From Chloracidobacterium sp. N (lineage in GTDB: Bacteria; Acidobacteriota; Blastocatellia; Chloracidobacteriales; Chloracidobacteriaceae), in contig NZ_CP072643.1 of assembly GCF_018304765.1 (NCBI RefSeq), positions 992,001-1,056,000 on the forward strand: a stretch of 64,000 nucleotides of DNA. Direction: 5' to 3'. The position numbers were made by a program, and so were the translations under genes. Below are positions 1 through 64,000 of the stretch, piece after piece (the first letter of the stretch is position 1; each line of letters starts with the position of its first letter). Below the pieces are notes generated by a model, which did no database searches, had not been told where the DNA came from, and saw only the letters and a list, made by a program, of their open reading frames with translations.

Positions 1-309
1 CAGGGCATCCATATCGGCCCGGATGCCGACGACCCTGCCGGGTTGCCGGCCGTGGAGGGTGGCCACGATGCCGTGGTGGGCGACGTTGGTGCGCAGTTCA
101 AAGCCGCCAATTTCGCGCAGCCGGTGCAGGAGAAACCGCGACGTGCGGACTTCGCGGTTGGAAAGTTCCGGGTGCTGATGCAACTCGCGCCGGGTGGCAA
201 TGAGCCGGGGTTCGAGGTGGGCTACCAGATCAGCCACATACCGGTCACGGTGTTTGACCGAATCGAACGAGCGCGGGTGCGTGGAAGTGGTGACAGCGTC
301 ATCAGGCAT
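1..309 (-). CDS. M20-family amidohydrolase, N-terminal fragment cut by window edge
   Basis: The first 103 codons of a minus-strand gene that runs off the left edge; the start is the ATG at 309-307. The visible protein contains RRELHQHPELSNRE followed by a strand ending GIRADMDAL. This is the opening of M20D peptidases (N-acyl-amino-acid amidohydrolases, hippurate or indole-acetyl-amino-acid hydrolases), which are cytoplasmic metal-dependent amidases. The RADMDAL segment carries the first metal-side Asp; the remaining metal ligands and the dimerisation domain lie outside the window. The substrate cannot be inferred. It is divergent from the CAP-domain gene to its right. Confidence 0.85.
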   Translation of the reverse strand, partial: MPDDAVTTSTHPRSFDSVKHRDRYVADLVAHLEPRLIATRRELHQHPELSNREVRTSRFLLHRLREIGGFELRTNVAHHGIVATLHGRQPGRVVGIRADMDAL

Positions 310-493
310 GGTCTTGCAAACGGTGATTCACGATTTCAAACGGCATTTCGGAGAAGTTTCATGAGAAATAGTCCAATGGTAATCTTACCTGCGCCCGTTG
401 GAAATCATACTTTGCGAAAACGGTCAGTCCGCTTGGGCTGGACGCGCAGCGCAGGTTGGATTGGACGCGCAGCGCAGGGAGGTCATAGAAGGC

Positions 494-1432
494 ATGCGGT
501 ACACGTTGGCCGGCTGGTGGTTCCTGGTGTTGGTGGTGGTGCTGCCTGGGGCGCGCCCCGAATTGGCGGCGGACACTTCCGGGGCGCAAACCGCAAATGA
601 AACCAAGGTGGACTTCGCCCGTATCCGGCGCGAACTGCTGGACATGATCAACGCCCAGCGCGCGCGGGCCGGTGCGCCGCCCGTCGCACTCGACGACCTT
701 GCCGGTCAGGTTGCCGAAGCCCATGCGCAGGAGATGGCACAGTACAACTACCTGAGCCACTGGAACCGCGCTGGCTTCCTGCCCTACATGCGCTATGGGC
801 TGCGGGGTGGGACGGACTACTGCGCCGAAAATGTCTCCATGCTTTCGGGGCTGTCGCCGCGTGCCGGCACGGCCGAAGTCAGGGAAGCCATTCTCCAGCT
901 CCAGCAGTCCATGCACGATGAAACCCCGCCCAATGACGGCCATCGCCGCACGATTCTCAACCCGGAGCATACCCACGTGGGTCTGGGCATGGCCGTGGTT
1001 GGGAAGGAGCTGCGTCTGGCGCAGGAGTTCCTGAGCCGCTACATCCGCTTTGAACCGCTGCCCACCCAGTCCCGGCCGGGAGACCGGTTGAATGTCGTCG
1101 GGCAGGTACTCAACCCGGATGCGTATGCCTTCTATGCCGCCACGGTATATCACGAGCCGCTGCCCCAGCCGCTGACGCTGGAACGCCTCCGCCAGCCGCG
1201 CCCCTACACCCTGCCGGAAACCTCCCGCATGCTCAAACCCCGCCTCACCGACGGTTCGCAATATACCGACGGCACGACCGGCGAAATCGAAGTCGGCGCT
1301 GGCGGGCGCTTCAAATTCGAGCTGTCGTTTCCCAAGCGCGAGCCGGGCGTCTATACGGCGCTCGTCTTCGTACAGCGCGGCGTCAGGGGCAAACCCTTCC
1401 CGGCGGGAAGTCTCTGCTTCCGGGTTGAGTAA
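494..1432 (+). CDS. Secreted CAP/SCP-domain protein
   Basis: A 312-residue protein beginning at ATG 494, chosen because a signal peptide (residues 1 to about 27, hydrophobic core WWFLVLVVVLPG) starts there; the open frame continues back to 398 without a signal. Residues about 48-180 form a bacterial CAP (SCP-like) domain: LLDMINAQRAR helix, an SHW His in the first conserved helix, AENVS, and the GHRRTIL ... HVGLG motif. CAP proteins are exported; bacterial members often have no known activity. The C-terminal third (about 190-312) is a beta-rich extension of unknown role. A possible AGGGAGG lies about 15 bases upstream. It sits alone between a divergent hydrolase and the TonB receptor. Confidence 0.8.
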   Translation: MRYTLAGWWFLVLVVVLPGARPELAADTSGAQTANETKVDFARIRRELLDMINAQRARAGAPPVALDDLAGQVAEAHAQEMAQYNYLSHWNRAGFLPYMRYGLRGGTDYCAENVSMLSGLSPRAGTAEVREAILQLQQSMHDETPPNDGHRRTILNPEHTHVGLGMAVVGKELRLAQEFLSRYIRFEPLPTQSRPGDRLNVVGQVLNPDAYAFYAATVYHEPLPQPLTLERLRQPRPYTLPETSRMLKPRLTDGSQYTDGTTGEIEVGAGGRFKFELSFPKREPGVYTALVFVQRGVRGKPFPAGSLCFRVE

Positions 1433-1692
1433 CGTCGGATGGGGCGTCAGTGAAATTTTCGTAGGGCGGAAACCAAGTTTTTGGATACCACCCGGAAATT
1501 TCACATCCCCGGCGTGGTGCTTCATTTCCGTTCTCCCTTCTGGCAGGGCCGCACGCTGCCGTGGCGGCTGCGCTAAAGACAGACGTTACAAAATTTTGCA
1601 TTCTTTGCCGTGGGTTGTTCTCCGGTGGGGCGGGGCCGGAGAAGTGGCCCTGTTGGGCCGGGTTGGCCACGGCCTGGAAGGTAACAGCACTG

Positions 1693-1708
1693 TGGCATCG
1701 AAGTTGCT
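1693..1708 (+). promoter_or_regulatory. Putative sigma-54 (RpoN) promoter of the TonB receptor gene
   Basis: TGGCAT (1693-1698), five bases, then TTGCT (1704-1708). The -24 GG and -12 GC have the exact spacing of sigma-54 promoters (consensus TGGCAC-N5-TTGCW), with one mismatch in the first block. It lies 75 bases before the receptor ATG. The rest of the 1433-1782 gap shows no gene and no riboswitch that I recognise. An enhancer-binding-protein site was not identified. Confidence 0.55.
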
Positions 1709-1782
1709 TGTCTCTGGCTCAACGAAACCGGCAGCCATAACAAGCCGGGTGGTTTTCTGCGCAGCAGAGAGGAGAAAGCAGT

Positions 1783-4700
1783 ATGACGAACTGGATGAGT
1801 CGTCTGGTGTACGCCGTCGTCCTGGTGTTCGGGTTGGTGACGGCAGGTTATGCCCAACTCGACACCGGGACGATCACCGGGACGGTATCCGATGAATCCA
1901 AGGCTGTGGTTGGCAATGCGACCGTTACCGTGCGGAACGTCCGTACCGGGCTGACCCGCACGACCCAGACGGATGGCGACGGACGTTTCCGTTTCAGCAG
2001 TCTGCCCATCGGGAGTTACGAACTGACGGTGGAAGCCACCGGACAGTCCAAGTATGTCCAGCAGGGCATTGAACTGCTGGTCAACCAGGTGGCGGTGCTG
2101 GAGATCGGGTTGAAAGTCGCGGCGACCCAGGAAGTGGTCACGGTCACGGGTGATGCCTCGATTCTGAACACCACGAACGCTGAAGTCAGCACCCGTTTTG
2201 ACTCCCAGCGGCTGATGAACCTGCCGTTTGCGACGAATGGCAACGTGTACAACATCCTGTTGTCCGTTCCGGGCGTCAGTCAGCTCGCTTCCGGGCAGAC
2301 CGGGTTTGCCAACGGCATCAGCTTTTCGTCCAACGGGGGGCGCGTCCGCTCCAACAACTTCATGGTGGACGGACAGGACCTCAACGACCCCAGCGTGGCC
2401 GGCGTGCAGCAGCCGCTCAACAACCCTGATCTCATTCAGGAAGTGCGTATCATCACGAGCCAGTTTGCGCCGGAGTTCGGACGCAACAGCGGTTCGGTGG
2501 TCAACATGGTCACCAAGAGTGGCTCGAACGAGTTTCACGGTTCGCTGTTCTGGTTCAACAACAACAACGCGCTCAATGCACGGAGCAACCTCGACAAGCG
2601 GGCCGGGCGGACGGAAGCCCCCTTCCGCGTCGAAAACCGCATCGGTGGCTCACTGGGCGGACCCATCTGGCGCAACAAAACCTTCTTTTTCGGGACGCTT
2701 CAGCGGTGGACCGACCGGGCGCTGGGTTCGGGCTTCACGCTGAACGGCGCGCCGACGGAAGCCGGCCGGCAGGTGTTGCAGTCGGCGGCCGGAAACCGTC
2801 CCCAGGTGGCCGCCCTGCTGCGCTTTCTCCCGGCAGCGCAGGCGCCGATTGGCCGCAGCGAGAGTTTTACCATTGGCAATCAGACCTTTACCGTGCCGCT
2901 GGGTTCGCTGACCGGTTCGGCATCGCAGAAGTTTGACAACTGGCAGTGGTCCACCCGGATTGACCACCAGTTCGACGAGCGTAACCGGATTTCGGGCAGT
3001 TTTCTGTTCAACGACCAGCTTTCGGCAGGTTTTGGACAGGTGACGCCGCCGGGGCTGACAACCCGCGTGAAATCCCGTCAGCAGGCGCTCAATCTCACCT
3101 GGACGCACATTTTTTCGCCGCGCTGGGTCAATGAGTTTCGCGCGGCGTACAACCGCTTCAACTCTGTCACCAATGCCAGCGACCCATCTTCCCAGGAAAT
3201 CCCGTCCATCGAGATCAACTCGCTGGGGATGCTCGGCTTCAACTCCGCAGCCAGCCGGACGGCTATCGGTCTGGCGGTCAACCTGCCGCAGGCGCGCACC
3301 AACAACACCTACCAGTTTCAGGATGTGATGACCTACACGGTGGGTAATCACACCATGAAGTTCGGTGTGGAAGTGACCAACCGGGACGTGCGGAGCTTCT
3401 TCTTCCCGACGATTCGCGGACGGTTGCAGTACACCACGCTCCAGAACTTCGTCAACGATGTTGCCCAGATTGCCCAGATCAACCTGCCGCTGCGCGGCGG
3501 ACAGGCCATTCAGTACTATGACTTCACGGATGTTTTCGCCTTCTGGCAGGATGAGTGGCGCATCCGGCCCAACTTCACCATCACTTACGGGTTGCGCTAC
3601 GAGACGCCGGGCAATCCTATGGAAAACCTCTACCGCCTCAATGATCGCATTGTGGCGGCCAACGGCAACGACCCGAACTTCCGTCTCCAGGAACGTCCCG
3701 GACGCGACACCAACAACTTCCAGCCGCGTTTTGGCTTCAACTGGAATCCACGCACGGAAGCCGGCGGCATCTGGGGCGCGATCACTGGCGGCGACAAGCT
3801 GGTGGTGCGGGGCGGCTACGCCCGGACCTTTGATGCTTCCTTCCTCAACATCGCGCTCAACGTCGGCACGGCGTCACCGTTTGCCGCAACGGTAACGTTG
3901 CCTTCCAATGGGGCTTTTGCCGCGCTGCGCGCCGTACAGCCTTTTAGCGGCAATCCCCGCCTGCTGGCGGCGACGATTGTTGCGCCGGATTTTCGCTCGC
4001 CTTTTTCTGAGCAGTTCAGCCTTGAAGTGCAGCGTGAGTTGACGCGCGACGTTGTGATGCGTGTCGCGTATGTTGGGACGAAAGGCACGGCGCTGTTCCA
4101 GACAATTGACGGGAACCCAAACCGTCCCCGGACGACCCCGCCGACGGCGACCGATCCGAATGTTCGGATTGACCCGACCCGTGGCACGGTCCGCTCACGC
4201 GCCAATGCGGCCTCTTCGATTTACCACTCGCTCCAGATCAGCGTGGACAAGCGTCTGAGCCGGAACTTCAGCGCCGGTGTGCACTACACCTGGAGCAAGT
4301 TCATTGACGAGGCTTCGGAAATCTTCAACCCCTCGACGGGTGAAATTGCCATTCCGCAGGATTCGTTCAACCGCCGGGCCGACCGCGCCGTGTCGAGCTA
4401 TGACCGGACGCACCGCCTGACGGGCAACTTCGTCTATGAACTGCCGTTCTTCCGTGAACAGCAGGGGGCTGTCGGACGCTTGCTTGGTGGATGGCAGACC
4501 TCCGGGTTCATCACCTTCCAGAGCGGCGCGCCGTTTACGGTGCTCAACGGTTCCGACCCGCTGCAATCCCTGGCCGGCATCAACGGGCTGGTGGGTGATC
4601 CCATCCGTCCGAACCTCAACACGACGCGCAACCTCAGCCGTCTGACGGTGGCTGAAATCCTGCGGGCCGGGGGCGCGAGCCTCTTTGCACCGCTGCGTCC

Positions 4701-4956
4701 GGGGCAGCGCGTTGGTGATGCCGGGCGCAACATTCTGCGCGCCGACGGGATTGGCAACGTTGACCTGAGCATTGCCAAGAATACGCGCATCGTGGAAGGG
4801 CATAACATCCAGTTGCGGGTGGACTTCTTCAACATGACGAACACGCGCAACTTTGGGATTCCGAACGCCATCCGCACTTCGGCAGCCTTCCTCAACCAGT
4901 GGGGCACCGACGGCGGCAACCGGCGCATCGTGTTTGCTCTGCGTTATTCCTTCTGA
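1783..4956 (+). CDS. TonB-dependent Oar-like outer-membrane receptor
   Basis: A 1057-residue outer-membrane protein. Order of parts: signal peptide (about 1-24, ending GYA), a carboxypeptidase-regulatory-like beta-sandwich (about 27-110, TGTITGTVSDESKAVVG and TQTDGDGRFRF), a plug domain (about 120-240, with SNNFMVDGQDLND) and a long beta-barrel ending in the aromatic FALRYSF typical of barrel C-termini. This architecture (Oar/CarboxypepD_reg TonB receptors) is greatly expanded in Acidobacteriota; substrates are mostly unknown, probably oligosaccharides, peptides or siderophores. GAGGAGAAAG precedes the ATG. A sigma-54-type promoter lies upstream and a strong terminator downstream, so it is probably monocistronic. 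Confidence 0.9.
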   Translation: MTNWMSRLVYAVVLVFGLVTAGYAQLDTGTITGTVSDESKAVVGNATVTVRNVRTGLTRTTQTDGDGRFRFSSLPIGSYELTVEATGQSKYVQQGIELLVNQVAVLEIGLKVAATQEVVTVTGDASILNTTNAEVSTRFDSQRLMNLPFATNGNVYNILLSVPGVSQLASGQTGFANGISFSSNGGRVRSNNFMVDGQDLNDPSVAGVQQPLNNPDLIQEVRIITSQFAPEFGRNSGSVVNMVTKSGSNEFHGSLFWFNNNNALNARSNLDKRAGRTEAPFRVENRIGGSLGGPIWRNKTFFFGTLQRWTDRALGSGFTLNGAPTEAGRQVLQSAAGNRPQVAALLRFLPAAQAPIGRSESFTIGNQTFTVPLGSLTGSASQKFDNWQWSTRIDHQFDERNRISGSFLFNDQLSAGFGQVTPPGLTTRVKSRQQALNLTWTHIFSPRWVNEFRAAYNRFNSVTNASDPSSQEIPSIEINSLGMLGFNSAASRTAIGLAVNLPQARTNNTYQFQDVMTYTVGNHTMKFGVEVTNRDVRSFFFPTIRGRLQYTTLQNFVNDVAQIAQINLPLRGGQAIQYYDFTDVFAFWQDEWRIRPNFTITYGLRYETPGNPMENLYRLNDRIVAANGNDPNFRLQERPGRDTNNFQPRFGFNWNPRTEAGGIWGAITGGDKLVVRGGYARTFDASFLNIALNVGTASPFAATVTLPSNGAFAALRAVQPFSGNPRLLAATIVAPDFRSPFSEQFSLEVQRELTRDVVMRVAYVGTKGTALFQTIDGNPNRPRTTPPTATDPNVRIDPTRGTVRSRANAASSIYHSLQISVDKRLSRNFSAGVHYTWSKFIDEASEIFNPSTGEIAIPQDSFNRRADRAVSSYDRTHRLTGNFVYELPFFREQQGAVGRLLGGWQTSGFITFQSGAPFTVLNGSDPLQSLAGINGLVGDPIRPNLNTTRNLSRLTVAEILRAGGASLFAPLRPGQRVGDAGRNILRADGIGNVDLSIAKNTRIVEGHNIQLRVDFFNMTNTRNFGIPNAIRTSAAFLNQWGTDGGNRRIVFALRYSF

Positions 4957-4980
4957 GTCGTCCTCTGGTTGGTGACGACG

Positions 4981-5018
4981 CCCCGTGCAGCCACACATGC
5001 TGCACGGGGTCTTTTTTT
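4981..5018 (+). terminator. Rho-independent terminator after the TonB receptor gene
   Basis: A perfect 10-bp stem CCCCGTGCAG / CTGCACGGGG (4981-4990 and 5000-5009) with a 9-base loop, followed by TCTTTTTTT. It begins 24 bases after the receptor stop codon. Confidence 0.9.
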
Positions 5019-5078
5019 GGCGAGTATTTGCTCAGTGCTGCTTGACAAGCTGCCTTCCACTGGTCATGGCCTGCCTGC

Positions 5079-6782
5079 ATGACGCCAGACGCGATTCACC
5101 CTATGTCCTATCGGCTCGTCGCCGGTTCGCCAATGCTGACCGTTGTGATCTTTCTGGCGGGGCTGGTGGCGTTGGTGATTGGCTGGAAAACCTTCTGGTT
5201 TCTGACGGATGACGCCTACATTGCTTTTCGCTATGTCAGCAACTACCGGCTTGGTTACGGGCTGGTGTGGAACCCGCCGCCCTTTCGGCCGGTCGAGGGC
5301 TACACGAGCTTTCTGTGGGTGATGTTGCTCGCGGGGGTCTGGAAGGTCACCGGCTTTGATCCGCCGACGGCCGCCAACTACCTTGCGCTGGCCTGTGCGG
5401 CGCTGACGCTGGTGCTGACCGGCGTGGCCGTGCTGCGGCTCCCGCTACGGCCTTCCCTGGCTGCCGGACGCCACGCCCTGCTGGTGGCGGTGTTCATCGG
5501 CCTGCTGAGCAACCGGACGTTCCTTGCCTGGACGAGTTCGGGTCTTGAAACAGCCCTGTTCAACGCGCTGTTGCTGGCCTGGATGCTGGCCTGGTGGTGG
5601 CTGCCGCGTGGAACACCCATACGTCTGGCTGGGGTGGCCACCCTGGCGTCTCTGGTCTATCTGACCCGTCCCGATGGGCTGCTTTTTGCCCTGGCTTCAG
5701 TGGCCCTGTTTGCCGCCGATGCCTGGTGTCGGGAGGGCCGGTGGCGCGCCGCGGACTGGCTCGCCGTCACGCCCCTAGTGCTGGTTCCGGTGCATCTGCT
5801 CTGGCGGAAGGCCTTTTACGGTGAGTGGTTGCCCAACACCCACTATGCCAAATCAGACCCGCGCTGGCTCTGGGTGATGAGCGGTCTGCGGTATGCGCTT
5901 TCCTTCATCATCGAGTACGCCCTGTGGTTCTGGATCGCGCTGGCGCTGGCGACGGTCTGGGTGGGGATACGCCGTCGCCAGTTCATCATGGGCTGGCTGC
6001 GGGAGCATCCGGCGCATCTGGAAAGCGTCTTGGGCTGGAGCATCATCGGACTCAGTGTGGGGGTGCAGGTGGCCTACTACACGCTGGTCATCGGCGGTGA
6101 CCACTTCGAGTTTCGCGTGTACAGCCACCTGCTGCCACTCATCTTTCTCAGTGCCCTCTGGATGCTGAATGCGCTTCAGGTACGGCTTGGCTCTGCCCTC
6201 ATCTTTCTGGCGCTCTTTCTGGCCGCCTCCCTTGTCATTCCGTGGACGCACTGGCTGGCGGCGAGAGACAAACGCACCCGCGAGGAAACCAGTTACCTGA
6301 AGGTTTCCGTCGCCGACGCCTTGGCGCAGCGGTTTCCCGCCCTGCCGAACGTTGCGCTGGCGTACTTCCGTCTGTACGACCGCTTGCAGTTCTGGCTCAT
6401 TGACCATGCGGCCTGCATGCGCCACCAGGAACACAAAGGCTTTCACCTGTTTCTGATGCAGGTGCTGCCGCCGCGCGCGGTTGGGGAAAAGGTGCGGGAT
6501 GATGCCTATCCGGTCGTAACCCAGACTTCGGTCGGTGTCATGGCGTGGGTGTTACCCCATGTCAACGTCATAGACGAGCATGGTCTGAACGATTACGTCA
6601 TCGCCCGCAACCGACAGGCGACGGGAGACCTTATGGCGCACTTCCGCCGCCCGCCGCCTGGATATGTGGAATGCTTCCGTCCGAACGTGGCGATTCGGAA
6701 CGGTCACGTCACCATTCTCCCACGGGACATTCCGCTCACCGCTGATGACATCCGGCGCTGCGAGGAGAGCTTCAAGCCCTGA
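5079..6782 (+). CDS. Polytopic membrane protein, GT-C glycosyltransferase-like
   Basis: A 567-residue integral membrane protein with roughly ten hydrophobic segments. Near residue 44, just after the first membrane segment, is DDAYIAFRY, followed by an EGYTSFLW segment. An acidic pair in the first extracytoplasmic loop is the hallmark of GT-C fold transferases that use polyprenyl-phosphate sugars (PMT/arabinofuranosyltransferase-like families). A soluble tail of about 150 residues follows the last membrane span. The acceptor and sugar are unknown. Start is uncertain: ATG 5079 or ATG 5103 (MSYRL), neither with a good ribosome site. It converges on the M61 peptidase gene. Confidence 0.65.
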   Translation: MTPDAIHPMSYRLVAGSPMLTVVIFLAGLVALVIGWKTFWFLTDDAYIAFRYVSNYRLGYGLVWNPPPFRPVEGYTSFLWVMLLAGVWKVTGFDPPTAANYLALACAALTLVLTGVAVLRLPLRPSLAAGRHALLVAVFIGLLSNRTFLAWTSSGLETALFNALLLAWMLAWWWLPRGTPIRLAGVATLASLVYLTRPDGLLFALASVALFAADAWCREGRWRAADWLAVTPLVLVPVHLLWRKAFYGEWLPNTHYAKSDPRWLWVMSGLRYALSFIIEYALWFWIALALATVWVGIRRRQFIMGWLREHPAHLESVLGWSIIGLSVGVQVAYYTLVIGGDHFEFRVYSHLLPLIFLSALWMLNALQVRLGSALIFLALFLAASLVIPWTHWLAARDKRTREETSYLKVSVADALAQRFPALPNVALAYFRLYDRLQFWLIDHAACMRHQEHKGFHLFLMQVLPPRAVGEKVRDDAYPVVTQTSVGVMAWVLPHVNVIDEHGLNDYVIARNRQATGDLMAHFRRPPPGYVECFRPNVAIRNGHVTILPRDIPLTADDIRRCEESFKP

Positions 6783-6793
6783 CGCGAGGCTTT

Positions 6794-8636
6794 TCACTCG
6801 CCACGCAACGCCACCCGCAGAGCCTTCTGGGCCGGGGTGGGGTTGGGCAGGGGGCCGACGGCCACATCGAGCGTGGTGATGACCTCCGGCGTCACAGTGA
6901 CGGTCAGAGGGCGTTTTTTCCCGCAGAACGGTCAGCCTGACGGGTTTCTCCGGCTGAAGGGTGGACAGCACGGCCGCAAAATCGGCTTCACTGCGGACGG
7001 GTTTGCCGGCCACGGTGCGCAGCAGGTCGCCTTCTTCGAGGTCAGATTCCCCGGCTGGCGAATCGGGATCAATCTCGACGATTTCCAGTCCGGCCGGCGT
7101 GGCTTCCAACTCGAAGCCGAAATCGAGTTCCGTCATGGGTTCGGCCAGCATGGCCATGCCTATGTGGTTCAGGGCCGTCTCCAGCGGCAGCTCGTCCGTT
7201 CCTTCCACGTAGCGCCGGAACCAGCTTTCCAGGTCTGTCCCAGCCAACTTGCTGGCCGTGGCTATGATGTCCTCGTGCCGGTAGCCCTGGCTTTCGGGCG
7301 GAAAATCCCGCATAAGCTGCCGCATGAGGTCGTCGAGACCGCGTGCATTTGACGTACGGGTGCGGATTTCAATGTCGAGCAGCAGCCCGACGATAAAACC
7401 CTTGCGGTAGTAATCGAGCGGGATGTCCTCGAAGCTGCTCGTGCCGGTCAGCCACGTGCCGATGGACGCTTCGGCCAGACTGACCTGCCCGGCGGCCGGG
7501 TTGTTGGCCAGATAGGTTAGCGCGCTGCGGATGGCTTCATCGAAATCGGCCGCGGAAATCAGTCCGGCCCGCCGCAGCCCGCGCCAGGCGTAGTATTCCG
7601 TGACACCCTCGGCAAACCACAACTGCGGCGTGTACAGCTCGCGGTCAAGTGTGTAGTCCGCAAATTCCCGTGGCCTGAGACGTTTGACGTTCCACGCATG
7701 GAAGAACTCGTGCGCCGTCACCACCAGCCAGTTTTTTGCCTGCGGCTGGTCAAGCAGGTCTTCCGGCGCGTAGTTGATGAGGGTTCCGTTGGCGTGTTCG
7801 AGGCCTTCCAGCCGCTCGTCGTCTTCGTCGGCGAAGGGCAGGTACTGGAACATGTACTGCTCGAAGGGCAGGCCGCCCATCAGGTCGGCGTAGGTTTCAA
7901 TGATGGTTCTCACCACCTTCTGCAACCCGGCCGGGTCTTTGGGCGGGCGCGTCGTGACGATGGCAATGGGTTTGTTCCGTACCGAAATCTCCAGGCGCGT
8001 CAACCTGCCAACCGCAATTGGGGCGTCAATGAGCGCGTCATAGCTTTCAGCCGTGTAACGCTGGTCAGTGCGGCGGGGCAGCGGCAGGGCGGCCTGCCAG
8101 CCTTGGGGCAGGTTGAAGGCAAGGGTTGTGGGCCAGTGTCGTCCATCCGGGACGTAGAGCAACGTGGCTGCACCGGCAAGCTGCCCGTAATCCGGGCCGA
8201 GCCAGTTGGAATCCACGCTCTGGCGGTCGCACAGCAGTCCATACCGCAGGATGACCGTGGACTGTCCGGCACATCGGACGCGCCAGGTCTGTTTGTCCCG
8301 TCGCCGCAGCAGCAGCGGTTGCCCCTCGGCGCCCTGGGCCGTCAACTCGAAGAGATGTTTGGCGTGGTTGAGAATTTCGTAGGAACCCGGCGTCCAGGCC
8401 GGAAGGGCGACATCCAGGGTTTCGCGTCCGTCAAGGTTGCGAATCGTCATTTCGATGCGCGCTTCGTCGTCGCCGGGCGCGCTGATGGTGATGCGGTAGT
8501 CCACCGTCGGCTGCGCCACGGCCAGCAGCGGCGTCCAGCCGAGCAGAAAAAACCAGAGCAGAAGCTGCGACGGAAAACCTGCCGGTCGAAGGGGTAATGA
8601 CCGGACACGAAACGTACGAACGGAAAAAGGCATCAT
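6794..8636 (-). CDS. M61 glycyl aminopeptidase with PDZ domain, apparent frameshift
   Basis: Signal peptide (residues 1 to about 41, ending AVA), an M61 N-terminal beta domain, a zinc peptidase core with HEFFHAWNVKR near residue 309 and the downstream WFAEGVTEYY glutamate, and a C-terminal PDZ domain. Family members are periplasmic metallo-aminopeptidases. The raw frame runs past the expected end, antisense into the neighbouring gene, to 6552. Removing one base from the A6 run (minus strand; T6 at 6914-6919) restores LREKRPLTVTVTPE and a natural stop at 6794, giving 613 residues with a normal PDZ end. The coordinates given are those of the restored gene. The frameshift could be a sequencing error, a real lesion or polymerase slippage. 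Confidence 0.8.
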
Positions 8637-8817
8637 TGGCAGACCTGATGTGAACAGAATGACCGGCGCGACGGATGCCTGATGACACCGGGATTGTCAA
8701 GCTGCCAATGGCCTACAGTCGTTGGTGGACGTTGCCCAAGCGGCTGTGAAAAACTGCGTTTCCCCAGTCCTGCCGGGGTCACTGCCCAGTGCCGCGAGAA
8801 AGTTCTTCGAGGAACGC

Positions 8818-9627
8818 ATGCTCACCGAACGCGCCATCGAGAAGTACATCCTTGAAAAAGAGCCTTACTACCTGCCGGTCGGCAACGAGATCGAACTGTT
8901 TACGGCTGCCTATCAGGCCAAGCTGCCCGTCATGCTGAAGGGCCCGACCGGGTGCGGCAAAACCCGGTTTGTCGAGCACATGGCCTGGCGGTTCAAACGT
9001 CCGCTGGTGACGGTGGCCTGTCACGAAGACCTGTCGGCAACCGATCTGGTGGGCCGCTACCTGCTGGAGGGGGAAGAAACTGTCTGGCACGACGGCCCCC
9101 TGACCCTGGCCGTCAAGCATGGCGCCATGTGCTACCTGGATGAAGTCGTCGAAGCCCGCAAGGACACGCTGGTGCTCATTCACCCGCTCACCGATGACCG
9201 GCGTATCCTTCCGGTTGAAAAACGCCGCGTCGTCCTTGAAGCCCCGGATGAGTTTCAGTTCGTCATTTCCTACAATCCGGGCTACCAGAGTGTGCTCAAG
9301 GACCTGAAACAATCCACCCGGCAGCGTTTCGTCGCCATCGAGTTTGACTACCCGCCGTTTGACACTGAAGTGGCGATTGTGGCGCACGAGGGGCAGGTGG
9401 ATGAATCCACGGCGCGCGATCTGGTGACGATTGGGCAGAAAGTGCGCAACCTGCGCGGGCATGGCCTTGAAGAAGGCGTGTCCACACGCCTGCTCGTCTA
9501 TGCCGCGCAACTCATCCGGGGGGGGATTGCTCCTGTCAGCGCCTGCACCGTGGCCATCGTCAACCCCATTACGGATGACCGTGACCTTCAGCGGAGTATC
9601 CAGGAAATCGTCACCACCGTCATTTAG
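8818..9627 (+). CDS. MoxR/CbbQ/NirQ-type AAA+ ATPase
   Basis: A 269-residue AAA+ ATPase. Walker A GPTGCGKT is at residues about 42-49; Walker B is the CYLDEVVEA segment; a sensor-1-like SYNPGYQS follows. This is the CbbQ/NirQ branch of MoxR ATPases, which with a VWA-domain partner (CbbO/NorD) remodel or activate metalloenzymes. No VWA partner gene is beside it here. The start is ATG 8818 because GAGGA (8809-8813) precedes it and the family N-terminus ([11 protein letters not shown]) begins there; the frame is open back to 8722. Confidence 0.8.
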
Positions 9628-9820
9628 CCCTTGTTCCTGCACCATAAGGTAAGCCGGCTGACATGACGCGCTGCGTTCTTGCGACGCTGTGCGTCATGTT
9701 GCGTCAGCGGAATGCACTCAAAAGGTTTTGCATTTTTCCCCGGAAAGTGTAAGTTTACTCACCCTGTCGGGTCCCAGCCTTCAAACTTTCCCCCACGCTT
9801 ACGATCAAGGAGTTTCGCGT

Positions 9821-11320
9821 ATGAGTGCACCAGCTACCGCGACGTACGAAGTTGCGCCTGAAGTCAAATCCTTTGTCGAGAAAACGCATCACCTGCTGAT
9901 TGACGGTCAGTGGGTCGAGGCCAAACGCGGTCAAGTGTTCAAAGTCTATAACCCGGCGAACGGAGAAGTTCTCGCCCATGTGGCCGAAGGTAATGCCGAG
10001 GATATTGATCTGGCCGTCAAGGCAGCCCGGCGTGCCTTTGAGGAAGGCCCGTGGCGCAAAATGACACCCTCCGAGCGGGGACGGCTCATCTGGAAGCTGG
10101 CCGACCTGGTTGAGCAGCATCTGGAAGAGTTTGCCCAGCTCGAAACGCTTGACAATGGAAAGCCCCTGACGGTGTCGCGGGCAGCGGATGTGCCGCTGGC
10201 CGTGGATTTGTTCCGCTACATGGCCGGTTGGGCCACCAAGATCGAAGGCGAGACGATTCCGCTCTCTGTGCCGGGCGGGAACTATCTGGCCTACACGCTG
10301 CGGGAGCCGGTGGGGGTTGTCGGGCAGATCATTCCGTGGAACTTCCCGCTGCTGATGGCGGCCTGGAAACTTGGCCCGGCGCTGGCGGCGGGCTGTACGG
10401 TGGTGCTCAAGCCGGCCGAAGAAACGCCGCTTTCGGCGCTGCGGCTGGGTGAACTCATCCTGGAGGCTGGTTTCCCGCCGGGCGTGGTCAACATCGTGCC
10501 GGGCTACGGCGAAACGGCCGGGGCAGCCCTGGCCGCCCATCCCGACGTGGACAAGGTGGCTTTTACGGGTTCGACGGAAGTCGGCAAGCTCATCGTGCAG
10601 GCGGCAGCCGGCAACCTCAAGAAGGTCACGCTCGAACTTGGCGGCAAGTCACCCAACATCGTCTTCAAGGACGCCGATCTGTCGGTTGCCATTGAAGGTG
10701 CGGCCAATGCCATCTTCTTCAACCATGGTCAGTGCTGTGTGGCTGGTTCGCGGCTTTTCGTCGAAGAAGACATCTTTGATGATGTCGTGTCCGGCGTCGG
10801 TGAAATTGCCAGGCGGATTCGCGTCGGTGAGGGCTTCGATCCGGCAACCCAGATGGGGCCGCTTGTGTCCGAGACGCAGCTCCGGCGGGTGACGGGCTTC
10901 CTTGAATCCGGTGAAAAGGATGGTGCCAAAGCCATCGCCGGCGGGCAGCGGGTGGGTGACAAAGGCTACTTCGTCGCGCCTACCGTGCTCACCGATGTGC
11001 GGGACGATATGAAGGTCGTGCAGGAAGAAATCTTCGGTCCTGTGGTGACGGCGATGAAGTTTTCGGACATCCGGGAAGTCAGCGCCCGCGCCAACAACAC
11101 GGTCTATGGGCTTGGGGCCGGCATCTGGACGCGCGACATCAGCAAGGCCCACGCCCTGGCGGCCGAAATCAAGGCCGGCACGGTGTGGATCAACTGCTAC
11201 AACGTTTTTGATGCTGCGCTGCCCTTCGGCGGTTACAAGCAGTCGGGTTGGGGGCGTGAAATGGGCCACGCTGTGCTCAACGCCTACACCGAAACGAAAT
11301 CGGTCTGCATCAAGCTCTGA
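9821..11320 (+). CDS. NAD(P)+-dependent aldehyde dehydrogenase
   Basis: A 499-residue class-1/2-like aldehyde dehydrogenase that oxidises aldehydes to acids in the cytoplasm. Seen in the sequence: the PWNFPLLM and FTGSTEVGK coenzyme-binding motifs, the [10 protein letters not shown] segment with the general-base Glu, and the catalytic Cys in GQCCVAG (Cys305/306). [13 protein letters not shown] near the C-terminus is also typical. The start at 9821 follows CAAGGAG; the open frame reaches back to 9689 but has no family match there. The next gene on the strand is an SDR. The substrate is not predictable; betaine-aldehyde and long-chain aldehydes are both possible in this branch. Confidence 0.9.
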
Positions 11321-11368
11321 CCTTTGCCAGTCAGGTACTGCCAGTCATCTGCTGGCAGATAACACAGT

Positions 11369-11395
11369 GGGGCAGGTGGGCGCACCGCCTGCCCC
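11369..11395 (+). terminator. Possible terminator hairpin after the aldehyde dehydrogenase
   Basis: Inverted repeat GGGGCAGG / CCTGCCCC (11369-11376 and 11388-11395), with extra pairing possible inside the loop. There is no T-run after it, so it may be a weak terminator or an mRNA-stabilising hairpin. Confidence 0.35.
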
Positions 11396-11445
11396 AATCT
11401 CCAGAGATTGTTCCCTTCCTGTCCTGTTTGTGAAAGTCACAGGTT

Positions 11446-12309
11446 ATGTTTGAAACCACATTGCTTGCCGGGAAAAACATTCTCATCACCGGCGGCGGCA
11501 CGGGCCTGGGGCGCGTCATGGCGCTGCGTTTTGCCGAACTGGGGGCCCGGGTTGCCGTGCTGGGAAGACGGCCTGAACCGCTGGCCGAAGTCGTGCAACA
11601 GATCGAGGCGCAGGGCAGGGAAGCCATGGCCGTTGGCGCTGATGTCCGGGATGCCACCCGCGTCACTGCCGCCGTGGATGAGGTCATCGCGCGCTTTGGC
11701 ACGCTCGATGTGTTGGTCAACAATGCCGCCGGGAACTTTCTGGCGCTGACCGAGACCCTGTCGCCGAACGCCTTCAACGCCGTGGTGGGCATCGTGCTCA
11801 ACGGGACATTTCACTGTACGTCGGCCGTGGGCAAACACATGATTGCCCAGGGAAAGGGTGGGTGCATGCTCAACATCGTGGCCACCTACGCCTGGACCGG
11901 CGCGGCCTACGTCGTGCCTTCGGTGTGCGCCAAGGCCGGTGTCCTGGCCATGACGCGCTCGCTGGCGGTGGAGTGGGGGCGCTACCGGATTCGGCTCAAT
12001 GCCATTGCGCCGGGGCCGTTCCCAACCGAAGGGGCGTGGTCGCGCCTGATGCTGCCGGGGATGGAGGAAGAAGGCAAACGCCGCAACCCAACGGGTCGCT
12101 TCGGCGAGCCACCCGAACTGGCCAACCTCGCGGCCTATCTGGTCAGCGACGCCGCCAGCTACATCAACGGGGAGTGTGTGACCATGGACGGCGGCGAATG
12201 GCTGATGGGGCAGTCGTTCAATACCCTGACGATGCTGCCACGCGACCAGTTCCAGGCGCTGGCCGAGGCGCTTCGCCCCAGGAAATCTGATGCTTCTCCC
12301 GCCGGATGA
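11446..12309 (+). CDS. SDR oxidoreductase, 2,4-dienoyl-CoA reductase-like
   Basis: A 287-residue short-chain dehydrogenase. The Rossmann motif ITGGGTGLG is at about residues 13-21 and NNAAGNF is in the middle. The usual YxxxK is replaced by PSVCAKAGV, that is SxxxK. Ser replacing Tyr plus the NNAAGNF motif are the signature of 2,4-dienoyl-CoA reductases (DECR family), which reduce unsaturated acyl-CoA intermediates during beta-oxidation. The enoyl-CoA hydratase gene at 13799 and the nearby aldehyde dehydrogenase fit a fatty-acid context. It ends 40 bases before the convergent methyltransferase gene. Confidence 0.8.
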   Translation: MFETTLLAGKNILITGGGTGLGRVMALRFAELGARVAVLGRRPEPLAEVVQQIEAQGREAMAVGADVRDATRVTAAVDEVIARFGTLDVLVNNAAGNFLALTETLSPNAFNAVVGIVLNGTFHCTSAVGKHMIAQGKGGCMLNIVATYAWTGAAYVVPSVCAKAGVLAMTRSLAVEWGRYRIRLNAIAPGPFPTEGAWSRLMLPGMEEEGKRRNPTGRFGEPPELANLAAYLVSDAASYINGECVTMDGGEWLMGQSFNTLTMLPRDQFQALAEALRPRKSDASPAG

Positions 12310-12348
12310 CGACTGGCTGAATCCGTCGCCCTCTGGCCGAACCCTGCC

Positions 12349-13143
12349 TCAGCCGGGAGTACACTTGACGGCGATTCGTCCCGTGAAATCAATCCGGTTG
12401 AGCAGCAGGTGGAAGCCATGTTCTGCCAGGTACTCATCTACGGCTCTTCTGTTGCCCTGCCAGTACCCGTAGTCATCAACAATCAGGACGCCCCCCGTGG
12501 AGAGCCGGGGAAACAGGTGGGTCAGTTCGTGTCTGGTGGATTCGTACCAGTCGGTGTCGAGTCTCAGCAGCGAAATCCGGTCTGGCGCTGAACCGGGAAG
12601 TGTCTCTTCGACCTTGCCCTTGATGAATTTGACCCGGCTCATGTCATAGCCGGTGCTGGCCATGTTCTGGCGAACCTCTTCGAGTGGGGCATAGCACCAG
12701 GAAGAGCTGTCTTCACCTCTTTTCGTGGCCTCAAACTCGACCAAGGCGGGTTGACCGGTATAGTCCACGTCGGTGGCATCCGGTTTCGTCATGCCCTCAT
12801 ACGTGTCGAAGAGATAGAGGTTCGTCTTGTCCTGGCCGAGACGCCGGAGCGTATGTGCAACGGCCATCATGCTGCCCCCCCGCCAGACGCCACACTCGAC
12901 AATATCGCCGGGGATATTGGCCTGGACGATGTATCTGACCGCCTGAATCAGCGCAAAGATGCGCTCGATGCTGGTCATGGTGTAAGGCTGGACGGCCTGG
13001 ATGATGTCAATCGCTTCGGGGTCAAAATCCGGTGGGAAAACAGGTTTGACTTCGGCCGGACCGGCGGCCTTGGGAGGGGCGCTTCGGTAGCGCACGATGT
13101 CAAAACCTGTTCGTCGGATAAGCTGGCGGACGATGCGTTTCAT
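12349..13143 (-). CDS. TylF/MycF-type class I methyltransferase
   Basis: A 264-residue protein of the macrocin O-methyltransferase (TylF) family. Motif I is IVECGVWRGGS, followed by YLFDTYEGM. LLRLDTDWYEST contains the metal-binding Asp residues of this Mg-dependent SAM methyltransferase family, and LIVDDYGYW is near the end. Members methylate sugar hydroxyls or are found in polysaccharide clusters. ATG 13143 is preceded by AGGAG on the coding strand and starts a basic N-terminus (MKRIVRQLIRR); the frame is open further upstream without similarity. It lies directly downstream of the FHA-like gene on the same strand. Confidence 0.8.
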   Translation of the reverse strand: MKRIVRQLIRRTGFDIVRYRSAPPKAAGPAEVKPVFPPDFDPEAIDIIQAVQPYTMTSIERIFALIQAVRYIVQANIPGDIVECGVWRGGSMMAVAHTLRRLGQDKTNLYLFDTYEGMTKPDATDVDYTGQPALVEFEATKRGEDSSSWCYAPLEEVRQNMASTGYDMSRVKFIKGKVEETLPGSAPDRISLLRLDTDWYESTRHELTHLFPRLSTGGVLIVDDYGYWQGNRRAVDEYLAEHGFHLLLNRIDFTGRIAVKCTPG

Positions 13144-13187
13144 CCTGGATGTTTCTCCTGAAGTGGTAGGTCTGCCGGATGACATGA

Positions 13188-13682
13188 CTATGGGTGAACA
13201 GCCCGGCTGGCTGCGTCTGCCGGTTGAAACCGGTCGGCAGCCGGGTCGGCAAAGAGCCATCTGACGGCTGAAGCCCAGTCCTGCCCGTCCCGGTTCTGCC
13301 CGTCCCAGTCCTGCCCGTCAACGTCAGTGCCATCGGTACGCAGTACCAGAAAGACCGTCCGCGTGCCATGCAGACGGACGGCGGTATGGGCACCCAGGGG
13401 AAAAATGGACTCGGTCAGCGTTGCCTGCCGGCATTGACCGTCAAGCCAGACGACAGCCGGGTGGACGTACAACAGCGGTTCGCGGGCCGGATGCCAGTTG
13501 ATCTGAAAGGCAAGCTGGGGAAAGTCCGGTTCGGTCACGAGGATGTCGCATTCCGAGGTTGTGCCGACCGAAAGCCAAAGTCGGCTGTCCTCGAAGATGA
13601 CGGTGGTACGCGACAGGAACTGCCCGGCAACGAACAAGAGGACGGTCAGCCGGCGTGGCTGGCAGGGCAAGGTTGGTGACAT
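13188..13682 (-). CDS. Small protein with a degenerate FHA-like domain
   Basis: A 164-residue protein if started at ATG 13682; an upstream in-frame start at 13772 is possible and no good ribosome site favours either. The segment LWLSVGTTSECDIL looks like the strand-turn-strand of an FHA domain (usually xxIGRxxxxDI), but the canonical GR and the Ser/His phosphopeptide contacts are not convincing. Near the C-terminus three 15-base repeats encode DGQDW, DGQNR, DGQDW. The gene is co-directional with the methyltransferase 44 bases downstream. Function unknown; the FHA call is tentative. Confidence 0.45.
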   Translation of the reverse strand: MSPTLPCQPRRLTVLLFVAGQFLSRTTVIFEDSRLWLSVGTTSECDILVTEPDFPQLAFQINWHPAREPLLYVHPAVVWLDGQCRQATLTESIFPLGAHTAVRLHGTRTVFLVLRTDGTDVDGQDWDGQNRDGQDWASAVRWLFADPAADRFQPADAASRAVHP

Positions 13683-13798
13683 TTTTCTGAAGACCCACTT
13701 TGCTGCAAGGCGCAAAGGCTGTGCCTTTGGTTGTGTTTTTATAGTCGGTTGGGCTATGTAGGCCAAACGCAACTTTCATAACCAAGGGAGACTCAGGC

Positions 13799-14590
13799 AT
13801 GGCCTACGAAACCATCCTCGTGGAGACGCAGAACGCCATTGCGCGGGTGACGCTCAACCGTCCGGACACACTCAACGCCATGAACCAGACCATGATCGGT
13901 GAGCTGACCGAGGTGTTTACCGGGCTTGCCGGGCAAACGGATGTCCGGGCTGTGGTGGTGACAGGCGCTGGCCGGGCCTTTTCATCGGGTGGTGACATCC
14001 GTGGCATGCTGGCGGCGGCCCCGGAAACGGCTGCCGAAGCCGTCACGGCCATGATCGAGCGCGTCAACGGCATGGTGCTGGCGCTGTACAACCTGCCGCA
14101 GCCGGTGATTGCCGCCATCAACGGCCCGGCGCATGGGTTGGGCATGAGCCTGACGCTGGCCGCCGACTACCGGATCGCCGCCATGAGCGCCAGCTTTTCC
14201 CAGGCGTTCATCAGGATTGGCCTTGTTCCCGACGGTGGGGGGACGTTTCTCCTGCCGCGCGTTGTCGGTTGGGCCTGCGCCACGGATTTGATGTTGACCG
14301 GACGGACGGTTCCGGCCGGAGAGGCCAAAACCATCGGTTTGGTACATCAGACGGTCGCTGATGCCGAGTTTGCCAACACGGTTCAGTTATGCGCCCAACA
14401 GTTTGCTGCTGCTCCGACCCAGGCCATCGCCCGGACAAAAGCCCTCCTGCGTAGCAGCAAGAATGCTGACTTCGCCACGCAGTTGAACCATGAACGCGAC
14501 CACCAGGCGGCCTGCGCGACAACGCACGATTTCCGGGAAGGCGTCACCGCATTTATCGAAAAACGACCGCCGGTGTTTACCGGGCGCTGA
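13799..14590 (+). CDS. Enoyl-CoA hydratase/isomerase family protein
   Basis: A 263-residue crotonase-fold protein. RVTLNRPDTLNAM is the N-terminal motif, SSGGDIRGM the first oxyanion-hole segment, and INGPAHGLGMSL the second. The second catalytic position reads LVPDGGGTF with Asp where hydratases have Glu, and the first Glu is replaced by Ala/His. This points to the PaaG/isomerase-like branch rather than a classical hydratase. AAGGGAGA precedes the ATG. A TATAGT -10-like hexamer lies at 13740-13745. The adjacent dienoyl-CoA-reductase-like gene suggests a fatty-acid or aromatic-acid catabolic role. Confidence 0.85.
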   Translation: MAYETILVETQNAIARVTLNRPDTLNAMNQTMIGELTEVFTGLAGQTDVRAVVVTGAGRAFSSGGDIRGMLAAAPETAAEAVTAMIERVNGMVLALYNLPQPVIAAINGPAHGLGMSLTLAADYRIAAMSASFSQAFIRIGLVPDGGGTFLLPRVVGWACATDLMLTGRTVPAGEAKTIGLVHQTVADAEFANTVQLCAQQFAAAPTQAIARTKALLRSSKNADFATQLNHERDHQAACATTHDFREGVTAFIEKRPPVFTGR

Positions 14591-14604
14591 AGCCTGGAAC
14601 GCAT

Positions 14605-15219
14605 GTGAACATGGCTGCTACGCCGCTGCGAAACAGCAATCCGACCGTGACGCTCCATGAGCGGGCTGAAGCGAACCTGCGCTTCATCCGTGACACCATG
14701 GAGCGGGCTACGCTGTTTACGGCTGTGCCCGGCTGGGGCATGGTGGCCGTCGGGCTGACGGCCCACGTCGCCGTCGTTCTGGCGGCCGTACAGCCGACGC
14801 TCTGGCGCTGGCTGCTGGTGTGGATTGGGGAAGCCATTCTGGCGCTGACCATTGGCGCAACGACGATGTGGCGTAAGGCGCGTCGGCAGGATCACTCGCT
14901 GGCTTCGGCGGCAGCGCGCCGCTTTTTCTTTGCTTTTGTCCCGCCACTGGTGGTGGGCGGCCTGCTCTCAGTGGTGCTGGTCAGGCACGGCGCGTATGAC
15001 TTGCTGCCTGGCACGTGGCTGCTGCTCTATGGCACCGGCGTCACGGCAGCCGGGGCTTTTTCCGTCCGCGTCGTGCCGTTGCTGGGCCTGGCGTTTTTGC
15101 TTCTGGGAAGCGTCACGCTGTTTCTCCCCTTGCCCATGACACACTGGGCGATGGCCTTTGGGTTTGGTGCACTCCACGTCGGCTTCGGACTTGTTATTGC
15201 GCGAAAGTATGGCGGCTAA
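14605..15219 (+). CDS. Small polytopic membrane protein paired with a wHTH regulator
   Basis: About 204 residues with five or six predicted membrane helices after a soluble N-terminal segment (ERAEANLRFIRDTMERAT). No family of known function is recognised. Start is either GTG 14605 or ATG 14611; no ribosome site separates them. Its 3' end overlaps the start of the winged-helix gene by 11 bases, so the two are probably translationally coupled and the membrane protein may modulate, or be controlled by, that regulator. It follows the enoyl-CoA hydratase gene by only 14 bases and may belong to the same transcript. Confidence 0.6.
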   Translation: MNMAATPLRNSNPTVTLHERAEANLRFIRDTMERATLFTAVPGWGMVAVGLTAHVAVVLAAVQPTLWRWLLVWIGEAILALTIGATTMWRKARRQDHSLASAAARRFFFAFVPPLVVGGLLSVVLVRHGAYDLLPGTWLLLYGTGVTAAGAFSVRVVPLLGLAFLLLGSVTLFLPLPMTHWAMAFGFGALHVGFGLVIARKYGG

Positions 15220-15595
15220 ACGGAAAGCCAACAAACCAGAACCTCTGCCCGCCCCGCCAAAAGCCGTCGTCTCGGCGGCCAAGGTGGTTTGCGAGGGCGT
15301 GGACAAGCTCATTCACGAACCCCTGCGGCTGGGTATCCTGTGCGCGCTGGCCGGAGTCGAATACCTGTCCTTTACGGAGCTGCGGCGACTGCTCTCCACG
15401 ACGGACGGCAATCTGAGCGTCCACCTGCGGCGTCTGGAGGAGGCCGGCTATCTGCACTGTGAAAAGGGCTTTCGGGGACGGATGCCCCACACGAGGTATC
15501 GGCTGACGGCCACCGGCCGCACGGCCCTGGAAGACTACGTCAGCCACATGGAAGCCATTCTGCGGCATGCCCACCGGGTTGTTCGGCCCAGATAA
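15209..15595 (+). CDS. Winged-helix transcriptional regulator
   Basis: A 128-residue DNA-binding protein. After a Pro/Lys-rich tail of about 30 residues comes a wHTH: LRLGILCALAGVEYLSF, then FTELRRLLSTTDGNLSVHLRRLEEAGYL (helices 2-3), and a wing TRYRLTATGRTAL. This is the winged-helix fold of small MarR/PadR-like regulators with LTxxGR wings. ATG 15209 was chosen because it overlaps the preceding membrane-protein gene (stop at 15217-15219) and the frame upstream has no similarity. It probably regulates the membrane-protein operon. Confidence 0.8.
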   Translation: MAAKRKANKPEPLPAPPKAVVSAAKVVCEGVDKLIHEPLRLGILCALAGVEYLSFTELRRLLSTTDGNLSVHLRRLEEAGYLHCEKGFRGRMPHTRYRLTATGRTALEDYVSHMEAILRHAHRVVRPR

Positions 15596-15606
15596 ACGGT
15601 CTCCGC

Positions 15607-16584
15607 TTACCGCTCCAGGCAGCAGGCGCGCAGCCGTGGCGCGGTTTCTTCAGGGATGGTGTCGTTGATGAAGGCCCCGGTGCCGCTTTCACTCCCGGCC
15701 AGATACTTGAGTTTGGCCGCCGTCCGGTGTGGCGGCAGAAACTCGATGTAGAAGCGGACGTAAGGGTAATCCTGCCCGTCGGTCGGCCGCTGGTGGAGTG
15801 CCATGATGTACGGCAGGGAAAACCCAAAGAGCCGGTCATAGCCAACGAGCAGGGTCTTGAGGAGTTCGGCCAGTTGGTGGCGCTCGTGCGCATCGAAATC
15901 CACAATGGCTGCAACGGGCCGTTTGGGCACGAGCAGCGTTTCATACGGGTAACGCGCAAAAAAGGGAACGAGCACCACGAAAGCCTCATTTTCGCAGACG
16001 ATGCGCCGTCCATCAGCCTGTTCGGCCGCCAGGATGTCGCCCAGCAGGTCGCGTCCGGTGCGCGCCCAGTGCTGCCGGGACTGCGCCAGTTGGCGGGCAA
16101 CGCGCGGCGGGATGAACGGATAGGCGTAAATCTGCCCGTGCGGATGGTGGAGCGTGACGCCGATGGCTTCGCCCTTGTTTTCAAAGATATAGACGTAAGC
16201 CACCTCTTCCCGCGCGCCAAGTTCGGCAAAGCGGTCACACCAGACGAGAATGAGCCGCCGGATGCGCTCGACGCTTTCTTCGGCCAGCGTCGTCGTGTGG
16301 CGGTCGGTATAGACCACAACCTCGCAGATGCCCTGCGCCGGCCGTACCGGATAGAGCGCACTGCCTTCAATGGCCGGCGGTGGTGGCACAGCCTGCAAGC
16401 TCGGAAAGCGGTTCTCAAAAACCACGATGTCGAAGGCCGGAGCCGGAATTTCGGTTTCAAAAGCGCCCGGTTGGGTCGGGCACAGCGGACAGTAGTTTGC
16501 CGGCGGCAGAAACGTGCGCTCCTGCCGGTGCGTGGCGGTAATGGTCCACTCACCCAGCAGAGGGTTCCAGCGAAGCTCCGACAT
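15607..16584 (-). CDS. galT: Galactose-1-phosphate uridylyltransferase
   Basis: A 325-residue GalT (Leloir pathway; UDP-glucose + Gal-1-P to Glc-1-P + UDP-Gal). Seen: the N-terminal RWNPLLGEWTI, zinc cysteines in CPLCP, FENRFPSL, and the nucleotidyl-His motif HPHGQIYAYP with the HxH/Q pattern of the HIT superfamily. The C-terminal zinc/His region EFLPPHR is also present. Length is normal. Its start overlaps the preceding 60-codon gene by 35 bases, and the operon begins with a sodium:solute symporter. galK and galE are not in the window. Confidence 0.95.
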   Translation of the reverse strand: MSELRWNPLLGEWTITATHRQERTFLPPANYCPLCPTQPGAFETEIPAPAFDIVVFENRFPSLQAVPPPPAIEGSALYPVRPAQGICEVVVYTDRHTTTLAEESVERIRRLILVWCDRFAELGAREEVAYVYIFENKGEAIGVTLHHPHGQIYAYPFIPPRVARQLAQSRQHWARTGRDLLGDILAAEQADGRRIVCENEAFVVLVPFFARYPYETLLVPKRPVAAIVDFDAHERHQLAELLKTLLVGYDRLFGFSLPYIMALHQRPTDGQDYPYVRFYIEFLPPHRTAAKLKYLAGSESGTGAFINDTIPEETAPRLRACCLER

Positions 16585-16732
16585 TGGGTGTCATTTCGTC
16601 TGGCCGCCGCGCGGCATCCGCCGTTTCGGTCGGCTGCGCAAAGGTATAGAAGATGAGCCGCCGGCCATCAGGCTTGATGATGACCTGCCGCGTCATGGTG
16701 GGTTCCGGTGGTATGGTGGAAGTCTCGGTCAT
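16550..16732 (-). CDS. Small hypothetical protein in the galT operon
   Basis: A 60-residue polypeptide (MTETSTIPPEP ... RRLIFYTF). The ATG at 16732 overlaps the stop of the upstream membrane gene as ATGA, and the end runs 35 bases into galT. The middle (RQVIIKPDGRRLIFYTF) could form a beta hairpin. No family is recognised. The tight overlap on both sides is the main argument that it is translated. Confidence 0.45.
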   Translation of the reverse strand: MTETSTIPPEPTMTRQVIIKPDGRRLIFYTFAQPTETADAARRPDEMTPNVGASLEPSAG

Positions 16733-16941
16733 CGTCGTTTGAACAGCGCCGGCGCAAGCATCGCGCCGCCAAAGATGGTCATCACCAGCCCCCACCAGAG
16801 GTTGATGTTGATGCCCAGCGATTTGTCGTAGAAGCCGGGGACGCCATTGGTCATCCAGCCGTAAAGGACGAGCGTCAGACCCATCAACGCGAACATGATT
16901 CCGATGGGCAGGCGCACGTCGAGTCCGATGCCACCGCTCAT
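16729..16941 (-). CDS. Small two-helix membrane protein
   Basis: A 70-residue protein with two hydrophobic helices (LPIGIMFALMGLTLVLYGW and LWWGLVMTIFGGAMLAPALF) and a basic tail. It resembles small conserved inner-membrane proteins found next to sodium:solute symporters. It lies 28 bases downstream of the symporter gene and overlaps the next gene as ATGA. It may be a symporter accessory subunit; this is inferred from position only. Confidence 0.6.
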   Translation of the reverse strand: MSGGIGLDVRLPIGIMFALMGLTLVLYGWMTNGVPGFYDKSLGININLWWGLVMTIFGGAMLAPALFKRR

Positions 16942-16969
16942 ACAAAAGGCCCCTTCCAGAAAAGGATGG

Positions 16970-18739
16970 TCAGAAGAAAATCAGGTTGAGCAAAAGCGTA
17001 CCGATGAGGACGACGACGGCCAACGTTCCGGGACGCTGCCAGAAGGCTGCCTCTTCCGTCGGCTTGGGCGTCAGGGCATAGACGAGTCCGGTAAGTTCTT
17101 CATCGGGACGCGGTTTCGTAGCCAGGCTCACAGCAATGGTGACGGTGAAGCACACCGTCCACGCGATGATGGCCGTCCAGAAGGTCTGGGCCAGTTCGCT
17201 GCGGTAGGGCGACAGAAGGACGCCGAAAAAGCCCCCCTTGACGCCGACGGTAGCTCCTTCAGGCAGGGAAATCCCGTGATGAAACGCGGCTGCCAGCGTG
17301 CCCGCCACCAGACCCCAGAACGCGCCGTGTCCCGTGGCGCGTTTCCAGAACATCCCCAGCAGGAACGTCGCAAACAGCGGCGCATTGACAAAGGCAAACA
17401 CAAGCTGGAGCACATCCATGATGTTGTTGAAGGCCGCAGCCACGTAGGCCGTCGCTACCGAGAGTGCAATTCCGCCGACGGTGGCGGCGCGGCCCATCCA
17501 GAGGTAGTGCGCATCGCTGGCGTCGCGTTTGAAATAGCTCTGATAGATGTCATACGTCCACACCGTGTTGAACGCCGTGACATTGCCCGCCATGCCGGAC
17601 ATAAACGACGCCAGCAGCGCCGTCAGCCCCAGGCCGAGCAGTCCGGCCGGCAGGTAGTGCGCCAGCATGGCCGGTGTGGCCAGGTCGTAGTCAATAACCG
17701 GGCGCGCGTTGGTGTCGCGGAGCACTTCGCCAGCATCAGTTGTCTTGGCCGGGATGATGCCGACGCGGGCGACGGTCGCCGCTGGCGTCGCTTCCCGGCG
17801 CGGCTCGACAGTCAGGGCAATCATCCCCGGCAGGATAACCAGAAAGGGAAACAGCATCTTGGGAATGGCGGCAATGAGCGGCGTGCGGCGGGCCGCCGTC
17901 ATGGAGTCGGCCGCCATGGCGCGCTGCACAACGAGAAAATCCGTGCACCAGTAGCCAAACGACAGCACAAAGCCAAGCCCCATCGCCAGCCCGAACCACT
18001 CGACGCCAACCGGATTGCGCGTGGCGTCTCCCATAAACGCCCAGGACTGCGTGTAGGCTGTCGGTGCATAGCCCTGCGTCACGGAGTGCGTCATAAGGCG
18101 CGCCTGAAGCCCCTCCCAGCCGCCAACGTCTTTCAGCCCGAGCAGCACCAGCGGCAGAAAACCAAAGACGATGAGGAAAAACTGCAGGACTTCGTTGTAG
18201 ATGGCGCTCGTCAACCCACCCAGGAAGATGTAGGCCAGCACGATGCCAGCGGCGACGAGCATGCTGGCATCTTCATCCCAGCCGAGCAGCAGCCGGAACA
18301 GCTTGCCCATGGCATACAGTGACACGCCGGAAGAAAACACCGTCATCACGGCAAAGGAAATGGCGTTCAGGGCGCGGGTTTTTTCATCGAAGCGCAGCTT
18401 GAGGTATTCCGGCACGGAGCGGGCCCGCGAGCCGTAGTAAAACGGCATCATGAAAACACCCACAAAGACCATCGCCGGAATGGCCCCGATCCAGTAGAAG
18501 TGGCTTGTGGCAATGCCGTACTTCGCGCCGGAAGCGCCCATGCCGATGACTTCCTGCGCGCCTAGGTTGGCGGAAATGAATGCCAGTCCGGCAACCCAGG
18601 CCGGAATGGCGCGGCCCGACAGAAAGTAGTCGGTACTCGAACGCATGAAACGCTTGAGCGCCACGCCGATGCCAATGACGAAGGCGAAGTAAATCGCCAT
18701 CAGGACGTAGTCAATCCAGGCCAGTCGAACGTCGGTCAT
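16970..18739 (-). CDS. Sodium:solute symporter (SSS family, sugar-type)
   Basis: A 589-residue secondary transporter with about 14 membrane helices and the SSS fold of SGLT-like carriers. Typical segments: DYFLSGRAIPAWVAGLAF, GAQEVIGMGASGAKYG, RSVPEYLKLRF, IFLGGLTSAIYNEVLQF and YWCTDFLVVQRAMAA. With galT in the same operon the likely substrate is galactose or a galactoside taken up with Na+; this is inferred from context. The ATG (18739-18737) lies just inside the 110-bp direct repeat that also occurs at 21205. Confidence 0.9.
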   Translation of the reverse strand: MTDVRLAWIDYVLMAIYFAFVIGIGVALKRFMRSSTDYFLSGRAIPAWVAGLAFISANLGAQEVIGMGASGAKYGIATSHFYWIGAIPAMVFVGVFMMPFYYGSRARSVPEYLKLRFDEKTRALNAISFAVMTVFSSGVSLYAMGKLFRLLLGWDEDASMLVAAGIVLAYIFLGGLTSAIYNEVLQFFLIVFGFLPLVLLGLKDVGGWEGLQARLMTHSVTQGYAPTAYTQSWAFMGDATRNPVGVEWFGLAMGLGFVLSFGYWCTDFLVVQRAMAADSMTAARRTPLIAAIPKMLFPFLVILPGMIALTVEPRREATPAATVARVGIIPAKTTDAGEVLRDTNARPVIDYDLATPAMLAHYLPAGLLGLGLTALLASFMSGMAGNVTAFNTVWTYDIYQSYFKRDASDAHYLWMGRAATVGGIALSVATAYVAAAFNNIMDVLQLVFAFVNAPLFATFLLGMFWKRATGHGAFWGLVAGTLAAAFHHGISLPEGATVGVKGGFFGVLLSPYRSELAQTFWTAIIAWTVCFTVTIAVSLATKPRPDEELTGLVYALTPKPTEEAAFWQRPGTLAVVVLIGTLLLNLIFF

Positions 18740-18846
18740 GTCTTGTCAAACCGGCGCGTCATGCCGAAGAAATGCACGCCGGCTGTGGTGAAGGGATTTG
18801 TCACTGTCGGTCAGGACACGTTAGCGAATTCGAATCCCCGTGGCCA
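18737..18846. repeat. 110-bp direct repeat, copy 1
   Basis: This segment matches 21205-21314 in the same orientation by eye at roughly 80% (CATGTC-TGTCAAACCGGCG, then GCACGCCGGCTGTGG, then ACACGTTAGCG). It contains a CCGGCG ... CGCCGG inverted repeat. In this copy it forms the leader of the symporter gene. The two copies enclose the toxin-antitoxin/IS island. Confidence 0.75.
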
Positions 18847-19166
18847 ACATCATTCTTCACTGAAGCGGCGCTGCCAATCCACGAGGTTGATCGGTATGCC
18901 GGGAAAGAGCTGAAGAAGCTGATGCGGAGGGCGGCCGATTGAGCGCAGCCCGGAAGGGCGGGGGGATGCGGCTGCCGGGGTGGCACGTGCCTGCTGCACG
19001 GCAGTACGAGGCACGCTGACAGATGATGGGTGACCACCGCGCTTCCGGCGCAACTCGGCTACTTTCCGGCCGGGCCTGAAAGAAGAAGCCTGAGCAACAC
19101 TGGCCTTTCTTCACTTCGATTGTGGCTTGATCCCTCTCCGTGCCACTGGGTTGTTCGGATAAGCTC
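18847..19166. other. 320-bp segment without a convincing gene
   Basis: No gene with a start and ribosome site is seen. A short plus-strand frame ends with HEVDRYAGKELKKLMRRAAD and a TGA at about 18940. It looks like the tail of a protein gene whose front has been lost, but I do not recognise the family. Confidence 0.3.
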
Positions 19167-19441
19167 TCAGCCGCCATTTTGCATTGTTAATAACCACTTC
19201 GCTATACTCTGTCTTACACGCTCCAAACGCTCCCGTGAAATTTCACCAATTGCACCAAGAAGCAGGTCGCCCGACACAACAGCCAGGCGCCCTGCCCGGA
19301 TGACACTCGCTACCTTCAAGCCACTTTGTTCAAAATCTTCATCACCTTCCCGAACCACTTCATCAAATCCTGCAAGATAATGCCGCGTCTGGGATGAAAT
19401 CATGCAAATCAGCCAGTCGTCATACTCGCCAGGAAGTTTAC

Positions 19442-20810
19442 CGAAAAAACGCCGTAAAGCCCTACACTTTAGGGCAGGGATATAAGGCGCACGCTGTTTT
19501 ATCAAGCCAAACCTGTGATAAAATAGCAGTATGAGAGTAATGGAAGCCAAGCTACTAAAAGGGACAGCAGAGCAGTATCAGGCTCTGGATGAAGCCATCC
19601 GTACCGCACAGTTTGTCAGAAACAAATGTGTGCGGTACTGGATGGACAACAAGGGCGTAAACAAAGCTGTTCTCTATGCCCACTGCAAAGACCTGGCCAA
19701 AGAGTTTGCCTTTGTCAGGAAGTTAAACTCAGCGGCAAGGCAGGCAAGTGCAGAACGGGCTTGGGCTTCCATCTCCCGTTTCTATACCAACTGCAGAAAC
19801 AAGGCGGTCAAGAAAGGGTATCCCAAATTTAAGAAGCATTGCCGTTCTGTGGAATACAAGGTATCGGGCTGGAAGCTGTCAGAAGATGGGATGACTATCT
19901 CGTTCACCGATGGCTTCGGTGCTGGTACTTTTGCTCTGTATTGCAACGGCGAGGCAAGACACCATATCCTGAACTCCAAAATCAATCGGGTGCGGGTGAT
20001 ACGCAGGGCAGATGGGTACTATGCCCAGTTCTGCCTGGATGTGGAGCGCAAAGAGCAGGGAGCATACACAGGCAATGTGATTGGCATTGACTTGGGCTTG
20101 AAGGCTTTCTACACCGACCAGAACGGCAACCCTGTACAGTGTCCTAAGTTTTTGAGGCGTAGCGAAAGAAGGTTAAAGCAACACCAGCGCAGATTAAGTC
20201 GGAAGTTCAAAAAGGGGGCAAAATCCCAATCCAAGAACTACCACAAGCAAAGAAAGCGACTGGGCAAAGTGCATCTGAAAGTCCAACGCCAGCGTAAAGA
20301 CTGGGCAATTAAGCAGGCACGGTGCGTGGTGGCATCTCACGATGTCGTGGCGTATGAAGACTTGCAGGTGAAGAACCTGGTCAAAAATCATCATCTTGCC
20401 AAATCCATTCATGATGCTGGCTGGTCTCAATTCACTGCGTGGCTGGACTACTACGGCAAGGTGTGGGACAAGGCAGTAGTCAGCGTACCGCCGCAGTACA
20501 CCACACAGGACTGTAGTAACTGTGGGCATTATGGTAGTAAAAACCCTATCCACTAGAACCCATAGTTGTCCTAAATGTGGATTTGAATTAGACAGAGACC
20601 AGAATGCGGCTTTGAACATCCTCAAGAAGGGACTAAGCATCTTGGGAATGGAGTGGCAAAACAGTACCTTTGGGCAAAAGGGAACTGCCTCGAAAGAGGG
20701 AACGCTTGGGGAGAATGCACCGCTGCTTTAGAGGGGCAACCTGATGAAGTAAGTGCGCTCGCAGAACCAAGAACAAGAATCCCCTGCCTTTAGGCAGGGG
20801 AGTATGTCAA
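19442..20810 (+). mobile_element. TnpB-only IS200/IS605-type (IS1341-like) element
   Basis: A 1369-bp element bounded on the left by target TTTAC (19437-19441) and a left-end hairpin GCCCTACACTTTAGGGC. On the right it has CCCCTGCCTTTAGGCAGGGG (20781-20800) and the end AGTATGTCAA. There is no target duplication, as expected for this family. It carries only tnpB; no Y1 transposase tnpA is present, so it would need a helper in trans. Its exact boundaries are set (to within one base, because C runs at both ends) by the mazF reading frame that is restored when it is removed. Confidence 0.9.
19531..20731 (+). pseudogene. tnpB: TnpB RNA-guided nuclease gene, frameshifted near the C-terminus
   Basis: Codons 1-341 (19531-20556) encode a TnpB/OrfB protein with the RuvC-I Asp in GIDLGLKAFYT, the RuvC-II Glu in VAYEDLQVKN and the first zinc-finger pair CSNCG. 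The frame then changes. The second pair CPKCG and the RuvC-III Asp in DRDQNAALNIL are read from the next frame (20522-20731). One base deleted within about 20527-20540 would restore a protein of about 400 residues. Without it the product lacks half the zinc finger and one catalytic Asp. A guide omega-RNA would be expected to overlap the 3' end up to 20810, but it is not visible as a separate feature. Confidence 0.85.
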
Positions 20811-20891
20811 CCAACAGGAGTGCAGGTCCTAGCTTCCCTTCTGCCAGATCAGCTTGTGGAAAACGAAAGACGACAACCTGCCCCGCTTTTT

Positions 20892-21104
20892 TCATACAAA
20901 ACTTACCTTGATGTCTGCCGTGCTGTATAACGCAGGCTCATCCTCCATATCCCGCACGGCTGAAGATAACGACAAAGCTCCCCACTCCTGCTTTTCCTGC
21001 TGCTCTGCCTTGACGAGAAGATACTGGATAAAGCTAAGCAACTCTTCCTGGAGTGACCGGGGAAGTTTTTGCACGGATTGGAAAACTTTTTCATCGAATG
21101 CCAT
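20892..21104 (-). CDS. DUF2281-type antitoxin
   Basis: A 70-residue antitoxin-like protein: an N-terminal helical DUF2281 segment (VQKLPRSLQEELLSFIQYLLVK) and an acidic tail with SSAVRDMEDEPALYS, the usual DUF2281 ending. AGGAG precedes the ATG. The stop overlaps the mazF ATG (ATGA), the classic coupled toxin-antitoxin arrangement. Since its toxin is broken, this antitoxin is an orphan here, though it could still act on related toxins elsewhere. Confidence 0.8.
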   Translation of the reverse strand: MAFDEKVFQSVQKLPRSLQEELLSFIQYLLVKAEQQEKQEWGALSLSSAVRDMEDEPALYSTADIKVSFV

Positions 21105-21204
21105 GATCTGTTCTCCTGTAAATAAAGGGAATGTTTCCTTTGAACTGTTTTATACCAAAGCCTCTGGGTAGCGTAGGTGGGGATTAACTGGGTCAAACGT
21201 CAGA

Positions 21205-21314
21205 CATGTCCTGTCAAACCGGCGCGTCAGGCCGAAAAAACGCACGCCGGCTGTGGGTGAATGGAGTTGCTACTGTTGGTCGGCACACGTTAGCGGATTC
21301 AGTCCCAGCGGCCA
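21205..21314. repeat. 110-bp direct repeat, copy 2
   Basis: The right-hand copy of the repeat at 18737-18846, same orientation, with a few substitutions and single-base indels. It includes the same CCGGCG/CGCCGG inverted repeat. It lies in the leader between the antitoxin promoter region and the SDR gene. Confidence 0.75.
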
Positions 21315-21401
21315 AAAGCCATTTTCGTTGTTGTTACGTGGAGGGACGCGGTAAGCTCAGCGGTCACATGACATTTTCCAACGACAGGGACGGTTCGAGA
21401 C

Positions 21402-22163
21402 GTGGTACTGGATTTGTTTCGTCTGGATGGGAAGGTCGCGCTGGTGACGGGTGCGCTTTCCGAGATTGGGACGGCCATTGCGCTGGCTCTGGCCGAAGCC
21501 GGCGCCGATGTTGCCTGTCATGGTTCAGCCCGTGCCCCGGAAGCCCTCTGTGAGCAGATTCGGGCGCTGGGCCGGCGGGCGCTGGCCGTGACGGGAGACC
21601 TCTACGACCGCGCCTTTCACCGTCATATCGTGGCCACGACCCTCGCGCATTTCGGGCGGATTGATATTCTGGTCAACAATGCCAGTACGATTCGCCGCGG
21701 CGCGGCCGTGGAGCTGAGCGACGAAGACTGGGACTTCATCCTGAGCATCAACCTGACGACCGTGTTCCGGCTGTCGCAGATGGTGGCCAAGGACATGCTC
21801 GAACGGCGGTCGGGCAAGATCATCAACATTGCGTCACTGCTGGCATTCCAGGGCGGCTGGCAGGCCCCGGCGTTTGCAGCCTCGAAAGGCGGCGTCGTGC
21901 AACTGACGAAATCCCTGGCCAACGAATGGGCTTCCCGGGGCGTCAACGTCAACGCCATTTCGCCGGGTTATCTGGAAGTCGAAAGCACCCGTCCGCTGCG
22001 GGAGGACCCCGTGCGTCACCGCCAGATCACGGAGCGCATTCCGGCCGGGCGGTGGGGGCAGCCGTCCGATCTGGCCGGCGCAGCGGTGTTTCTGGCCTCA
22101 GCGGCCAGTGATTACGTCCATGGCCACGTGCTCGTCGTGGATGGCGGCTGGATGGGGCGTTAG
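21402..22163 (+). CDS. SDR family protein, KduD-like, catalytic Tyr replaced by Phe
   Basis: A 253-residue short-chain dehydrogenase resembling 2-deoxy-D-gluconate 3-dehydrogenase (KduD): LDGKVALVTGALSEIG for NAD(P) binding, LVNNAS, NIASLLAFQGG (catalytic Ser) and NAISPGYLEVES. The YxxxK motif reads FAASK, from codons TTT GCA GCC TCG AAA, so the catalytic Tyr is Phe. The protein may be inactive, moonlighting, or use another base. The start is GTG 21402, which gives the usual family N-terminus; no ATG is nearby. Its end overlaps convergent proB by 4 bases. Confidence 0.75.
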   Translation: MVLDLFRLDGKVALVTGALSEIGTAIALALAEAGADVACHGSARAPEALCEQIRALGRRALAVTGDLYDRAFHRHIVATTLAHFGRIDILVNNASTIRRGAAVELSDEDWDFILSINLTTVFRLSQMVAKDMLERRSGKIINIASLLAFQGGWQAPAFAASKGGVVQLTKSLANEWASRGVNVNAISPGYLEVESTRPLREDPVRHRQITERIPAGRWGQPSDLAGAAVFLASAASDYVHGHVLVVDGGWMGR

Positions 22164-23326
22164 CGTTCGCCGGTAAGTACGAGGTCATCCCGGTGGATCA
22201 CCTCGTCGTGCGCGCGGAAGCCAAGCCGCTGCGCAATCTCGGAGGACTTCAGTCCACGGATGGTTTCAGTTTCATCGGCGCTGTAGCTGGTCAGTCCACG
22301 CGCGATTTCGCGCCCCTGCTCATCGCAGCACGCCACGACATCCCCGGCGGCGAACCGTCCAGTGACCCGGATGATACCCGACGGCAGGACGCTCTTACCC
22401 TGCGTTGCCACAGCGTGCACGGCTCCGGCGTCGAGCGTCAGGGTGCCTTTCGGGCGCAGGGCGGCAATCCAGCGCTTGCGGCCGCCGAGGGCCGCCGCCG
22501 CCGGTGGGAACAGCGTCCCAACGTCATCACCTGCCATGACGCGCTGCAGGATGTTTGACGCCCGACCGTTGACGATGACCGTCGTGACGCCAAACCGTGC
22601 CGCCGTCTGAGCCGCCGTGAGCTTGGACTGCATGCCGCCCGTGCCAAAGGCGCTCTTCCCGCCGGAAGCCAGCCCCAGGGTCGTGGCCGTGACTTCCGGG
22701 ACAAAGCTCAACCGCCGGGCTTCCACGTGCTGTTTGGGATCGCGGTCAAACAGCCCGTCCACATCCGAAAGCAGCACGAGCAGGTCGGCATCCACGATGT
22801 TGGCCACCAGCGCGCTCAGGAAGTCATTGTCGCCGAACTTGATTTCAGCCGTGGCCACGGTGTCGTTTTCGTTGATGATGGGCACGACGCCGAGCGTCAG
22901 CAGCGTTCGCAACGTGTGCCGCGCATTGAGAAACCGCTCCCGGTCGCGGGCGTCGTCGTAGGTCAGCAGTACCTGCGCCACCGGGACGGGCGCAAAGGCC
23001 TGCTCGTAGTAGCGCATCAGAAACGGCTGCCCGATGGCCGCTGCCGCCTGCTTGAAGGACAGGTCCCGGCCCAGCGGCAGGTGATGCAACCGCAGGTGCG
23101 TCATGCCGCAGGCGACCGCCCCGGAGGAAACAATGACCACCGTGCGCCCGTCTGCGCGCAGGGTCAGACACTGCCCGACGAGATGCCGGAGCACGGTTTC
23201 GACCAGCCCTGTTCCCGGCTCGACGAGCACGTTGCTGCCGATTTTGACAACCATGCGCCGGGCTGCGGCCAGAGCGGCGCGGGCCGCAGCGGCATCCTGT
23301 ACCGGGTGACGACTAGGCTGCACCAT
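22160..23326 (-). CDS. proB: Glutamate 5-kinase
   Basis: A 388-residue ProB, first step of proline synthesis (glutamate + ATP to glutamyl-5-phosphate). Amino-acid kinase domain: [52 protein letters not shown] and [14 protein letters not shown]-terminal PUA domain (about 300-388; [14 protein letters not shown] and on) is present, as in the long form of the enzyme. The ATG at 23326 lies 14 bases inside the end of the upstream dienelactone hydrolase gene. proA is not nearby. Confidence 0.95.
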
Positions 23327-24203
23327 GCTGCTTGAACCACGCGAGCATTGCCTTCCAGGCGGCCTGGGCCTCTGCCTGGCGGTAGGACGGGCGATAGTCG
23401 GCGTGAAAGCCGTGGGGGGCGTCGGGATAGACGATGATGTTCGAGCCGGACCTGCCCTTGGCCAACGCCGTCCGCATCTGTTCGACGGTTTCGAGCGGAA
23501 TACCCTGGTCCTTGCCGCCGTACAGCCCAAGCACTGGTGTTCGCAGCGTCGGCGCAATGTCAATCGGGAATGTAGGACGCAACGGGTCAGGCTTGAAATC
23601 CGGGTTGTTGCGTGGGTTGGCAACCAGTGAGCCGTACCACGCCGCAGCGGCTTTGACCCGTGGTTCGTGGGCGGCAAACAGCCAGGTCATGCGCCCGCCC
23701 CAGCAGAAGCCCGTCACGGCCAGCCGTTTGATGTCGCCGTAGCCGGTTTTGGCGGCGTAGGCAACGCACGTCGTCAGGTCAGAAAGCACCTGCGCGTCTG
23801 GGACCTTCGACACCACCTTGGAGATGATGTCGCCGATGGTTTCCAGTTTGGAGACATCACCCTGACGGGCAAAGAGTTCTGGGGCCAGTGCGAGATAACC
23901 GACCTTGGCCAGTCGCCGGCAGATGTCCTTGATGTGCTCGTGAACGCCGAAAATCTCCTGAATGACAATGACCACCGGGAAACGGGTGCCTTTTTCAGGC
24001 CGCGCCAGATAGGCCGGAAAGGCAATGTCGGCCGCCGGGATGCTGACCTCCTGGGTTGTGAGGCCGGCGGTGTCGGTCACAATGGTCTGGGCGCTGATGG
24101 GTTGCGCGGCCAGTGCAAAGCCGGCAGCAAGTGAAGTCAGCACGAACTGCCGCCGCGAGAGTTCCGCATCGGGAAGCAGGCTTTTGGTGTGTTGGTCAAA
24201 CAT
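23313..24203 (-). CDS. Exported dienelactone hydrolase family protein
   Basis: A 296-residue alpha/beta hydrolase. A twin-arginine-like signal ([19 protein letters not shown]) starts at about residue 16. The core has the dienelactone-hydrolase nucleophile motif GFCWGGR (Cys), Asp in YGGKDQGI and His in PHGFH, so the Cys-Asp-His triad is complete. Family members hydrolyse lactone or ester bonds; the Tat-type leader suggests a periplasmic enzyme. ATG 24203 was chosen because it begins the signal sequence; the open frame continues 133 codons upstream, antisense to the next gene. It overlaps proB by 14 bases. Confidence 0.85.
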
Positions 24204-24336
24204 GGTGGGCAGAAGCCGTGGATGACGGCCAAAGTCGAGGCAAGATGGTTCAGGTTGGCTGGAACATAGCGCAGAACCGGGCCGTCGTGCGATACTGGAC
24301 GCTACCGGTACTTTTGTGAAAGGTCTTCTTCCAGCC

Positions 24337-26793
24337 ATGTCGAACTCTGCTGCTTCTGGCGCGGCGCCGGCCCCCTCGGCCGTGCCGGATACGTTGCTCG
24401 ACGCCATCGAAATCATCGTTGGCGGGCGAAACCTCGATGCCCCGACGGCGCAAGCTCTGGGGCTGGTGGATGCCATTGCCACCGAGGCGCATTCAGCCGT
24501 CGAAGTCGCCGCGCAGTTGGCCCGTGAGTACATCCTGACGGGAACCGGCCCGCTGGCCGAAGCGTTTGCCCGGCGGCAGGCGGCGCTCAGCCAGTGGGCC
24601 ACACCGCAGCCGGGGCTTTCCCGCGCCGAGGTCGAAGCCCATCCGCGCGTGGCGCGCCTGCTGGCGCAGGCGCGGGCCGTCGGGCGTGAAAAGGCCGTCC
24701 AGCGTGCTCTGGACTGTGTGTTTTTTGGCCTGGAGCAGGGCTATGCAGCCGGACTCCGGCACGAAGCCAACGTGTTTGCCGAAGCTGTGGCCGACCCGGA
24801 GGGCGGGCAGGCAGGTATTCAGGCGTTTCTCGACAAGAAAAGCGCACCCCTGCCACCGCGCCCGCTCATTATGGTTGGCTCACCGGAAGAACAGGCGCTG
24901 CTGGAACGCAGCGAACTGCTCCCGGTCGGAACGCCGTTTTATCCCGGTCTGACACCGCTGCCGAAGTATCAGTACGCCCAAGGTATCATCAAGGACCCGA
25001 TGACCGGTGCCGCTCTGCACGGTGAGCCGAACGATGTGGAACGGCACTTCATTGTGCCCGTCCCGACGCCCAGCCCAGCCGAAGTCCTGGTGTATGTGCT
25101 TGTAAGTGAAGTCAACTTCAACGACATCTGGGCGCTGACCGGAATTCCCGTCTCCGTCATGGATGACCATGACCAGGATTTTCACATCACCGGCTCCGGC
25201 GGCATCGGTCTCATTGTGGCGATGGGCAGCGAGGTCAAGCGGGAGGGACGGCTGCAGGTGGGCGATCTGGTGTCCATTTACTCCGGCCAGAATGACCTGT
25301 TTTCACCGCTGGTCGGGCTGGACCCGATGTTTGCCGACTTTGGTATCCAGGGCTACCAGGAGCCGAATGGCTCGCATGGGCAGTTTTTGCTCGTGCAGCC
25401 GCCGCAGCTTCACCACAAGCTCGAAGACCTGACCATCGAGGCGGCGGGAAGCTACATGCTCAACCTGGGCACGATTTACCGGGCGCTGTTTACGACGCTC
25501 AGGGTTGCGCCGGGCAAGCGCCTGTTTGTGGAAGGCGCGGCGACGGGCACGGGTTTTGAGGCCCTCAAGGTTGGCGTGCGCAACAATGTAAAAGTGACGG
25601 GCATGGTGTCGAGCGCCGAGCGGGCGGGCTTCGTCAAGCAGCACGGCGCGACGGGCGTCATCAACCGGCGGGCGCCGGAACTGGAGCCATGCTTTACGAA
25701 AGTGCCGGAAGACCCGGCGCAGTGGGCCGCCTGGGAGGCCGCCGGTGAACCCCTGCTGGCGATGTTCCGCGCACAAAATGAGGGGCATCTGGCCGACTAC
25801 GCGGTTTCCCATGCCGGGGAGCGTTCCTTTCCACGGAGTTTTCAACTGCTGGGGCCGGGCGGGACGTTGACCTTCTACGGCGCGTCATCCGGCTATCACT
25901 TCACGTTTATGGGCAAACCCGGCGCGGCTGCGCCGTCCGACATGCTCCAGCGGGTCGGGCTGCGGGCCGGGCAGTCGGTGCTGGTCTATTACGGCATCAG
26001 TGAAGACATCGTGGATGAGACCGGCATCGAGATCATCGAGGCCGTCCGGGAGTCCCATGCGCGGGTCGTCGTGGCGACGCAGACGGATGCCCAAAAGGAA
26101 TTCGTCGCCAGCCTGGGCTTTGGCGATGCCGTCCGGGGACTGGTCAGCATCGAGGACCTGCGGCGGCGCTACGGTGCAGACTTCGTCTGGCCGACCACGA
26201 TGCCGGCCTTTCCCGACCCCAAGGCCGACACCGAGTCCTTCAAGGAAGCCGTTCGCCTGTTCACTGAAATCAACTTCAAACCCTTTGCCGCAGCCGTGGG
26301 ACGGTTGCTGGCCGCGCCGGACAACCCCCGTGGCTACCCGGACATGATTTTTGAACGCGCCGGACAGGACACGCTGGGCATCAGCACGACCCTGGTCAAG
26401 CCCTACACCGGGCGCGTCATCTATGCCGAGGACATGTCCGGGCGGCGCTACAGTTTCTATGCGCCGCAGGTCTGGATGCGGCAGCGCCGGATTGACATGC
26501 CGACGGCCAACATCTGGGGAACGCACCTCAACAACGCCTACGAGATTGTGGCGATGAACGATGCCGTAGCGGCCGGGTTGCTGGAAGTGACTCCGCCGGT
26601 CGTCGTCGGGTGGGCCGACCTGCCGGAAGCGCATCAGGCGATGTGGGACAACCGCCACGCTGGGGCGACTTACGTCGTCAACCATGCGCTGCCCCGGTTG
26701 GGACTGAAAAACAGGACTGAGTTGTTCGAGGCCTGGGCGGCGCAGTCGGCAGACGCAACAGCCGAGGATGATGCCGCCACCATTTTCCGGTGA
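24337..26793 (+). CDS. Crotonyl/acrylyl-CoA reductase-like protein with half an enoyl-CoA hydratase domain
   Basis: An 818-residue protein (start ATG 24337; GTG 24316 also possible). Residues about 20-55 match only the C-terminal half of a crotonase domain ([20 protein letters not shown]). A helical linker rich in Ala/Glu follows, ending [12 protein letters not shown]. From about 185 on it is a medium-chain reductase of the Ccr/acrylyl-CoA-reductase type: [29 protein letters not shown] and the nucleotide loop [14 protein letters not shown]. The same order (hydratase then reductase) occurs in propionyl-CoA synthase of the 3-hydroxypropionate pathway, but the CoA-ligase part and the first half of the hydratase are absent. 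It probably reduces an enoyl-CoA with NADPH; whether it carboxylates is not decidable by eye. Confidence 0.7.
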
Positions 26794-26869
26794 TGCCGGG
26801 CGGGGGCGGGTTCACGCCAGCGGCACCGCAGCCTGCCTCTTGCCTGTGTTTTTGGGCTTGACAACAGGC

Positions 26870-26898
26870 TTGGAAGCACCAGAGGCGGGTGATATAGT
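26870..26898 (+). promoter_or_regulatory. Putative sigma-70 promoter of the sia-like operon
   Basis: TTGGAA (26870-26875), 17 bases, TATAGT (26893-26898), followed by a leader of about 150 bases before the SiaC-like gene. A TTGACA at 26858 is too far from the -10 to pair with it. The rest of the 26794-27053 gap holds nothing recognised. Confidence 0.5.
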
Positions 26899-27053
26899 CG
26901 GTTTCGGTCAAATCCTGAACAATGTCATCAGGGTAAGCATGTTTTGCTTCGCCACCCAGGCGAAAGGGGAGAAGGGCGCAGACGCGGCAGTGTGCCGGTC
27001 AGTGCTGCGTCACACCATCTGATGGGCAGAAAGTTTTTCAAGGATGCGTGGCA

Positions 27054-27428
27054 ATGAACAACCTGGTGCTTGACGCAACGAAGGTAACACCAAGGGTGCA
27101 TTTCGATGGAACCAGCGGGGTACTTGAAATCGAGGGGGACTCCTACCCGGAACACTCGCTTCAGTTCTACCAGCCGGTGTTCAAATGGCTGGATGATTTC
27201 ATCCAGCGGACGACGATTCCCATCGCCTTTCATTTCAAGCTGTCCTATTTCAACACGAGTTCTTCCAAGTGTATTCTCAACATCCTGGAAAAACTGGAAG
27301 AAGCCAATCGCAATGGACGGCAGGTGAGTTTGCACTGGCACTATCGTGAAGATGATGAAGATATTCGGGAGAGTGGGGAGGAGTTTGCCGAGGATTTGAG
27401 TTTGACGTTCCAGTTTGTCAAGCACTGA
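27054..27428 (+). CDS. siaC: SiaC-like DUF1987 regulatory protein
   Basis: A 124-residue DUF1987 protein. Characteristic segments: VHFDGTSGVLEIEGDSYPE, FYQPVFKWLDDFI, FKLSYFNTSSSKCILNIL and WHYREDDEDIRESGEEFAE. The TSSSK segment contains the residues phosphorylated in the family. In Pseudomonas, unphosphorylated SiaC binds and activates the diguanylate cyclase SiaD, while SiaB phosphorylates and SiaA dephosphorylates it. AAGGA lies about 9 bases before ATG 27054, preferred to the upstream GTG 27048. SiaD- and SiaB-like genes follow on the same strand. Confidence 0.85.
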   Translation: MNNLVLDATKVTPRVHFDGTSGVLEIEGDSYPEHSLQFYQPVFKWLDDFIQRTTIPIAFHFKLSYFNTSSSKCILNILEKLEEANRNGRQVSLHWHYREDDEDIRESGEEFAEDLSLTFQFVKH

Positions 27429-27497
27429 CCCGGTTTGGGGAGTACAGCGCGCAGCGCCGTTGGCTCTGGGGGGCTGTGGCAGAGACGGTAAAAGCTC

Positions 27498-28325
27498 GTG
27501 GGTATTGAAGCGCAGGCAAAGCGAAATGCAGAGGCGGTGTACGCCGAGGAAGAAGCCGTTGCTGCGGAAGCGGCCCGGGTGGCCGATGATCCGACAGTGA
27601 CCTTCGATGCGCTGTGCGAACACTACCGGTTTTTGTCCCAGAAATACCGTCACGCCATTCGCCAGCTCATCAAGCTCACGCACGTCAGCGACATGTTTCA
27701 GGGCAAGCTGCTGCGAATGCAGGAGGAACTGGAGCGACGCAATGCCGAACTCGAACAAGCCCGTGCGCACCTGGAACAGGCCAATCAGGCGCTCCACCGG
27801 TTGTCCTACCTGGATGCCCTGACGGGCGTGGCCAATCGGCGGCACTTCAACGAGTATCTCGATCAGGAATGGCGCCGGGCCATGCGCAAGCAGGCCTCGC
27901 TGTCGCTGATACTTCTGGATGTGGATCACTTCAAGCGGCTCAACGACATAGCCGGTCATCAGTATGGCGATGACTGTCTCCGGCAGGTGGGTGCGGCGCT
28001 GGCGGCGAGCGTGCGGCGTGCCGGCGATCTGGCCGCGCGCTACGGCGGCGAGGAATTTGCCGTCATCCTGCCCGATGCCCAACCGGACTGGGTGATGTCC
28101 TTTGCCGAGGAAGTCCGGCAGGCGATTGCGGCGCTGGAGATTCCGCATCCGGTGTCGCCGTATGGCGTCCTGACGGTCAGTGTCGGGGCGGCGACGGCTG
28201 TGGCCGTGGAACAACAAGGGGTGAGTTCGCTGATCGCGGCCGCTGACAAGGCGCTGTATGCCGCGAAAGAAGCCGGGCGCAATCGGGTTTCATGCGCGCC
28301 CATCCTGTCGGTAGGCAATGGATGA
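27498..28325 (+). CDS. siaD: SiaD-like diguanylate cyclase
   Basis: A 275-residue GGDEF protein without membrane segments. Residues about 35-105 form a long helical stalk (YRHAIRQLIKLTHVSDMFQ, then a coiled coil), the part that SiaC contacts in SiaD. The cyclase domain has DALTGVANRRHF, the active-site GGEEF and an inhibitory I-site RAGD exactly five residues before GGEEF. It should make c-di-GMP and be product-inhibited. The start is GTG 27498, the only sensible one. The gene lies between the SiaC- and SiaB-like genes. Confidence 0.85.
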   Translation: MGIEAQAKRNAEAVYAEEEAVAAEAARVADDPTVTFDALCEHYRFLSQKYRHAIRQLIKLTHVSDMFQGKLLRMQEELERRNAELEQARAHLEQANQALHRLSYLDALTGVANRRHFNEYLDQEWRRAMRKQASLSLILLDVDHFKRLNDIAGHQYGDDCLRQVGAALAASVRRAGDLAARYGGEEFAVILPDAQPDWVMSFAEEVRQAIAALEIPHPVSPYGVLTVSVGAATAVAVEQQGVSSLIAAADKALYAAKEAGRNRVSCAPILSVGNG

Positions 28326-28362
28326 CCGATGCAACCCGTCGGCCGGTTGATCTGGAGGCACA

Positions 28363-28932
28363 ATGATGGCGGAAGACCTGTTCCGGCTCTATCAGGACAT
28401 GAGTCAGCGTAAGATTTGGCTGGCCTTCAAAGGGGCGATCTCGCAGGATGTCCTTGTGGAGCTGGGTACGCTGCTCAAAAACAAGTCGGTCCTTGACCGC
28501 AAGGTGAAAAAGGTTTTCGCCATTTTCATCGAGATGACCCAGAACATCCTGCATTATTCGGCCGAGACGGAAACCGTTCCCTTTGGGGGCAATGGGGCGG
28601 TTCATCCCGTCGGGGTCGGCGTGGTGGTCGTATCGGAATCGGCAGATGACTACTCAGTGTCAGCCGGCAATGTCGTCACGGCCGAGCAGATGGACTACCT
28701 GCGCGAGCAGTGTGAGCGCATCCACAACTCGGATGCCAGCCAGCTCAAGCAGTACTATGACGAGCGGCTCAAGGCGGAACATACCCGGGCTGGAAGCAAG
28801 GGGGCCGGGTTGGGCCTGATTGACATTGCCCGCAAGGCCGATTTTCCGCTGGACTATGAAATGCGCCCGATTGCTGACGGGCGGGCTTTCTTTGTTATCA
28901 CAGCGCGGATTGCCAAGACACTTTCCGCCTGA
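28363..28932 (+). CDS. siaB: SiaB-like kinase (DUF6272)
   Basis: A 189-residue protein of the SiaB family, a GHKL-like ATPase fold acting as SiaC kinase. Seen: LYQDMSQRKIWLAFKGAISQDVL, the N-box-like IFIEMTQNILHYS, GVGVVVVSE and the Gly-rich GSKGAGLGLIDIARKA. CTGGAGG precedes ATG 28363 (ATG 28366 is an alternative). It would phosphorylate SiaC and switch the cyclase off. The gene lies 37 bases after the cyclase gene. Confidence 0.8.
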   Translation: MMAEDLFRLYQDMSQRKIWLAFKGAISQDVLVELGTLLKNKSVLDRKVKKVFAIFIEMTQNILHYSAETETVPFGGNGAVHPVGVGVVVVSESADDYSVSAGNVVTAEQMDYLREQCERIHNSDASQLKQYYDERLKAEHTRAGSKGAGLGLIDIARKADFPLDYEMRPIADGRAFFVITARIAKTLSA

Positions 28933-28997
28933 TCGCCTGACGGCGACAGTGAACCCTTCACGGCCAACCCTTCGGATTCCCACCGGTCTGGACTGCC

Positions 28998-30041
28998 ATG
29001 GCGAAAGACTCCAACCATGCCAATGCGTTCGAGCTGTTTGCCGAGGAACGCGCGCTTGTGGCGGCCGCCCATGAACTGGTTCAGCAGGGTGAATTTTCAC
29101 CGGCGGAGTGGCAGTCCCACTATGCGAAGCTGCTCAGGAAGTATGAAACCCTGTTGCGCCAGGCCATCAAGATCACGGGTTCGGGCGATGCCATTCAGAG
29201 CCGTCTCATTCGGACCCAGGCTCAACTCGATGCGCGCAACACGGAACTGCGCCACGTCAACGACCGCCTGCGTGAACTGGACCGGGTCAAAGCGGCCTTT
29301 ACGGCCATGCTCGTCCATGACCTGAAATCGCCGCTGAGTGTCGTCAAAGCCACGCTTGAGCTTCTGGCCGAGGAACCGACGGTTTCCGGTGGCCCCTATG
29401 CCCAACTGGTCACGGCGGCCAGTCACAGCACGGAAACCATGCTGATGCTGATCAATGAGATGCTGGATGTGGCGCGGTCGGAAAGCCAGGAAATCACGCT
29501 GGAGAGCCGGCGCCTGGACCTCGTGACCTGCCTGAACGAACTCCTTGAGGAAGTGCGGGTGGCGGCGCGTCCAAAGCAGATTGATGTCCTGCTGATGTGC
29601 AGCCCGGTTCCGCCAGTTTTGGGAGACTGGTCGAAGCTGCGGCGGGTGCTGACCAATCTTACCTCCAACGCCATCAAGTTTACGCCGGTCGGTGGGCAGC
29701 TCCGGCTCAGTTGTCACGTGGAGGGCCACCCCGAAAAACCACGCCAGAAGCTGGTCATCATCCGCGTTGCCGACACCGGGGAAGGTATTCCCGAAGCCGA
29801 CCTGCCTTACATTTTTGACCCGTACCGCCAGGTGCAGGCTTCTGAGAAGAAAGGGCTTGGCGTCGGGTTGGGGTTGGCCATTGCCAAACGCATCACCGAA
29901 GCCCATGGCGGAACCATCGTGGTGGAAAGCCAGGTCGGACAGGGGACCTGCTTTACCATCACCCTGCCGGCGGCTGAAACAAGCATCCGCCTCACACCGG
30001 CGGCCGGTCTCGCCGCCCCAGGTGCTGAGAACCCGGCCTGA
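28998..30041 (+). CDS. Soluble sensor histidine kinase with a SiaD-like N-terminal stalk
   Basis: A 347-residue cytoplasmic histidine kinase. HisKA: AMLVHDLKSPLSVVKATLEL with His107. HATPase: N box LTNLTSNAIKFTP, G1 VADTGEGIPEADLPYIF and G2 GVGLGLAIAKRI. It has no membrane span and no PAS or receiver domain. Residues about 38-90 (HYAKLLRKYETLLRQAIKIT, then RNTELRHVN) line up with the stalk of the neighbouring SiaD-like cyclase (HYRFLSQKYRHAIRQLIKLT, then RNAELEQAR). This suggests it may also be a target of the SiaC-like protein. No response regulator gene is adjacent. It is the last gene of the operon. Confidence 0.85.
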   Translation: MAKDSNHANAFELFAEERALVAAAHELVQQGEFSPAEWQSHYAKLLRKYETLLRQAIKITGSGDAIQSRLIRTQAQLDARNTELRHVNDRLRELDRVKAAFTAMLVHDLKSPLSVVKATLELLAEEPTVSGGPYAQLVTAASHSTETMLMLINEMLDVARSESQEITLESRRLDLVTCLNELLEEVRVAARPKQIDVLLMCSPVPPVLGDWSKLRRVLTNLTSNAIKFTPVGGQLRLSCHVEGHPEKPRQKLVIIRVADTGEGIPEADLPYIFDPYRQVQASEKKGLGVGLGLAIAKRITEAHGGTIVVESQVGQGTCFTITLPAAETSIRLTPAAGLAAPGAENPA

Positions 30042-30248
30042 CGGTTGGCCGTCACGGTTGGCCGCCGGTCTGGGCCGCCCGTCTTGGGTTTTCGCGCTTT
30101 CACGACATTGGTATAGTCGCAGAACTGTCCGTTGCCCGCGCAAGCCGGATGGGCGGGGGACTGAGTGCGCGGGAACAATGGATGGCGATACCGGGTGATT
30201 GACCGTTCCCCGCCCTGTCTCCAGACAAGTCCTGGGAGTGCGTTTCTG

Positions 30249-30866
30249 ATGTTTGGCGTGCGTGTCGTGTTCTGTGCCTGTGTACTGTTTTCCGTCGTGG
30301 CTTCCGGTGCCGCCCATGCTTTTGGGGCAGGGCGTGTCGGGCAGGTAGCTCTCGGGCAGGTGGCGCCCTGGAAAAGCCAGTCGCCACAAAAACCGGCGCC
30401 GCCGCCCGGTGAACCGGACGGCGAGCCGGACGAAGCTCAAGAGCAGGCTGATGACTGGCGGGAGATGGGAACCCGCGATCCCCTTCTGGAAAAGCGGGCG
30501 CGCAAGAACATCGAGGTGGCGGAATTTTATGCCCGCCAGAAGAACTTCCGGGCCTCCATCAACCGGCTGACGGAAATCTATGAGGTGTATCCGCAGTTTA
30601 CACGCTTTGACCGGATTCTCTTTCTGCTCGGGAAGTATCATCTGGGGCAGCGCCGTCTTCTGGAAGATGAGGCGAAGCGACTGCGGAAGCAGGGGCAGGG
30701 GGATGAGGGACAGCGCAAAGCGGACGAAGCGCGCACCCACGATGCTGAAGCCCGCCGCTACTTTTCCGAGCTGCTCGAACGTTTCCCGGAAAGCGAGCTG
30801 GTCAAGGATACCCGTAAGGAACTGGAGCGTCTTTCATCGCTGGCGTCTCCTCTCCCGCCATTCTGA
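30249..30866 (+). CDS. BamD-like TPR protein of the envelope
   Basis: A 205-residue exported protein: signal sequence (1 to about 24, VFCACVLFSVVASGAAHA), a Pro/Glu-rich linker, then TPR-like helices (NIEVAEFYARQKNFRASINR, YFSELLERFPESELVKDTRK) as in BamD/YfiO, the assembly factor for outer-membrane barrels. It is somewhat short and the charged insert between repeats is longer than usual. ATG 30249 begins the signal peptide; the frame is open from 30165. A TATAGT at 30112-30117 may be its -10 element, with a poor -35. Confidence 0.65.
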   Translation: MFGVRVVFCACVLFSVVASGAAHAFGAGRVGQVALGQVAPWKSQSPQKPAPPPGEPDGEPDEAQEQADDWREMGTRDPLLEKRARKNIEVAEFYARQKNFRASINRLTEIYEVYPQFTRFDRILFLLGKYHLGQRRLLEDEAKRLRKQGQGDEGQRKADEARTHDAEARRYFSELLERFPESELVKDTRKELERLSSLASPLPPF

Positions 30867-30899
30867 GACGGCTATGTTTTCACTTGTGATCTTGTAACC

Positions 30900-31934
30900 A
30901 TGCTTGAAGTGCTTCAGGTGCGGCCCCAGGCCGGTGTGCCGGGCGGCCTTATCATCATTGACTGTCGGGGATTCGATGCCTCGGACTATGCCGACTGTGA
31001 GGTGTTGTTCGGTGAGACGCCGAGCCGCATCGTCAGCGCCTCGCCCGACCGGGTACTGGTCACGGTGCCTGACGATGTGACCAAAGCTGACCGTCTGTCG
31101 GGCCTGCAACTGATGTCCGCCGGGCAAACCAGCCCCCGCATGCCCTTTCTCGTTGCCGAGCTTTTGGCCGAAAACCTGCATCCGGTGGCCAATCCGGTCT
31201 GTGACCCCGAAACCGGGGCGATATTCACCACGATTTCCGGCGCACGGGGCAAAAAAGTCGAAGTGTCGGTGTGGCGCATCAGCCAGGATGGTCAGTCCAC
31301 GCCCTTTCTGGACAACATCATCAACCCGACGGGGCTGGCCATGGACCGCGAGGGGACGCTCTACGTCACGAGCCGGAATGATGGGACACTCTACCGGGTG
31401 TCTCCGTTCCGGGAAGTCGTGCCCGTGGCCGAAAACCTGGGGATTGCCACCGGGCTGGCCATTGACCGGATGGGCAATCTGTTTGTCGGCGACCGGCAGG
31501 GGACGATTTACCGGGTGACGCCGTTTGGTGAGGCCAGCCCTCACGCCCGCCTCGAACCGAGCATGGCCGCCTATCATCTGGCTTTCTCGCCGGATGGATA
31601 CCTCTACGTGACGGCCCCGACGCTGGCCGGCACCCGCGAAAGCATCTATCGGGTGACACCGGCCGGGCAGGTCGAGCCGTGGTTCATCGGGCTGGGGCGG
31701 CCGCAGGGGCTGGCCTTCGACCAGGCCGGCAATGCCTATGTCTGTGCCAGTCTCAATGGATTGCGGGGCGTCATCAAAATCACGCCCGATGCCCAGGAGG
31801 CTGAGCCCTTCATCGCCGGCGCCCGGCTGGTCGGACTCACCTTCGACAATCGCGGCAATGCCATTCTCGCTTCCAACCATGAAATCTATCGGGTTCCGGT
31901 CGGGGTCATTGGCTACGATCCCACCCGCGCCTGA
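30900..31934 (+). CDS. IPT/TIG plus NHL/SMP-30-like beta-propeller protein
   Basis: 344 residues. Residues 1 to about 85 look like an IPT/TIG immunoglobulin-like domain (GGLIIIDCRGFD, VTVPDDVTKADRLSG). The rest is a repeat of GLAxDxxGxLYVxxxxxGTIYRVxPxG blades, typical of NHL/SMP-30 propellers. No signal peptide is seen, so it may be cytoplasmic. The role is unknown; such propellers bind proteins or small ligands. Its stop overlaps an in-frame ATG of the next gene. Confidence 0.7.
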   Translation: MLEVLQVRPQAGVPGGLIIIDCRGFDASDYADCEVLFGETPSRIVSASPDRVLVTVPDDVTKADRLSGLQLMSAGQTSPRMPFLVAELLAENLHPVANPVCDPETGAIFTTISGARGKKVEVSVWRISQDGQSTPFLDNIINPTGLAMDREGTLYVTSRNDGTLYRVSPFREVVPVAENLGIATGLAIDRMGNLFVGDRQGTIYRVTPFGEASPHARLEPSMAAYHLAFSPDGYLYVTAPTLAGTRESIYRVTPAGQVEPWFIGLGRPQGLAFDQAGNAYVCASLNGLRGVIKITPDAQEAEPFIAGARLVGLTFDNRGNAILASNHEIYRVPVGVIGYDPTRA

Positions 31935-31957
31935 TGGACAGTTTTCCGAGAGGCACC

Positions 31958-32668
31958 ATGCAAGGTATTCATCTGGGGAACATCGTCCTGGGCTTTGTCG
32001 CGTTCCTCTTTTCGCTGTGTGTCCACGAATTTGCCCATGCCTGGACGACGGAGCGCTTCGGGGATGACACCGGGCGCTACCAGGGCCGTATCACCCTTGA
32101 CCCCCGGGCCCACATTGACCCCATCGGCTCGATCCTCTTTCCGCTGCTCGGTTTGGTTGGGGGTGGTTTTATCTTCGGCTGGGCCAAACCGGTCGAGGTC
32201 AATCCCAGTCGTTGGAAGAACAAGGTTGTCGCCAACATCGTGGTGTCGGCGGCCGGCCCCATCAGCAACCTGCTGCTGGCCCTTGGCGCGGTGCTGCTGC
32301 TCAAGCTTCTGGTGGTCACGGGGGGCATCGGGCGGGGCGATGTGCTGGGCATGTTCAGCGGCCGCGAACTGGCTGATCCCCAGGCGCTGCTGGGTTTGGC
32401 TGAGCCGGTGCTGATTTTTCTGCGGATGATGATCATCATCAACCTGCTGCTGGCCGTCTTCAACATGTTGCCCATCCCCCCGCTGGACGGCAGCCACATC
32501 CTGTCGAGCCTGCTCAGTGTGGTGAGTGTGCCGCTGATGGAAGCGTATGAAAGCCTGCGTCCGTATGGCTTTTTCATCATCATTCTGGCTTCTCTGACCG
32601 GCCTGCTGGCGCAAGTCTATCTGCCGCTGATGAGATTTTTCCTGGTATTGCTGTTCAGTCTGCTCTGA
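31958..32668 (+). CDS. M50-family site-2-type membrane protease
   Basis: A 236-residue membrane metalloprotease of the YwhC/YdiL-like M50 group. HEFAH in the first helix region gives the zinc His residues and catalytic Glu; PPLDGSHIL near the end supplies the third ligand Asp. About five or six membrane helices. ATG 31958 is preferred because GAGAGG (31948-31953) stands in front of it; ATG 31934 overlaps the previous stop. Substrate unknown. Confidence 0.85.
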   Translation: MQGIHLGNIVLGFVAFLFSLCVHEFAHAWTTERFGDDTGRYQGRITLDPRAHIDPIGSILFPLLGLVGGGFIFGWAKPVEVNPSRWKNKVVANIVVSAAGPISNLLLALGAVLLLKLLVVTGGIGRGDVLGMFSGRELADPQALLGLAEPVLIFLRMMIIINLLLAVFNMLPIPPLDGSHILSSLLSVVSVPLMEAYESLRPYGFFIIILASLTGLLAQVYLPLMRFFLVLLFSLL

Positions 32669-32713
32669 ACGACCGGACTGGGACGACCGCCCCACTTCCG
32701 GTGGTCCACACCG

Positions 32714-33529
32714 ATGTCACCCATGGCGATGCACCTGCGGCCACCTGCTGAAACCAGACCGGGCGAAGCCGAAACGGCGGCCGTTCCCGAAGACAGCCGC
32801 CCCGGAGACTACCGGGTGCGGCTGGAAGTCTTTGAAGGCCCGCTCGACCTGCTGCTCTATCTCATCAGGCGCCATGAACTCGACATTACCGACATCCCCA
32901 TGGCGCGGATTACGGCTGAATATCTTGCTTACATCCAGGCGCTGCGCGAACTGGACTTCGATGTTGCCGGTGAGTTTCTCGTCATGGCGGCCACGCTGAT
33001 CCACATCAAGTCCCGGATGCTCCTGCCCACGCCAGCCGAACCTTCCGCCGAAGCCGTTGCCGACGACCCACGGGCGGAACTGGTGCGCCAGCTTCTGGAG
33101 CACCGGCGCTACCGGGCAGCGGCCGAGGACCTGTGGATGCGGTACGAGCTGGAGCAGGGCGTCTATAGCCGTCGCACTTGCGAAACCGCCGCCCCGGAAG
33201 AAGTCAACGTCACGGTTTTTGACCTGCTGGAAACATTCAAACGCATTCTCGACCGCCGCCGCCGGCAGCTTGAACTGACGATTGCCCACGAAGCCATGAC
33301 CCAGGCGCAAAAGCTGGCCGAGCTGCGGGGGCTGCTCGCTGAACAGCCGCGCCTCGATGTGACCCGGCTCTTTGAAGCGGCCCGGACGAAACGCGAAATG
33401 GTCTGCCTGTTTCTGGCCATTCTGGAGTTGCTGCGGGAAGGTACGGTGCGCTTCATTCAGACGGAGACCTTCGGTAGCATCCATCTCGAACGGGTAGCCG
33501 TGACGGTAGAAGCCACCCCAGCCCTATGA
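32714..33529 (+). CDS. scpA: Segregation and condensation protein A
   Basis: A 271-residue kleisin of the SMC-ScpAB condensin. After a variable N-terminal 32 residues comes the ScpA motif VFEGPLDLLLYLIRRHELDI, then FLVMAATLIHIKSRMLLP, and a C-terminal winged helix ending REGTVRFIQTETFGSIHLE. It bridges SMC heads during chromosome segregation. The last bases overlap scpB as ATGA, the usual gene pair. Confidence 0.95.
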   Translation: MSPMAMHLRPPAETRPGEAETAAVPEDSRPGDYRVRLEVFEGPLDLLLYLIRRHELDITDIPMARITAEYLAYIQALRELDFDVAGEFLVMAATLIHIKSRMLLPTPAEPSAEAVADDPRAELVRQLLEHRRYRAAAEDLWMRYELEQGVYSRRTCETAAPEEVNVTVFDLLETFKRILDRRRRQLELTIAHEAMTQAQKLAELRGLLAEQPRLDVTRLFEAARTKREMVCLFLAILELLREGTVRFIQTETFGSIHLERVAVTVEATPAL

Positions 33530-34059
33530 CCCCTGAAACGCTCAAGCCGATTCTGGAAACCCTCATCTATGTGGCCGAGGAGCCGCTGACACGGAAGCAA
33601 ATGGCTGAACTGCTGCCGGAAGCGACTCCGGCCGACATTGACGCGGCACTGCACAGCCTGGTCAACGACTACGCCGGGCGCGGACTGGTGCTGCGCGAGA
33701 TTGCCGGTGGCTGGCAACTCGCCACGCGCCCGGAGCTGAGCGAATACGTCCGGCGCTACCACCGCGCGCGCCCGGCGGCACGGCTTTCCTTGGCGGCGCT
33801 GGAGACCCTGGCCGTGATTGCCTACAAGCAGCCGATTACCATTCCCGAAATCCTGGAGATTCGCGGGGTGAGTTCGTCTTCCGCCATCAAGACGCTGCTC
33901 GACCGGAAGCTCATCGTGCCCAAGGGGCGCAAAGAGTGTGTCGGGCGTCCCATTTTGTACGGCACGTCAAAGGAATTTCTGGTGCAGTTTGGGTTGAAGG
34001 ATTTGAGTGTGCTGCCCAGTCTGGAAGACCTGGCCGAACTCGACGCTCCAACGACCTGA
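33526..34059 (+). CDS. scpB: Segregation and condensation protein B
   Basis: A 177-residue ScpB with two winged-helix domains: ILETLIYVAEEPLT at the start, then ALETLAVIAYKQPITIPEILEIRGV and a C-terminal GRPILYGTSKEFLVQFGL. It dimerises and binds ScpA. It is translationally coupled to scpA by an ATGA overlap. The length is typical. Confidence 0.95.
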   Translation: MTPETLKPILETLIYVAEEPLTRKQMAELLPEATPADIDAALHSLVNDYAGRGLVLREIAGGWQLATRPELSEYVRRYHRARPAARLSLAALETLAVIAYKQPITIPEILEIRGVSSSSAIKTLLDRKLIVPKGRKECVGRPILYGTSKEFLVQFGLKDLSVLPSLEDLAELDAPTT

Positions 34060-34133
34060 GTGGCATCATCGGCGGAAGGCTGTGGTCAGGCTGCCGGTTG
34101 CCCATCAGGAACAACGGTTACACGGGAGAAAGC

Positions 34134-34736
34134 ATGTCTGAGAAACGTTTGCTGATGACGGTTCTGATGTCGCCCGACATGGCGAATTTTTCCGGCCACG
34201 TCCACGGCGGGGCCATGTTGCGGCTGCTTGACCAGGTGGCCTATGCCTGCGCGTCACGCTATTCAGGCAGTTATGTCGTGACCGTTTCGGTGGACCAGGT
34301 GGTGTTTCGCGAGCCGGTTCACGTCGGTGAACTGGTGACGTTTCGCGCTTCAGTCAACTACACGGGCCGGACTTCCATGGAGATTGGCATTCGCGTCGAG
34401 GCCGAAAACATCCGCGAGCGCACGTCACGCCACGTCATGACGTGCTATTTCACGATGGTGGCCGTGGATGAGCAGGGACATCCGCGTCCTATCCCGCCGG
34501 TCCCGATTGAAACCCAGGATGACCGGCGCCGGTGGGCCGCCGCGAAGCTCCGGCGGCAGTACCGGAAGGAGATTGAACAGCACAGCCTCGAAATCCGGCA
34601 GCATCCGCAGGAACTCATGCAGGAAATGCTGGAATCCCATGCCGTGGCCCAGCACGCCGCCGAACGGCTTGGAGCGTTGCCGCCGGAGGCGCCGCCCCTT
34701 TCCTCGTCCGCGGCACCGGCCGAAACGGGTTCATAA
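34134..34736 (+). CDS. Acyl-CoA thioesterase, hotdog fold
   Basis: A 200-residue protein whose first 125 residues are a YciA/ACOT-like hotdog domain: HVHGGAMLRLLDQVAYACA (helix with the catalytic Asp), VDQVVFREPVHVGELVTF and HVMTCYFTMVAVD. The last 70 residues are charged and helical, longer than in YciA. It should hydrolyse acyl-CoAs in the cytoplasm. GGGAGA precedes ATG 34134; the frame is open upstream to 33936 without similarity. It is followed 8 bases later by a pseudouridine synthase gene. Confidence 0.85.
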   Translation: MSEKRLLMTVLMSPDMANFSGHVHGGAMLRLLDQVAYACASRYSGSYVVTVSVDQVVFREPVHVGELVTFRASVNYTGRTSMEIGIRVEAENIRERTSRHVMTCYFTMVAVDEQGHPRPIPPVPIETQDDRRRWAAAKLRRQYRKEIEQHSLEIRQHPQELMQEMLESHAVAQHAAERLGALPPEAPPLSSSAAPAETGS

Positions 34737-34743
34737 CGCCGCC

Positions 34744-35763
34744 ATGCAGGAACGGTTACAGAAACTCATCGCCGCCGCCGGACTGGCCTCCCGGCGGGAA
34801 GCCGAAATGTGGATTCAGAACGGGCTGGTGACGGTCAACGGCCAGGTCGTGGACACGCTGGGGGCCAAAGCCGACCCCGAACACGACGCCATCAAGGTCA
34901 AGGGCCGGCTCATCAACCCGAAGCTGGCGCAGCGGAAGCTGGTCTATTACCTGCTCAACAAGCCGAAGGGGTATTTGTCGAGCCTCTCCGACCCGGAGCA
35001 GCGCCCCCTCGTGACGGACCTGCTGCCCAAGGGCGCGCCACGTGTACATCCGGTCGGTCGCCTTGATTTCAACACCGAAGGGCTGCTCATCCTGACCAAT
35101 GACGGCGCGTTGACCAACCTTGTGACCAAAGCCGGCGATCACTGTCCGAAGGTCTATCACGTCAAGGTCAAGGGAACGCCCGGCCCCGCCCAGCTTGAAC
35201 GGCTGCAACATGGCATGACCATTGACGGGGAAGTGCACCGGATTGCGCACCTGACGCCCCTCGACCACACGGATTACGACAACACCTGGTATGAACTCGT
35301 GCTGCACGAAGGGAAAAACAACCAGATTCGGCGGATGTTCGACGCCATCGGGCATTCCGTGCTCAAACTCCGGCGCGTGGCCATCGGCCACCTGACCGAT
35401 GCCGGACTGCCGGTCGGAGCCGTCCGGGAGTTGACCCCGGCTGAAGTGCAGCGGTTCTTCTCGAAGCGGAAAATTGCCCCACGGGTGGTCGCCAAAAAGG
35501 CCGCAACGAAAAAACTCGGCAAGCCCCGTCCGGTCGGGGAAGCCAAAGCCCGTCAGCGTGAGCGGCTGGCAACGACCATCGGACGCACTGCCCAGCCGCC
35601 AGCCAAACCATCCCGACGGCCGGCTCGTCAGACTGCCGAACCGACCGCTTCAGAGCGGGGAGCCCCCAGATCGGCCCCGGCTGCGCGCACCCGGACGCCC
35701 CCCAAATCCGGTGGGAAAAACGGTTCTGCTCCAGCCCGTCCCGCGTCACGGAGGAAGTCATGA
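34744..35763 (+). CDS. rluB: RluB/RsuA-family pseudouridine synthase
   Basis: 339 residues: an N-terminal S4 RNA-binding domain (ERLQKLIAAAGLASRREAE, then VNGQVV) and a catalytic domain with the active-site Asp in VGRLDFNTEGLLI and the motif EGKNNQIRRMF. Family members modify 23S or 16S rRNA. The final 90 residues form a Lys/Arg/Pro/Ala-rich disordered tail, common in GC-rich genomes. Its stop overlaps the phosphofructokinase start (ATGA). Confidence 0.9.
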   Translation: MQERLQKLIAAAGLASRREAEMWIQNGLVTVNGQVVDTLGAKADPEHDAIKVKGRLINPKLAQRKLVYYLLNKPKGYLSSLSDPEQRPLVTDLLPKGAPRVHPVGRLDFNTEGLLILTNDGALTNLVTKAGDHCPKVYHVKVKGTPGPAQLERLQHGMTIDGEVHRIAHLTPLDHTDYDNTWYELVLHEGKNNQIRRMFDAIGHSVLKLRRVAIGHLTDAGLPVGAVRELTPAEVQRFFSKRKIAPRVVAKKAATKKLGKPRPVGEAKARQRERLATTIGRTAQPPAKPSRRPARQTAEPTASERGAPRSAPAARTRTPPKSGGKNGSAPARPASRRKS

Positions 35764-37106
35764 CGTTGCCCAAACCCGAAGACCTCATCATTCACTCGCT
35801 GGGGGAGTGTCGGTTTCCGTCGCCGCTCCAGCTTGGCGCGGCTTCCGGTGAATACCACGGGGAGTTTATGTCCGACGCCGCCAAAGTCCGCTTCCATGTC
35901 GAACTGGAACGTCTGGAAGGGCGTCCCGATGACCTGTTCTTCGAGCGGGCCGGCCCACGGGAGCGGCTTTTTTTTGATCCCTCCAAGGTCAAAGCCGCCA
36001 TTGTCACCTGCGGCGGGCTGTGTCCGGGCATCAACAACGTCATCCGGTCGGTTTTTCTGTCCCTCAAGTACAACTACGGCGTCCCGGAAGTCTATGGCAT
36101 CCGCTATGGCTACCGGGGCCTGAATCCGGCCTATGGCGACGGATTCATCCGCCTGACGCACGAGATGGTGGAAAACATCCACCTGCACGGGGGCACATTT
36201 CTGGGGTCATCCCGTGGGCCGCAGCCGGTGGAAGTCATGCTCGACACCCTGGCCGACCGTGGCATTGACATGCTGTTTTGTGTCGGCGGCGATGGAACAC
36301 AGCGCGGCGCTGACGCTCTGGCCCAGGCGGCCCGCCGACGCAACCTGCCGCTGGCCGTGGTCGGAATTCCCAAAACCATTGACAACGACATCCCCTACGT
36401 CTTTCGCTCCTTCGGCTACGGCACGGCCGTCGAAAAAGCGCGTGAAGTCATTGCCGGGGCCCATGCCGAAGCCAAGGGCGCGCCCAATGGCATCGTCATC
36501 GTCAAGCTTATGGGCCGCAATGCCGGTTTCATCGCGGCTGGCGCCACGACGGCCAGCCAGGAAGTCAACTTTGCCTTCATTCCCGAACTGCCCTTCGATC
36601 TCGACCCGCCCAACGGCTTTCTGGCGCACCTGGAAACGCGGGTGCTCCAGCGCGGGCACGCCGTCATCGTCGTGGCCGAAGGGGCCGGGCAACACCTGTT
36701 CGGCAATCTGCCGGTTGAACGCGACGCCTCCGGCAACATCAAGCACCACGACATCGGGACGTACCTGCGCGACCGCATCATCGCCTACTTCCGTGAGCGC
36801 CGCATCGAGGCGAATGTCAAATACATCGATCCGAGCTATCTCATTCGGAGTGTCCCGGCCAACTGTGACGACGCCCAGTTGAGTGACCGCTTTGCGCGGT
36901 ACGCCGTGCACGCCGCCATGGCCGGAAAGACGGATTTGCTCATCGGATACTGGCATGGGCTGTTCGTCCACGTGCCGATGCACCTGGTGACCAGCCAGAA
37001 GAAACACCTCTCGCCCAAAAGCAGCCTGTGGCTTTCGGTCCTGGCGGCAACCGGGCAGCCGGTACTCATGGTCAACGAACCAGTCCCGGAAACAACGGCG
37101 TCATGA
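35760..37106 (+). CDS. ATP-dependent-type 6-phosphofructokinase
   Basis: A 448-residue PFK of the longer clade shared by plants and several bacteria. Motifs: CGGLCPGINNVIR, GGDGTQRGADAL, PKTIDNDIPY (with catalytic Asp) and MGRNAGFIAAGAT. GGDGT rather than GGDDS favours ATP over pyrophosphate as donor. It phosphorylates fructose-6-phosphate in glycolysis. ATGA overlaps join it to both neighbours (pseudouridine synthase before, pyrD after). Confidence 0.9.
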   Translation: MTLPKPEDLIIHSLGECRFPSPLQLGAASGEYHGEFMSDAAKVRFHVELERLEGRPDDLFFERAGPRERLFFDPSKVKAAIVTCGGLCPGINNVIRSVFLSLKYNYGVPEVYGIRYGYRGLNPAYGDGFIRLTHEMVENIHLHGGTFLGSSRGPQPVEVMLDTLADRGIDMLFCVGGDGTQRGADALAQAARRRNLPLAVVGIPKTIDNDIPYVFRSFGYGTAVEKAREVIAGAHAEAKGAPNGIVIVKLMGRNAGFIAAGATTASQEVNFAFIPELPFDLDPPNGFLAHLETRVLQRGHAVIVVAEGAGQHLFGNLPVERDASGNIKHHDIGTYLRDRIIAYFRERRIEANVKYIDPSYLIRSVPANCDDAQLSDRFARYAVHAAMAGKTDLLIGYWHGLFVHVPMHLVTSQKKHLSPKSSLWLSVLAATGQPVLMVNEPVPETTAS

Positions 37107-38104
37107 GCAGCGAATCCACCAGCCACACGCTGGACGCCCCCCGATTGGACAACCCGCTGGCCGTGACCATTGCCGGCCTGACGTTCAAAAATCCGGTCAT
37201 CCCGGCCAGCGGGACGTTTGGCTATGGGCTGGAGTTCCTGCCGTTTTTCGACCTCTCCCGGCTGGGCGGTTTTTGTACGAAGGGCCTGTCGCCGCAGCCG
37301 CTCAAAGGCAACCCTCCGCCGCGCATCGTGGAGACACCCGCCGGCATGCTCAATGCCATCGGGCTGCAAAACATCGGGGTACGGGCTTTCGTCGCGGAAA
37401 AACTGCCACTGCTGCGTGCTTATGATACGCACGTCATTGCCAACGTCTTTGGCTTTTCCATCGAGGATTTTCTGGAAGTCGTCGCCGTGCTCGATGATGC
37501 CGAAGGTGTATCGGCCTACGAGCTGAACATTTCCTGCCCGAACGTCAAGGAAGGCGGGACGCAGTTTGGCAACGACCCCCGGCTGGCGGCCCGCGTCACG
37601 GAAGCCGTCAAAAACCGTGCGCGGCGGCCGGTCATCGTCAAGCTGTCGCCCAATGCGCCAAGTGTTGTCGAGGTGGCCCGCGCCGTCGAGCAGGCCGGAG
37701 CCGATGCCCTGTCGCTGGTCAATACCTTTGTCGGCCTGTCCATTGATGTCTATACCCACCGGCCGCGGTTGGGCTTTACGACGGGCGGACTGTCGGGTCC
37801 GGCCATCCGTCCGCTGGCCGTACGGATGGTGTATGAGGTCTCACAGTCCGTCGGCATTCCCCGGCTGGGCATGGGCGGCATCACCAACTGGATGGACGCA
37901 CTGGAGTTCATCCTGGCCGGGGCGACGGCCGTGCAGCTCGGCACGATCAACTACACCGAACCATGCGCCGCCCTGCACGTCATTGAAGGACTGGAGACCT
38001 ACTGCCGCGAGCAGGGGACAACCATACCGGCGCTGGTTGGTGCGTTCCGCCCCCATGCGGTCAGCCCGGTGACGGAACCGGCGTCGCATCAGGCCGGATC
38101 GTAG
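37103..38104 (+). CDS. pyrD: Dihydroorotate dehydrogenase, class 1B type
   Basis: A 333-residue PyrD (dihydroorotate to orotate, FMN). Seen: [24 protein letters not shown] with the class-1 catalytic Cys145, VIVKLSPN, and the FMN-phosphate-binding [19 protein letters not shown]. The class-1B enzyme normally works with PyrK, which is not nearby. ATG 37103 overlaps the PFK stop. The 3' end overlaps the convergent metH gene by 16 bases. Confidence 0.95.
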
Positions 38105-41100
38105 CCCAGGTTCGGACGCAGCCACCGCTCGGCCTCGGCAACCGTCCACCCCTTGCGTGCGGCGTAATCCTCGATCTGATCGCGCCCCAGCAGACCGACG
38201 GCAAAGTAATGCGCGTCGGGATGGGCAAAGTAGAGACCGCTGACCGAACTGGCCGGCCACATGGCGCAGCTTTCCGTCAGGCGGACGCCGGCATTTTCCT
38301 CTGCGCCCAGCAGGGCAAACAGCGTGCGCTTTTCCGTGTGGTCGGGCGAAGCCGGATAGCCCGGCGCTGGGCGGATGCCCCGGTAGCGTTCCCGGATGAG
38401 GTCCTCGCGGGTCAGGTTTTCGTGCCGTCCGTAGCCCCAGAGGTCACGGACGCGCTTGTGGGCGAGTTCGGCAAAGGCTTCTGCCAGGCGGTCGGCCAGC
38501 GCCTTGGCCATGATCGAATGGTAGTCGTCGTGGTCGGCATCGAACTCGGCGCAGAGTTCGTCCAGCCCCAGTCCGGCTGTCACCACGAAGCCGCCGATGT
38601 AATCCAGCCGGCCGGCATCCTTCGGGGCGATGAAGTCCGCCAGAGCGACGTTGGGCTTCCCGTCCGTACGCTCGACCTGCTGCCGCAGGGTGTGGAAGCG
38701 GGTGAGCACTTCGGTCCGGGTTTCGTCGGTGTACAGCTCGATGTCATCGCCGACGGCATTGGCCGGAAACAGCCCAAAAACGCCACGTGGATGCAGACGG
38801 CGTTCCGTGATGATGCGTTCGAGCAGGCGCTGGGCGTCGTCGAACAGTTCGCGGGCGCGTTCACCAATGGTCGGGTCGTCAAAGATTTTCGGATAGCGCC
38901 CCCGCAGTTCCCAGGTATGAAAGAAAGGCGACCAGTCAATGTAGGGCACAAGGGCGTCGAGCGTGACATCGTCGAACGTCATGACGCCAAGCTGTTCAGG
39001 GACGGCGACAGTTTCGGCGTCAAACCGCAACTGTGGACGGCGCGCACGGGCTTCCGCCAGCGGCAGCAGGTGCTTGCGGTCGAGGCGGGACTGGTGTTCT
39101 TCCCGTAAGGCAGCCTGTTCGGCCGCGTTCTGGGCAATGAAATCTTGGCGCTGCTCGTGGCTGGTCAGCGCCCCGACGACGCCAACGGCGCGCGACGCAT
39201 CGAGAACGTGAACCGTCGTCCCGCTGTAGGCTGGCGCGATTTTGACGGCCGTATGCAGCTTCGAGGTCGTCGCCCCGCCAATGAGCAGCGGCACGGTGAA
39301 GCCGGCCTCGGTCATCGTTTTGGCCACGTGAACCATTTCGTCCAGTGACGGCGTGATCAGCCCGCTGAGGCCGACGACATCCACGTTGTGTTCGCGGGCC
39401 TTGGCCAGGATGACATCACAGGGCTGCATCACGCCCAGGTCAATGACCTCGTAGTTGTTGCAGCCCAAAACGACGCCGACGATGTTTTTGCCAATGTCGT
39501 GAACGTCGCCTTTGACCGTTGCCAGCAGCACCTTCCTGCGGCCGGAGCCATTGGCCGTCTGTCCGTTGGCGGCTGCCTTTTTCTCGGCTTCGAGGTAGGG
39601 CAGCAGCACGGCCACGGCTTTTTTCATGACGCGCGCCGATTTGACAACCTGCGGCAGGAACATCTTGCCGGCTCCAAACAGGTCGCCGACGACGTTCATG
39701 CCGTCCATGAGCGGCCCTTCGATGACCGCCAGCGGTGCGCCGTACTTCTGGCGGGCTTCCTCGACATCGGTCTCGATGTAATCGGCATTGCCTTTGATGA
39801 GGGCATGCTTGAGCCGTTCCTCGACGCCGGTCTGCCGCCAGGCTTCGTCCTTGACCGCGGCCTTACCGGCCCCCTTGACCGATTCGGCGAAGGCAATCAG
39901 CCGCTCCGTGGCATCCGGGCACCGGTTGAGTACCACATCTTCGACGAGTTCGAGCAAATCCGGCGGAATTTCGTCATAGACGGCAAGCTGTCCGGCATTG
40001 ACGATGCCCATGTCCATGCCGGCCCGGATGGCGTGGTACAGGAAGACCGAATGCATGGCTTCCCGGACGACGTTGTTCCCACGAAAGGAAAACGACAGGT
40101 TGCTGACGCCGCCGGAAACCTTGCAGCCGGGCAGGGTTTGCTTGATGACGCGCGTGGCCTCGATGAAATCCACGGCGTAGTTGGCGTGTTCTTCAATGCC
40201 GGTGGCAATGGCCAGAATGTTCGGGTCAAAGATGATGTCTTCCGGCGGGAAGCCAACCTGTTCGGTGAGAATCCGGTAGGCGCGGGTACAGATTTCGATC
40301 TTGCGCGCTGCCGTGTCGGCCTGTCCGATTTCGTCAAAGGCCATGACGACGACGGCCGCGCCGTAGCGGCGGATACGCCGCGCCTGCTCGATGAACACGG
40401 CTTCGCCTTCCTTGAGGCTGATGGAGTTGACGACGCACTTGCCCTGAACACATTTCAGCCCGGCTTCGATGACGTGAAACTTCGAGCTGTCAATGACAAT
40501 CGGGACGCGCGCGATGTCCGGGTCGGCGACGACAAGGTTGAGAAAGCGCGTCATGGCGCGCACGCTGTCAAGCATGGCTTCGTCCATGTTGACGTCAATC
40601 ATCTGCGCGCCGTTGGCAACCTGCTGGCGGGCAACGGCCAGCGCGTCCTCGTAGCGTTCGGCGCGGATGAGTTCGGCGAATTTGGACGAGCCGGTGACGT
40701 TGGTGCGTTCACCGATGTTGACGAAGTTTGTCTCCGGGCGGATGACCAGGGCTTCCAGGCCGCTCAGGCGGGTGTGACGTGGCGGTTGGGGGCGGGTTCG
40801 TGGTGGCAGTCCGGCCACGGCCGCGGCAATGGCGGCAATGTGTTTGGGGGTTGTCCCGCAGCAGCCGCCCACGATGTTGAGCCAGCCGTGGCGGGCAAAG
40901 TCGCGCACCAGTTCACCCATGATGTCGGGCGTCTGGTCAAATCCGCCAAAGACGTTTGGCAGGCCGGCGTTGGGGTAGCAAATCAGGTAAAACGGCGACT
41001 TTTCGGCCAGTTCTTCGACGTGCGGACGCATTTCGGCCGCTCCGAAGCCGCAGTTCATTCCGAGCGCCAGCAGGGGCGCGTGTTCGACGGAAATGAGAAA

Positions 41101-41793
41101 AGCCTCGACGGTTTGCCCGGAGAGTGTCCGCCCGCTGGCGTCGGCGACGGTCACCGAAGCCACAACCGGCACGCGCTGCCCACGCCGTTCAAAGACTTCC
41201 TCGATGGCAAAGAGCGCCGCCTTGAGGTTGAGCGTGTCGAAGGTTGTTTCGGGCAGGAGCAGGTCCACGCCGCCGTCGAGCAGTCCTTCGGCCTGCTCGG
41301 CGTAGGCGGCAACGAGTTCGTCGAAGGTCGTGCCGCGTGCGCCGGGATCGTTGACATCGGGCGAGATCGAGGCGGTTTTGTTGGTCGGCCCCAGCGCCCC
41401 GGCGACAAAGCGCGGGCGCGAGCTGTCTTCCCTGAGAAACGCCTCGACGGCCCGCCGGGCGCACTGGGCCGCAGCCAGGTTCATTTCGTAGGACAGGTCT
41501 TCCAGTCCGTAATCGGCCTGCGAAATCCGCTGGGCATTGAAGCTGTTGGTTTCGATGATGTCCGCGCCGGCTTCGAGATAGGCGCGGTGGATGGCTTCGA
41601 TGATGTCCGGGCGGGTCAGGCACAGGAGGTCGTTGTTGCCTTTGAGGTCGTGGGTATGGCTGGCAAAACGCTCTCCGCGGTAATCGGCTTCCTGGAGCTT
41701 GTAGGACTGGATCATCGTCCCCATGGCGCCGTCGAGGACGAGAATGCGTTCACGAAGGGCTTGTTCGAGCAGGGCTGTGGTTGGAGAAGACAT
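38089..41793 (-). CDS. metH: Cobalamin-dependent methionine synthase
   Basis: A 1234-residue MetH, full length. Domains: homocysteine-binding barrel (1 to about 335, zinc Cys in [10 protein letters not shown]), pterin-binding barrel (about 360-620, [14 protein letters not shown]), cobalamin cap and Rossmann domain (about 650-890, with [13 protein letters not shown] around residue 763 supplying the Co-ligating His) and the SAM-binding reactivation domain (about 920-1234, with [14 protein letters not shown]). It makes methionine from homocysteine and methyl-THF. No cobalamin riboswitch is recognised in the 235 bases upstream. The start at 41793 fits the family N-terminus. Confidence 0.97.
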
Positions 41794-41920
41794 CGGATAG
41801 GGAAGTAGCCGTCTGTGAGAAGCAACTTGGGGCTGAGAAGGCGGAAGTCTAATCGGTTGCTCTCACGTCGGCTAGTCCGACTGGCCGTAAGTCCCTTGGG
41901 AGCGCGGGCAGCTCTGGGGG

Positions 41921-41939
41921 CGCGGGCGTCCCGCCCGCG
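41921..41939. repeat. REP-like GC palindrome
   Basis: CGCGGGCG-TCC-CGCCCGCG, a perfect 8-bp stem in the gap between metH and the first TPR gene. It resembles dispersed REP-type palindromes, or could fold at the 3' end of the TPR transcript. The rest of 41794-42028 shows no gene. Confidence 0.4.
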
Positions 41940-42028
41940 TGGGCTTCAGGGTTGCGCGCTCTCTCAAGCATCCCGGCAGTTCAGTTGGTACGCACAATGC
42001 TGCTGCCGCCGGATACCAGTCGTCTCTC

Positions 42029-42601
42029 TCACCTGTCGTTGGCTTTGATTTTTTCTGCTCGCGCTTCAAGTTCTTCGGCTTCGGTAGTCCGCTGCGTCGC
42101 ACGATAAAGCAGAGCCAGGTTTTTGAGGACCGTCGCTACATCGGGATGGTTGGGACCCAGGGCCTTCTCCCGGATGACCAGCGCGCGCTTGAGGAGCGGC
42201 TCGGCTTGGGCGTACTGCTCTTGGGCCAGATAGACAACAGCCAGGTTGTTCAGGCTCTGGGCCACAGCGGGATGGTCGGGACCCAAGGCCTTCTCCACAA
42301 TGTCCAGCGCGCGCTTGTAGAGTGGCTCGGACTGGTCGTACTGCCCTTGGGCCTGATGCGCCTTGGCCAGGTTGCTCAGACTGGTGGCCACATCGGGATG
42401 GTTCAGCCCGACGCGCTTCTCGGCCACCTCCAGCGCCTTTTTCGCCACGGTAGCAGCGCGGTCATATCTGCCAGCCCGATAAAGCGTCCGCACTTCCTCG
42501 ATGAGTGTTTCCCACTCGATGCCCGCACCTTGGGCATAAGCCGGCCCGCCGGTCAGGCACAGCACAGCCGCCAGAGCCATCACCTGCACCAGATTGATCA
42601 T
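42029..42601 (-). CDS. Exported TPR protein (module A, small)
   Basis: A 190-residue protein: signal peptide (1 to about 24, VMALAAVLCLTGGPAYA), a capping segment (WETLIEEVRTLYRAGRYDRA) and three kinesin-light-chain-type TPRs of 42 residues (pattern GPDHPAVAQSLNNLAVVYLAQEQY), ending in a charged helix. Such repeats bind protein partners in the periplasm. Start ATG 42601 begins the signal. Nearly the same protein is found at 46059-46757. Confidence 0.85.
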   Translation of the reverse strand: MINLVQVMALAAVLCLTGGPAYAQGAGIEWETLIEEVRTLYRAGRYDRAATVAKKALEVAEKRVGLNHPDVATSLSNLAKAHQAQGQYDQSEPLYKRALDIVEKALGPDHPAVAQSLNNLAVVYLAQEQYAQAEPLLKRALVIREKALGPNHPDVATVLKNLALLYRATQRTTEAEELEARAEKIKANDR

Positions 42602-42792
42602 TGGTATTCCGCGCAGACACCTAACCATTTGTCGGTGGAAAATGGAGAATGAAAAATGAGCGAAAGTGAGGGATATCCTGCGGGTTGCTTCACTTGGCCG
42701 TTGACGTGACACCATTCGGGGTTGACGCCTTCAAAGCTGGACGCCTAGCAAGCCACACAAACTGTCTTGGCGACAGGATTCAACTGTTTCTC

Positions 42793-44751
42793 TCACTTGT
42801 CGCCAGCCTTGATTTTTGCCGCCCGCTCCTCAAGCTGCTCCGCTTCGGCAATCCGTTTGGTCGCACGATAGAGTTGAGCCAGGTTTCTGAGGGCTGTCGC
42901 CACGTCGGGATGGTTTGGACCCAGGGACTTTTCCCGGATGGCCAGCACCCGCCTGAAGAACGGCTCGGCTTGGGCGTACTGCCCTTGGGCTTTATAGATG
43001 ATGGCCAGGTTGTTCAGGCTTGTCGCCACATCGGGATGGTCAGGTCCTAAGACCTTCTCCCTGATAGCCAGCGTGCGTTTGTGGAGTGACTCTGCTTGTG
43101 CGTACTGCCCTTGAGCTTGATAGAGACCTGCCAGGTTGTTCAGACCCGCCGCCACATCGGGATGGTTTGGACCCAAGGACTTCTCCCGGATGACCAGCGC
43201 GCGCCTGAAGAGCGGCTCGGCCTGGGCGTACTGCCCTTGGGTTTGATAGAGACCAGCCAGGTTGTTCAGGCTCGTCGCCACATCGGGATGGTTGGGGCCC
43301 AGGGCCTTCTCCCGGATGGCCAGCGCACGCCTGAAGAGCGGCTCGGCCTCGGCATACTGCCCTTGGGCTTGATAGAGACCAGCCAGGTTGTTCAGGCTTG
43401 TCGCCACATCGGGATGGTTGGAGCCCAAGGCCTTCTCCCGGATAGCCAGCGCACGCCTGAAGAGCGGCTCGGCCTGGGCGTACTGCCCTTGGGCTTGATA
43501 GATTTCAGCCAGGTTGTTCAGGCTCGTCGCCACATCGGGATGGTTGGGGCCCAAGGCCTTCTCCCGGATAGCCAGCGCACGCTTGAAGAGCGGCTCGGCC
43601 TGGGCGTACTGACCCTGGGCCTCGTAGAGCAGGGCCAGGTTGTTCAGGTTTGTCGCCACGTCGGGATGGTCGGAGCCCAAAGCCTTCTCCCGAATGGTCA
43701 GTGCACGCTTGAAGAGCGGCTCGGCCTGGGCGTACTGACCCTGTGCCTGGTAGAGCGCCGCCAAGTTGTTCAGGCTCTGCGCCACGTCGGGATGGTCGGG
43801 ACCCAAGACATTTTCCTGGATAGCCAGCGCACGCATGAGGAGCGGCTCGGCCTGGGCGTACTGCCCTTGGGCTTTATAGATGATAGCCAGGTTGTTGAGG
43901 CTCGTTGCTACATCAGGATGGTCGGCGCCCAGGAACCTCTCCAGGATGCCCAGCGAGTGCTTGAGGAATGGCTCAGCCAGGTCGTACCGACCCTGTTCAC
44001 GATAGATTTCAGCCAGGTTGTTCAGGGTCGTGGCCATATCGGGATGGTCAAGACCCAAGACATTGTGCTGGATGCCCATCGCGCGTGTGTAGAGCGGCTC
44101 AGCCTGGGCATACTGCCCTTGGGCTTTATAGATTTCAGCCAGGTTGTTCAGGATCGCCACCACATCGAGATGGTATGAGCCCAGGGCCTTCTCCCGGATG
44201 TCCAGCGCACGCTTGTAAAGCGGCTCGGCCTGGGCGTACTGCCCTTGGGCTTGATGGAGACCAGCCAGGTTGTTCAGGCTTGTCGCCACATCGGGATGGT
44301 CAGAACCCAAGGCCTTTTCCCGGATAGCCAGCGCGCGCCTGAAGAGCGGCTCGGCCTGGGCGTACTGCCCTTGGGCTTGATAGAGACCAGCCAGGTTGTT
44401 CAGGCTCGTCGCCACATCGGGATGGTCGGGGCCCAAGGCCTTCTCACGGATAGCCAGCGCGCGCCTGAAGAGCGGCTCGGCCTGAGCGTACTGCCCTTGG
44501 GCATTATAGAGATAGGCCAGGTTGGTCAGGCTTTTCGCCACATTGGGATGCTCTGTCCCGACGCGCTTCTCAGCCACCTCCAGCGCCTTTTTGGCAACCA
44601 CGACGGCTTGGTCATATTTACCGGCCTGATAAAGCTTGATGACTTCCTGGTTGAGTGTCTCCCACTCGCGGCCTGCACCTTGGGCGTAAGCCACAGCGCC
44701 GGTCAGGCACAGCACGGTTGCCAGAGCCATCACCTGTATCCGTTTGATCAT
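42793..44751 (-). CDS. Exported TPR protein (module A, large)
   Basis: 652 residues: signal peptide (VMALATVLCLTGAVAYA), the WETLNQEVIKLYQAGKYDQA cap and about 14 tandem 42-residue TPRs with the consensus QGQYAQAEPLFRRALAIREK and HPDVATSLNNLAGLY. The repeats are close to identical at DNA level (126-bp units), so the gene should be prone to expansion and contraction. AGGAG precedes ATG 44751. The N-terminus is nearly the same as that of the giant TPR protein at 46790-52906. Probably a periplasmic or surface scaffold. Confidence 0.85.
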   Translation of the reverse strand: MIKRIQVMALATVLCLTGAVAYAQGAGREWETLNQEVIKLYQAGKYDQAVVVAKKALEVAEKRVGTEHPNVAKSLTNLAYLYNAQGQYAQAEPLFRRALAIREKALGPDHPDVATSLNNLAGLYQAQGQYAQAEPLFRRALAIREKALGSDHPDVATSLNNLAGLHQAQGQYAQAEPLYKRALDIREKALGSYHLDVVAILNNLAEIYKAQGQYAQAEPLYTRAMGIQHNVLGLDHPDMATTLNNLAEIYREQGRYDLAEPFLKHSLGILERFLGADHPDVATSLNNLAIIYKAQGQYAQAEPLLMRALAIQENVLGPDHPDVAQSLNNLAALYQAQGQYAQAEPLFKRALTIREKALGSDHPDVATNLNNLALLYEAQGQYAQAEPLFKRALAIREKALGPNHPDVATSLNNLAEIYQAQGQYAQAEPLFRRALAIREKALGSNHPDVATSLNNLAGLYQAQGQYAEAEPLFRRALAIREKALGPNHPDVATSLNNLAGLYQTQGQYAQAEPLFRRALVIREKSLGPNHPDVAAGLNNLAGLYQAQGQYAQAESLHKRTLAIREKVLGPDHPDVATSLNNLAIIYKAQGQYAQAEPFFRRVLAIREKSLGPNHPDVATALRNLAQLYRATKRIAEAEQLEERAAKIKAGDK

Positions 44752-44863
44752 GATGTTCTCCTCGCCGCATCCAACCACTTCAGCACCGACTGGTTGTCTT
44801 ATCACAGTTATGGTTTTGTGACATTTAGATAGAAGTATTCTTTTTCGGGTTGTACAGGTTTAT

Positions 44864-44922
44864 GACGAATGGCGAATGGTGAGTGGCGAGTGGCGAGTAG
44901 CGAATAGTGAGTAGCGAGTAGG
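44864..44922. repeat. Degenerate heptamer array 1
   Basis: About eight tandem copies of variants of GGCGAGT / AGCGAGT / GGTGAGT. The same type of array recurs at 45748-45817, 53016-53103, 53705-53779 and, inverted, at 53879-53948. Confidence 0.7.
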
Positions 44923-44924
44923 TA

Positions 44925-45127
44925 AAGTGGGGGATGTTTTGAGGGGTGCTCTGAGGCAGGCACAGTCGTTGTTGTGAAGTCGAGCGAATCACCTCCCGCT
45001 AGCTGACTGTCCGCACTCAGCCGGTATTTGCGGATAATCCTGTGGCCGGCGAAAATGACACCCGAAAACAATCCGGGTAGCTCTGGCGGCTACACGACGG
45101 AACAAGCCCACCAACGAGGAGAACGAC
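44925..45127. repeat. Duplicated leader of the toxin-antitoxin operon, copy 1
   Basis: About 200 bases nearly the same as 53106-53312, up to the start codon. The last 95 bases have only about two differences and include the ribosome site CGAGGAGAACGAC before the ATG. The inner part 44985-45033 resembles hemN (54171-54220) on the same strand. Together with the heptamer array it fills the 44752-45127 gap. Confidence 0.75.
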
Positions 45128-45358
45128 ATGGGCCCCCTCAGTATCCAGGAAGCTCAAGCATGTCTGGCAGACCTCATTCACCGCCTGTCCCCTGGTGAGG
45201 AAGTGACTCTCACAGAAAACGGTCAGCCTGTCGCCAAACTGGTTGCTACCTGTGCACCACCGCCGCGCCCGGTCCCGAAGCTTGGCACGCAGCGCGGTTC
45301 GGTATTGTCAATGGATCACTTTGACGATCCGCTGGAGGAGTTTGAGGAATACCAGTGA
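45128..45358 (+). CDS. Phd/YefM-type antitoxin
   Basis: A 76-residue antitoxin: N-terminal Phd/YefM DNA-binding fold (SIQEAQACLADLIHRLSPGEEVTLTENGQPVAKLV) and an acidic toxin-binding tail (FDDPLEEFEEYQ). GAGGAG lies ahead of the ATG. Its stop overlaps the PIN toxin start (TGATG). It should neutralise the toxin and repress the operon. Confidence 0.85.
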   Translation: MGPLSIQEAQACLADLIHRLSPGEEVTLTENGQPVAKLVATCAPPPRPVPKLGTQRGSVLSMDHFDDPLEEFEEYQ

Positions 45359-45747
45359 TGCGGTTATTGCTTGACTCCCACGTTCTGATCTGGAGCCAGG
45401 ACGACACCAGTCAGTTGTCGCCAGTTGCGCTTGCCGCCCTTTCGGACCCAGCCAATGACCGCCTCATCAGCGTAGCAACCGTCTGGGAAATCGCTATCAA
45501 GGTCGGCAAGAAACGGCTTCCCTTATCGAAGCCATTCCGGCAATGGATGGATACCGCCATTGCTGATCTCTACCTGACGCTGTTGCCAATCACCCTGGAC
45601 CATACTGACCGGCAGTTGGCATTGCCGCCCCATCACGGTGATCCTTTTGACCGCTTGCTGATTTCACAGTCCCTTGTTGAGGGCATACCGATTGTCGGGA
45701 GCGATACGCAATTTGACGCCTATGGTGTAACCCGTATCTGGGATTAG
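45358..45747 (+). CDS. PIN-domain toxin (VapC-like)
   Basis: A 129-residue PIN ribonuclease. The acidic residues expected for Mg binding are visible: LLLDSHVLIW (Asp near residue 6), VWEIAIK (Glu), GDPFDRLLISQ (Asp) and IVGSDTQFDAYG (Asp). It is intact, in contrast to the truncated copy at 53555. ATG 45358 overlaps the antitoxin stop by one base. Confidence 0.9.
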   Translation: MRLLLDSHVLIWSQDDTSQLSPVALAALSDPANDRLISVATVWEIAIKVGKKRLPLSKPFRQWMDTAIADLYLTLLPITLDHTDRQLALPPHHGDPFDRLLISQSLVEGIPIVGSDTQFDAYGVTRIWD

Positions 45748-45817
45748 TGGGGAATAGGGAATGGCGGAATAGCGAATGGCGAGTAGCGAGTGGCGAATGG
45801 CGAGTGGTGAATAGGTG
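45748..45817. repeat. Degenerate heptamer array 2
   Basis: Starts right after the PIN toxin stop with TGGGGAATAGGGAATGG and continues as GGCGAGT-like heptamers. The sequence just after the stop is nearly the same as that after the truncated toxin at 53704. Confidence 0.7.
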
Positions 45818-46058
45818 AAAGTGGGGGGATGTCTTGAAGGTTGCTCCGAAGCAGGCGCAGTCGTTGTTGTGAAGCCGAACGGATTGTCTCCCGCCGTCGC
45901 TGGTCGTACGCACTCAGCCGGTATTTGCGGATGGTGGCGCAGGTTTGAAGGGGCAAGCCCCTATACTAGTCCTGTAACCAGTCGGGGTTGATGCTTTCAA
46001 AGCCGGCCTCCCGGCACGCGGCATAAGCCGCCTTTGCGACGGGATTCAACCGTTTCTC
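45818..46058. other. Spacer with hemN-like relic fragments
   Basis: 45881-45930 resembles hemN 54171-54220 (CTGGTCGTACGCACTCAGCC against CTGGTCGTCCGCACTCAGCC). 45986-46040 resembles hemN 54673-54727 (GGTTGATGCTTTCAAAGCC shared). Both have the same order and orientation as in hemN. No intact gene is present. Confidence 0.55.
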
Positions 46059-46757
46059 TCACCTTTTGGTGGCCCTGATTTTTGCGGCCCGCTCTTCGAG
46101 CTTCTCCGCTTCGGCAATCCGCCTGGTCAGGCGACAGAGTAAGGCCAGGTTTTCAAGGCTCGTTGCCACATCAGGATGGTTGGGACCCAGAACCTTTTCC
46201 CGGATAGCCAGTGAGCGCCTGAAGAGTGGCTCTGCCTGGGTGTACTGACCCTGGATATCGTAGAGCCTGCCCAGATTGTTCAGGATCGTCGCCACAACGG
46301 AATCATCGGGGTCTGTGGCCTTTTCTGTGATGGTCAGCGAGCGTTTGTAGAGTGGCTCGGCCTGGGCGTACTGACCCTGCTCCCGATAGAAATCAGCCAG
46401 GTTGTTCAGGCTTGTTGCCACATCGGGATGGTCGGGACCGAGGGTTTTTTCCAGGATGTCCAACGCGCGCTTGAAGAGCGGCTCCGCCTGGTCGTACTGC
46501 CCTTGGGCTTGATGGCACTTGGCCAGGTTATTCAGACTCGTCGCCACATCGGGATGGTTCAGCCCGACGCGCTTCTCGGCAACCTCTAGCGCCTTTTTCG
46601 CAATCACGATGGCACGGTCATATCTGCCAGCCCGATAAAGCGTCCGCACTTCCTCGATGAGTGTTTCCCACTCGATGCCTGCACCTTGGGCATAAGACGG
46701 GACACCCGTCAGGCACAGCACAGCCGCCAGAACGATCACCTGCACCAAGTTGATCAT
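46059..46757 (-). CDS. Exported TPR protein (module B, small)
   Basis: 232 residues: signal peptide (VIVLAAVLCLTGVPSYA), the WETLIEEVRTLYRAGRYDRA cap found also in the module A protein and four 42-residue TPRs, one more than the module A copy. One repeat has an unusual linker TDPDDSVVATILNNLGRLY. CGAGGAG precedes ATG 46757. It is separated by 32 bases from the giant TPR gene upstream and is probably co-transcribed with it. Confidence 0.85.
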   Translation of the reverse strand: MINLVQVIVLAAVLCLTGVPSYAQGAGIEWETLIEEVRTLYRAGRYDRAIVIAKKALEVAEKRVGLNHPDVATSLNNLAKCHQAQGQYDQAEPLFKRALDILEKTLGPDHPDVATSLNNLADFYREQGQYAQAEPLYKRSLTITEKATDPDDSVVATILNNLGRLYDIQGQYTQAEPLFRRSLAIREKVLGPNHPDVATSLENLALLCRLTRRIAEAEKLEERAAKIRATKR

Positions 46758-46789
46758 TGGCGCTCCTCGTGGATACCTAACCGTTTCTC

Positions 46790-49700
46790 TCACCTGTCGT
46801 TGGCCTTGATTTTTGCGGCCCGCTCCTCAAGCTGCTCCGCTTCGGTAGTCCGCTGCGTCGCACGATAGAGTAGGGCCAGGTTTCTGAGGCTTGTCGCCAC
46901 ATCAGGATGGTCAGGGCCCAAAGCCTTCTCGCGGATGACCAGGGAACGCCTGTAGAGCGGCTCGGCCTGCGCGTACTGCCCTTGGGCATAGTAAAGCAGG
47001 GCCAAGTTGTGCAGGCTCTGCGCCACGTCGGGATGGTCGGAGCCCAAGGCCTTCTCCCTGATCTCCAGCGCACGCCTGTAGAGCGGCTCCGCCTGAGCGT
47101 ACTGACCTTGCTTGTCGTAGAGCAGGGCCAGGTCGCTCAGGCTTTTCGCTACATCGGGATGGTCAGAACCCAGGGCCTTCTCCCGGATGGCCAGCGCGCG
47201 CCTGTAGAGCGGTTCCGCTTGGGCGTGTTGACCTTGGTCTCGATAGATACCAGCCAGGTTGTTCAGACTTGTTGCCACAGCGGGATGGTCAGAACCCAAG
47301 GTCTTTTCCGTGATGACCAGCGCACGTTTGAAGAGTGGCTCGGCTTGGGTGTACTGACCTTGGTTGGCGTAGAGCAGTGCCAAGTTGTTTAGGCTCGTCG
47401 CCACAGCGGGATGGTCAGTACCCAGAGCCTTCTCCATAATGGCTATTGAGCGTCTGAAGAGCGGCTCTGCCTGGAGGTACTGACCTTGGGCTTGGTAAAG
47501 CCCGGCCAGGTTGTTCAGGTTTGCCGCCACAGCAGGATGGTTGGGACCTAGAGCCTTCTCCCCAATAGCCAGCGCACGTTTGAAGAGTGGCTCGGCTTGG
47601 GTGTACTGACCTTGGGAATAATAAAGCCTAGCTAGGAGGGTTAGGCTCATTGCCACAGTGCGGTGTTCGGAACCCAAGGACTTCTCTTGGATGGTCAGCG
47701 CGCGCTTGTAGAGCGGCTCCGCTTGGGCGTACCGCCCTTGGGCATCGTAGAGCCTGGCCAGATTGTTCAGGCTCCTTGCTACATCGAGATGGTCAGGGCC
47801 CAGAGCCTTCTCCCGGATGGCCAGCGCACGCCTGTGGAGTGACTCGGCCTGGGCGTACTGTTTTTGGGTTTGATAGAGTTCAGCCAAGTCGTTCAGGCTC
47901 GTTGCTACACCGGGATGGTCGGGCCCCAAGGTTTTCTCCTGGATAGCCAACACGCGTCTGAAAAGTGGCTCCGCTTGGGCATAATGAGCTTGGTCTTGAT
48001 AGATACCAGCTAGGTTGTTCAGGTTCGCCGCCACGTTGGGATGGTCGGGACCCAGAGTTTTTTCCAGGATGTCCAACGCGCGCTTAAAGAGTGGCTCCGC
48101 TTGGGTGTACTGGCGTTGGTTGGCGTAGAGCACAGCCAGGTTGTTCAGGCTTGTCGCCACATCGGGATGGTCGGAACCCAAAGCTTTCTCCCGGATGGCC
48201 AGCGCGTGCTTGTAAAGCGGCTCTGCTTGGGCGTGCTGACCCTGCTTGGCATATAGCCCAGCCAAGTTGCTTAGGCTCGTGGCCACATCGGGATGATTTG
48301 AACCTAGGTTCTTCTCCATAATGGTCAGCGCGCGCCTGTAGAGCGGCTCCGCCTCGGCGTACTGACCTTGCTCGGCGTAGAGCAGAGCCAGGTTGTTCAG
48401 GCTCTTCGCCACATTGGGATGGTCAGGGCCCAAAGCTTTCTCCTGGATGGTCAGCGCACGTCTGTAGAGCGACTCCGCTTGAGCGTCTTGCCCTTGGGCT
48501 CGATAGAGACCAGCCAGGTTGCTCAGGCTTGTTGCCACAGTGGGATGGTCGGGACCCAGGGCCTTCTCCCGGATAACCAGAGCGCGCTTGTAGAGTGGCC
48601 CCGCTTGGCCATACTGCCCTTGGTCTCGATAGATGGTAGCCAGGTTGTTCAGGCTCGTTGCCACATCGGGATGGTCCGAACCTAGGGCTTTCTCCAAGAT
48701 AGTCAACGCGCGCCTGTAGAGAGGTTCCGCTTGGGCATGCTGACCCTGAGCTTGATAGATGCCAGCCAGGTTGTTCAGGCTCAGTGCGACATCGGGATGG
48801 TTGGGGCCTAGTGCCTTCTCCCGGAGAACCAGAGCGCGTTTGTAGAGTGGCTCCGCTTGAGCATATTGCCCTTGGTCTCGATAGAGACCAGCCAGGTTGC
48901 TCAGGCTCGTCACCACATCGGGATGGTCGGGTCCTAGCGCCTTCTCCAAGATAGTCAGTGCGCGCCTGTAGAGCGGCTCGGCCTGGGTGTACTGACCCTG
49001 AGCCTGATAGATACCAGCCAGGTTGTTCAGGCTCGCTGCCACATCGGGATGGTCGGGACCCAGGGCCTTCTCCCGGATAACCAGAGCGCGCTTGAAGAGT
49101 GGCTCGGCCTGGGCATACTGACCTTGGTCTCGATAGATGGTAGCCAGGTTGTTCAGGCTCGTCACCACATCGGGATGGTCGGGTCCTAGCGCCTTCTCCA
49201 AGATAGTCAGTGCGCGCCTGTAGAGCAGCTCGGCCTGGGTGTACTGACCCTGAGCCTGATAGATACCAGCCAGGTTGTTCAGGCTCTTCGCCATATTGGG
49301 AGAGGGTGGGCCCGGGAGCTTCTCCAAGATTGTCAACGCGTGCCTGAAGAGCGGCTCCGCTTGGACGTACTGACCTTGGGCTCGATAGAGTTCAGCCAGG
49401 TTGTTCAGACTCATCGCCACATCGGGATGGTCAGAGCCCAAGGCCTTTTCCCGGATAGTCAGTGCACGCCTGTAGAGCGGCTCGGCTTGGGCGTGTTGAC
49501 CTTGGGCTTTATAGAGGGCAGCCAGGTTGCCTAAGCTCGTCGCCACACTGGGATGGTCGGGGCCTAGCGCCTTCTCCAGGATAGTCAGTGCGCGCCTGTA
49601 GAGCGGTTCGGCCTGGGCGTACTGCCCTTGGGCTTGATAGATACCAGCCAGGTTGTTCAGGCTCAGTGCGACACCGGGATGGTTGGGGCCTAGTGCCTTC

Positions 49701-52700
49701 TCCCGGAGAACCAGAGCGCGTTTGTAGAATGGCTCCGCTTGAGCATATTGCCCTTGGGCTTGATAAAGACCAGCCAGGTTGTTCAGGCTCGTTGCCACAT
49801 CGGGATGGTCGGAACCCAGAGCCTTCTCCATGATAGCTAGCGAGCGTCTGTAGAGCCGCTCGGCTTGGGCATACTGACCTTGGTCTCGATAGAGACCAGC
49901 CAGGTTGTGCAGGCTCGCCGCCACGTTGGGATGGTCGGAACCCAGAGCCCTCTCCCGGATGGTCAGCGCACGCTTGAGGAGCGGCTCCGCTTGGGCGTAA
50001 CGCCCTTGTTCTCGATACAGTTCAGCCAGGTTGTTCAGGATTGATGCCACATCGGAGTGGTCGGGACCCAGGGCCTTCTCCAGGATGACCAGCGCACGCT
50101 TGTAAAGCGGCTCCGCTTGGGCGTACTGACCTTGGGCTTTGTAGAGCGCCGCCAAGTTGTTCAGGCCCGTCGCCACTTTGGGATGGTCGTGGCCCAAGGC
50201 CTTCTCCCAGATAACCAGCGCACGCTTGTAGAGTGGCTCCGCTTGGGCGTAACGTCCCTGTTCTCGATAGAGTTCAGCCAGGCTGTTCAGGCTCGTTGCC
50301 ACATCGGGGTGGTCGTGGCCAAGAGCTTTCTCCCGGATGGTCAGTGCACGCCTGTAGAGTGGCTCCGCCTCGGCATACTGACCTCGGGAATTGTAGATCA
50401 CGGCCAAGTTGTTCAGGCTTGTCGCCACATCGGGATGGTCGGAGCCAAAGGCCTTTTCCCTGATCTCCAGCGTACGTCTGTAGAGTGGCTCCGCTTGGGC
50501 GTACTGCCCTTGGGCTTGATAGAGACCAGCCAGGTTGTTCAGGCTCGTTGCCACATCGGGGTGGTCGTGGCCCAAGACCTTCTCCCGGATAATCAGTGCA
50601 CGCCTGTAGAGTGGCTCCGCCTCGGCATACTGACCTCGGGAATTGTAGATCACGGCCAAGTTGTTCAGGCTTGTCGCCACATCGGGATGGTCGGAGCCAA
50701 AGGCCTTTTCCCTGATCTCCAGCGTACGTCTGTAGAGTGGCTCCGCTTGGGCGTACTGCCCTTGGTCTTGATAGAGACCAGCCAGGTTGTTCAGGCTCGT
50801 TGCCACATCGGGGTGGTCGTGGCCCAAGACCTTCTCCCGGATAATCAGTGCACGCCTGTAGAGTGGCTCCGCCTCGGCATACTGACCTCGGGAATTGTAG
50901 ATCACGGCCAAGTTGTTCAGGCTTGTCGCCACATCGGGATGGTCGGAGCCAAAGGCCTTTTCCCTGATCTCCAGCGTACGCCTGTAGAGTAGCTCCGCTT
51001 GGGCGTACTGCCCTTGGGCTTGATAGAGACCAGCCAGGTTGTTCAGGCTTGTTGCCACTTTAGGGTGGTCGGGGCCCAGAACCTTCTCCCGGATAGCCAG
51101 CGCGCGCCTGTAGAGCGGCTCCGCTTGGGCGTAAAGCCCTTGTTCTCGATATAGTTCAGCCAAGTTGTTCAGGATCGACGCCACATCGGAGTGGTCGGGA
51201 CCCAGGGCCTTCTCCAGGATGACCAGCGCACGCTTGTAAAGCGGCTCCGCTTGGGCGTACTGACTCTGGGCATCGTAGAGCAGGGCTAGGTTGTTCAGGT
51301 TTGTTGCCACAGCAGGGTGGTCGGAACCCAGAGTCTTCTCTGTTATGACTAGCGCGCGTTTGTAGAGCGGCTCGGCTTGGGCGTACTGACCTTGGTTGGC
51401 GTAGAGCAGCGCCAAGTTGTTCAGGCTCTGCGCCACATCGGGATGGTCAGGACCCAAGGCTTTCTCCAAGATAGCCAGCGCACGTTTGTGGAGCGGCTCG
51501 GCCTGGGCGTACTGCCCTTGGGCATAGTAGAGCATGGCTAGGTTGTTCAGGCTCTGTGCCACGTCAGGATGGTCAGGACCCAAGGCCTTCTCCCGAATGG
51601 CCAGCGCACGCTTGTAGAGCGGCTCCGCTTGGGCATGCCGGCCTTGGTTGTAGTAAAACGCAGCCAGGTTGTTCAAGCTCGTCGCCACATCGGGATGGTC
51701 CGCGCCCAAGACCTTCTCCCAGATGGCCAGCGCGCGTTTGTAGAGCGGCTCGGCTTGGGTGTGCCGGCCTTGGTTGTCGTAGAGCGCAGCCAGGTTGTTC
51801 AGTCCCGTCGCCACTTTGGGATGGTCGGGGCCCAAGGCCTTCTCCCAGATAACCAGCGCACGCTTGTAGAGTGGCTCTGCTTGGGCGTACTGACCCTGCT
51901 TGGCATAGAGCAGGGCTAGGTTGTTCAGGTTCTGCGCCACATCGGGATGGTCGGGGCCTAGAACCTTCTCCCGGATAGCTAGCGCGCGCCTGTAGAGCGG
52001 CTCCGCTTGGGAGTATTGAACTTGGCCTCGAAAAAGTTCAGCCAAGTTGTACAGGCTGGTTGCCACATGGGGATGGTTAGGACCCAAGGTCTTCTCCCAC
52101 ATAGCCAACGCGCGCCTGTAGAGCGGCTCTGCTTGGGCGTACTGACCCTGAGCTCTATAGAGATCGGCCAGGTTATGCAGGCTCTGTGCTACATCGGGGT
52201 GGTCGGAACCCAAGGTCTTCTCCCGGATAGCCAAAGCACGCTTGTAGAACGGCTCCGCTTGGGCGTACTGACCTTGACCTTGATAGATAACAGCTAGGTT
52301 GTTCAGGCTCGTCGCCACATCGGGATGGTCGGGGCCCAGAGTCTTCTCCCGGATAGCCAACGCGCGTTTGTGGAGCGGCTCGGCTTGGGCATACTGACCT
52401 TGGGCTTTGTAGAGACTAGCTATGTTGTTTAGGCTCGTTGCTACTTTGGGGTGGTTGGGGCCCAGAGACTTCTCCAAGATAGCCAACGCACGCTTGTAGA
52501 GTGGCTCGGCTTGGGCGTACTGACCTTGGTCTTGATAGAGACTAGCCAGGTTGTTCAGGCTCGTTGCCACATTGGGATGGTCAGGGCCTAGAACCTTCTC
52601 CCGGATGGCCAGCGCGCGCCTGTGAAGTGGCTCCGCTTGGGCGTACTGACCTTGGGCATTGTAGATCACGGCCAGGTTGTTCAGGATCTTCGCCACATTG

Positions 52701-52906
52701 AGATGGTCCGGCCCAACGCTTTTCTCAACAACCTCCAGCGCCTTTTTGGCAACCACGACGGCTTGGTCATATTTACCGGCCTGATAAAGCTTTATGACTT
52801 CTTGGTTGAGCGTCTCCCAGTCGCTGCCTGTGCCTTGGGCGTAGGCCATAGCACCAGTCAGGCAAAGCACGGCAGCCAGAGCCATTACCTGTATCCGTTT
52901 GATCAT
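46790..52906 (-). CDS. Giant exported TPR protein (module B, about 46 repeats)
   Basis: A 2038-residue protein: signal peptide (VMALAAVLCLTGAMAYA), the WETLNQEVIKLYQAGKYDQA cap and about 46 kinesin-light-chain-type TPRs of exactly 42 residues, ending in a short charged tail like that of the smaller paralogues. No other domain is seen. Such an array would form a long superhelix, perhaps a periplasmic scaffold or surface fibre. Three adjacent pairs of repeats (50279-51034) are almost the same at 252-bp spacing, so the array is still expanding. GGGGAG precedes ATG 52906. The frame is intact over 6.1 kb, which argues that it is under selection. Assembly collapse or expansion of the repeats cannot be excluded. 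Confidence 0.85.
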   Translation of the reverse strand: MIKRIQVMALAAVLCLTGAMAYAQGTGSDWETLNQEVIKLYQAGKYDQAVVVAKKALEVVEKSVGPDHLNVAKILNNLAVIYNAQGQYAQAEPLHRRALAIREKVLGPDHPNVATSLNNLASLYQDQGQYAQAEPLYKRALAILEKSLGPNHPKVATSLNNIASLYKAQGQYAQAEPLHKRALAIREKTLGPDHPDVATSLNNLAVIYQGQGQYAQAEPFYKRALAIREKTLGSDHPDVAQSLHNLADLYRAQGQYAQAEPLYRRALAMWEKTLGPNHPHVATSLYNLAELFRGQVQYSQAEPLYRRALAIREKVLGPDHPDVAQNLNNLALLYAKQGQYAQAEPLYKRALVIWEKALGPDHPKVATGLNNLAALYDNQGRHTQAEPLYKRALAIWEKVLGADHPDVATSLNNLAAFYYNQGRHAQAEPLYKRALAIREKALGPDHPDVAQSLNNLAMLYYAQGQYAQAEPLHKRALAILEKALGPDHPDVAQSLNNLALLYANQGQYAQAEPLYKRALVITEKTLGSDHPAVATNLNNLALLYDAQSQYAQAEPLYKRALVILEKALGPDHSDVASILNNLAELYREQGLYAQAEPLYRRALAIREKVLGPDHPKVATSLNNLAGLYQAQGQYAQAELLYRRTLEIREKAFGSDHPDVATSLNNLAVIYNSRGQYAEAEPLYRRALIIREKVLGHDHPDVATSLNNLAGLYQDQGQYAQAEPLYRRTLEIREKAFGSDHPDVATSLNNLAVIYNSRGQYAEAEPLYRRALIIREKVLGHDHPDVATSLNNLAGLYQAQGQYAQAEPLYRRTLEIREKAFGSDHPDVATSLNNLAVIYNSRGQYAEAEPLYRRALTIREKALGHDHPDVATSLNSLAELYREQGRYAQAEPLYKRALVIWEKALGHDHPKVATGLNNLAALYKAQGQYAQAEPLYKRALVILEKALGPDHSDVASILNNLAELYREQGRYAQAEPLLKRALTIRERALGSDHPNVAASLHNLAGLYRDQGQYAQAERLYRRSLAIMEKALGSDHPDVATSLNNLAGLYQAQGQYAQAEPFYKRALVLREKALGPNHPGVALSLNNLAGIYQAQGQYAQAEPLYRRALTILEKALGPDHPSVATSLGNLAALYKAQGQHAQAEPLYRRALTIREKALGSDHPDVAMSLNNLAELYRAQGQYVQAEPLFRHALTILEKLPGPPSPNMAKSLNNLAGIYQAQGQYTQAELLYRRALTILEKALGPDHPDVVTSLNNLATIYRDQGQYAQAEPLFKRALVIREKALGPDHPDVAASLNNLAGIYQAQGQYTQAEPLYRRALTILEKALGPDHPDVVTSLSNLAGLYRDQGQYAQAEPLYKRALVLREKALGPNHPDVALSLNNLAGIYQAQGQHAQAEPLYRRALTILEKALGSDHPDVATSLNNLATIYRDQGQYGQAGPLYKRALVIREKALGPDHPTVATSLSNLAGLYRAQGQDAQAESLYRRALTIQEKALGPDHPNVAKSLNNLALLYAEQGQYAEAEPLYRRALTIMEKNLGSNHPDVATSLSNLAGLYAKQGQHAQAEPLYKHALAIREKALGSDHPDVATSLNNLAVLYANQRQYTQAEPLFKRALDILEKTLGPDHPNVAANLNNLAGIYQDQAHYAQAEPLFRRVLAIQEKTLGPDHPGVATSLNDLAELYQTQKQYAQAESLHRRALAIREKALGPDHLDVARSLNNLARLYDAQGRYAQAEPLYKRALTIQEKSLGSEHRTVAMSLTLLARLYYSQGQYTQAEPLFKRALAIGEKALGPNHPAVAANLNNLAGLYQAQGQYLQAEPLFRRSIAIMEKALGTDHPAVATSLNNLALLYANQGQYTQAEPLFKRALVITEKTLGSDHPAVATSLNNLAGIYRDQGQHAQAEPLYRRALAIREKALGSDHPDVAKSLSDLALLYDKQGQYAQAEPLYRRALEIREKALGSDHPDVAQSLHNLALLYYAQGQYAQAEPLYRRSLVIREKALGPDHPDVATSLRNLALLYRATQRTTEAEQLEERAAKIKANDR
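50279..51034. repeat. Three 252-bp higher-order repeats inside the giant TPR gene
   Basis: Units 50279-50530, 50531-50782 and 50783-51034, each two TPRs long. Each contains the unusual pairs GSDHPDVATSLNNLAVIYNS and RRTLEIREKAF. Differences are only a few bases (for example TTGGGCTTGAT against TTGGTCTTGAT). Confidence 0.85.
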
Positions 52907-53015
52907 AGGCGCTCCCCGCAGACACCCAACCACTTTGTCGCCGGCTGGTTGCCTTATCACGTTTTAGGTTTTGTGACATTTAGAATCATTTTTTTTTCGG
53001 GTTGTAAACAGGTTT

Positions 53016-53103
53016 GTAGCGAGTGGTGAGTAGCAAATAGCAAATAGCGAATAGCGAGTAGCGAGTGGTGAATGGCGAGTGGTGAGTAGCGAGTGGCGAG
53101 TAG
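53016..53103. repeat. Degenerate heptamer array 3
   Basis: About 12 copies of AGCGAGT/GGTGAGT/AGCAAAT-like heptamers, at the position corresponding to array 1 in module A. It lies in the 52907-53312 gap. Confidence 0.7.
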
Positions 53104-53105
53104 GT

Positions 53106-53312
53106 GGAAGTGGGGGATGTTTTGAGGGGTGCTCTGAAGCAGGCACAGTCGTTGTTGTGAAGCCGAACGGATTGTTTCCCGCCGTCGCTGGTCGTACGCA
53201 CTCAGCCGGTGTTTGCGGATAATCGTGTAGCCGGCGAAAATGACACCCGAAAACAATCCGGGTAGCTCTGGCGGCTACACGACGGAACAAGCCCACCAAC
53301 GAGGAGAACGAC
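53106..53312. repeat. Duplicated leader of the toxin-antitoxin operon, copy 2
   Basis: Nearly the same as 44925-45127 and ending in the same CGAGGAGAACGAC-ATG. 53169-53218 is again the hemN-like fragment. The antitoxin genes that follow the two copies are much less alike than the leaders. Confidence 0.75.
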
Positions 53313-53558
53313 ATGACCGAAACGATTGCCCGCACGTTTCCGGTGACGGCCGTCCAGTCCAAATTGCCTGAACTTCTGGCTGGAATGGCCGGCGGCGAGG
53401 AACTGATCCTGACGGCTGATGGTGTGCCTGTCGCTGTCATCAAGCGCCTGGAGCGCACGAGTTGGCCAAGTGTTCCCGGCACAGCCAAGGACCGCCCGTT
53501 CTGGATGTCCCCCGATTTCGATGCCCCACTCGAAGACTTCGCGGAATATATGGAATGA
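53313..53558 (+). CDS. Phd/YefM-type antitoxin (module B)
   Basis: An 81-residue antitoxin (TFPVTAVQSKLPELLAGM, then GEELILTADGVPVAVIKRL and the acidic tail FDAPLEDFAEYME). It has the same fold as the module A antitoxin but is clearly diverged from it. Its stop overlaps the ATG of the truncated toxin (ATGA). Confidence 0.8.
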   Translation: MTETIARTFPVTAVQSKLPELLAGMAGGEELILTADGVPVAVIKRLERTSWPSVPGTAKDRPFWMSPDFDAPLEDFAEYME

Positions 53559-53704
53559 ACTTCGACTGCCTGACCGCGCTGCCATTTCACCACCGCGATC
53601 CATTTGACCGGATGTTGGTTGCTCAGTCGCTGATCGAGGGCATGCCGCTCCTCAGCGCCGACACGATTTTCGACGCTTACGGCGTAAACCGCATCTGGGA
53701 TTAG
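53555..53704 (+). pseudogene. PIN toxin with internal deletion
   Basis: 49 codons. It keeps the start (MNF) and the last 40 or so residues of a PIN toxin (LPFHHRDPFDRMLVAQ, then SADTIFDAYGVNRIWD). The middle, about 80 residues with the first Asp and the Glu of the active site, is missing, and the frame is preserved across the deletion. The product cannot be an active nuclease. Confidence 0.8.
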
Positions 53705-53779
53705 TGGGGAATGAGGAATGGCGGAATAGCGAGTGGCGAATGGCGAGTAGCGAGTGGCGAGTAGCGAGTGGTGAGTGGC
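53705..53779. repeat. Degenerate heptamer array 4
   Basis: GGCGAGT/AGCGAGT heptamers directly after the truncated toxin stop. It is inverted with respect to array 5, and the two bracket the antitoxin remnant. Confidence 0.7.
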
Positions 53780-53878
53780 AATGAGCTTCTCTGTGCCGCC
53801 GATGGCCAGGACCTTCTCCGGGTTCCGGCTGCCGTCGTCAAATCGTCACGGAAACTCCAGTGGCGCAAACTGATGCTC
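53780..53878 (+). pseudogene. Probable antitoxin gene remnant
   Basis: A short open stretch reading NELLCAADGQDLLRVPAAVV, then KLQWRK. It resembles the middle of small Phd-like antitoxins (GEELLLTADGxPxA). It has no proper start and no end. It lies between inverted heptamer arrays. Confidence 0.35.
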
Positions 53879-53948
53879 CATTCGCCACTCGCCACTCGCT
53901 ACCCACCACTCGCCACTCGCCACTCACCACTCGCCACTCGCCACTCAC
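53879..53948. repeat. Degenerate heptamer array 5, inverted
   Basis: ACTCGCC/ACTCACC heptamers, the reverse complement of the other four arrays. It runs into the last codons of hemN. Confidence 0.7.
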
Positions 53949-55171
53949 AGGGTCTTTGAGAAAACCGGGCGTGGCGCGTCGGTTTCCAGATAGGCGTCGA
54001 GTGTCATGCAGATGTTGCGCACGAAGGGGCGTCCCAACGGCGTGACAACCAGGCGTCCGGCGTCAAAGCAGATGAGGCCGTCGGCTTCCATTTCCCGGAA
54101 GGAAGCAAGCCGCCGCTCGAAGTCAGCCCCCAGGGTCGCCACCGGAAGCTCCATGTGGCACATCAGGTAACGAATCGCCTCCCGCCGCCGCTGGTCGTCC
54201 GCACTCAGCCGATGGCCGCGCACGACAGGCAGCTCCCCGTGGTCAAGGGCCGTCTGGTAACGTCCCAGCCGGGCATCATTCTGGGCATAGAACCCTTCCA
54301 GTTCGCTGATGCCGCTCATCCCAAAGGCAATGAGATTGGCCGCCGGACGCAGGGTGTAGCCCATGAAGTTGCGGTGGAGACGACGCTCGTAGGCCGCCAC
54401 AGCCAGCTCATCGTCCTGGCGCGCAAAGTGATCCATGCCAATCCACACGTACTCGTGGGCCGTCAGCCGCTGGCGCGCATCGTCAAACATGGCAAAGCGG
54501 GTGGCGACATCCGGCAGGTCTTCCGTACGGATGTGCCGCTGGCGCGGACGAAGTTTTGGCACGTGGGCGTAGTTGAACAGCGCCAGGCGGTCGGGACGCA
54601 GTTCCAGAACGGACGCAACCGTATGCTCGAACGTGGCGCGGGTCTGCCGGGGCAGTCCATACACCAGATCAAGGTTGATGCTTTCAAAGCCCACGTCCCG
54701 ACAGGCGGCATAGACCGCCTTCGTGAGGGCTTCCGGCTGATGCCGGCCAATGGCCGCCTGTACCTCCGGGTGGAAATCCTGGACGCCCAGACTGATGCGC
54801 CGGAAACCGAGTGACCGGATGTGCTTCAGTTGCGCCGGCGACGCAATGCGCGGGTCAATCTCGATGGACATTTCCCCGTTCCAGCCCAGGACAAAGGCTG
54901 CTTCCAGCAGACGCACGAGACGCTCCATCTGGCGCGCCGTCAGCGTGTTGGGCGTCCCACCACCCCAGTGCATCTGGACGACGCGCCGGTCGCGTCCGAG
55001 CTGTTCAACCACCAGCGCCACTTCCCGCGCCACCCGGTCAAGATAGGCATCCACGACTTCCGTCTTGCTGGTGACGGCGTTGTTGCAGCCACAGTAGTGG
55101 CACGCCATGGCGCAAAACGGCAGGTGCACGTAAAGGCAGAGATTCCGGGCGTCCGGCGTTTCCGAAAGCAC
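53945..55171 (-). CDS. hemN: Oxygen-independent coproporphyrinogen III oxidase-like radical SAM protein, N-terminally shortened
   Basis: 408 residues from GTG 55171. The radical SAM cluster CAMACHYCGC (Cys20, 24, 27), MHWGGGTPNTL, ISLGVQDFHPEVQ and INLDLVYGLPRQT are all HemN-type. HemN decarboxylates coproporphyrinogen III without oxygen in haem and chlorophyll synthesis. Normal proteins have about 50 more residues with a RYTSYPT motif. Here the upstream frame reads YTS-stop-PTVPAWSE, with amber TAG at 55232-55234 where Tyr is expected. There is no ribosome site at the GTG. It is therefore either a recent pseudogene or a shortened protein. Confidence 0.75.
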   Translation of the reverse strand: MLSETPDARNLCLYVHLPFCAMACHYCGCNNAVTSKTEVVDAYLDRVAREVALVVEQLGRDRRVVQMHWGGGTPNTLTARQMERLVRLLEAAFVLGWNGEMSIEIDPRIASPAQLKHIRSLGFRRISLGVQDFHPEVQAAIGRHQPEALTKAVYAACRDVGFESINLDLVYGLPRQTRATFEHTVASVLELRPDRLALFNYAHVPKLRPRQRHIRTEDLPDVATRFAMFDDARQRLTAHEYVWIGMDHFARQDDELAVAAYERRLHRNFMGYTLRPAANLIAFGMSGISELEGFYAQNDARLGRYQTALDHGELPVVRGHRLSADDQRRREAIRYLMCHMELPVATLGADFERRLASFREMEADGLICFDAGRLVVTPLGRPFVRNICMTLDAYLETDAPRPVFSKTL

Positions 55172-55260
55172 CTGAAGGGCCGCCCGGTAATCCGTCGCTC
55201 CAACCTGTTCACTCCACGCCGGGACAGTCGGCTAACTCGTGTAGCCCGGCCTAGGGCCGG

Positions 55261-55407
55261 CTATGTTATGGCATCCACGAAGCGGTAGTTGGTGTAACCA
55301 GCCGCCCGGATGGCCCCGCCAATGTAAGGGGCCCAGCTTGGCGGCCAGTTTCCAGCAATTTCTGCGCCGCCGCAGTGGTAGTTGGGTTGAAGCATCAGGA
55401 TTTTCAT
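55261..55407 (-). pseudogene. bchE: N-terminal stub of bchE (anaerobic Mg-protoporphyrin ester cyclase)
   Basis: ATG 55407 with GAGGA upstream, then 48 codons and TAG. The peptide contains [18 protein letters not shown] and YRFVDAIT, matching the start of BchE (usually [18 protein letters not shown] ... FVDAMT), a B12-binding radical SAM enzyme of bacteriochlorophyll synthesis. The remaining roughly 500 residues, including the SAM cluster, are gone; hemN-derived sequence starts almost immediately after. It is a clear gene relic. Confidence 0.75.
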
Positions 55408-55797
55408 GACGGTGCATCCTCAGAGCCTGAAACTGCCGACAGAAGATGAAGGAAAAGGTCGGCTGGGGACGCACAAAAAACACAGGCTTGAATGAAGCCT
55501 TCTTTTCCCAACGTACAGCGGCGGAAAGGCAGGCGCGCAATTTTTTCAGGCCCGCGAAGGTTTTATGTCAAAGGTCAAGTCAGCCGGACCCGGCAGAGGT
55601 TTCCGGCTGGAAAACCGCCGCCGTCGCCCTACCGTCTGGTGCATTGCCGTGGTTCGCGCTACTTTTTGAAGGCGTAACAACTGTTTTGAAAGCCAAAAAA
55701 CGGCCGATGCCAGGCATGTGTTGAACCGTCACCTTGGGCGTTGGCCGGCAGGTCGGCATCCCGCGTGACTGGCTAGTCTTCAGCATTTAGAGAAAGA
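55408..55797. other. 390-bp segment without a recognised gene
   Basis: Between the bchE stub and the cas promoter. Open frames here are short and match nothing I know. It presumably includes the old promoter of bchE-hemN on the minus strand. Confidence 0.4.
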
Positions 55798-55826
55798 TTG
55801 CACTGTTTGCCGGTTTTACTTATAGT
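55798..55826 (+). promoter_or_regulatory. Putative sigma-70 promoter of the cas operon
   Basis: TTGCAC (55798-55803), 17 bases, TATAGT (55821-55826). This is close to consensus with ideal spacing and lies 72 bases before the cas3 ATG. Confidence 0.6.
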
Positions 55827-55897
55827 GCTGCGCCGTGTAAACAAGCCCAACGCAAACAAGCTCATCAGTACTTTCCTGCGAGCCGATCTGCCATGTT

Positions 55898-58651
55898 ATG
55901 ACTCAGGGGCGAGCGAACTGCTTCGACAATTGGTTCGAGAAGGCGACAGGCAGGAAGCCCTTCCCCTACCAGCGTGCTCTCGCCCAATGCGGGCGACTGC
56001 CCGAGTTGCTCGAGGTGCCGACGGGCACGGGGAAGACGGCTGCTGCGATCCTCGGCTGGTTGTGGCGTCGGCGATGCCATCCGAAGGAGACCGTACGCAA
56101 CGCGACGCCACGCCGTCTCGTGTACTGCCTCCCCATGCGCGTGCTCGTGGAACAGACGCGCGCGTGTGCTGTCCGCTGGCTGAACAACCTCGGGTTGCTC
56201 GCCGGCAAGGCGACGTTCGATGGCGACCGGCTCGAAGGCTACGAAGTCGACTGGAAGCAGCAGGACAAGATCGCTGTCGTCAGGCTTATGGGTGGCGAGT
56301 CCCAGCGCGACTGGCGCGAGTACCCGGAGCGCGAGGCCATCATCATTGGAACACAGGACATGCTGCTCTCGCGGGCGCTGAATCGCGGCTTCGCGATGCC
56401 TCCCCAGGAGTGGCCGATTGACTTCGGATTTCTTAACGTGGACGCGCTCTGGGTGATGGACGAAGTCCAGCTCATGGGGCCGGGGCGCACGACGAGCGTA
56501 CAGCTCCAAGCGTTCTGGGACGCTGCACCTCCGTCCCATGGGCTGCGCCAGACGCTCTGGATGAGCGCCACACTCGGCAGCCAGGCCGGCTCGCTCCAGC
56601 TTCCGAATTGGATGCAAACGCCTGAAAAGAGCCAGTTGCTTGCATGTCAGCACACAAACGCCGACCTTCAAAACCCGGCGTTCGCCCTGCGGTGGAACGC
56701 TCCTAAGCGCCTGGAACTGCACCTGGACTCCGCTGCAAACAACACTGGCGTTACGAAGCCGAAAGTCAAGCCAGCGCGTGGCAAGCGCAAGCCAGGGTCC
56801 AAAGATGACGCACAGGCAGGCAAGCCAGGCGAGCAGGGCTGGACCGTCGAGAGTCCCGATCTGCATACGGCGATTCTCGATGAAGCGAATGGCGGACGCC
56901 TCGTGCTCGTCTTCGTGAATCAGGTCAAGCGTGCGCGCGAACTCCACGACCGCCTTCGCGCAAGCGCCGGAGCCGGGGCGGAGGTTCTCCTCGTCCACGC
57001 CCGCATGCGCCCGCGCGATCGGCACGCAGTCGTGAGCAAGCTCGGGACCGCCACACCTGCTTCCGGACGCATCGTCGTCACGACACAGGTCCTCGAAGCC
57101 GGCGTGGACCTGGACGCCGATGCGCTTTTCACGGAGCTCTGTCCGTGGCCATCGCTCGTGCAGCGTTTTGGTCGGCTGAATCGCAGCGGCACGCGGCCAC
57201 GATCCAGTGACGTTAACAAGGGCAAGGCAAAGCCGGCGCGGGCTGTGGTCTTCGAGTTTGTGGTCTTCGAGCCGCCGCAGCCGACGAGGGATAAAGAGTC
57301 TTCGGCGGACTACGAGGTTCGCCCGAGCTGGCCGTACGAGCCCGAGGCCATCGACGAAGCCCGAAAGCTCCTTGCTCAGGTGGCGGAGGCTCACGACGGC
57401 TCCCTCTCGCCCAAGACGCTGTCGACTCTTTCGATCTCGCTTCCGCTCGAAGGACCCGTCCTCCGGCGCTTCGATCTCGACGATCTCTTCGACACCGATC
57501 CGGATCTCTCCGGTGGCCACACGGATGTGACGCCGTATTTGCGCGCCGCCGATCGCGACGTCGATGCGTACCTGCTCTGGCGGCGGATCAAGGGAGGGCT
57601 TAACGTACGGATCAAGGGAGGGCTTAACGTAGATAAGCAGGTGCCGATCCATCGCGACGAGCTGTGCCCTGTGCCGTTCTACGAAGCGCAGGAAGCGTTC
57701 GCGGAACGCGAGGTCTGGATCCTCACGCTCTCTACGGGGCGCAAAGGTCGCGCCGCCTGGCGCAAAGCGACAGGGCGCGAGATCCGCGCCGGCGACACCG
57801 TCATGGTCAATCGTGAGGCCGGGTGCTATCGCGAGGATGCCGGCTGGACGGGCGAGGCTAAGGACATCCCGAGCCGGGTCGTCGACCGCTGGGAGAAGAA
57901 CGGCGGCCAGCTCGTGCGAGCATGGGTCGAGATTGGTGGTGCAGGAAAACCGTTTTTCGATGAGATTGACGCTCACATCGTCGGGCCTCGTGGTCGGTTA
58001 GAGGATCACCGCTGCTTCACCAGGCAGTGGATGGAGCTCCAAGACCATTTGTGCAGGGCGAGGCAGAAGGCAAGCCGCTTGGTGGCGAAACTTTCCCTAA
58101 ACAATACCGTTGGCGCGTCTGTCATCCGGGCCGCACATTGGCATGACGTCGGTAAGGCGCTCGAGCGGGATAGAAACGGTACATCCACCCGGCCGTTTCA
58201 GGAGTACTTGCGGCGCGGCGGTACGACCGTCGGAGGTCATCCCCGGCCCGACGCCTTATACGCAAAGTCGAACGGCAGGAAGGCCGGCGAGACCTCGGGG
58301 TTCCGGCACGAGATGGCCTCGCTCCTCGCGTTCCTCCAGTCGAAGCACGCCGACGACGACCTCGCGGCGTTCCTGATCCTTGCCCATCATGGCAAGGTGC
58401 GCCTCCTTCCCGAGGCGTGGGACGATGATGACCCCGTGGATCTGTGTGGCGTGCGGAAGGGCGACAGGATCCCCGCGGCCGCCTTACCCGTCGGAAATAA
58501 CCCGATCGTGCTCAACACGAAAATCGTGCTTCCATCCCGCCAGCACCGGGGGTGGCAAGGGCGCGTGCACAAGCTGCTCAAACAACACGGGCCGTTTCTC
58601 CTTGCCTACCTGGAAGGCCTCGTGCGCGTCGCAGACTGGAGGGCGAGCTGA
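55898..58651 (+). CDS. cas3: Type I-G Cas3 helicase-nuclease (helicase first, HD last)
   Basis: A 917-residue Cas3. An SF2 helicase comes first: Walker A PTGTGKT at residues 41-47, a DExx box MDEVQ at 187-191, WMSATLGSQ (motif III), and QRFGRLNRSG (motif VI). The HD nuclease is at the C-terminus: HWHDVGKAL (His749-Asp750) and LAHHGKVRL. The helicase-HD order is characteristic of type I-G (I-U) Cas3, the reverse of most type I systems. It degrades target DNA after Cascade recruitment. Two in-frame micro-duplications are seen, 24 bp at 57584-57631 (RIKGGLNV twice) and 15 bp at 57245-57274 (VVFEF/VVFEP). The stop overlaps csx17 (TGATG). Confidence 0.9.
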   Translation: MTQGRANCFDNWFEKATGRKPFPYQRALAQCGRLPELLEVPTGTGKTAAAILGWLWRRRCHPKETVRNATPRRLVYCLPMRVLVEQTRACAVRWLNNLGLLAGKATFDGDRLEGYEVDWKQQDKIAVVRLMGGESQRDWREYPEREAIIIGTQDMLLSRALNRGFAMPPQEWPIDFGFLNVDALWVMDEVQLMGPGRTTSVQLQAFWDAAPPSHGLRQTLWMSATLGSQAGSLQLPNWMQTPEKSQLLACQHTNADLQNPAFALRWNAPKRLELHLDSAANNTGVTKPKVKPARGKRKPGSKDDAQAGKPGEQGWTVESPDLHTAILDEANGGRLVLVFVNQVKRARELHDRLRASAGAGAEVLLVHARMRPRDRHAVVSKLGTATPASGRIVVTTQVLEAGVDLDADALFTELCPWPSLVQRFGRLNRSGTRPRSSDVNKGKAKPARAVVFEFVVFEPPQPTRDKESSADYEVRPSWPYEPEAIDEARKLLAQVAEAHDGSLSPKTLSTLSISLPLEGPVLRRFDLDDLFDTDPDLSGGHTDVTPYLRAADRDVDAYLLWRRIKGGLNVRIKGGLNVDKQVPIHRDELCPVPFYEAQEAFAEREVWILTLSTGRKGRAAWRKATGREIRAGDTVMVNREAGCYREDAGWTGEAKDIPSRVVDRWEKNGGQLVRAWVEIGGAGKPFFDEIDAHIVGPRGRLEDHRCFTRQWMELQDHLCRARQKASRLVAKLSLNNTVGASVIRAAHWHDVGKALERDRNGTSTRPFQEYLRRGGTTVGGHPRPDALYAKSNGRKAGETSGFRHEMASLLAFLQSKHADDDLAAFLILAHHGKVRLLPEAWDDDDPVDLCGVRKGDRIPAAALPVGNNPIVLNTKIVLPSRQHRGWQGRVHKLLKQHGPFLLAYLEGLVRVADWRAS

Positions 58652-60762
58652 TGGCAGCGGTCGTCTGCAGCGGGGTCTCGCCGCGTTCGCTCGGCGATCT
58701 CCTCAAAGGCTTCGGCGTCATGGCCATCGTCGGGGAGAACTGTCCGGACGCACTGTTCTGGTGGGACGACGCCTTTCACCTGGTGGTCGAGCGGCCCTGC
58801 GACGATGGCGCGGATCAGAGGGAGTCGAGGCAGGCGATCGAGGGTGTGGTGCGCGGCCACCTGCTCGGGTGGGGGAGTGTCGTTGCGGAGGCGTTCAAGC
58901 CTGTTCGCGGCAGCAAGGAGAAAAAAATCAAACGGCAAGATTCGAAGCTCAAGCTGCGCGATAACCATGATCGGTTCGAGCCCCAGATTGCGGCATGGGC
59001 ACGGGCGATCGCTCTTCCCGACCCGGACAAGAAGGAGACCGAACCGCACCCGCTGTTCCCTGCCCATGGGCAGGAGGGAAGCGGCGACTACTTTTCCCAG
59101 GTCGAGAAGGCAGTCGAGGCGGCCAGAGGTGCTCCGTTGGACATCGCGTGGTCGCTTTTCGCGGAAGGGAACCCCACACTCAAGAAGGGGCTCGACAGCG
59201 GCTATCTCTTCTTTCCCGAGCCAATGAAACGCTACGCGACGGGCATCGCGAAGTGGGTGCAGGATCGCGCTGCGCTCAGCCCATGGTGCTTCCTGCTGGC
59301 AGTGCGTGGGGCTGTGCTTTTGCGTGGCAGCCTTCGTCGCCTCCGCTGGGGTCGCCGCGCGTACCCCGCGTTCCCGTTCGTGTTCGAGGGCTCGGTGGTC
59401 GAGCTCGGGAAGGGCAGTTTCTTCCGAAACGTCGAGGTCCATCTTCCGACATGGACCGCCGCCTACCCTCGGACGCTCGCGGAGTTCGAAGTCCAGATGC
59501 GTCAGTTCCAGGCACGTCTGTCAGGCCGGGGCTTCGCCGCCACCGCAGCAGAGTTCCGGGCGGCGGTCGTCGGGCGTGGCCCCGGTGCCGCCTTCGACAC
59601 CTTCCATCGCTTCGTCCTCGAAGGGCGCCGCCGAGGGCAGGACCAGCGGATGCGTCAAGGCATCCCACGCGGTTCGACGCGCGTTGGGGTCAAGGGCAAG
59701 GAACACGCAACGCTACGGCTGATGCTGGCACCGCTCGCGGAAACGGGATGGTTCGACCAGTTCAGCACGGATCGTTTGCGCGCGGAACGTGCGCGCGCGG
59801 AGGAGGCCATCCATCGCGCAGTCGATGAGCCCGGGCCCGATACGTATCGTGGCATCCTCAAGTCGCTCTGGGATCTCAACCAGGCGCTTGTCGTGTCCGG
59901 TGCCCTGCGCCGGGACCTCGAGGACACAGGCCGGAAGCCGCGCCCACTGCCACCGCTCCCGGCGCTCCTATGGGAGCGTGCACTCGGGAACGAGCCAGAC
60001 CCGGCCCATCAACTGGGACGTGCCATCGGTTCGATCCTCGGGGTTCGAGCCGACCTCGGGGTTCGAGCCAAGGGTGCGGTTGTCGGGCCCATCCTTGAGC
60101 ACATGCTCCCGGTTCGCTGGAATTGGAAAAAAAGCGGCGATTGGACAGTTCCGAAAGACCCCCCGTCCCGTCCCCTCAGGTGGGCCGGCCTCAACCCTCT
60201 CGCTGACTTCAAAGACCTCTTCTGGTTCCGCTGGCTCGACAGTGCCGAGTTGCCGAAGCTGCCGTTTGCCGCCGCGCGCTTCGCGCGCCTCGCCGACATC
60301 GCCGCCCTGCTTCGTGGTGACGTGAACATTCGGGAGGTCCATTGCCTCGCTGGTCTTTACGCGCTTCTCGACTGGGAATCGTTGGGAACCGGGCGGGGTG
60401 AAGCGTCAGGTGCATGCGTTCCTGTGCCGCCGTCGTACGCCGCGCTCCGTCTGTGGCTTGAGCTGGGCATCGATCCGCCGCCGAAGTCGCGGCCCCCGCG
60501 CGACGGCACTGTCGCACGGCTTCTCTCATTAGGCAGCGCCAGCGGGGTCGAGAAAGCTGTCGAAGTGGCACTCGGGCACCTGCGAGTCAACGGCCTCCCT
60601 TGGAGGACGGATCCGAGACCAACCGGAAAGGCTGTTGCGCGCTTCGCCGCGACCATCCCGGCCAACGAGGCAGCGCGAATGCTGCTCGCGGTTCTCGCCC
60701 CCATCTCGAAAGATGACACGCTCGCCCTATCGCGGCACCTCTGGGTGCCGATCGAGGAATAA
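58651..60762 (+). CDS. csx17: Type I-G large subunit Csx17 (Cas8g/Cas8u2)
   Basis: A 703-residue Csx17-family protein, the large subunit of type I-G Cascade, expected to take part in PAM recognition and Cas3 recruitment. Recognised by position and by segments such as GVSPRSLGDLLKGFGVMAIV at the start, SGYLFFPEPMKRYATGIAKW, GVKGKEHATLRLMLAPL and the C-terminal LSRHLWVPIEE. ATG 58651 overlaps the cas3 stop by one base and has GGAGGG ahead of it; the upstream open frame is antecedent cas3 sequence. It contains an 18-bp tandem duplication at 60037-60072 (GVRADL/GVRAKG). Confidence 0.85.
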   Translation: MAAVVCSGVSPRSLGDLLKGFGVMAIVGENCPDALFWWDDAFHLVVERPCDDGADQRESRQAIEGVVRGHLLGWGSVVAEAFKPVRGSKEKKIKRQDSKLKLRDNHDRFEPQIAAWARAIALPDPDKKETEPHPLFPAHGQEGSGDYFSQVEKAVEAARGAPLDIAWSLFAEGNPTLKKGLDSGYLFFPEPMKRYATGIAKWVQDRAALSPWCFLLAVRGAVLLRGSLRRLRWGRRAYPAFPFVFEGSVVELGKGSFFRNVEVHLPTWTAAYPRTLAEFEVQMRQFQARLSGRGFAATAAEFRAAVVGRGPGAAFDTFHRFVLEGRRRGQDQRMRQGIPRGSTRVGVKGKEHATLRLMLAPLAETGWFDQFSTDRLRAERARAEEAIHRAVDEPGPDTYRGILKSLWDLNQALVVSGALRRDLEDTGRKPRPLPPLPALLWERALGNEPDPAHQLGRAIGSILGVRADLGVRAKGAVVGPILEHMLPVRWNWKKSGDWTVPKDPPSRPLRWAGLNPLADFKDLFWFRWLDSAELPKLPFAAARFARLADIAALLRGDVNIREVHCLAGLYALLDWESLGTGRGEASGACVPVPPSYAALRLWLELGIDPPPKSRPPRDGTVARLLSLGSASGVEKAVEVALGHLRVNGLPWRTDPRPTGKAVARFAATIPANEAARMLLAVLAPISKDDTLALSRHLWVPIEE

Positions 60763-60774
60763 GGAGAACATCGT

Positions 60775-62085
60775 ATGACCCTGCTTGAACAACTCTACGC
60801 GCAGGACCACATCGTGATCACCGCGTCGCTCAAGCTCACGAACGGCAACTTTCTCCAGCCCACCGGCTTTCCCGACATCGGTGCCTGCATCTACCGCGAC
60901 AAGGAAGGCCAGCGCTGGTGCCTCGTCGAGAGCGAGCAGAGCATGGCGAACCGACTCGAAGCGGTCTGCATGAAGGCGCCAGGGGTCTGGGTGGACGACC
61001 TCAGGGGCCTGCCGGTCATTGCGGTGGAGGACAAGGGCGGCAAACTCCTGGCGACGAACCTCACCGAGCCGCATCGGATCGCATCGTCCTACATTCTCGA
61101 AAGCAAGCTTGCGGGCGGTACCGAAAACCTGCGCAAGCTGTTCGAGGAAAAGATCGGGCTGGAGAACAGGCTGGAGAACAGGCTGGAGAACAGGCTGGAG
61201 AACGACGGCGAAATTTGGCCGCTCGACAAGCGGGCCAACCTGGAGAAACTGGTCTTCGCGCTCGATCCGGCGGCGCTACTGCACGGATTCCAGTTCGTTC
61301 AGTGGAAGTTCGTCGGGCTGCGCCAGACCCGCCTCATCCACGCGCGGCTGGAAGCGAAACTCGCTGACGATCCCGAGGTCCACTACGGCATGGTGAAGTG
61401 GGACGCGATCGAGCCGGAGTCGACACGCGAGGGGCGCGCCAACAAGGGGCAGAGCATTGCCGCGAAGAGCCGCATTGTGCCGAAGAACATCGTTGCAACG
61501 TTCGAAATCGACGTTCTGGGGCTGAAGAGCTTGTCGCTCGATGAGGACCGAAAGAAGTTCCTCCTCGGCCTTGCTCTGTGGAAGATCGGCGCTCTCCTCG
61601 CCAACAAGGCGTCGTTCGATCCTCGTAGCCGCGCGACCGGGCCGAGTCTCCGCCTCCGCGCCGATTGCTACCTGACCTGCGAGTCGATCTCGTGGAGCGG
61701 CAACTCATCAAAGGGGCAGACCACCCCCACCGAGTTGATGGAAGCGAAGCCCACCAGCCTCGGCCAAGCTGACGGTCCGTCCTTCACGCCGGATAATGGG
61801 GGACAGAAGTCCGCGGTGACCTTCCAGGTGCTCATCGAAGAACTGCTCGGAAAGGACAAAGTAACCTTCGAGAAACCGAAAGAAGGCAAGTCGAGCGTGG
61901 GCGAGTCCGCCGGGGAGCAGGACGGTTCGCACTACGACGGCCCCATGGTGGAGGTCACGTACGAGCCCAAGCAGAATCAGGAGAACAAGCCGAAGCAGGA
62001 GAAGAAGGGTGGCAGCAAGGCCGCCCAACAAACAGAGGCGAATGTCGAGCAAGCGGACGAAGCAGCGGACGAAGCACAGGAATGA
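60775..62085 (+). CDS. csb1: Type I-G backbone subunit Csb1 (Cas7g, GSU0053 family)
   Basis: A 436-residue Cas7-type backbone protein of the GSU0053/Csb1 family. Segments: LVESEQSMANRLEAVCM near residue 50, HGFQFVQWKFVGLRQTRLIHA, and SLRLRADCYLTCESISW. AAGGAG (60761-60766) precedes the ATG. Multiple copies coat the crRNA. Between residues 129 and 144 there are four 12-bp units giving LENRLENRLENRLEND, and the acidic tail has another 12-bp duplication (ADEAADEA). The tail after residue 380 is Lys/Glu/Gln-rich and looks disordered. The stop overlaps csb2 (ATGA). Confidence 0.9.
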   Translation: MTLLEQLYAQDHIVITASLKLTNGNFLQPTGFPDIGACIYRDKEGQRWCLVESEQSMANRLEAVCMKAPGVWVDDLRGLPVIAVEDKGGKLLATNLTEPHRIASSYILESKLAGGTENLRKLFEEKIGLENRLENRLENRLENDGEIWPLDKRANLEKLVFALDPAALLHGFQFVQWKFVGLRQTRLIHARLEAKLADDPEVHYGMVKWDAIEPESTREGRANKGQSIAAKSRIVPKNIVATFEIDVLGLKSLSLDEDRKKFLLGLALWKIGALLANKASFDPRSRATGPSLRLRADCYLTCESISWSGNSSKGQTTPTELMEAKPTSLGQADGPSFTPDNGGQKSAVTFQVLIEELLGKDKVTFEKPKEGKSSVGESAGEQDGSHYDGPMVEVTYEPKQNQENKPKQEKKGGSKAAQQTEANVEQADEAADEAQE

Positions 62086-63599
62086 CCAACGCGACTATTA
62101 TCCAAGTCGAGCTTCTCTCGGGCCGCTACCACGCACACGTGTGGGGGGAGTCCCAGTTTGCAATGGCGGGGCCAGAGTGGCCTCCCTCGCCATGGCGGCT
62201 CCTCCGCGCGCTCGCTTCCGCATGGTTCTGCGCACAGCCGGTTTTATCCTCGGAGGTTGATCGCGATGACCTGCTCCAGGCCTTGGGTCGCTCTGACGCG
62301 CCCGAGATCTGGCTTCCGCGCACGTCGGTCCACGAGATCCGCTACTACCAGCCCGTGCGGCTGGGCGCGTCCGATCGCGTCCCCCACCACGACCACTTCG
62401 CCGTTCCCGAAGGCGGTCGCTTCTGGTTCCGCTTCGAGAAGGCTCTTCAGCCGGATCAGCGGGCGTTGCTCGCCAAACTCCTTGAACGGCTGCGCTATTT
62501 CGGCCGCAGCGAGTCCCGTGCGCGCCTCCGCCTGGTGAATTATAACGAGCCGCCAGCTGGCGTCTTCAGGGTCATGCCACGCAGCGGTATTCAGCCCGGT
62601 ATCCAGCCGACTTCGCCTACCGAGTACCGGCGGGTGCTCTGCACCACGTCCGGGTTCTGGGCGTCGGACCTATGGTTGCTTCGACGTGACGAAGAAACCA
62701 GAAAGAAGGAAACCAGAAAGAATGGATACCCGCTGCACCTTGTCGATGAGCTTATCAATGAGAAGATGCCGCTGCCCTGTGGGGCCAGGTGGGTCGAGTA
62801 CGCGGTGCCGGCTGAAGCACTCGTCCACGAGATCCGGCCGCGCGTGTCAGCGCCACCTGCCAAGCCAAGCGTCAACGTGGCTGAGATTCGTTTCCGCCTG
62901 AATCGCCGCATCCCCATTCCGCTTCGGTACGTGGTTGCCGTCGCCCGTGCGTTTCGCGACGCGGCTGTGGAGGCGCATCGGGACCGCACGGGGCAGATGT
63001 CGTTGATACTGAGTGGTCGTGAACTCGATGGCACTGTGGCTCGAGGTCATCAGCACGCATACTACCTGCCCCGCCCGCGCGCAGGAGCCGTGACCCTCGA
63101 TGAGCTTTTGGTCCGCGTGCCCGGCGGGAAGCTTACCCAGGAGGAACTCGACGCGTTGCTTGGCGTCGGGCGCATTCGCGTAGGCGGGCGCAGTTACCCG
63201 ATCACCGTGGTGCCTGAGGCCGTCGTGGCGTCGGCTAAGCCTGCGCCGGAGGCGCGTCAATGGCAAAGCGTCACTCCGTTCCTGCCGCCGCTACGCCATC
63301 GTCAGGGAAGGGAGGAGACCCGTGTGGATCGACAAGCCATCGCATGCGCCGAGAAAGTCTGCGGTCGGCGCCCTGCACATGTCGAGAGTCTGTCCGGTCC
63401 TGGTGGCCTCGGCTGTGTCTCGCCTGTCCTGGCACATGAATACGGAACAGGCGGACGGGGCTGGACGCTGACGACACGGCTTGGCTTCTGGCTTCAGCTT
63501 ACGTTTGACGAACCTGTGAGCCTCGACCGGCCACTCGGTGCCGACGCACACTTCGGTGCCGGGCAGTTCGCACCTGTGGACCAATCCGAAGAAACGTGA
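62082..63599 (+). CDS. csb2: Type I-G Cas5-Cas6 fusion Csb2 (GSU0054 family)
   Basis: A 505-residue Csb2. The N-terminal half is Cas5-like (IQVELLSGRYHAHVWG, PEWPPSPWRLLRALA); the C-terminal half is the Cas6-like part, ending TRLGFWLQLTFDEPVS and GADAHFGAGQFAPV, which contains His and Gly-rich elements of a RAMP fold. It should process pre-crRNA and cap the 5' handle. In-frame duplications lie at 62694-62723 (15 bp, ETRKK/ETRKN) and 62586-62609 (12 bp, GIQP twice). It is the last cas gene in the window; cas4-cas1 and cas2 normally come next in I-G loci but do not appear. Confidence 0.9.
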   Translation: MTNATIIQVELLSGRYHAHVWGESQFAMAGPEWPPSPWRLLRALASAWFCAQPVLSSEVDRDDLLQALGRSDAPEIWLPRTSVHEIRYYQPVRLGASDRVPHHDHFAVPEGGRFWFRFEKALQPDQRALLAKLLERLRYFGRSESRARLRLVNYNEPPAGVFRVMPRSGIQPGIQPTSPTEYRRVLCTTSGFWASDLWLLRRDEETRKKETRKNGYPLHLVDELINEKMPLPCGARWVEYAVPAEALVHEIRPRVSAPPAKPSVNVAEIRFRLNRRIPIPLRYVVAVARAFRDAAVEAHRDRTGQMSLILSGRELDGTVARGHQHAYYLPRPRAGAVTLDELLVRVPGGKLTQEELDALLGVGRIRVGGRSYPITVVPEAVVASAKPAPEARQWQSVTPFLPPLRHRQGREETRVDRQAIACAEKVCGRRPAHVESLSGPGGLGCVSPVLAHEYGTGGRGWTLTTRLGFWLQLTFDEPVSLDRPLGADAHFGAGQFAPVDQSEET

Positions 63600-63621
63600 T
63601 CAACGCCTTCGGTAGCACGCC

Positions 63622-63678
63622 GGCTAACAGCAGCATGCAGCGGACACTGCCGCGCGCCGCTGAACTCTGGCGTCAGAC
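63622..63678 (+). other. attC-like palindromic site
   Basis: GGCTAAC (63622-63628) and GTCAGAC (63672-63678) as outer boxes, with inner arms CAGCGG and CCGCTG (63639-63644 and 63656-63661) and a GC-rich loop. The layout resembles integron cassette recombination sites (RYYYAAC ... GTTRRRY), but the right box departs from GTTRRRY at one position. It lies 23 bases after the csb2 stop. Confidence 0.35.
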
Positions 63679-64000
63679 CCTGTCCGTGAGCACCGAGGCA
63701 CACCGCTTGTTGCGCTTGTCGAGGATTGTGCAAACCGTGGCAGTTGGTGCGGAATGCAGCGCACCGGCTGGGGCACGTCACCATTAGCGTGGTGAAGAGT
63801 GTCACCGTTGCGAAGCAGCCTGCCGGGCAACGAGTGGCGACCTCGTATCGAAGCACCGCACGACTCGTCAACCATTGAGGTGGCTACAGTCCGAGCTTCC
63901 GAGGCTTGCCAATCGTGTGCCGCATGGCAGAGTTCAGACTTGGCTTCGTCCGCTCCGGCGTGTCGCTTACAATTTGTGCAGGATGTTTTTCCAGCAGTGG
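63679..64000. other. Terminal segment, no gene recognised
   Basis: No open frame with family resemblance, no CRISPR repeat and no tRNA is seen up to the window end. Confidence 0.5.

What the first reader, a model, noticed from the sequence alone, without database searches (positions are those of the whole stretch)
19167..20895. A TnpB-only element precisely interrupts a mazF toxin gene; removal restores it
Cutting out 19442-20810 rejoins a 119-codon MazF/PemK frame (PALLL-GKLPGEYDDW). The insertion lies directly 3' of TTTAC, a typical IS605-type target and likely TnpB TAM, with no target duplication. This gives exact IS ends and shows that the toxin was disarmed while its antitoxin stayed intact. 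If TnpB recognises the empty site, the element, toxin and antitoxin could form a linked retention system.
Basis: partly seen in the sequence, partly recalled or inferred. Interest (0 to 1): 0.75.

Follow-up and report, generated by a model that had tools for sequence, protein, structure and literature searches.

The report
Jumping gene sits inside bacterial toxin
A small jumping DNA element of a well-known kind has inserted cleanly into one toxin gene of a bacterium, but its own RNA-guided cutting enzyme is broken here and the toxin carries a second lesion, so this looks like a decayed copy rather than a live genetic safeguard.

Summary
A 1369-bp element (19442-20810) lies in a mazF/pemK gene, 3' of TTAC, with no target duplication. 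Seven copies in this genome and 14 in a sister genome share its ends, at 18 distinct sites. The three nearest uninterrupted relatives have one residue where the split codon lies and nothing extra.

The anatomy is IS608-like: TTAC/AAAG at the left, GAAT/TCAA at the right. It encodes TnpB only and has a 3' omega-RNA fold supported by covariation.

The interpretation needs correction. This copy's tnpB is frameshifted and lacks its third catalytic motif in frame. It has lost one omega-RNA base that the other 38 of 39 aligned sequences keep. Its mazF reads Gly where 10 relatives and the sister have Arg, so rejoining the frame would probably not give an active toxin. No cognate TnpA was found. A linked retention system is therefore unlikely in cis; an intact TnpB elsewhere could still use this guide.

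Unexpected: 3 of 18 sites are toxin genes (mazF, two hepT), and 10 of 11 copies with dead TnpB keep the omega-RNA region almost unchanged. Both are post hoc and untested. New member of a known kind; moderate interest.

The parts
19442..20810 (+). TnpB-only insertion element (IS200/IS605 family, IS1341-like organisation, IS608-like ends), 1369 bp
   Evidence: 7 copies in own genome and 14 in G001 with the same ends
19438..19441 (+). TTAC, left cleavage/target tetranucleotide and likely TAM
   Evidence: precedes 18 of 18 distinct sites; CL of IS608 is TTAC (PMC5934647 passages)
19456..19479 (+). Left end: AAAG guide tetranucleotide followed by subterminal hairpin (one changed stem base in this copy)
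   Evidence: AAAG readable at this place in 20 of 21 copies, absent in L004; the script's stricter pattern AAAGCCC counts 19
19531..20556 (+). tnpB first frame, 341 aa, ends early by frameshift inside the zinc ribbon
   Evidence: Pfam OrfB_IS605 and first part of Cas12f1-like_TNB
20522..20731 (+). displaced remainder of tnpB (second zinc half and motif DRDQNAA) in another frame
20665..20810 (+). omega-RNA scaffold (overlaps end of tnpB and the right end)
   Evidence: covariation on 39 sequences; model R1, 148.5 bits here, lowest of the 7 G000 copies
20777..20810 (+). Right end: GAAT, perfect 8-bp hairpin, TCAA
   Evidence: GR GAAT and CR TCAA of IS608
20811..20830 (+). predicted omega-RNA guide (mazF sequence, antisense to mazF mRNA)
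   Evidence: position by analogy with ISDra2 TnpB (PMC8612924 passages); expression not shown
20811..20895 (-). 5' part of mazF (28 codons + 1 nt); Gly in place of the conserved Arg of the RPA motif
19167..19441 (-). 3' part of mazF (2 nt + 90 codons + stop)
   Evidence: Pfam PemK_toxin; 100% identical over 90 aa in G001
20892..21104 (-). antitoxin-position ORF, 70 aa, DUF2281, open, overlaps mazF start by 4 nt
18724..18831 (+). left copy of an imperfect direct repeat flanking the toxin-antitoxin segment
   Evidence: 84% over 124 bp
21192..21300 (+). right copy of the same direct repeat

Best explanation
A TnpB-only IS200/IS605-family element with IS608-type ends was mobilised in trans by a Y1 TnpA (peel and paste). 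It inserted precisely 3' of TTAC inside a mazF/pemK toxin gene and so interrupted it. The site is occupied in both sister species. Since then the copy has decayed: tnpB is frameshifted, one omega-RNA base is deleted, and the toxin has lost a conserved Arg. Parts of the element have been overwritten by dispersed copies (gene conversion or turnover). Shown: ends, target, interruption, lesions, structured 3' RNA, occupied site in G001, uninterrupted homologues. Inferred: TnpA in trans, omega-RNA expression, gene conversion as the cause of mismatching histories, loss of toxin function.
For: Same ends in 21 copies at 18 sites, TTAC before all; TTAC/TCAA/AAAG/GAAT as in IS608 (PMC5934647 passages); for copy L007 the flanks are adjacent in G001 by BLAST coordinates; uninterrupted mazF homologues; tnpB frameshift shared by L001, L002, L004; no Y1 gene with matching ends in G000; the mazF-site copies of the two species are rejected as sisters (AU p 1.8e-92) while the window copy is 99.9% identical to L002; Gly for Arg.
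Against: No transposition, excision or RNA expression was observed. The mobilising TnpA is unknown; of the three Y1 hits in G001 only L046 was examined. Recombination among copies makes tree tests approximate. The Arg change is a prediction of lost activity, not a measurement. The motifs TTAC, CGAAAA and TATGTCAA were part of the pattern that cut out the copies; independent support for the ends is BLAST. The empty L007 site was read from BLAST coordinates; its sequence was not fetched.
Confidence: 0.86

Rival explanations
1. One reading: TnpB cuts the empty mazF site, so the element is kept, and toxin plus antitoxin reinforce this.
For: The guide and TAM geometry would fit (PMC8612924 passages on ISDra2). 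Four of 7 G000 copies keep a full-length TnpB frame that could act in trans, and the omega-RNA of this copy still scores 148.5 bits.
Against: This copy's own TnpB is broken; its omega-RNA has a deletion unique among the 39 aligned sequences; the restored toxin would lack the conserved Arg; the antitoxin frame is open, so excision costs nothing obvious; no cognate TnpA was found to cause excision.
Confidence: 0.1
2. A programmed switch: precise excision in some cells reactivates the toxin, and both halves are under selection.
For: The 3' half is 100% identical between species over 90 aa, where background 1-kb blocks nearby differ by at least 18 per kb.
Against: Low divergence also covers non-coding flank and the neighbouring gene start; the window copy has Gly for Arg; no cognate TnpA found.
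Confidence: 0.03
3. The shared insertions spread between the two species by TnpB-guided homing with co-conversion of flanks, instead of descending from a common ancestor.
For: Next to the three shared junctions there are 5, 3 and 7 mismatches in the adjoining 1 kb; 0 of 29 overlapping background 1-kb blocks near the mazF site are this low (minimum 18). A TnpB gene drive is reported for plasmids (PMC11870625, abstract and passages).
Against: At the mazF and L003 sites the elements differ more than their flanks, the opposite of simple co-transfer; non-shared sites also have similar flanks (L004 left 99% over 653 bases; L005 98% over 584 bases), though L007 has 93%; background is from one region only; ordinary recombination gives the same flank pattern.
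Confidence: 0.12
4. Independent insertions into the same TTAC in the two species.
For: The two mazF-site copies are not sisters on the tree.
Against: Three of 7 G000 sites are shared to the base, which is improbable for a tetranucleotide target; patchy divergence inside the element (L006/L033: 2, 34, 12, 0, 1 mismatches in successive 250-column bins) fits conversion better.
Confidence: 0.05

Closest known systems
IS608 (ISHp608, IS605 group, Helicobacter pylori)
   Same: TTAC target, TCAA right cleavage site, AAAG and GAAT guide tetranucleotides beside subterminal hairpins, no target duplication (PMC5934647 passages; own sequence)
   Different: No tnpA in the element; TnpB sequence belongs to a cyanobacterial cluster
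IS1341 group (TnpB-only elements)
   Same: Single tnpB between LE and RE; 1369 bp lies within the 1252-1393 bp given for the shorter members, and the 420 aa of intact copies within 362-489 aa (PMC9956272 passages)
   Different: This copy's tnpB is broken
TnpB-only elements of cyanobacteria (best: Synechococcus sp. M44_DOE_062 MAG, 76% TnpB identity)
   Same: A TTAC..AAAG left-end pattern in 50 of 77 and a GAAT..TCAA right-end pattern in 75 of 77 loci that could be checked, and a shared omega-RNA fold in the 34 aligned
   Different: Host phylum; TnpB identity 54-76% among the 80 loci kept of 279
ISDra2 TnpB/reRNA
   Same: Same protein family: phmmer E 6.1e-35 to 8bf8_A, 'RNA-guided DNA endonuclease TnpB', residues 13-374 (that this entry is ISDra2 is recalled); RNA from the 3' end, guide from the flank, TAM equal to the target (PMC8612924 passages)
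   Different: TTAC instead of TTGAT; activity here untested; this copy truncated
TldR (nuclease-dead TnpB regulators)
   Same: Dead TnpB with retained RNA (TldR seen only in a search listing with the start of an abstract; the rest recalled)
   Different: Truncation by frameshift, still within IS ends, predicted guide matches its own insertion site; no sign of exaptation

Membership tests
IS200/IS605 family, IS608-like | Insertion 3' of TTAC without target duplication | tested here: met
   18 of 18 distinct sites; adjacent flanks in the sister for L007, the one site where this could be read
IS200/IS605 family, IS608-like | TCAA at right cleavage, GAAT and AAAG beside hairpins | tested here: met
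   GAAT 21 of 21; TCAA 21 of 21 (partly by construction of the extraction); AAAG 20 of 21, absent in L004
IS605 group | tnpA (Y1 transposase) inside the element | tested here: not met
   Element holds tnpB only; 2 Y1 hits in G000, neither with matching ends
IS1341 group | tnpB only between IS ends | tested here: met
   definition in PMC9956272 passages
IS1341 group | Mobilised in trans by a TnpA | not testable with these tools
   No cognate TnpA recognised; G001 hits L049 and L052 not examined
Active TnpB nuclease | RuvC motifs and zinc ribbon in one frame | tested here: not met
   Window copy ends at 341 aa; frame open to 420 aa in 4 of 7 G000 and 6 of 14 G001 copies
TnpB omega-RNA | Conserved structured RNA at the 3' end of the element | tested here: met
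   22 of 28 pairs with both-side changes, 97.4% of cells paired, at most 49.0% when partners are slid, 0 of 500 shuffles as high; rows were chosen by a right-end motif, which favours helix 6
TnpB omega-RNA | Transcribed and loaded with a guide from the flank | not testable with these tools
   No RNA data
MazF/PemK toxin | PemK_toxin domain | tested here: met
   3' part 25.9 bits, cut-off 23.1; the 5' part alone (28 aa) gives no Pfam match
MazF/PemK toxin | Conserved Arg of the RPA motif | tested here: not met
   Gly in window; Arg in 10 of the 12 homologues looked at and in the G001 copy. The other 2 (L152, L155) have no alignable motif; 5 more loci were not looked at
MazEF-type module | Adjacent antitoxin gene | tested here: inconclusive
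   Open 70-aa DUF2281 ORF overlapping the toxin start; antitoxin function not shown

The most novel reading that the evidence does not exclude
Copies with dead TnpB persist as RNA-only parasites. They keep transposon ends and omega-RNA, so that TnpB from the intact copies in the same genome is guided in trans to every occupied site, including mazF. Toxin genes of toxin-antitoxin pairs serve as favoured refuges, because their loss is tolerated while the antitoxin stays.
Probability: 0.2. Interest if true: 0.7.

Novelty: new member of a known kind. Interest (0 to 1): 0.42.

Why it matters
It fixes the ends, target and omega-RNA fold of a multi-copy TnpB-only element family in what is probably a Chloracidobacterium (organism recalled, no tool named it), with closest relatives in cyanobacteria. 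It also gives a natural set of 21 copies, 10 with an open and 11 with a dead TnpB frame, in two sister genomes. That set makes it possible to ask whether TnpB works in trans for dead copies, and whether such elements collect in toxin genes.

Tried and rejected
Rfam at gathering thresholds gave no match in the window. A TnpA of the same element family was looked for: the two G000 Y1 hits (L010, L011) have no matching ends. Of the three G001 hits, L046 belongs to a different tnpA-tnpB element, read by eye; L049 and L052 were not examined. In the 80 TnpB loci, only L124 and L066 have a match to two Y1 queries within the fetched flanks, neither next to tnpB. Programmed frameshifting in tnpB was considered by eye only: the junction needs +1 and I saw no fitting slippery site. 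The same shift sits at three G000 sites and in L034 and L035 of G001, so it is inherited and not a sequencing error. The two mazF-site copies as sisters: rejected; L003/L025 was not rejected (p 0.22). Enrichment in toxin genes: 3 of 18 sites; P(3 or more) is 6.8e-7 if only the 10 HepT- and PemK-like loci (about 3.5 kb) are the target, 7e-4 at 1% and 0.016 at 3% of the genome. The families were chosen after seeing the sites, and insertions in essential genes do not survive, so this is only suggestive. None of the 11 sites found only in G001 was recognised as a toxin gene, but flanking pieces of only 4 of these (L028, L032, L035, L037) went to Pfam; the rest were read by eye or left unassigned. 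The hepT site of L005 was no use as an empty-site test, because G001 shows no match to that module. Literature: the listings of searches showed me, by titles and abstract starts, no paper on TnpB elements in toxin genes; I did not read those papers.

Full report
What was checked. The window is positions 992001-1056000 of a 1,075,403-bp contig of a 3.7-Mb genome in two contigs. A sister genome, G001, has a second contig of 1,012,010 bp; from memory this is the length of chromosome 2 of Chloracidobacterium thermophilum B, but no tool named it.

The element. BLAST finds seven full copies in the own genome, the window's included, and fourteen in G001 (five of them in two pieces), none in five other genomes of the genus. 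All 21 have the same ends; BLAST supports them independently of the motif pattern used to cut them out. Three sites are shared by the two genomes, so there are 18 distinct sites (L029 is L005 again). TTAC precedes all 18; the base before it is T in 14, C in 2, G in 2, and the right flank begins with C in 7, A in 6, T in 3, G in 2, which fixes the element as 19442-20810. For copy L007 the flanks are adjacent in the sister genome by BLAST coordinates (query 601 at 982685; query 1970 also at 982685, so 1971 at 982684); that stretch was not fetched. The ends carry AAAG (20 of 21) and GAAT (21 of 21) beside hairpins and TCAA at the right, the set printed for IS608 (PMC5934647, passages). Only tnpB is encoded. 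The closest relatives by TnpB are cyanobacterial, best 76% in a Synechococcus MAG (80 of 279 loci kept). Of those loci that could be checked, 50 of 77 show a TTAC..AAAG left-end pattern and 75 of 77 a GAAT..TCAA right-end pattern.

The omega-RNA. An alignment of the last 150 bases of 39 elements (5 of the 21 own and sister copies, 34 from the TnpB loci) folds into six helices; 22 of 28 pairs show changes on both sides, 97.4% of cells pair against 78.6% in shuffles and at most 49.0% with partners slid, and 0 of 500 shuffles reach the observed value on any of the five measures. The 34 come from loci L061-L099, of which 36 of 39 had the right-end motif used to pick them; L081 and L084, from the same strain as L083, were left out, and L100-L140 were not tried. 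The motif choice favours helix 6 but not the others. A covariance model finds 7 places in G000 and 14 in G001, all at element ends, and none in five other genomes (150 of 416 to 730 first-look candidates were scored in each genome, so further weak places cannot be excluded). The window copy scores lowest of the seven in G000 (148.5 bits against 155.3-157); it lacks one base in a helix (column 64).

The state of this copy. tnpB runs 341 aa and then stops; the second zinc half and the motif DRDQNAA lie in another frame. Calling it the third RuvC motif is recalled; it aligns with the same motif of solved relatives. The same shift is in L002 and L004. Four of 7 copies in G000 and 6 of 14 in G001 have an open 420-aa TnpB, related to a solved TnpB nuclease (8bf8, E 6.1e-35; best hit an AI-designed relative, 9yyg). 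In G001 the mazF-site copy is broken in a different way: a frameshift, and replacement of the stretch matching window 20577-20660 by GCGAGTG repeats, a replacement shared in place by five G001 copies.

The toxin gene. The 3' part reaches the PemK_toxin cut-off by itself. The two parts align to one uninterrupted protein in the three nearest relatives, with a single residue between them. In G005, at a non-syntenic place, the gene is not interrupted by the element but has an in-frame stop. Related genes were found in 18 of 396 genomes of the phylum. The window's 5' part reads Gly where G001 and 10 of the 12 relatives looked at have Arg (two lack an alignable motif, five more loci were not looked at). 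In another MazF, Ala at the conserved Arg25 abolished activity (PMC8634880, passages). That the two Args are equivalent is my inference from the RP motif. So removal would rejoin the frame, but probably not a working toxin.

History. The window copy is 99.9% identical to L002, in another place of the same genome, and 92.7% to the copy at the same site in G001, repeat array included; over the first 1000 alignment columns the latter two differ at 36 positions. The tree rejects the two mazF-site copies as sisters (AU p 1.8e-92) and L006/L033 (0.004), not L003/L025 (0.22). Divergence inside shared copies is patchy, which fits conversion by dispersed copies. The flanks next to the three shared junctions are unusually alike, 5, 3 and 7 mismatches in the adjoining 1 kb, against a minimum of 18 in 29 overlapping 1-kb blocks around the mazF site. 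Against reading much into this: the background is from one region; beyond 750 bp the right flank of L003/L025 is not alignable; the non-shared sites L004 and L005 also have flanks 99% and 98% alike, while non-shared L007 has 93%.

Where the copies sit. By Pfam on flanking pieces, the sites include mazF, two HepT-like genes (L005, L006), a cas4-cas1 fusion (L007), a SpoIIE-domain gene (L003), a D12-class DNA methylase (L028), the region in or just before another DNA methylase (L032) and an EI24-type gene (L035). L037 is below the DUF4407 cut-off. L002 lies by eye in another tnpB, L026 in a propeller-type gene; the remaining sites were not assigned. Beside the L005 hepT lies an open nucleotidyltransferase ORF of the antitoxin kind; beside L006 it appears truncated (my reading). 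Three of 18 sites in toxin genes is more than expected for target sizes up to 3% of the genome (p 0.016 or less), but the families were chosen after the fact and survivorship favours dispensable genes.

Dead copies keep their RNA. Ten of 11 copies with dead TnpB differ from the consensus of the last 147 bases by at most one change; the window copy is one of these (its deletion; the second listed difference is an alignment-edge base). The exception, L035, has 30 differences yet still scores 145.8 bits with the model. Mean pairwise difference in tnpB is 5.1% among dead and 6.2% among intact copies; in the last 147 bases it is 4.05% among dead copies, raised by L035, and 0.38% among intact ones. 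This fits use in trans by intact TnpB, but also recent death or gene conversion.

Conclusion. The thing itself is an ordinary, partly decayed member of a known kind. The proposed linked retention system is not supported at this locus in cis and only possible in trans.

Noticed in passing
L021:6872-7061 (G001, mazF site) and copies L034, L035, L037, L038: Five G001 element copies have the same stretch of tnpB replaced; at the mazF site the replacement is an array of GCGAGTG/TCGCTAC-type heptamers (the other four arrays were not read). Similar sequence occurs at window 44863-45818 and 53018-53946.
   Followed up: partly
L044:1488-1553 (G001:C2:564428-564493): At the site of copy L004, G001 holds only a 66-bp near-palindrome made of the left end and its inverted complement, perhaps a remnant or hairpin product.
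   Followed up: partly
L008:1506-1546: A solitary left end (41 bp) of the element followed by unrelated sequence.
   Followed up: no
window 18724-18831 and 21192-21300: Imperfect direct repeats (82-89%) flank the toxin-antitoxin segment; in G005 the module is elsewhere, so the segment may be a mobile or duplicated islet.
   Followed up: partly
L005 and L006 flanks: Two hepT toxin genes are interrupted by other copies of the same element; the mntA-like gene beside L005 is open. G001 shows no match to the L005 module.
   Followed up: partly
L007: A copy interrupts a cas4-cas1 fusion gene; in the sister genome the flanks are adjacent by BLAST coordinates.
   Followed up: partly
L014:1191-1550 (G005): The uninterrupted mazF homologue there carries its own in-frame stop, a separate inactivation of the same kind of toxin.
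   Followed up: no
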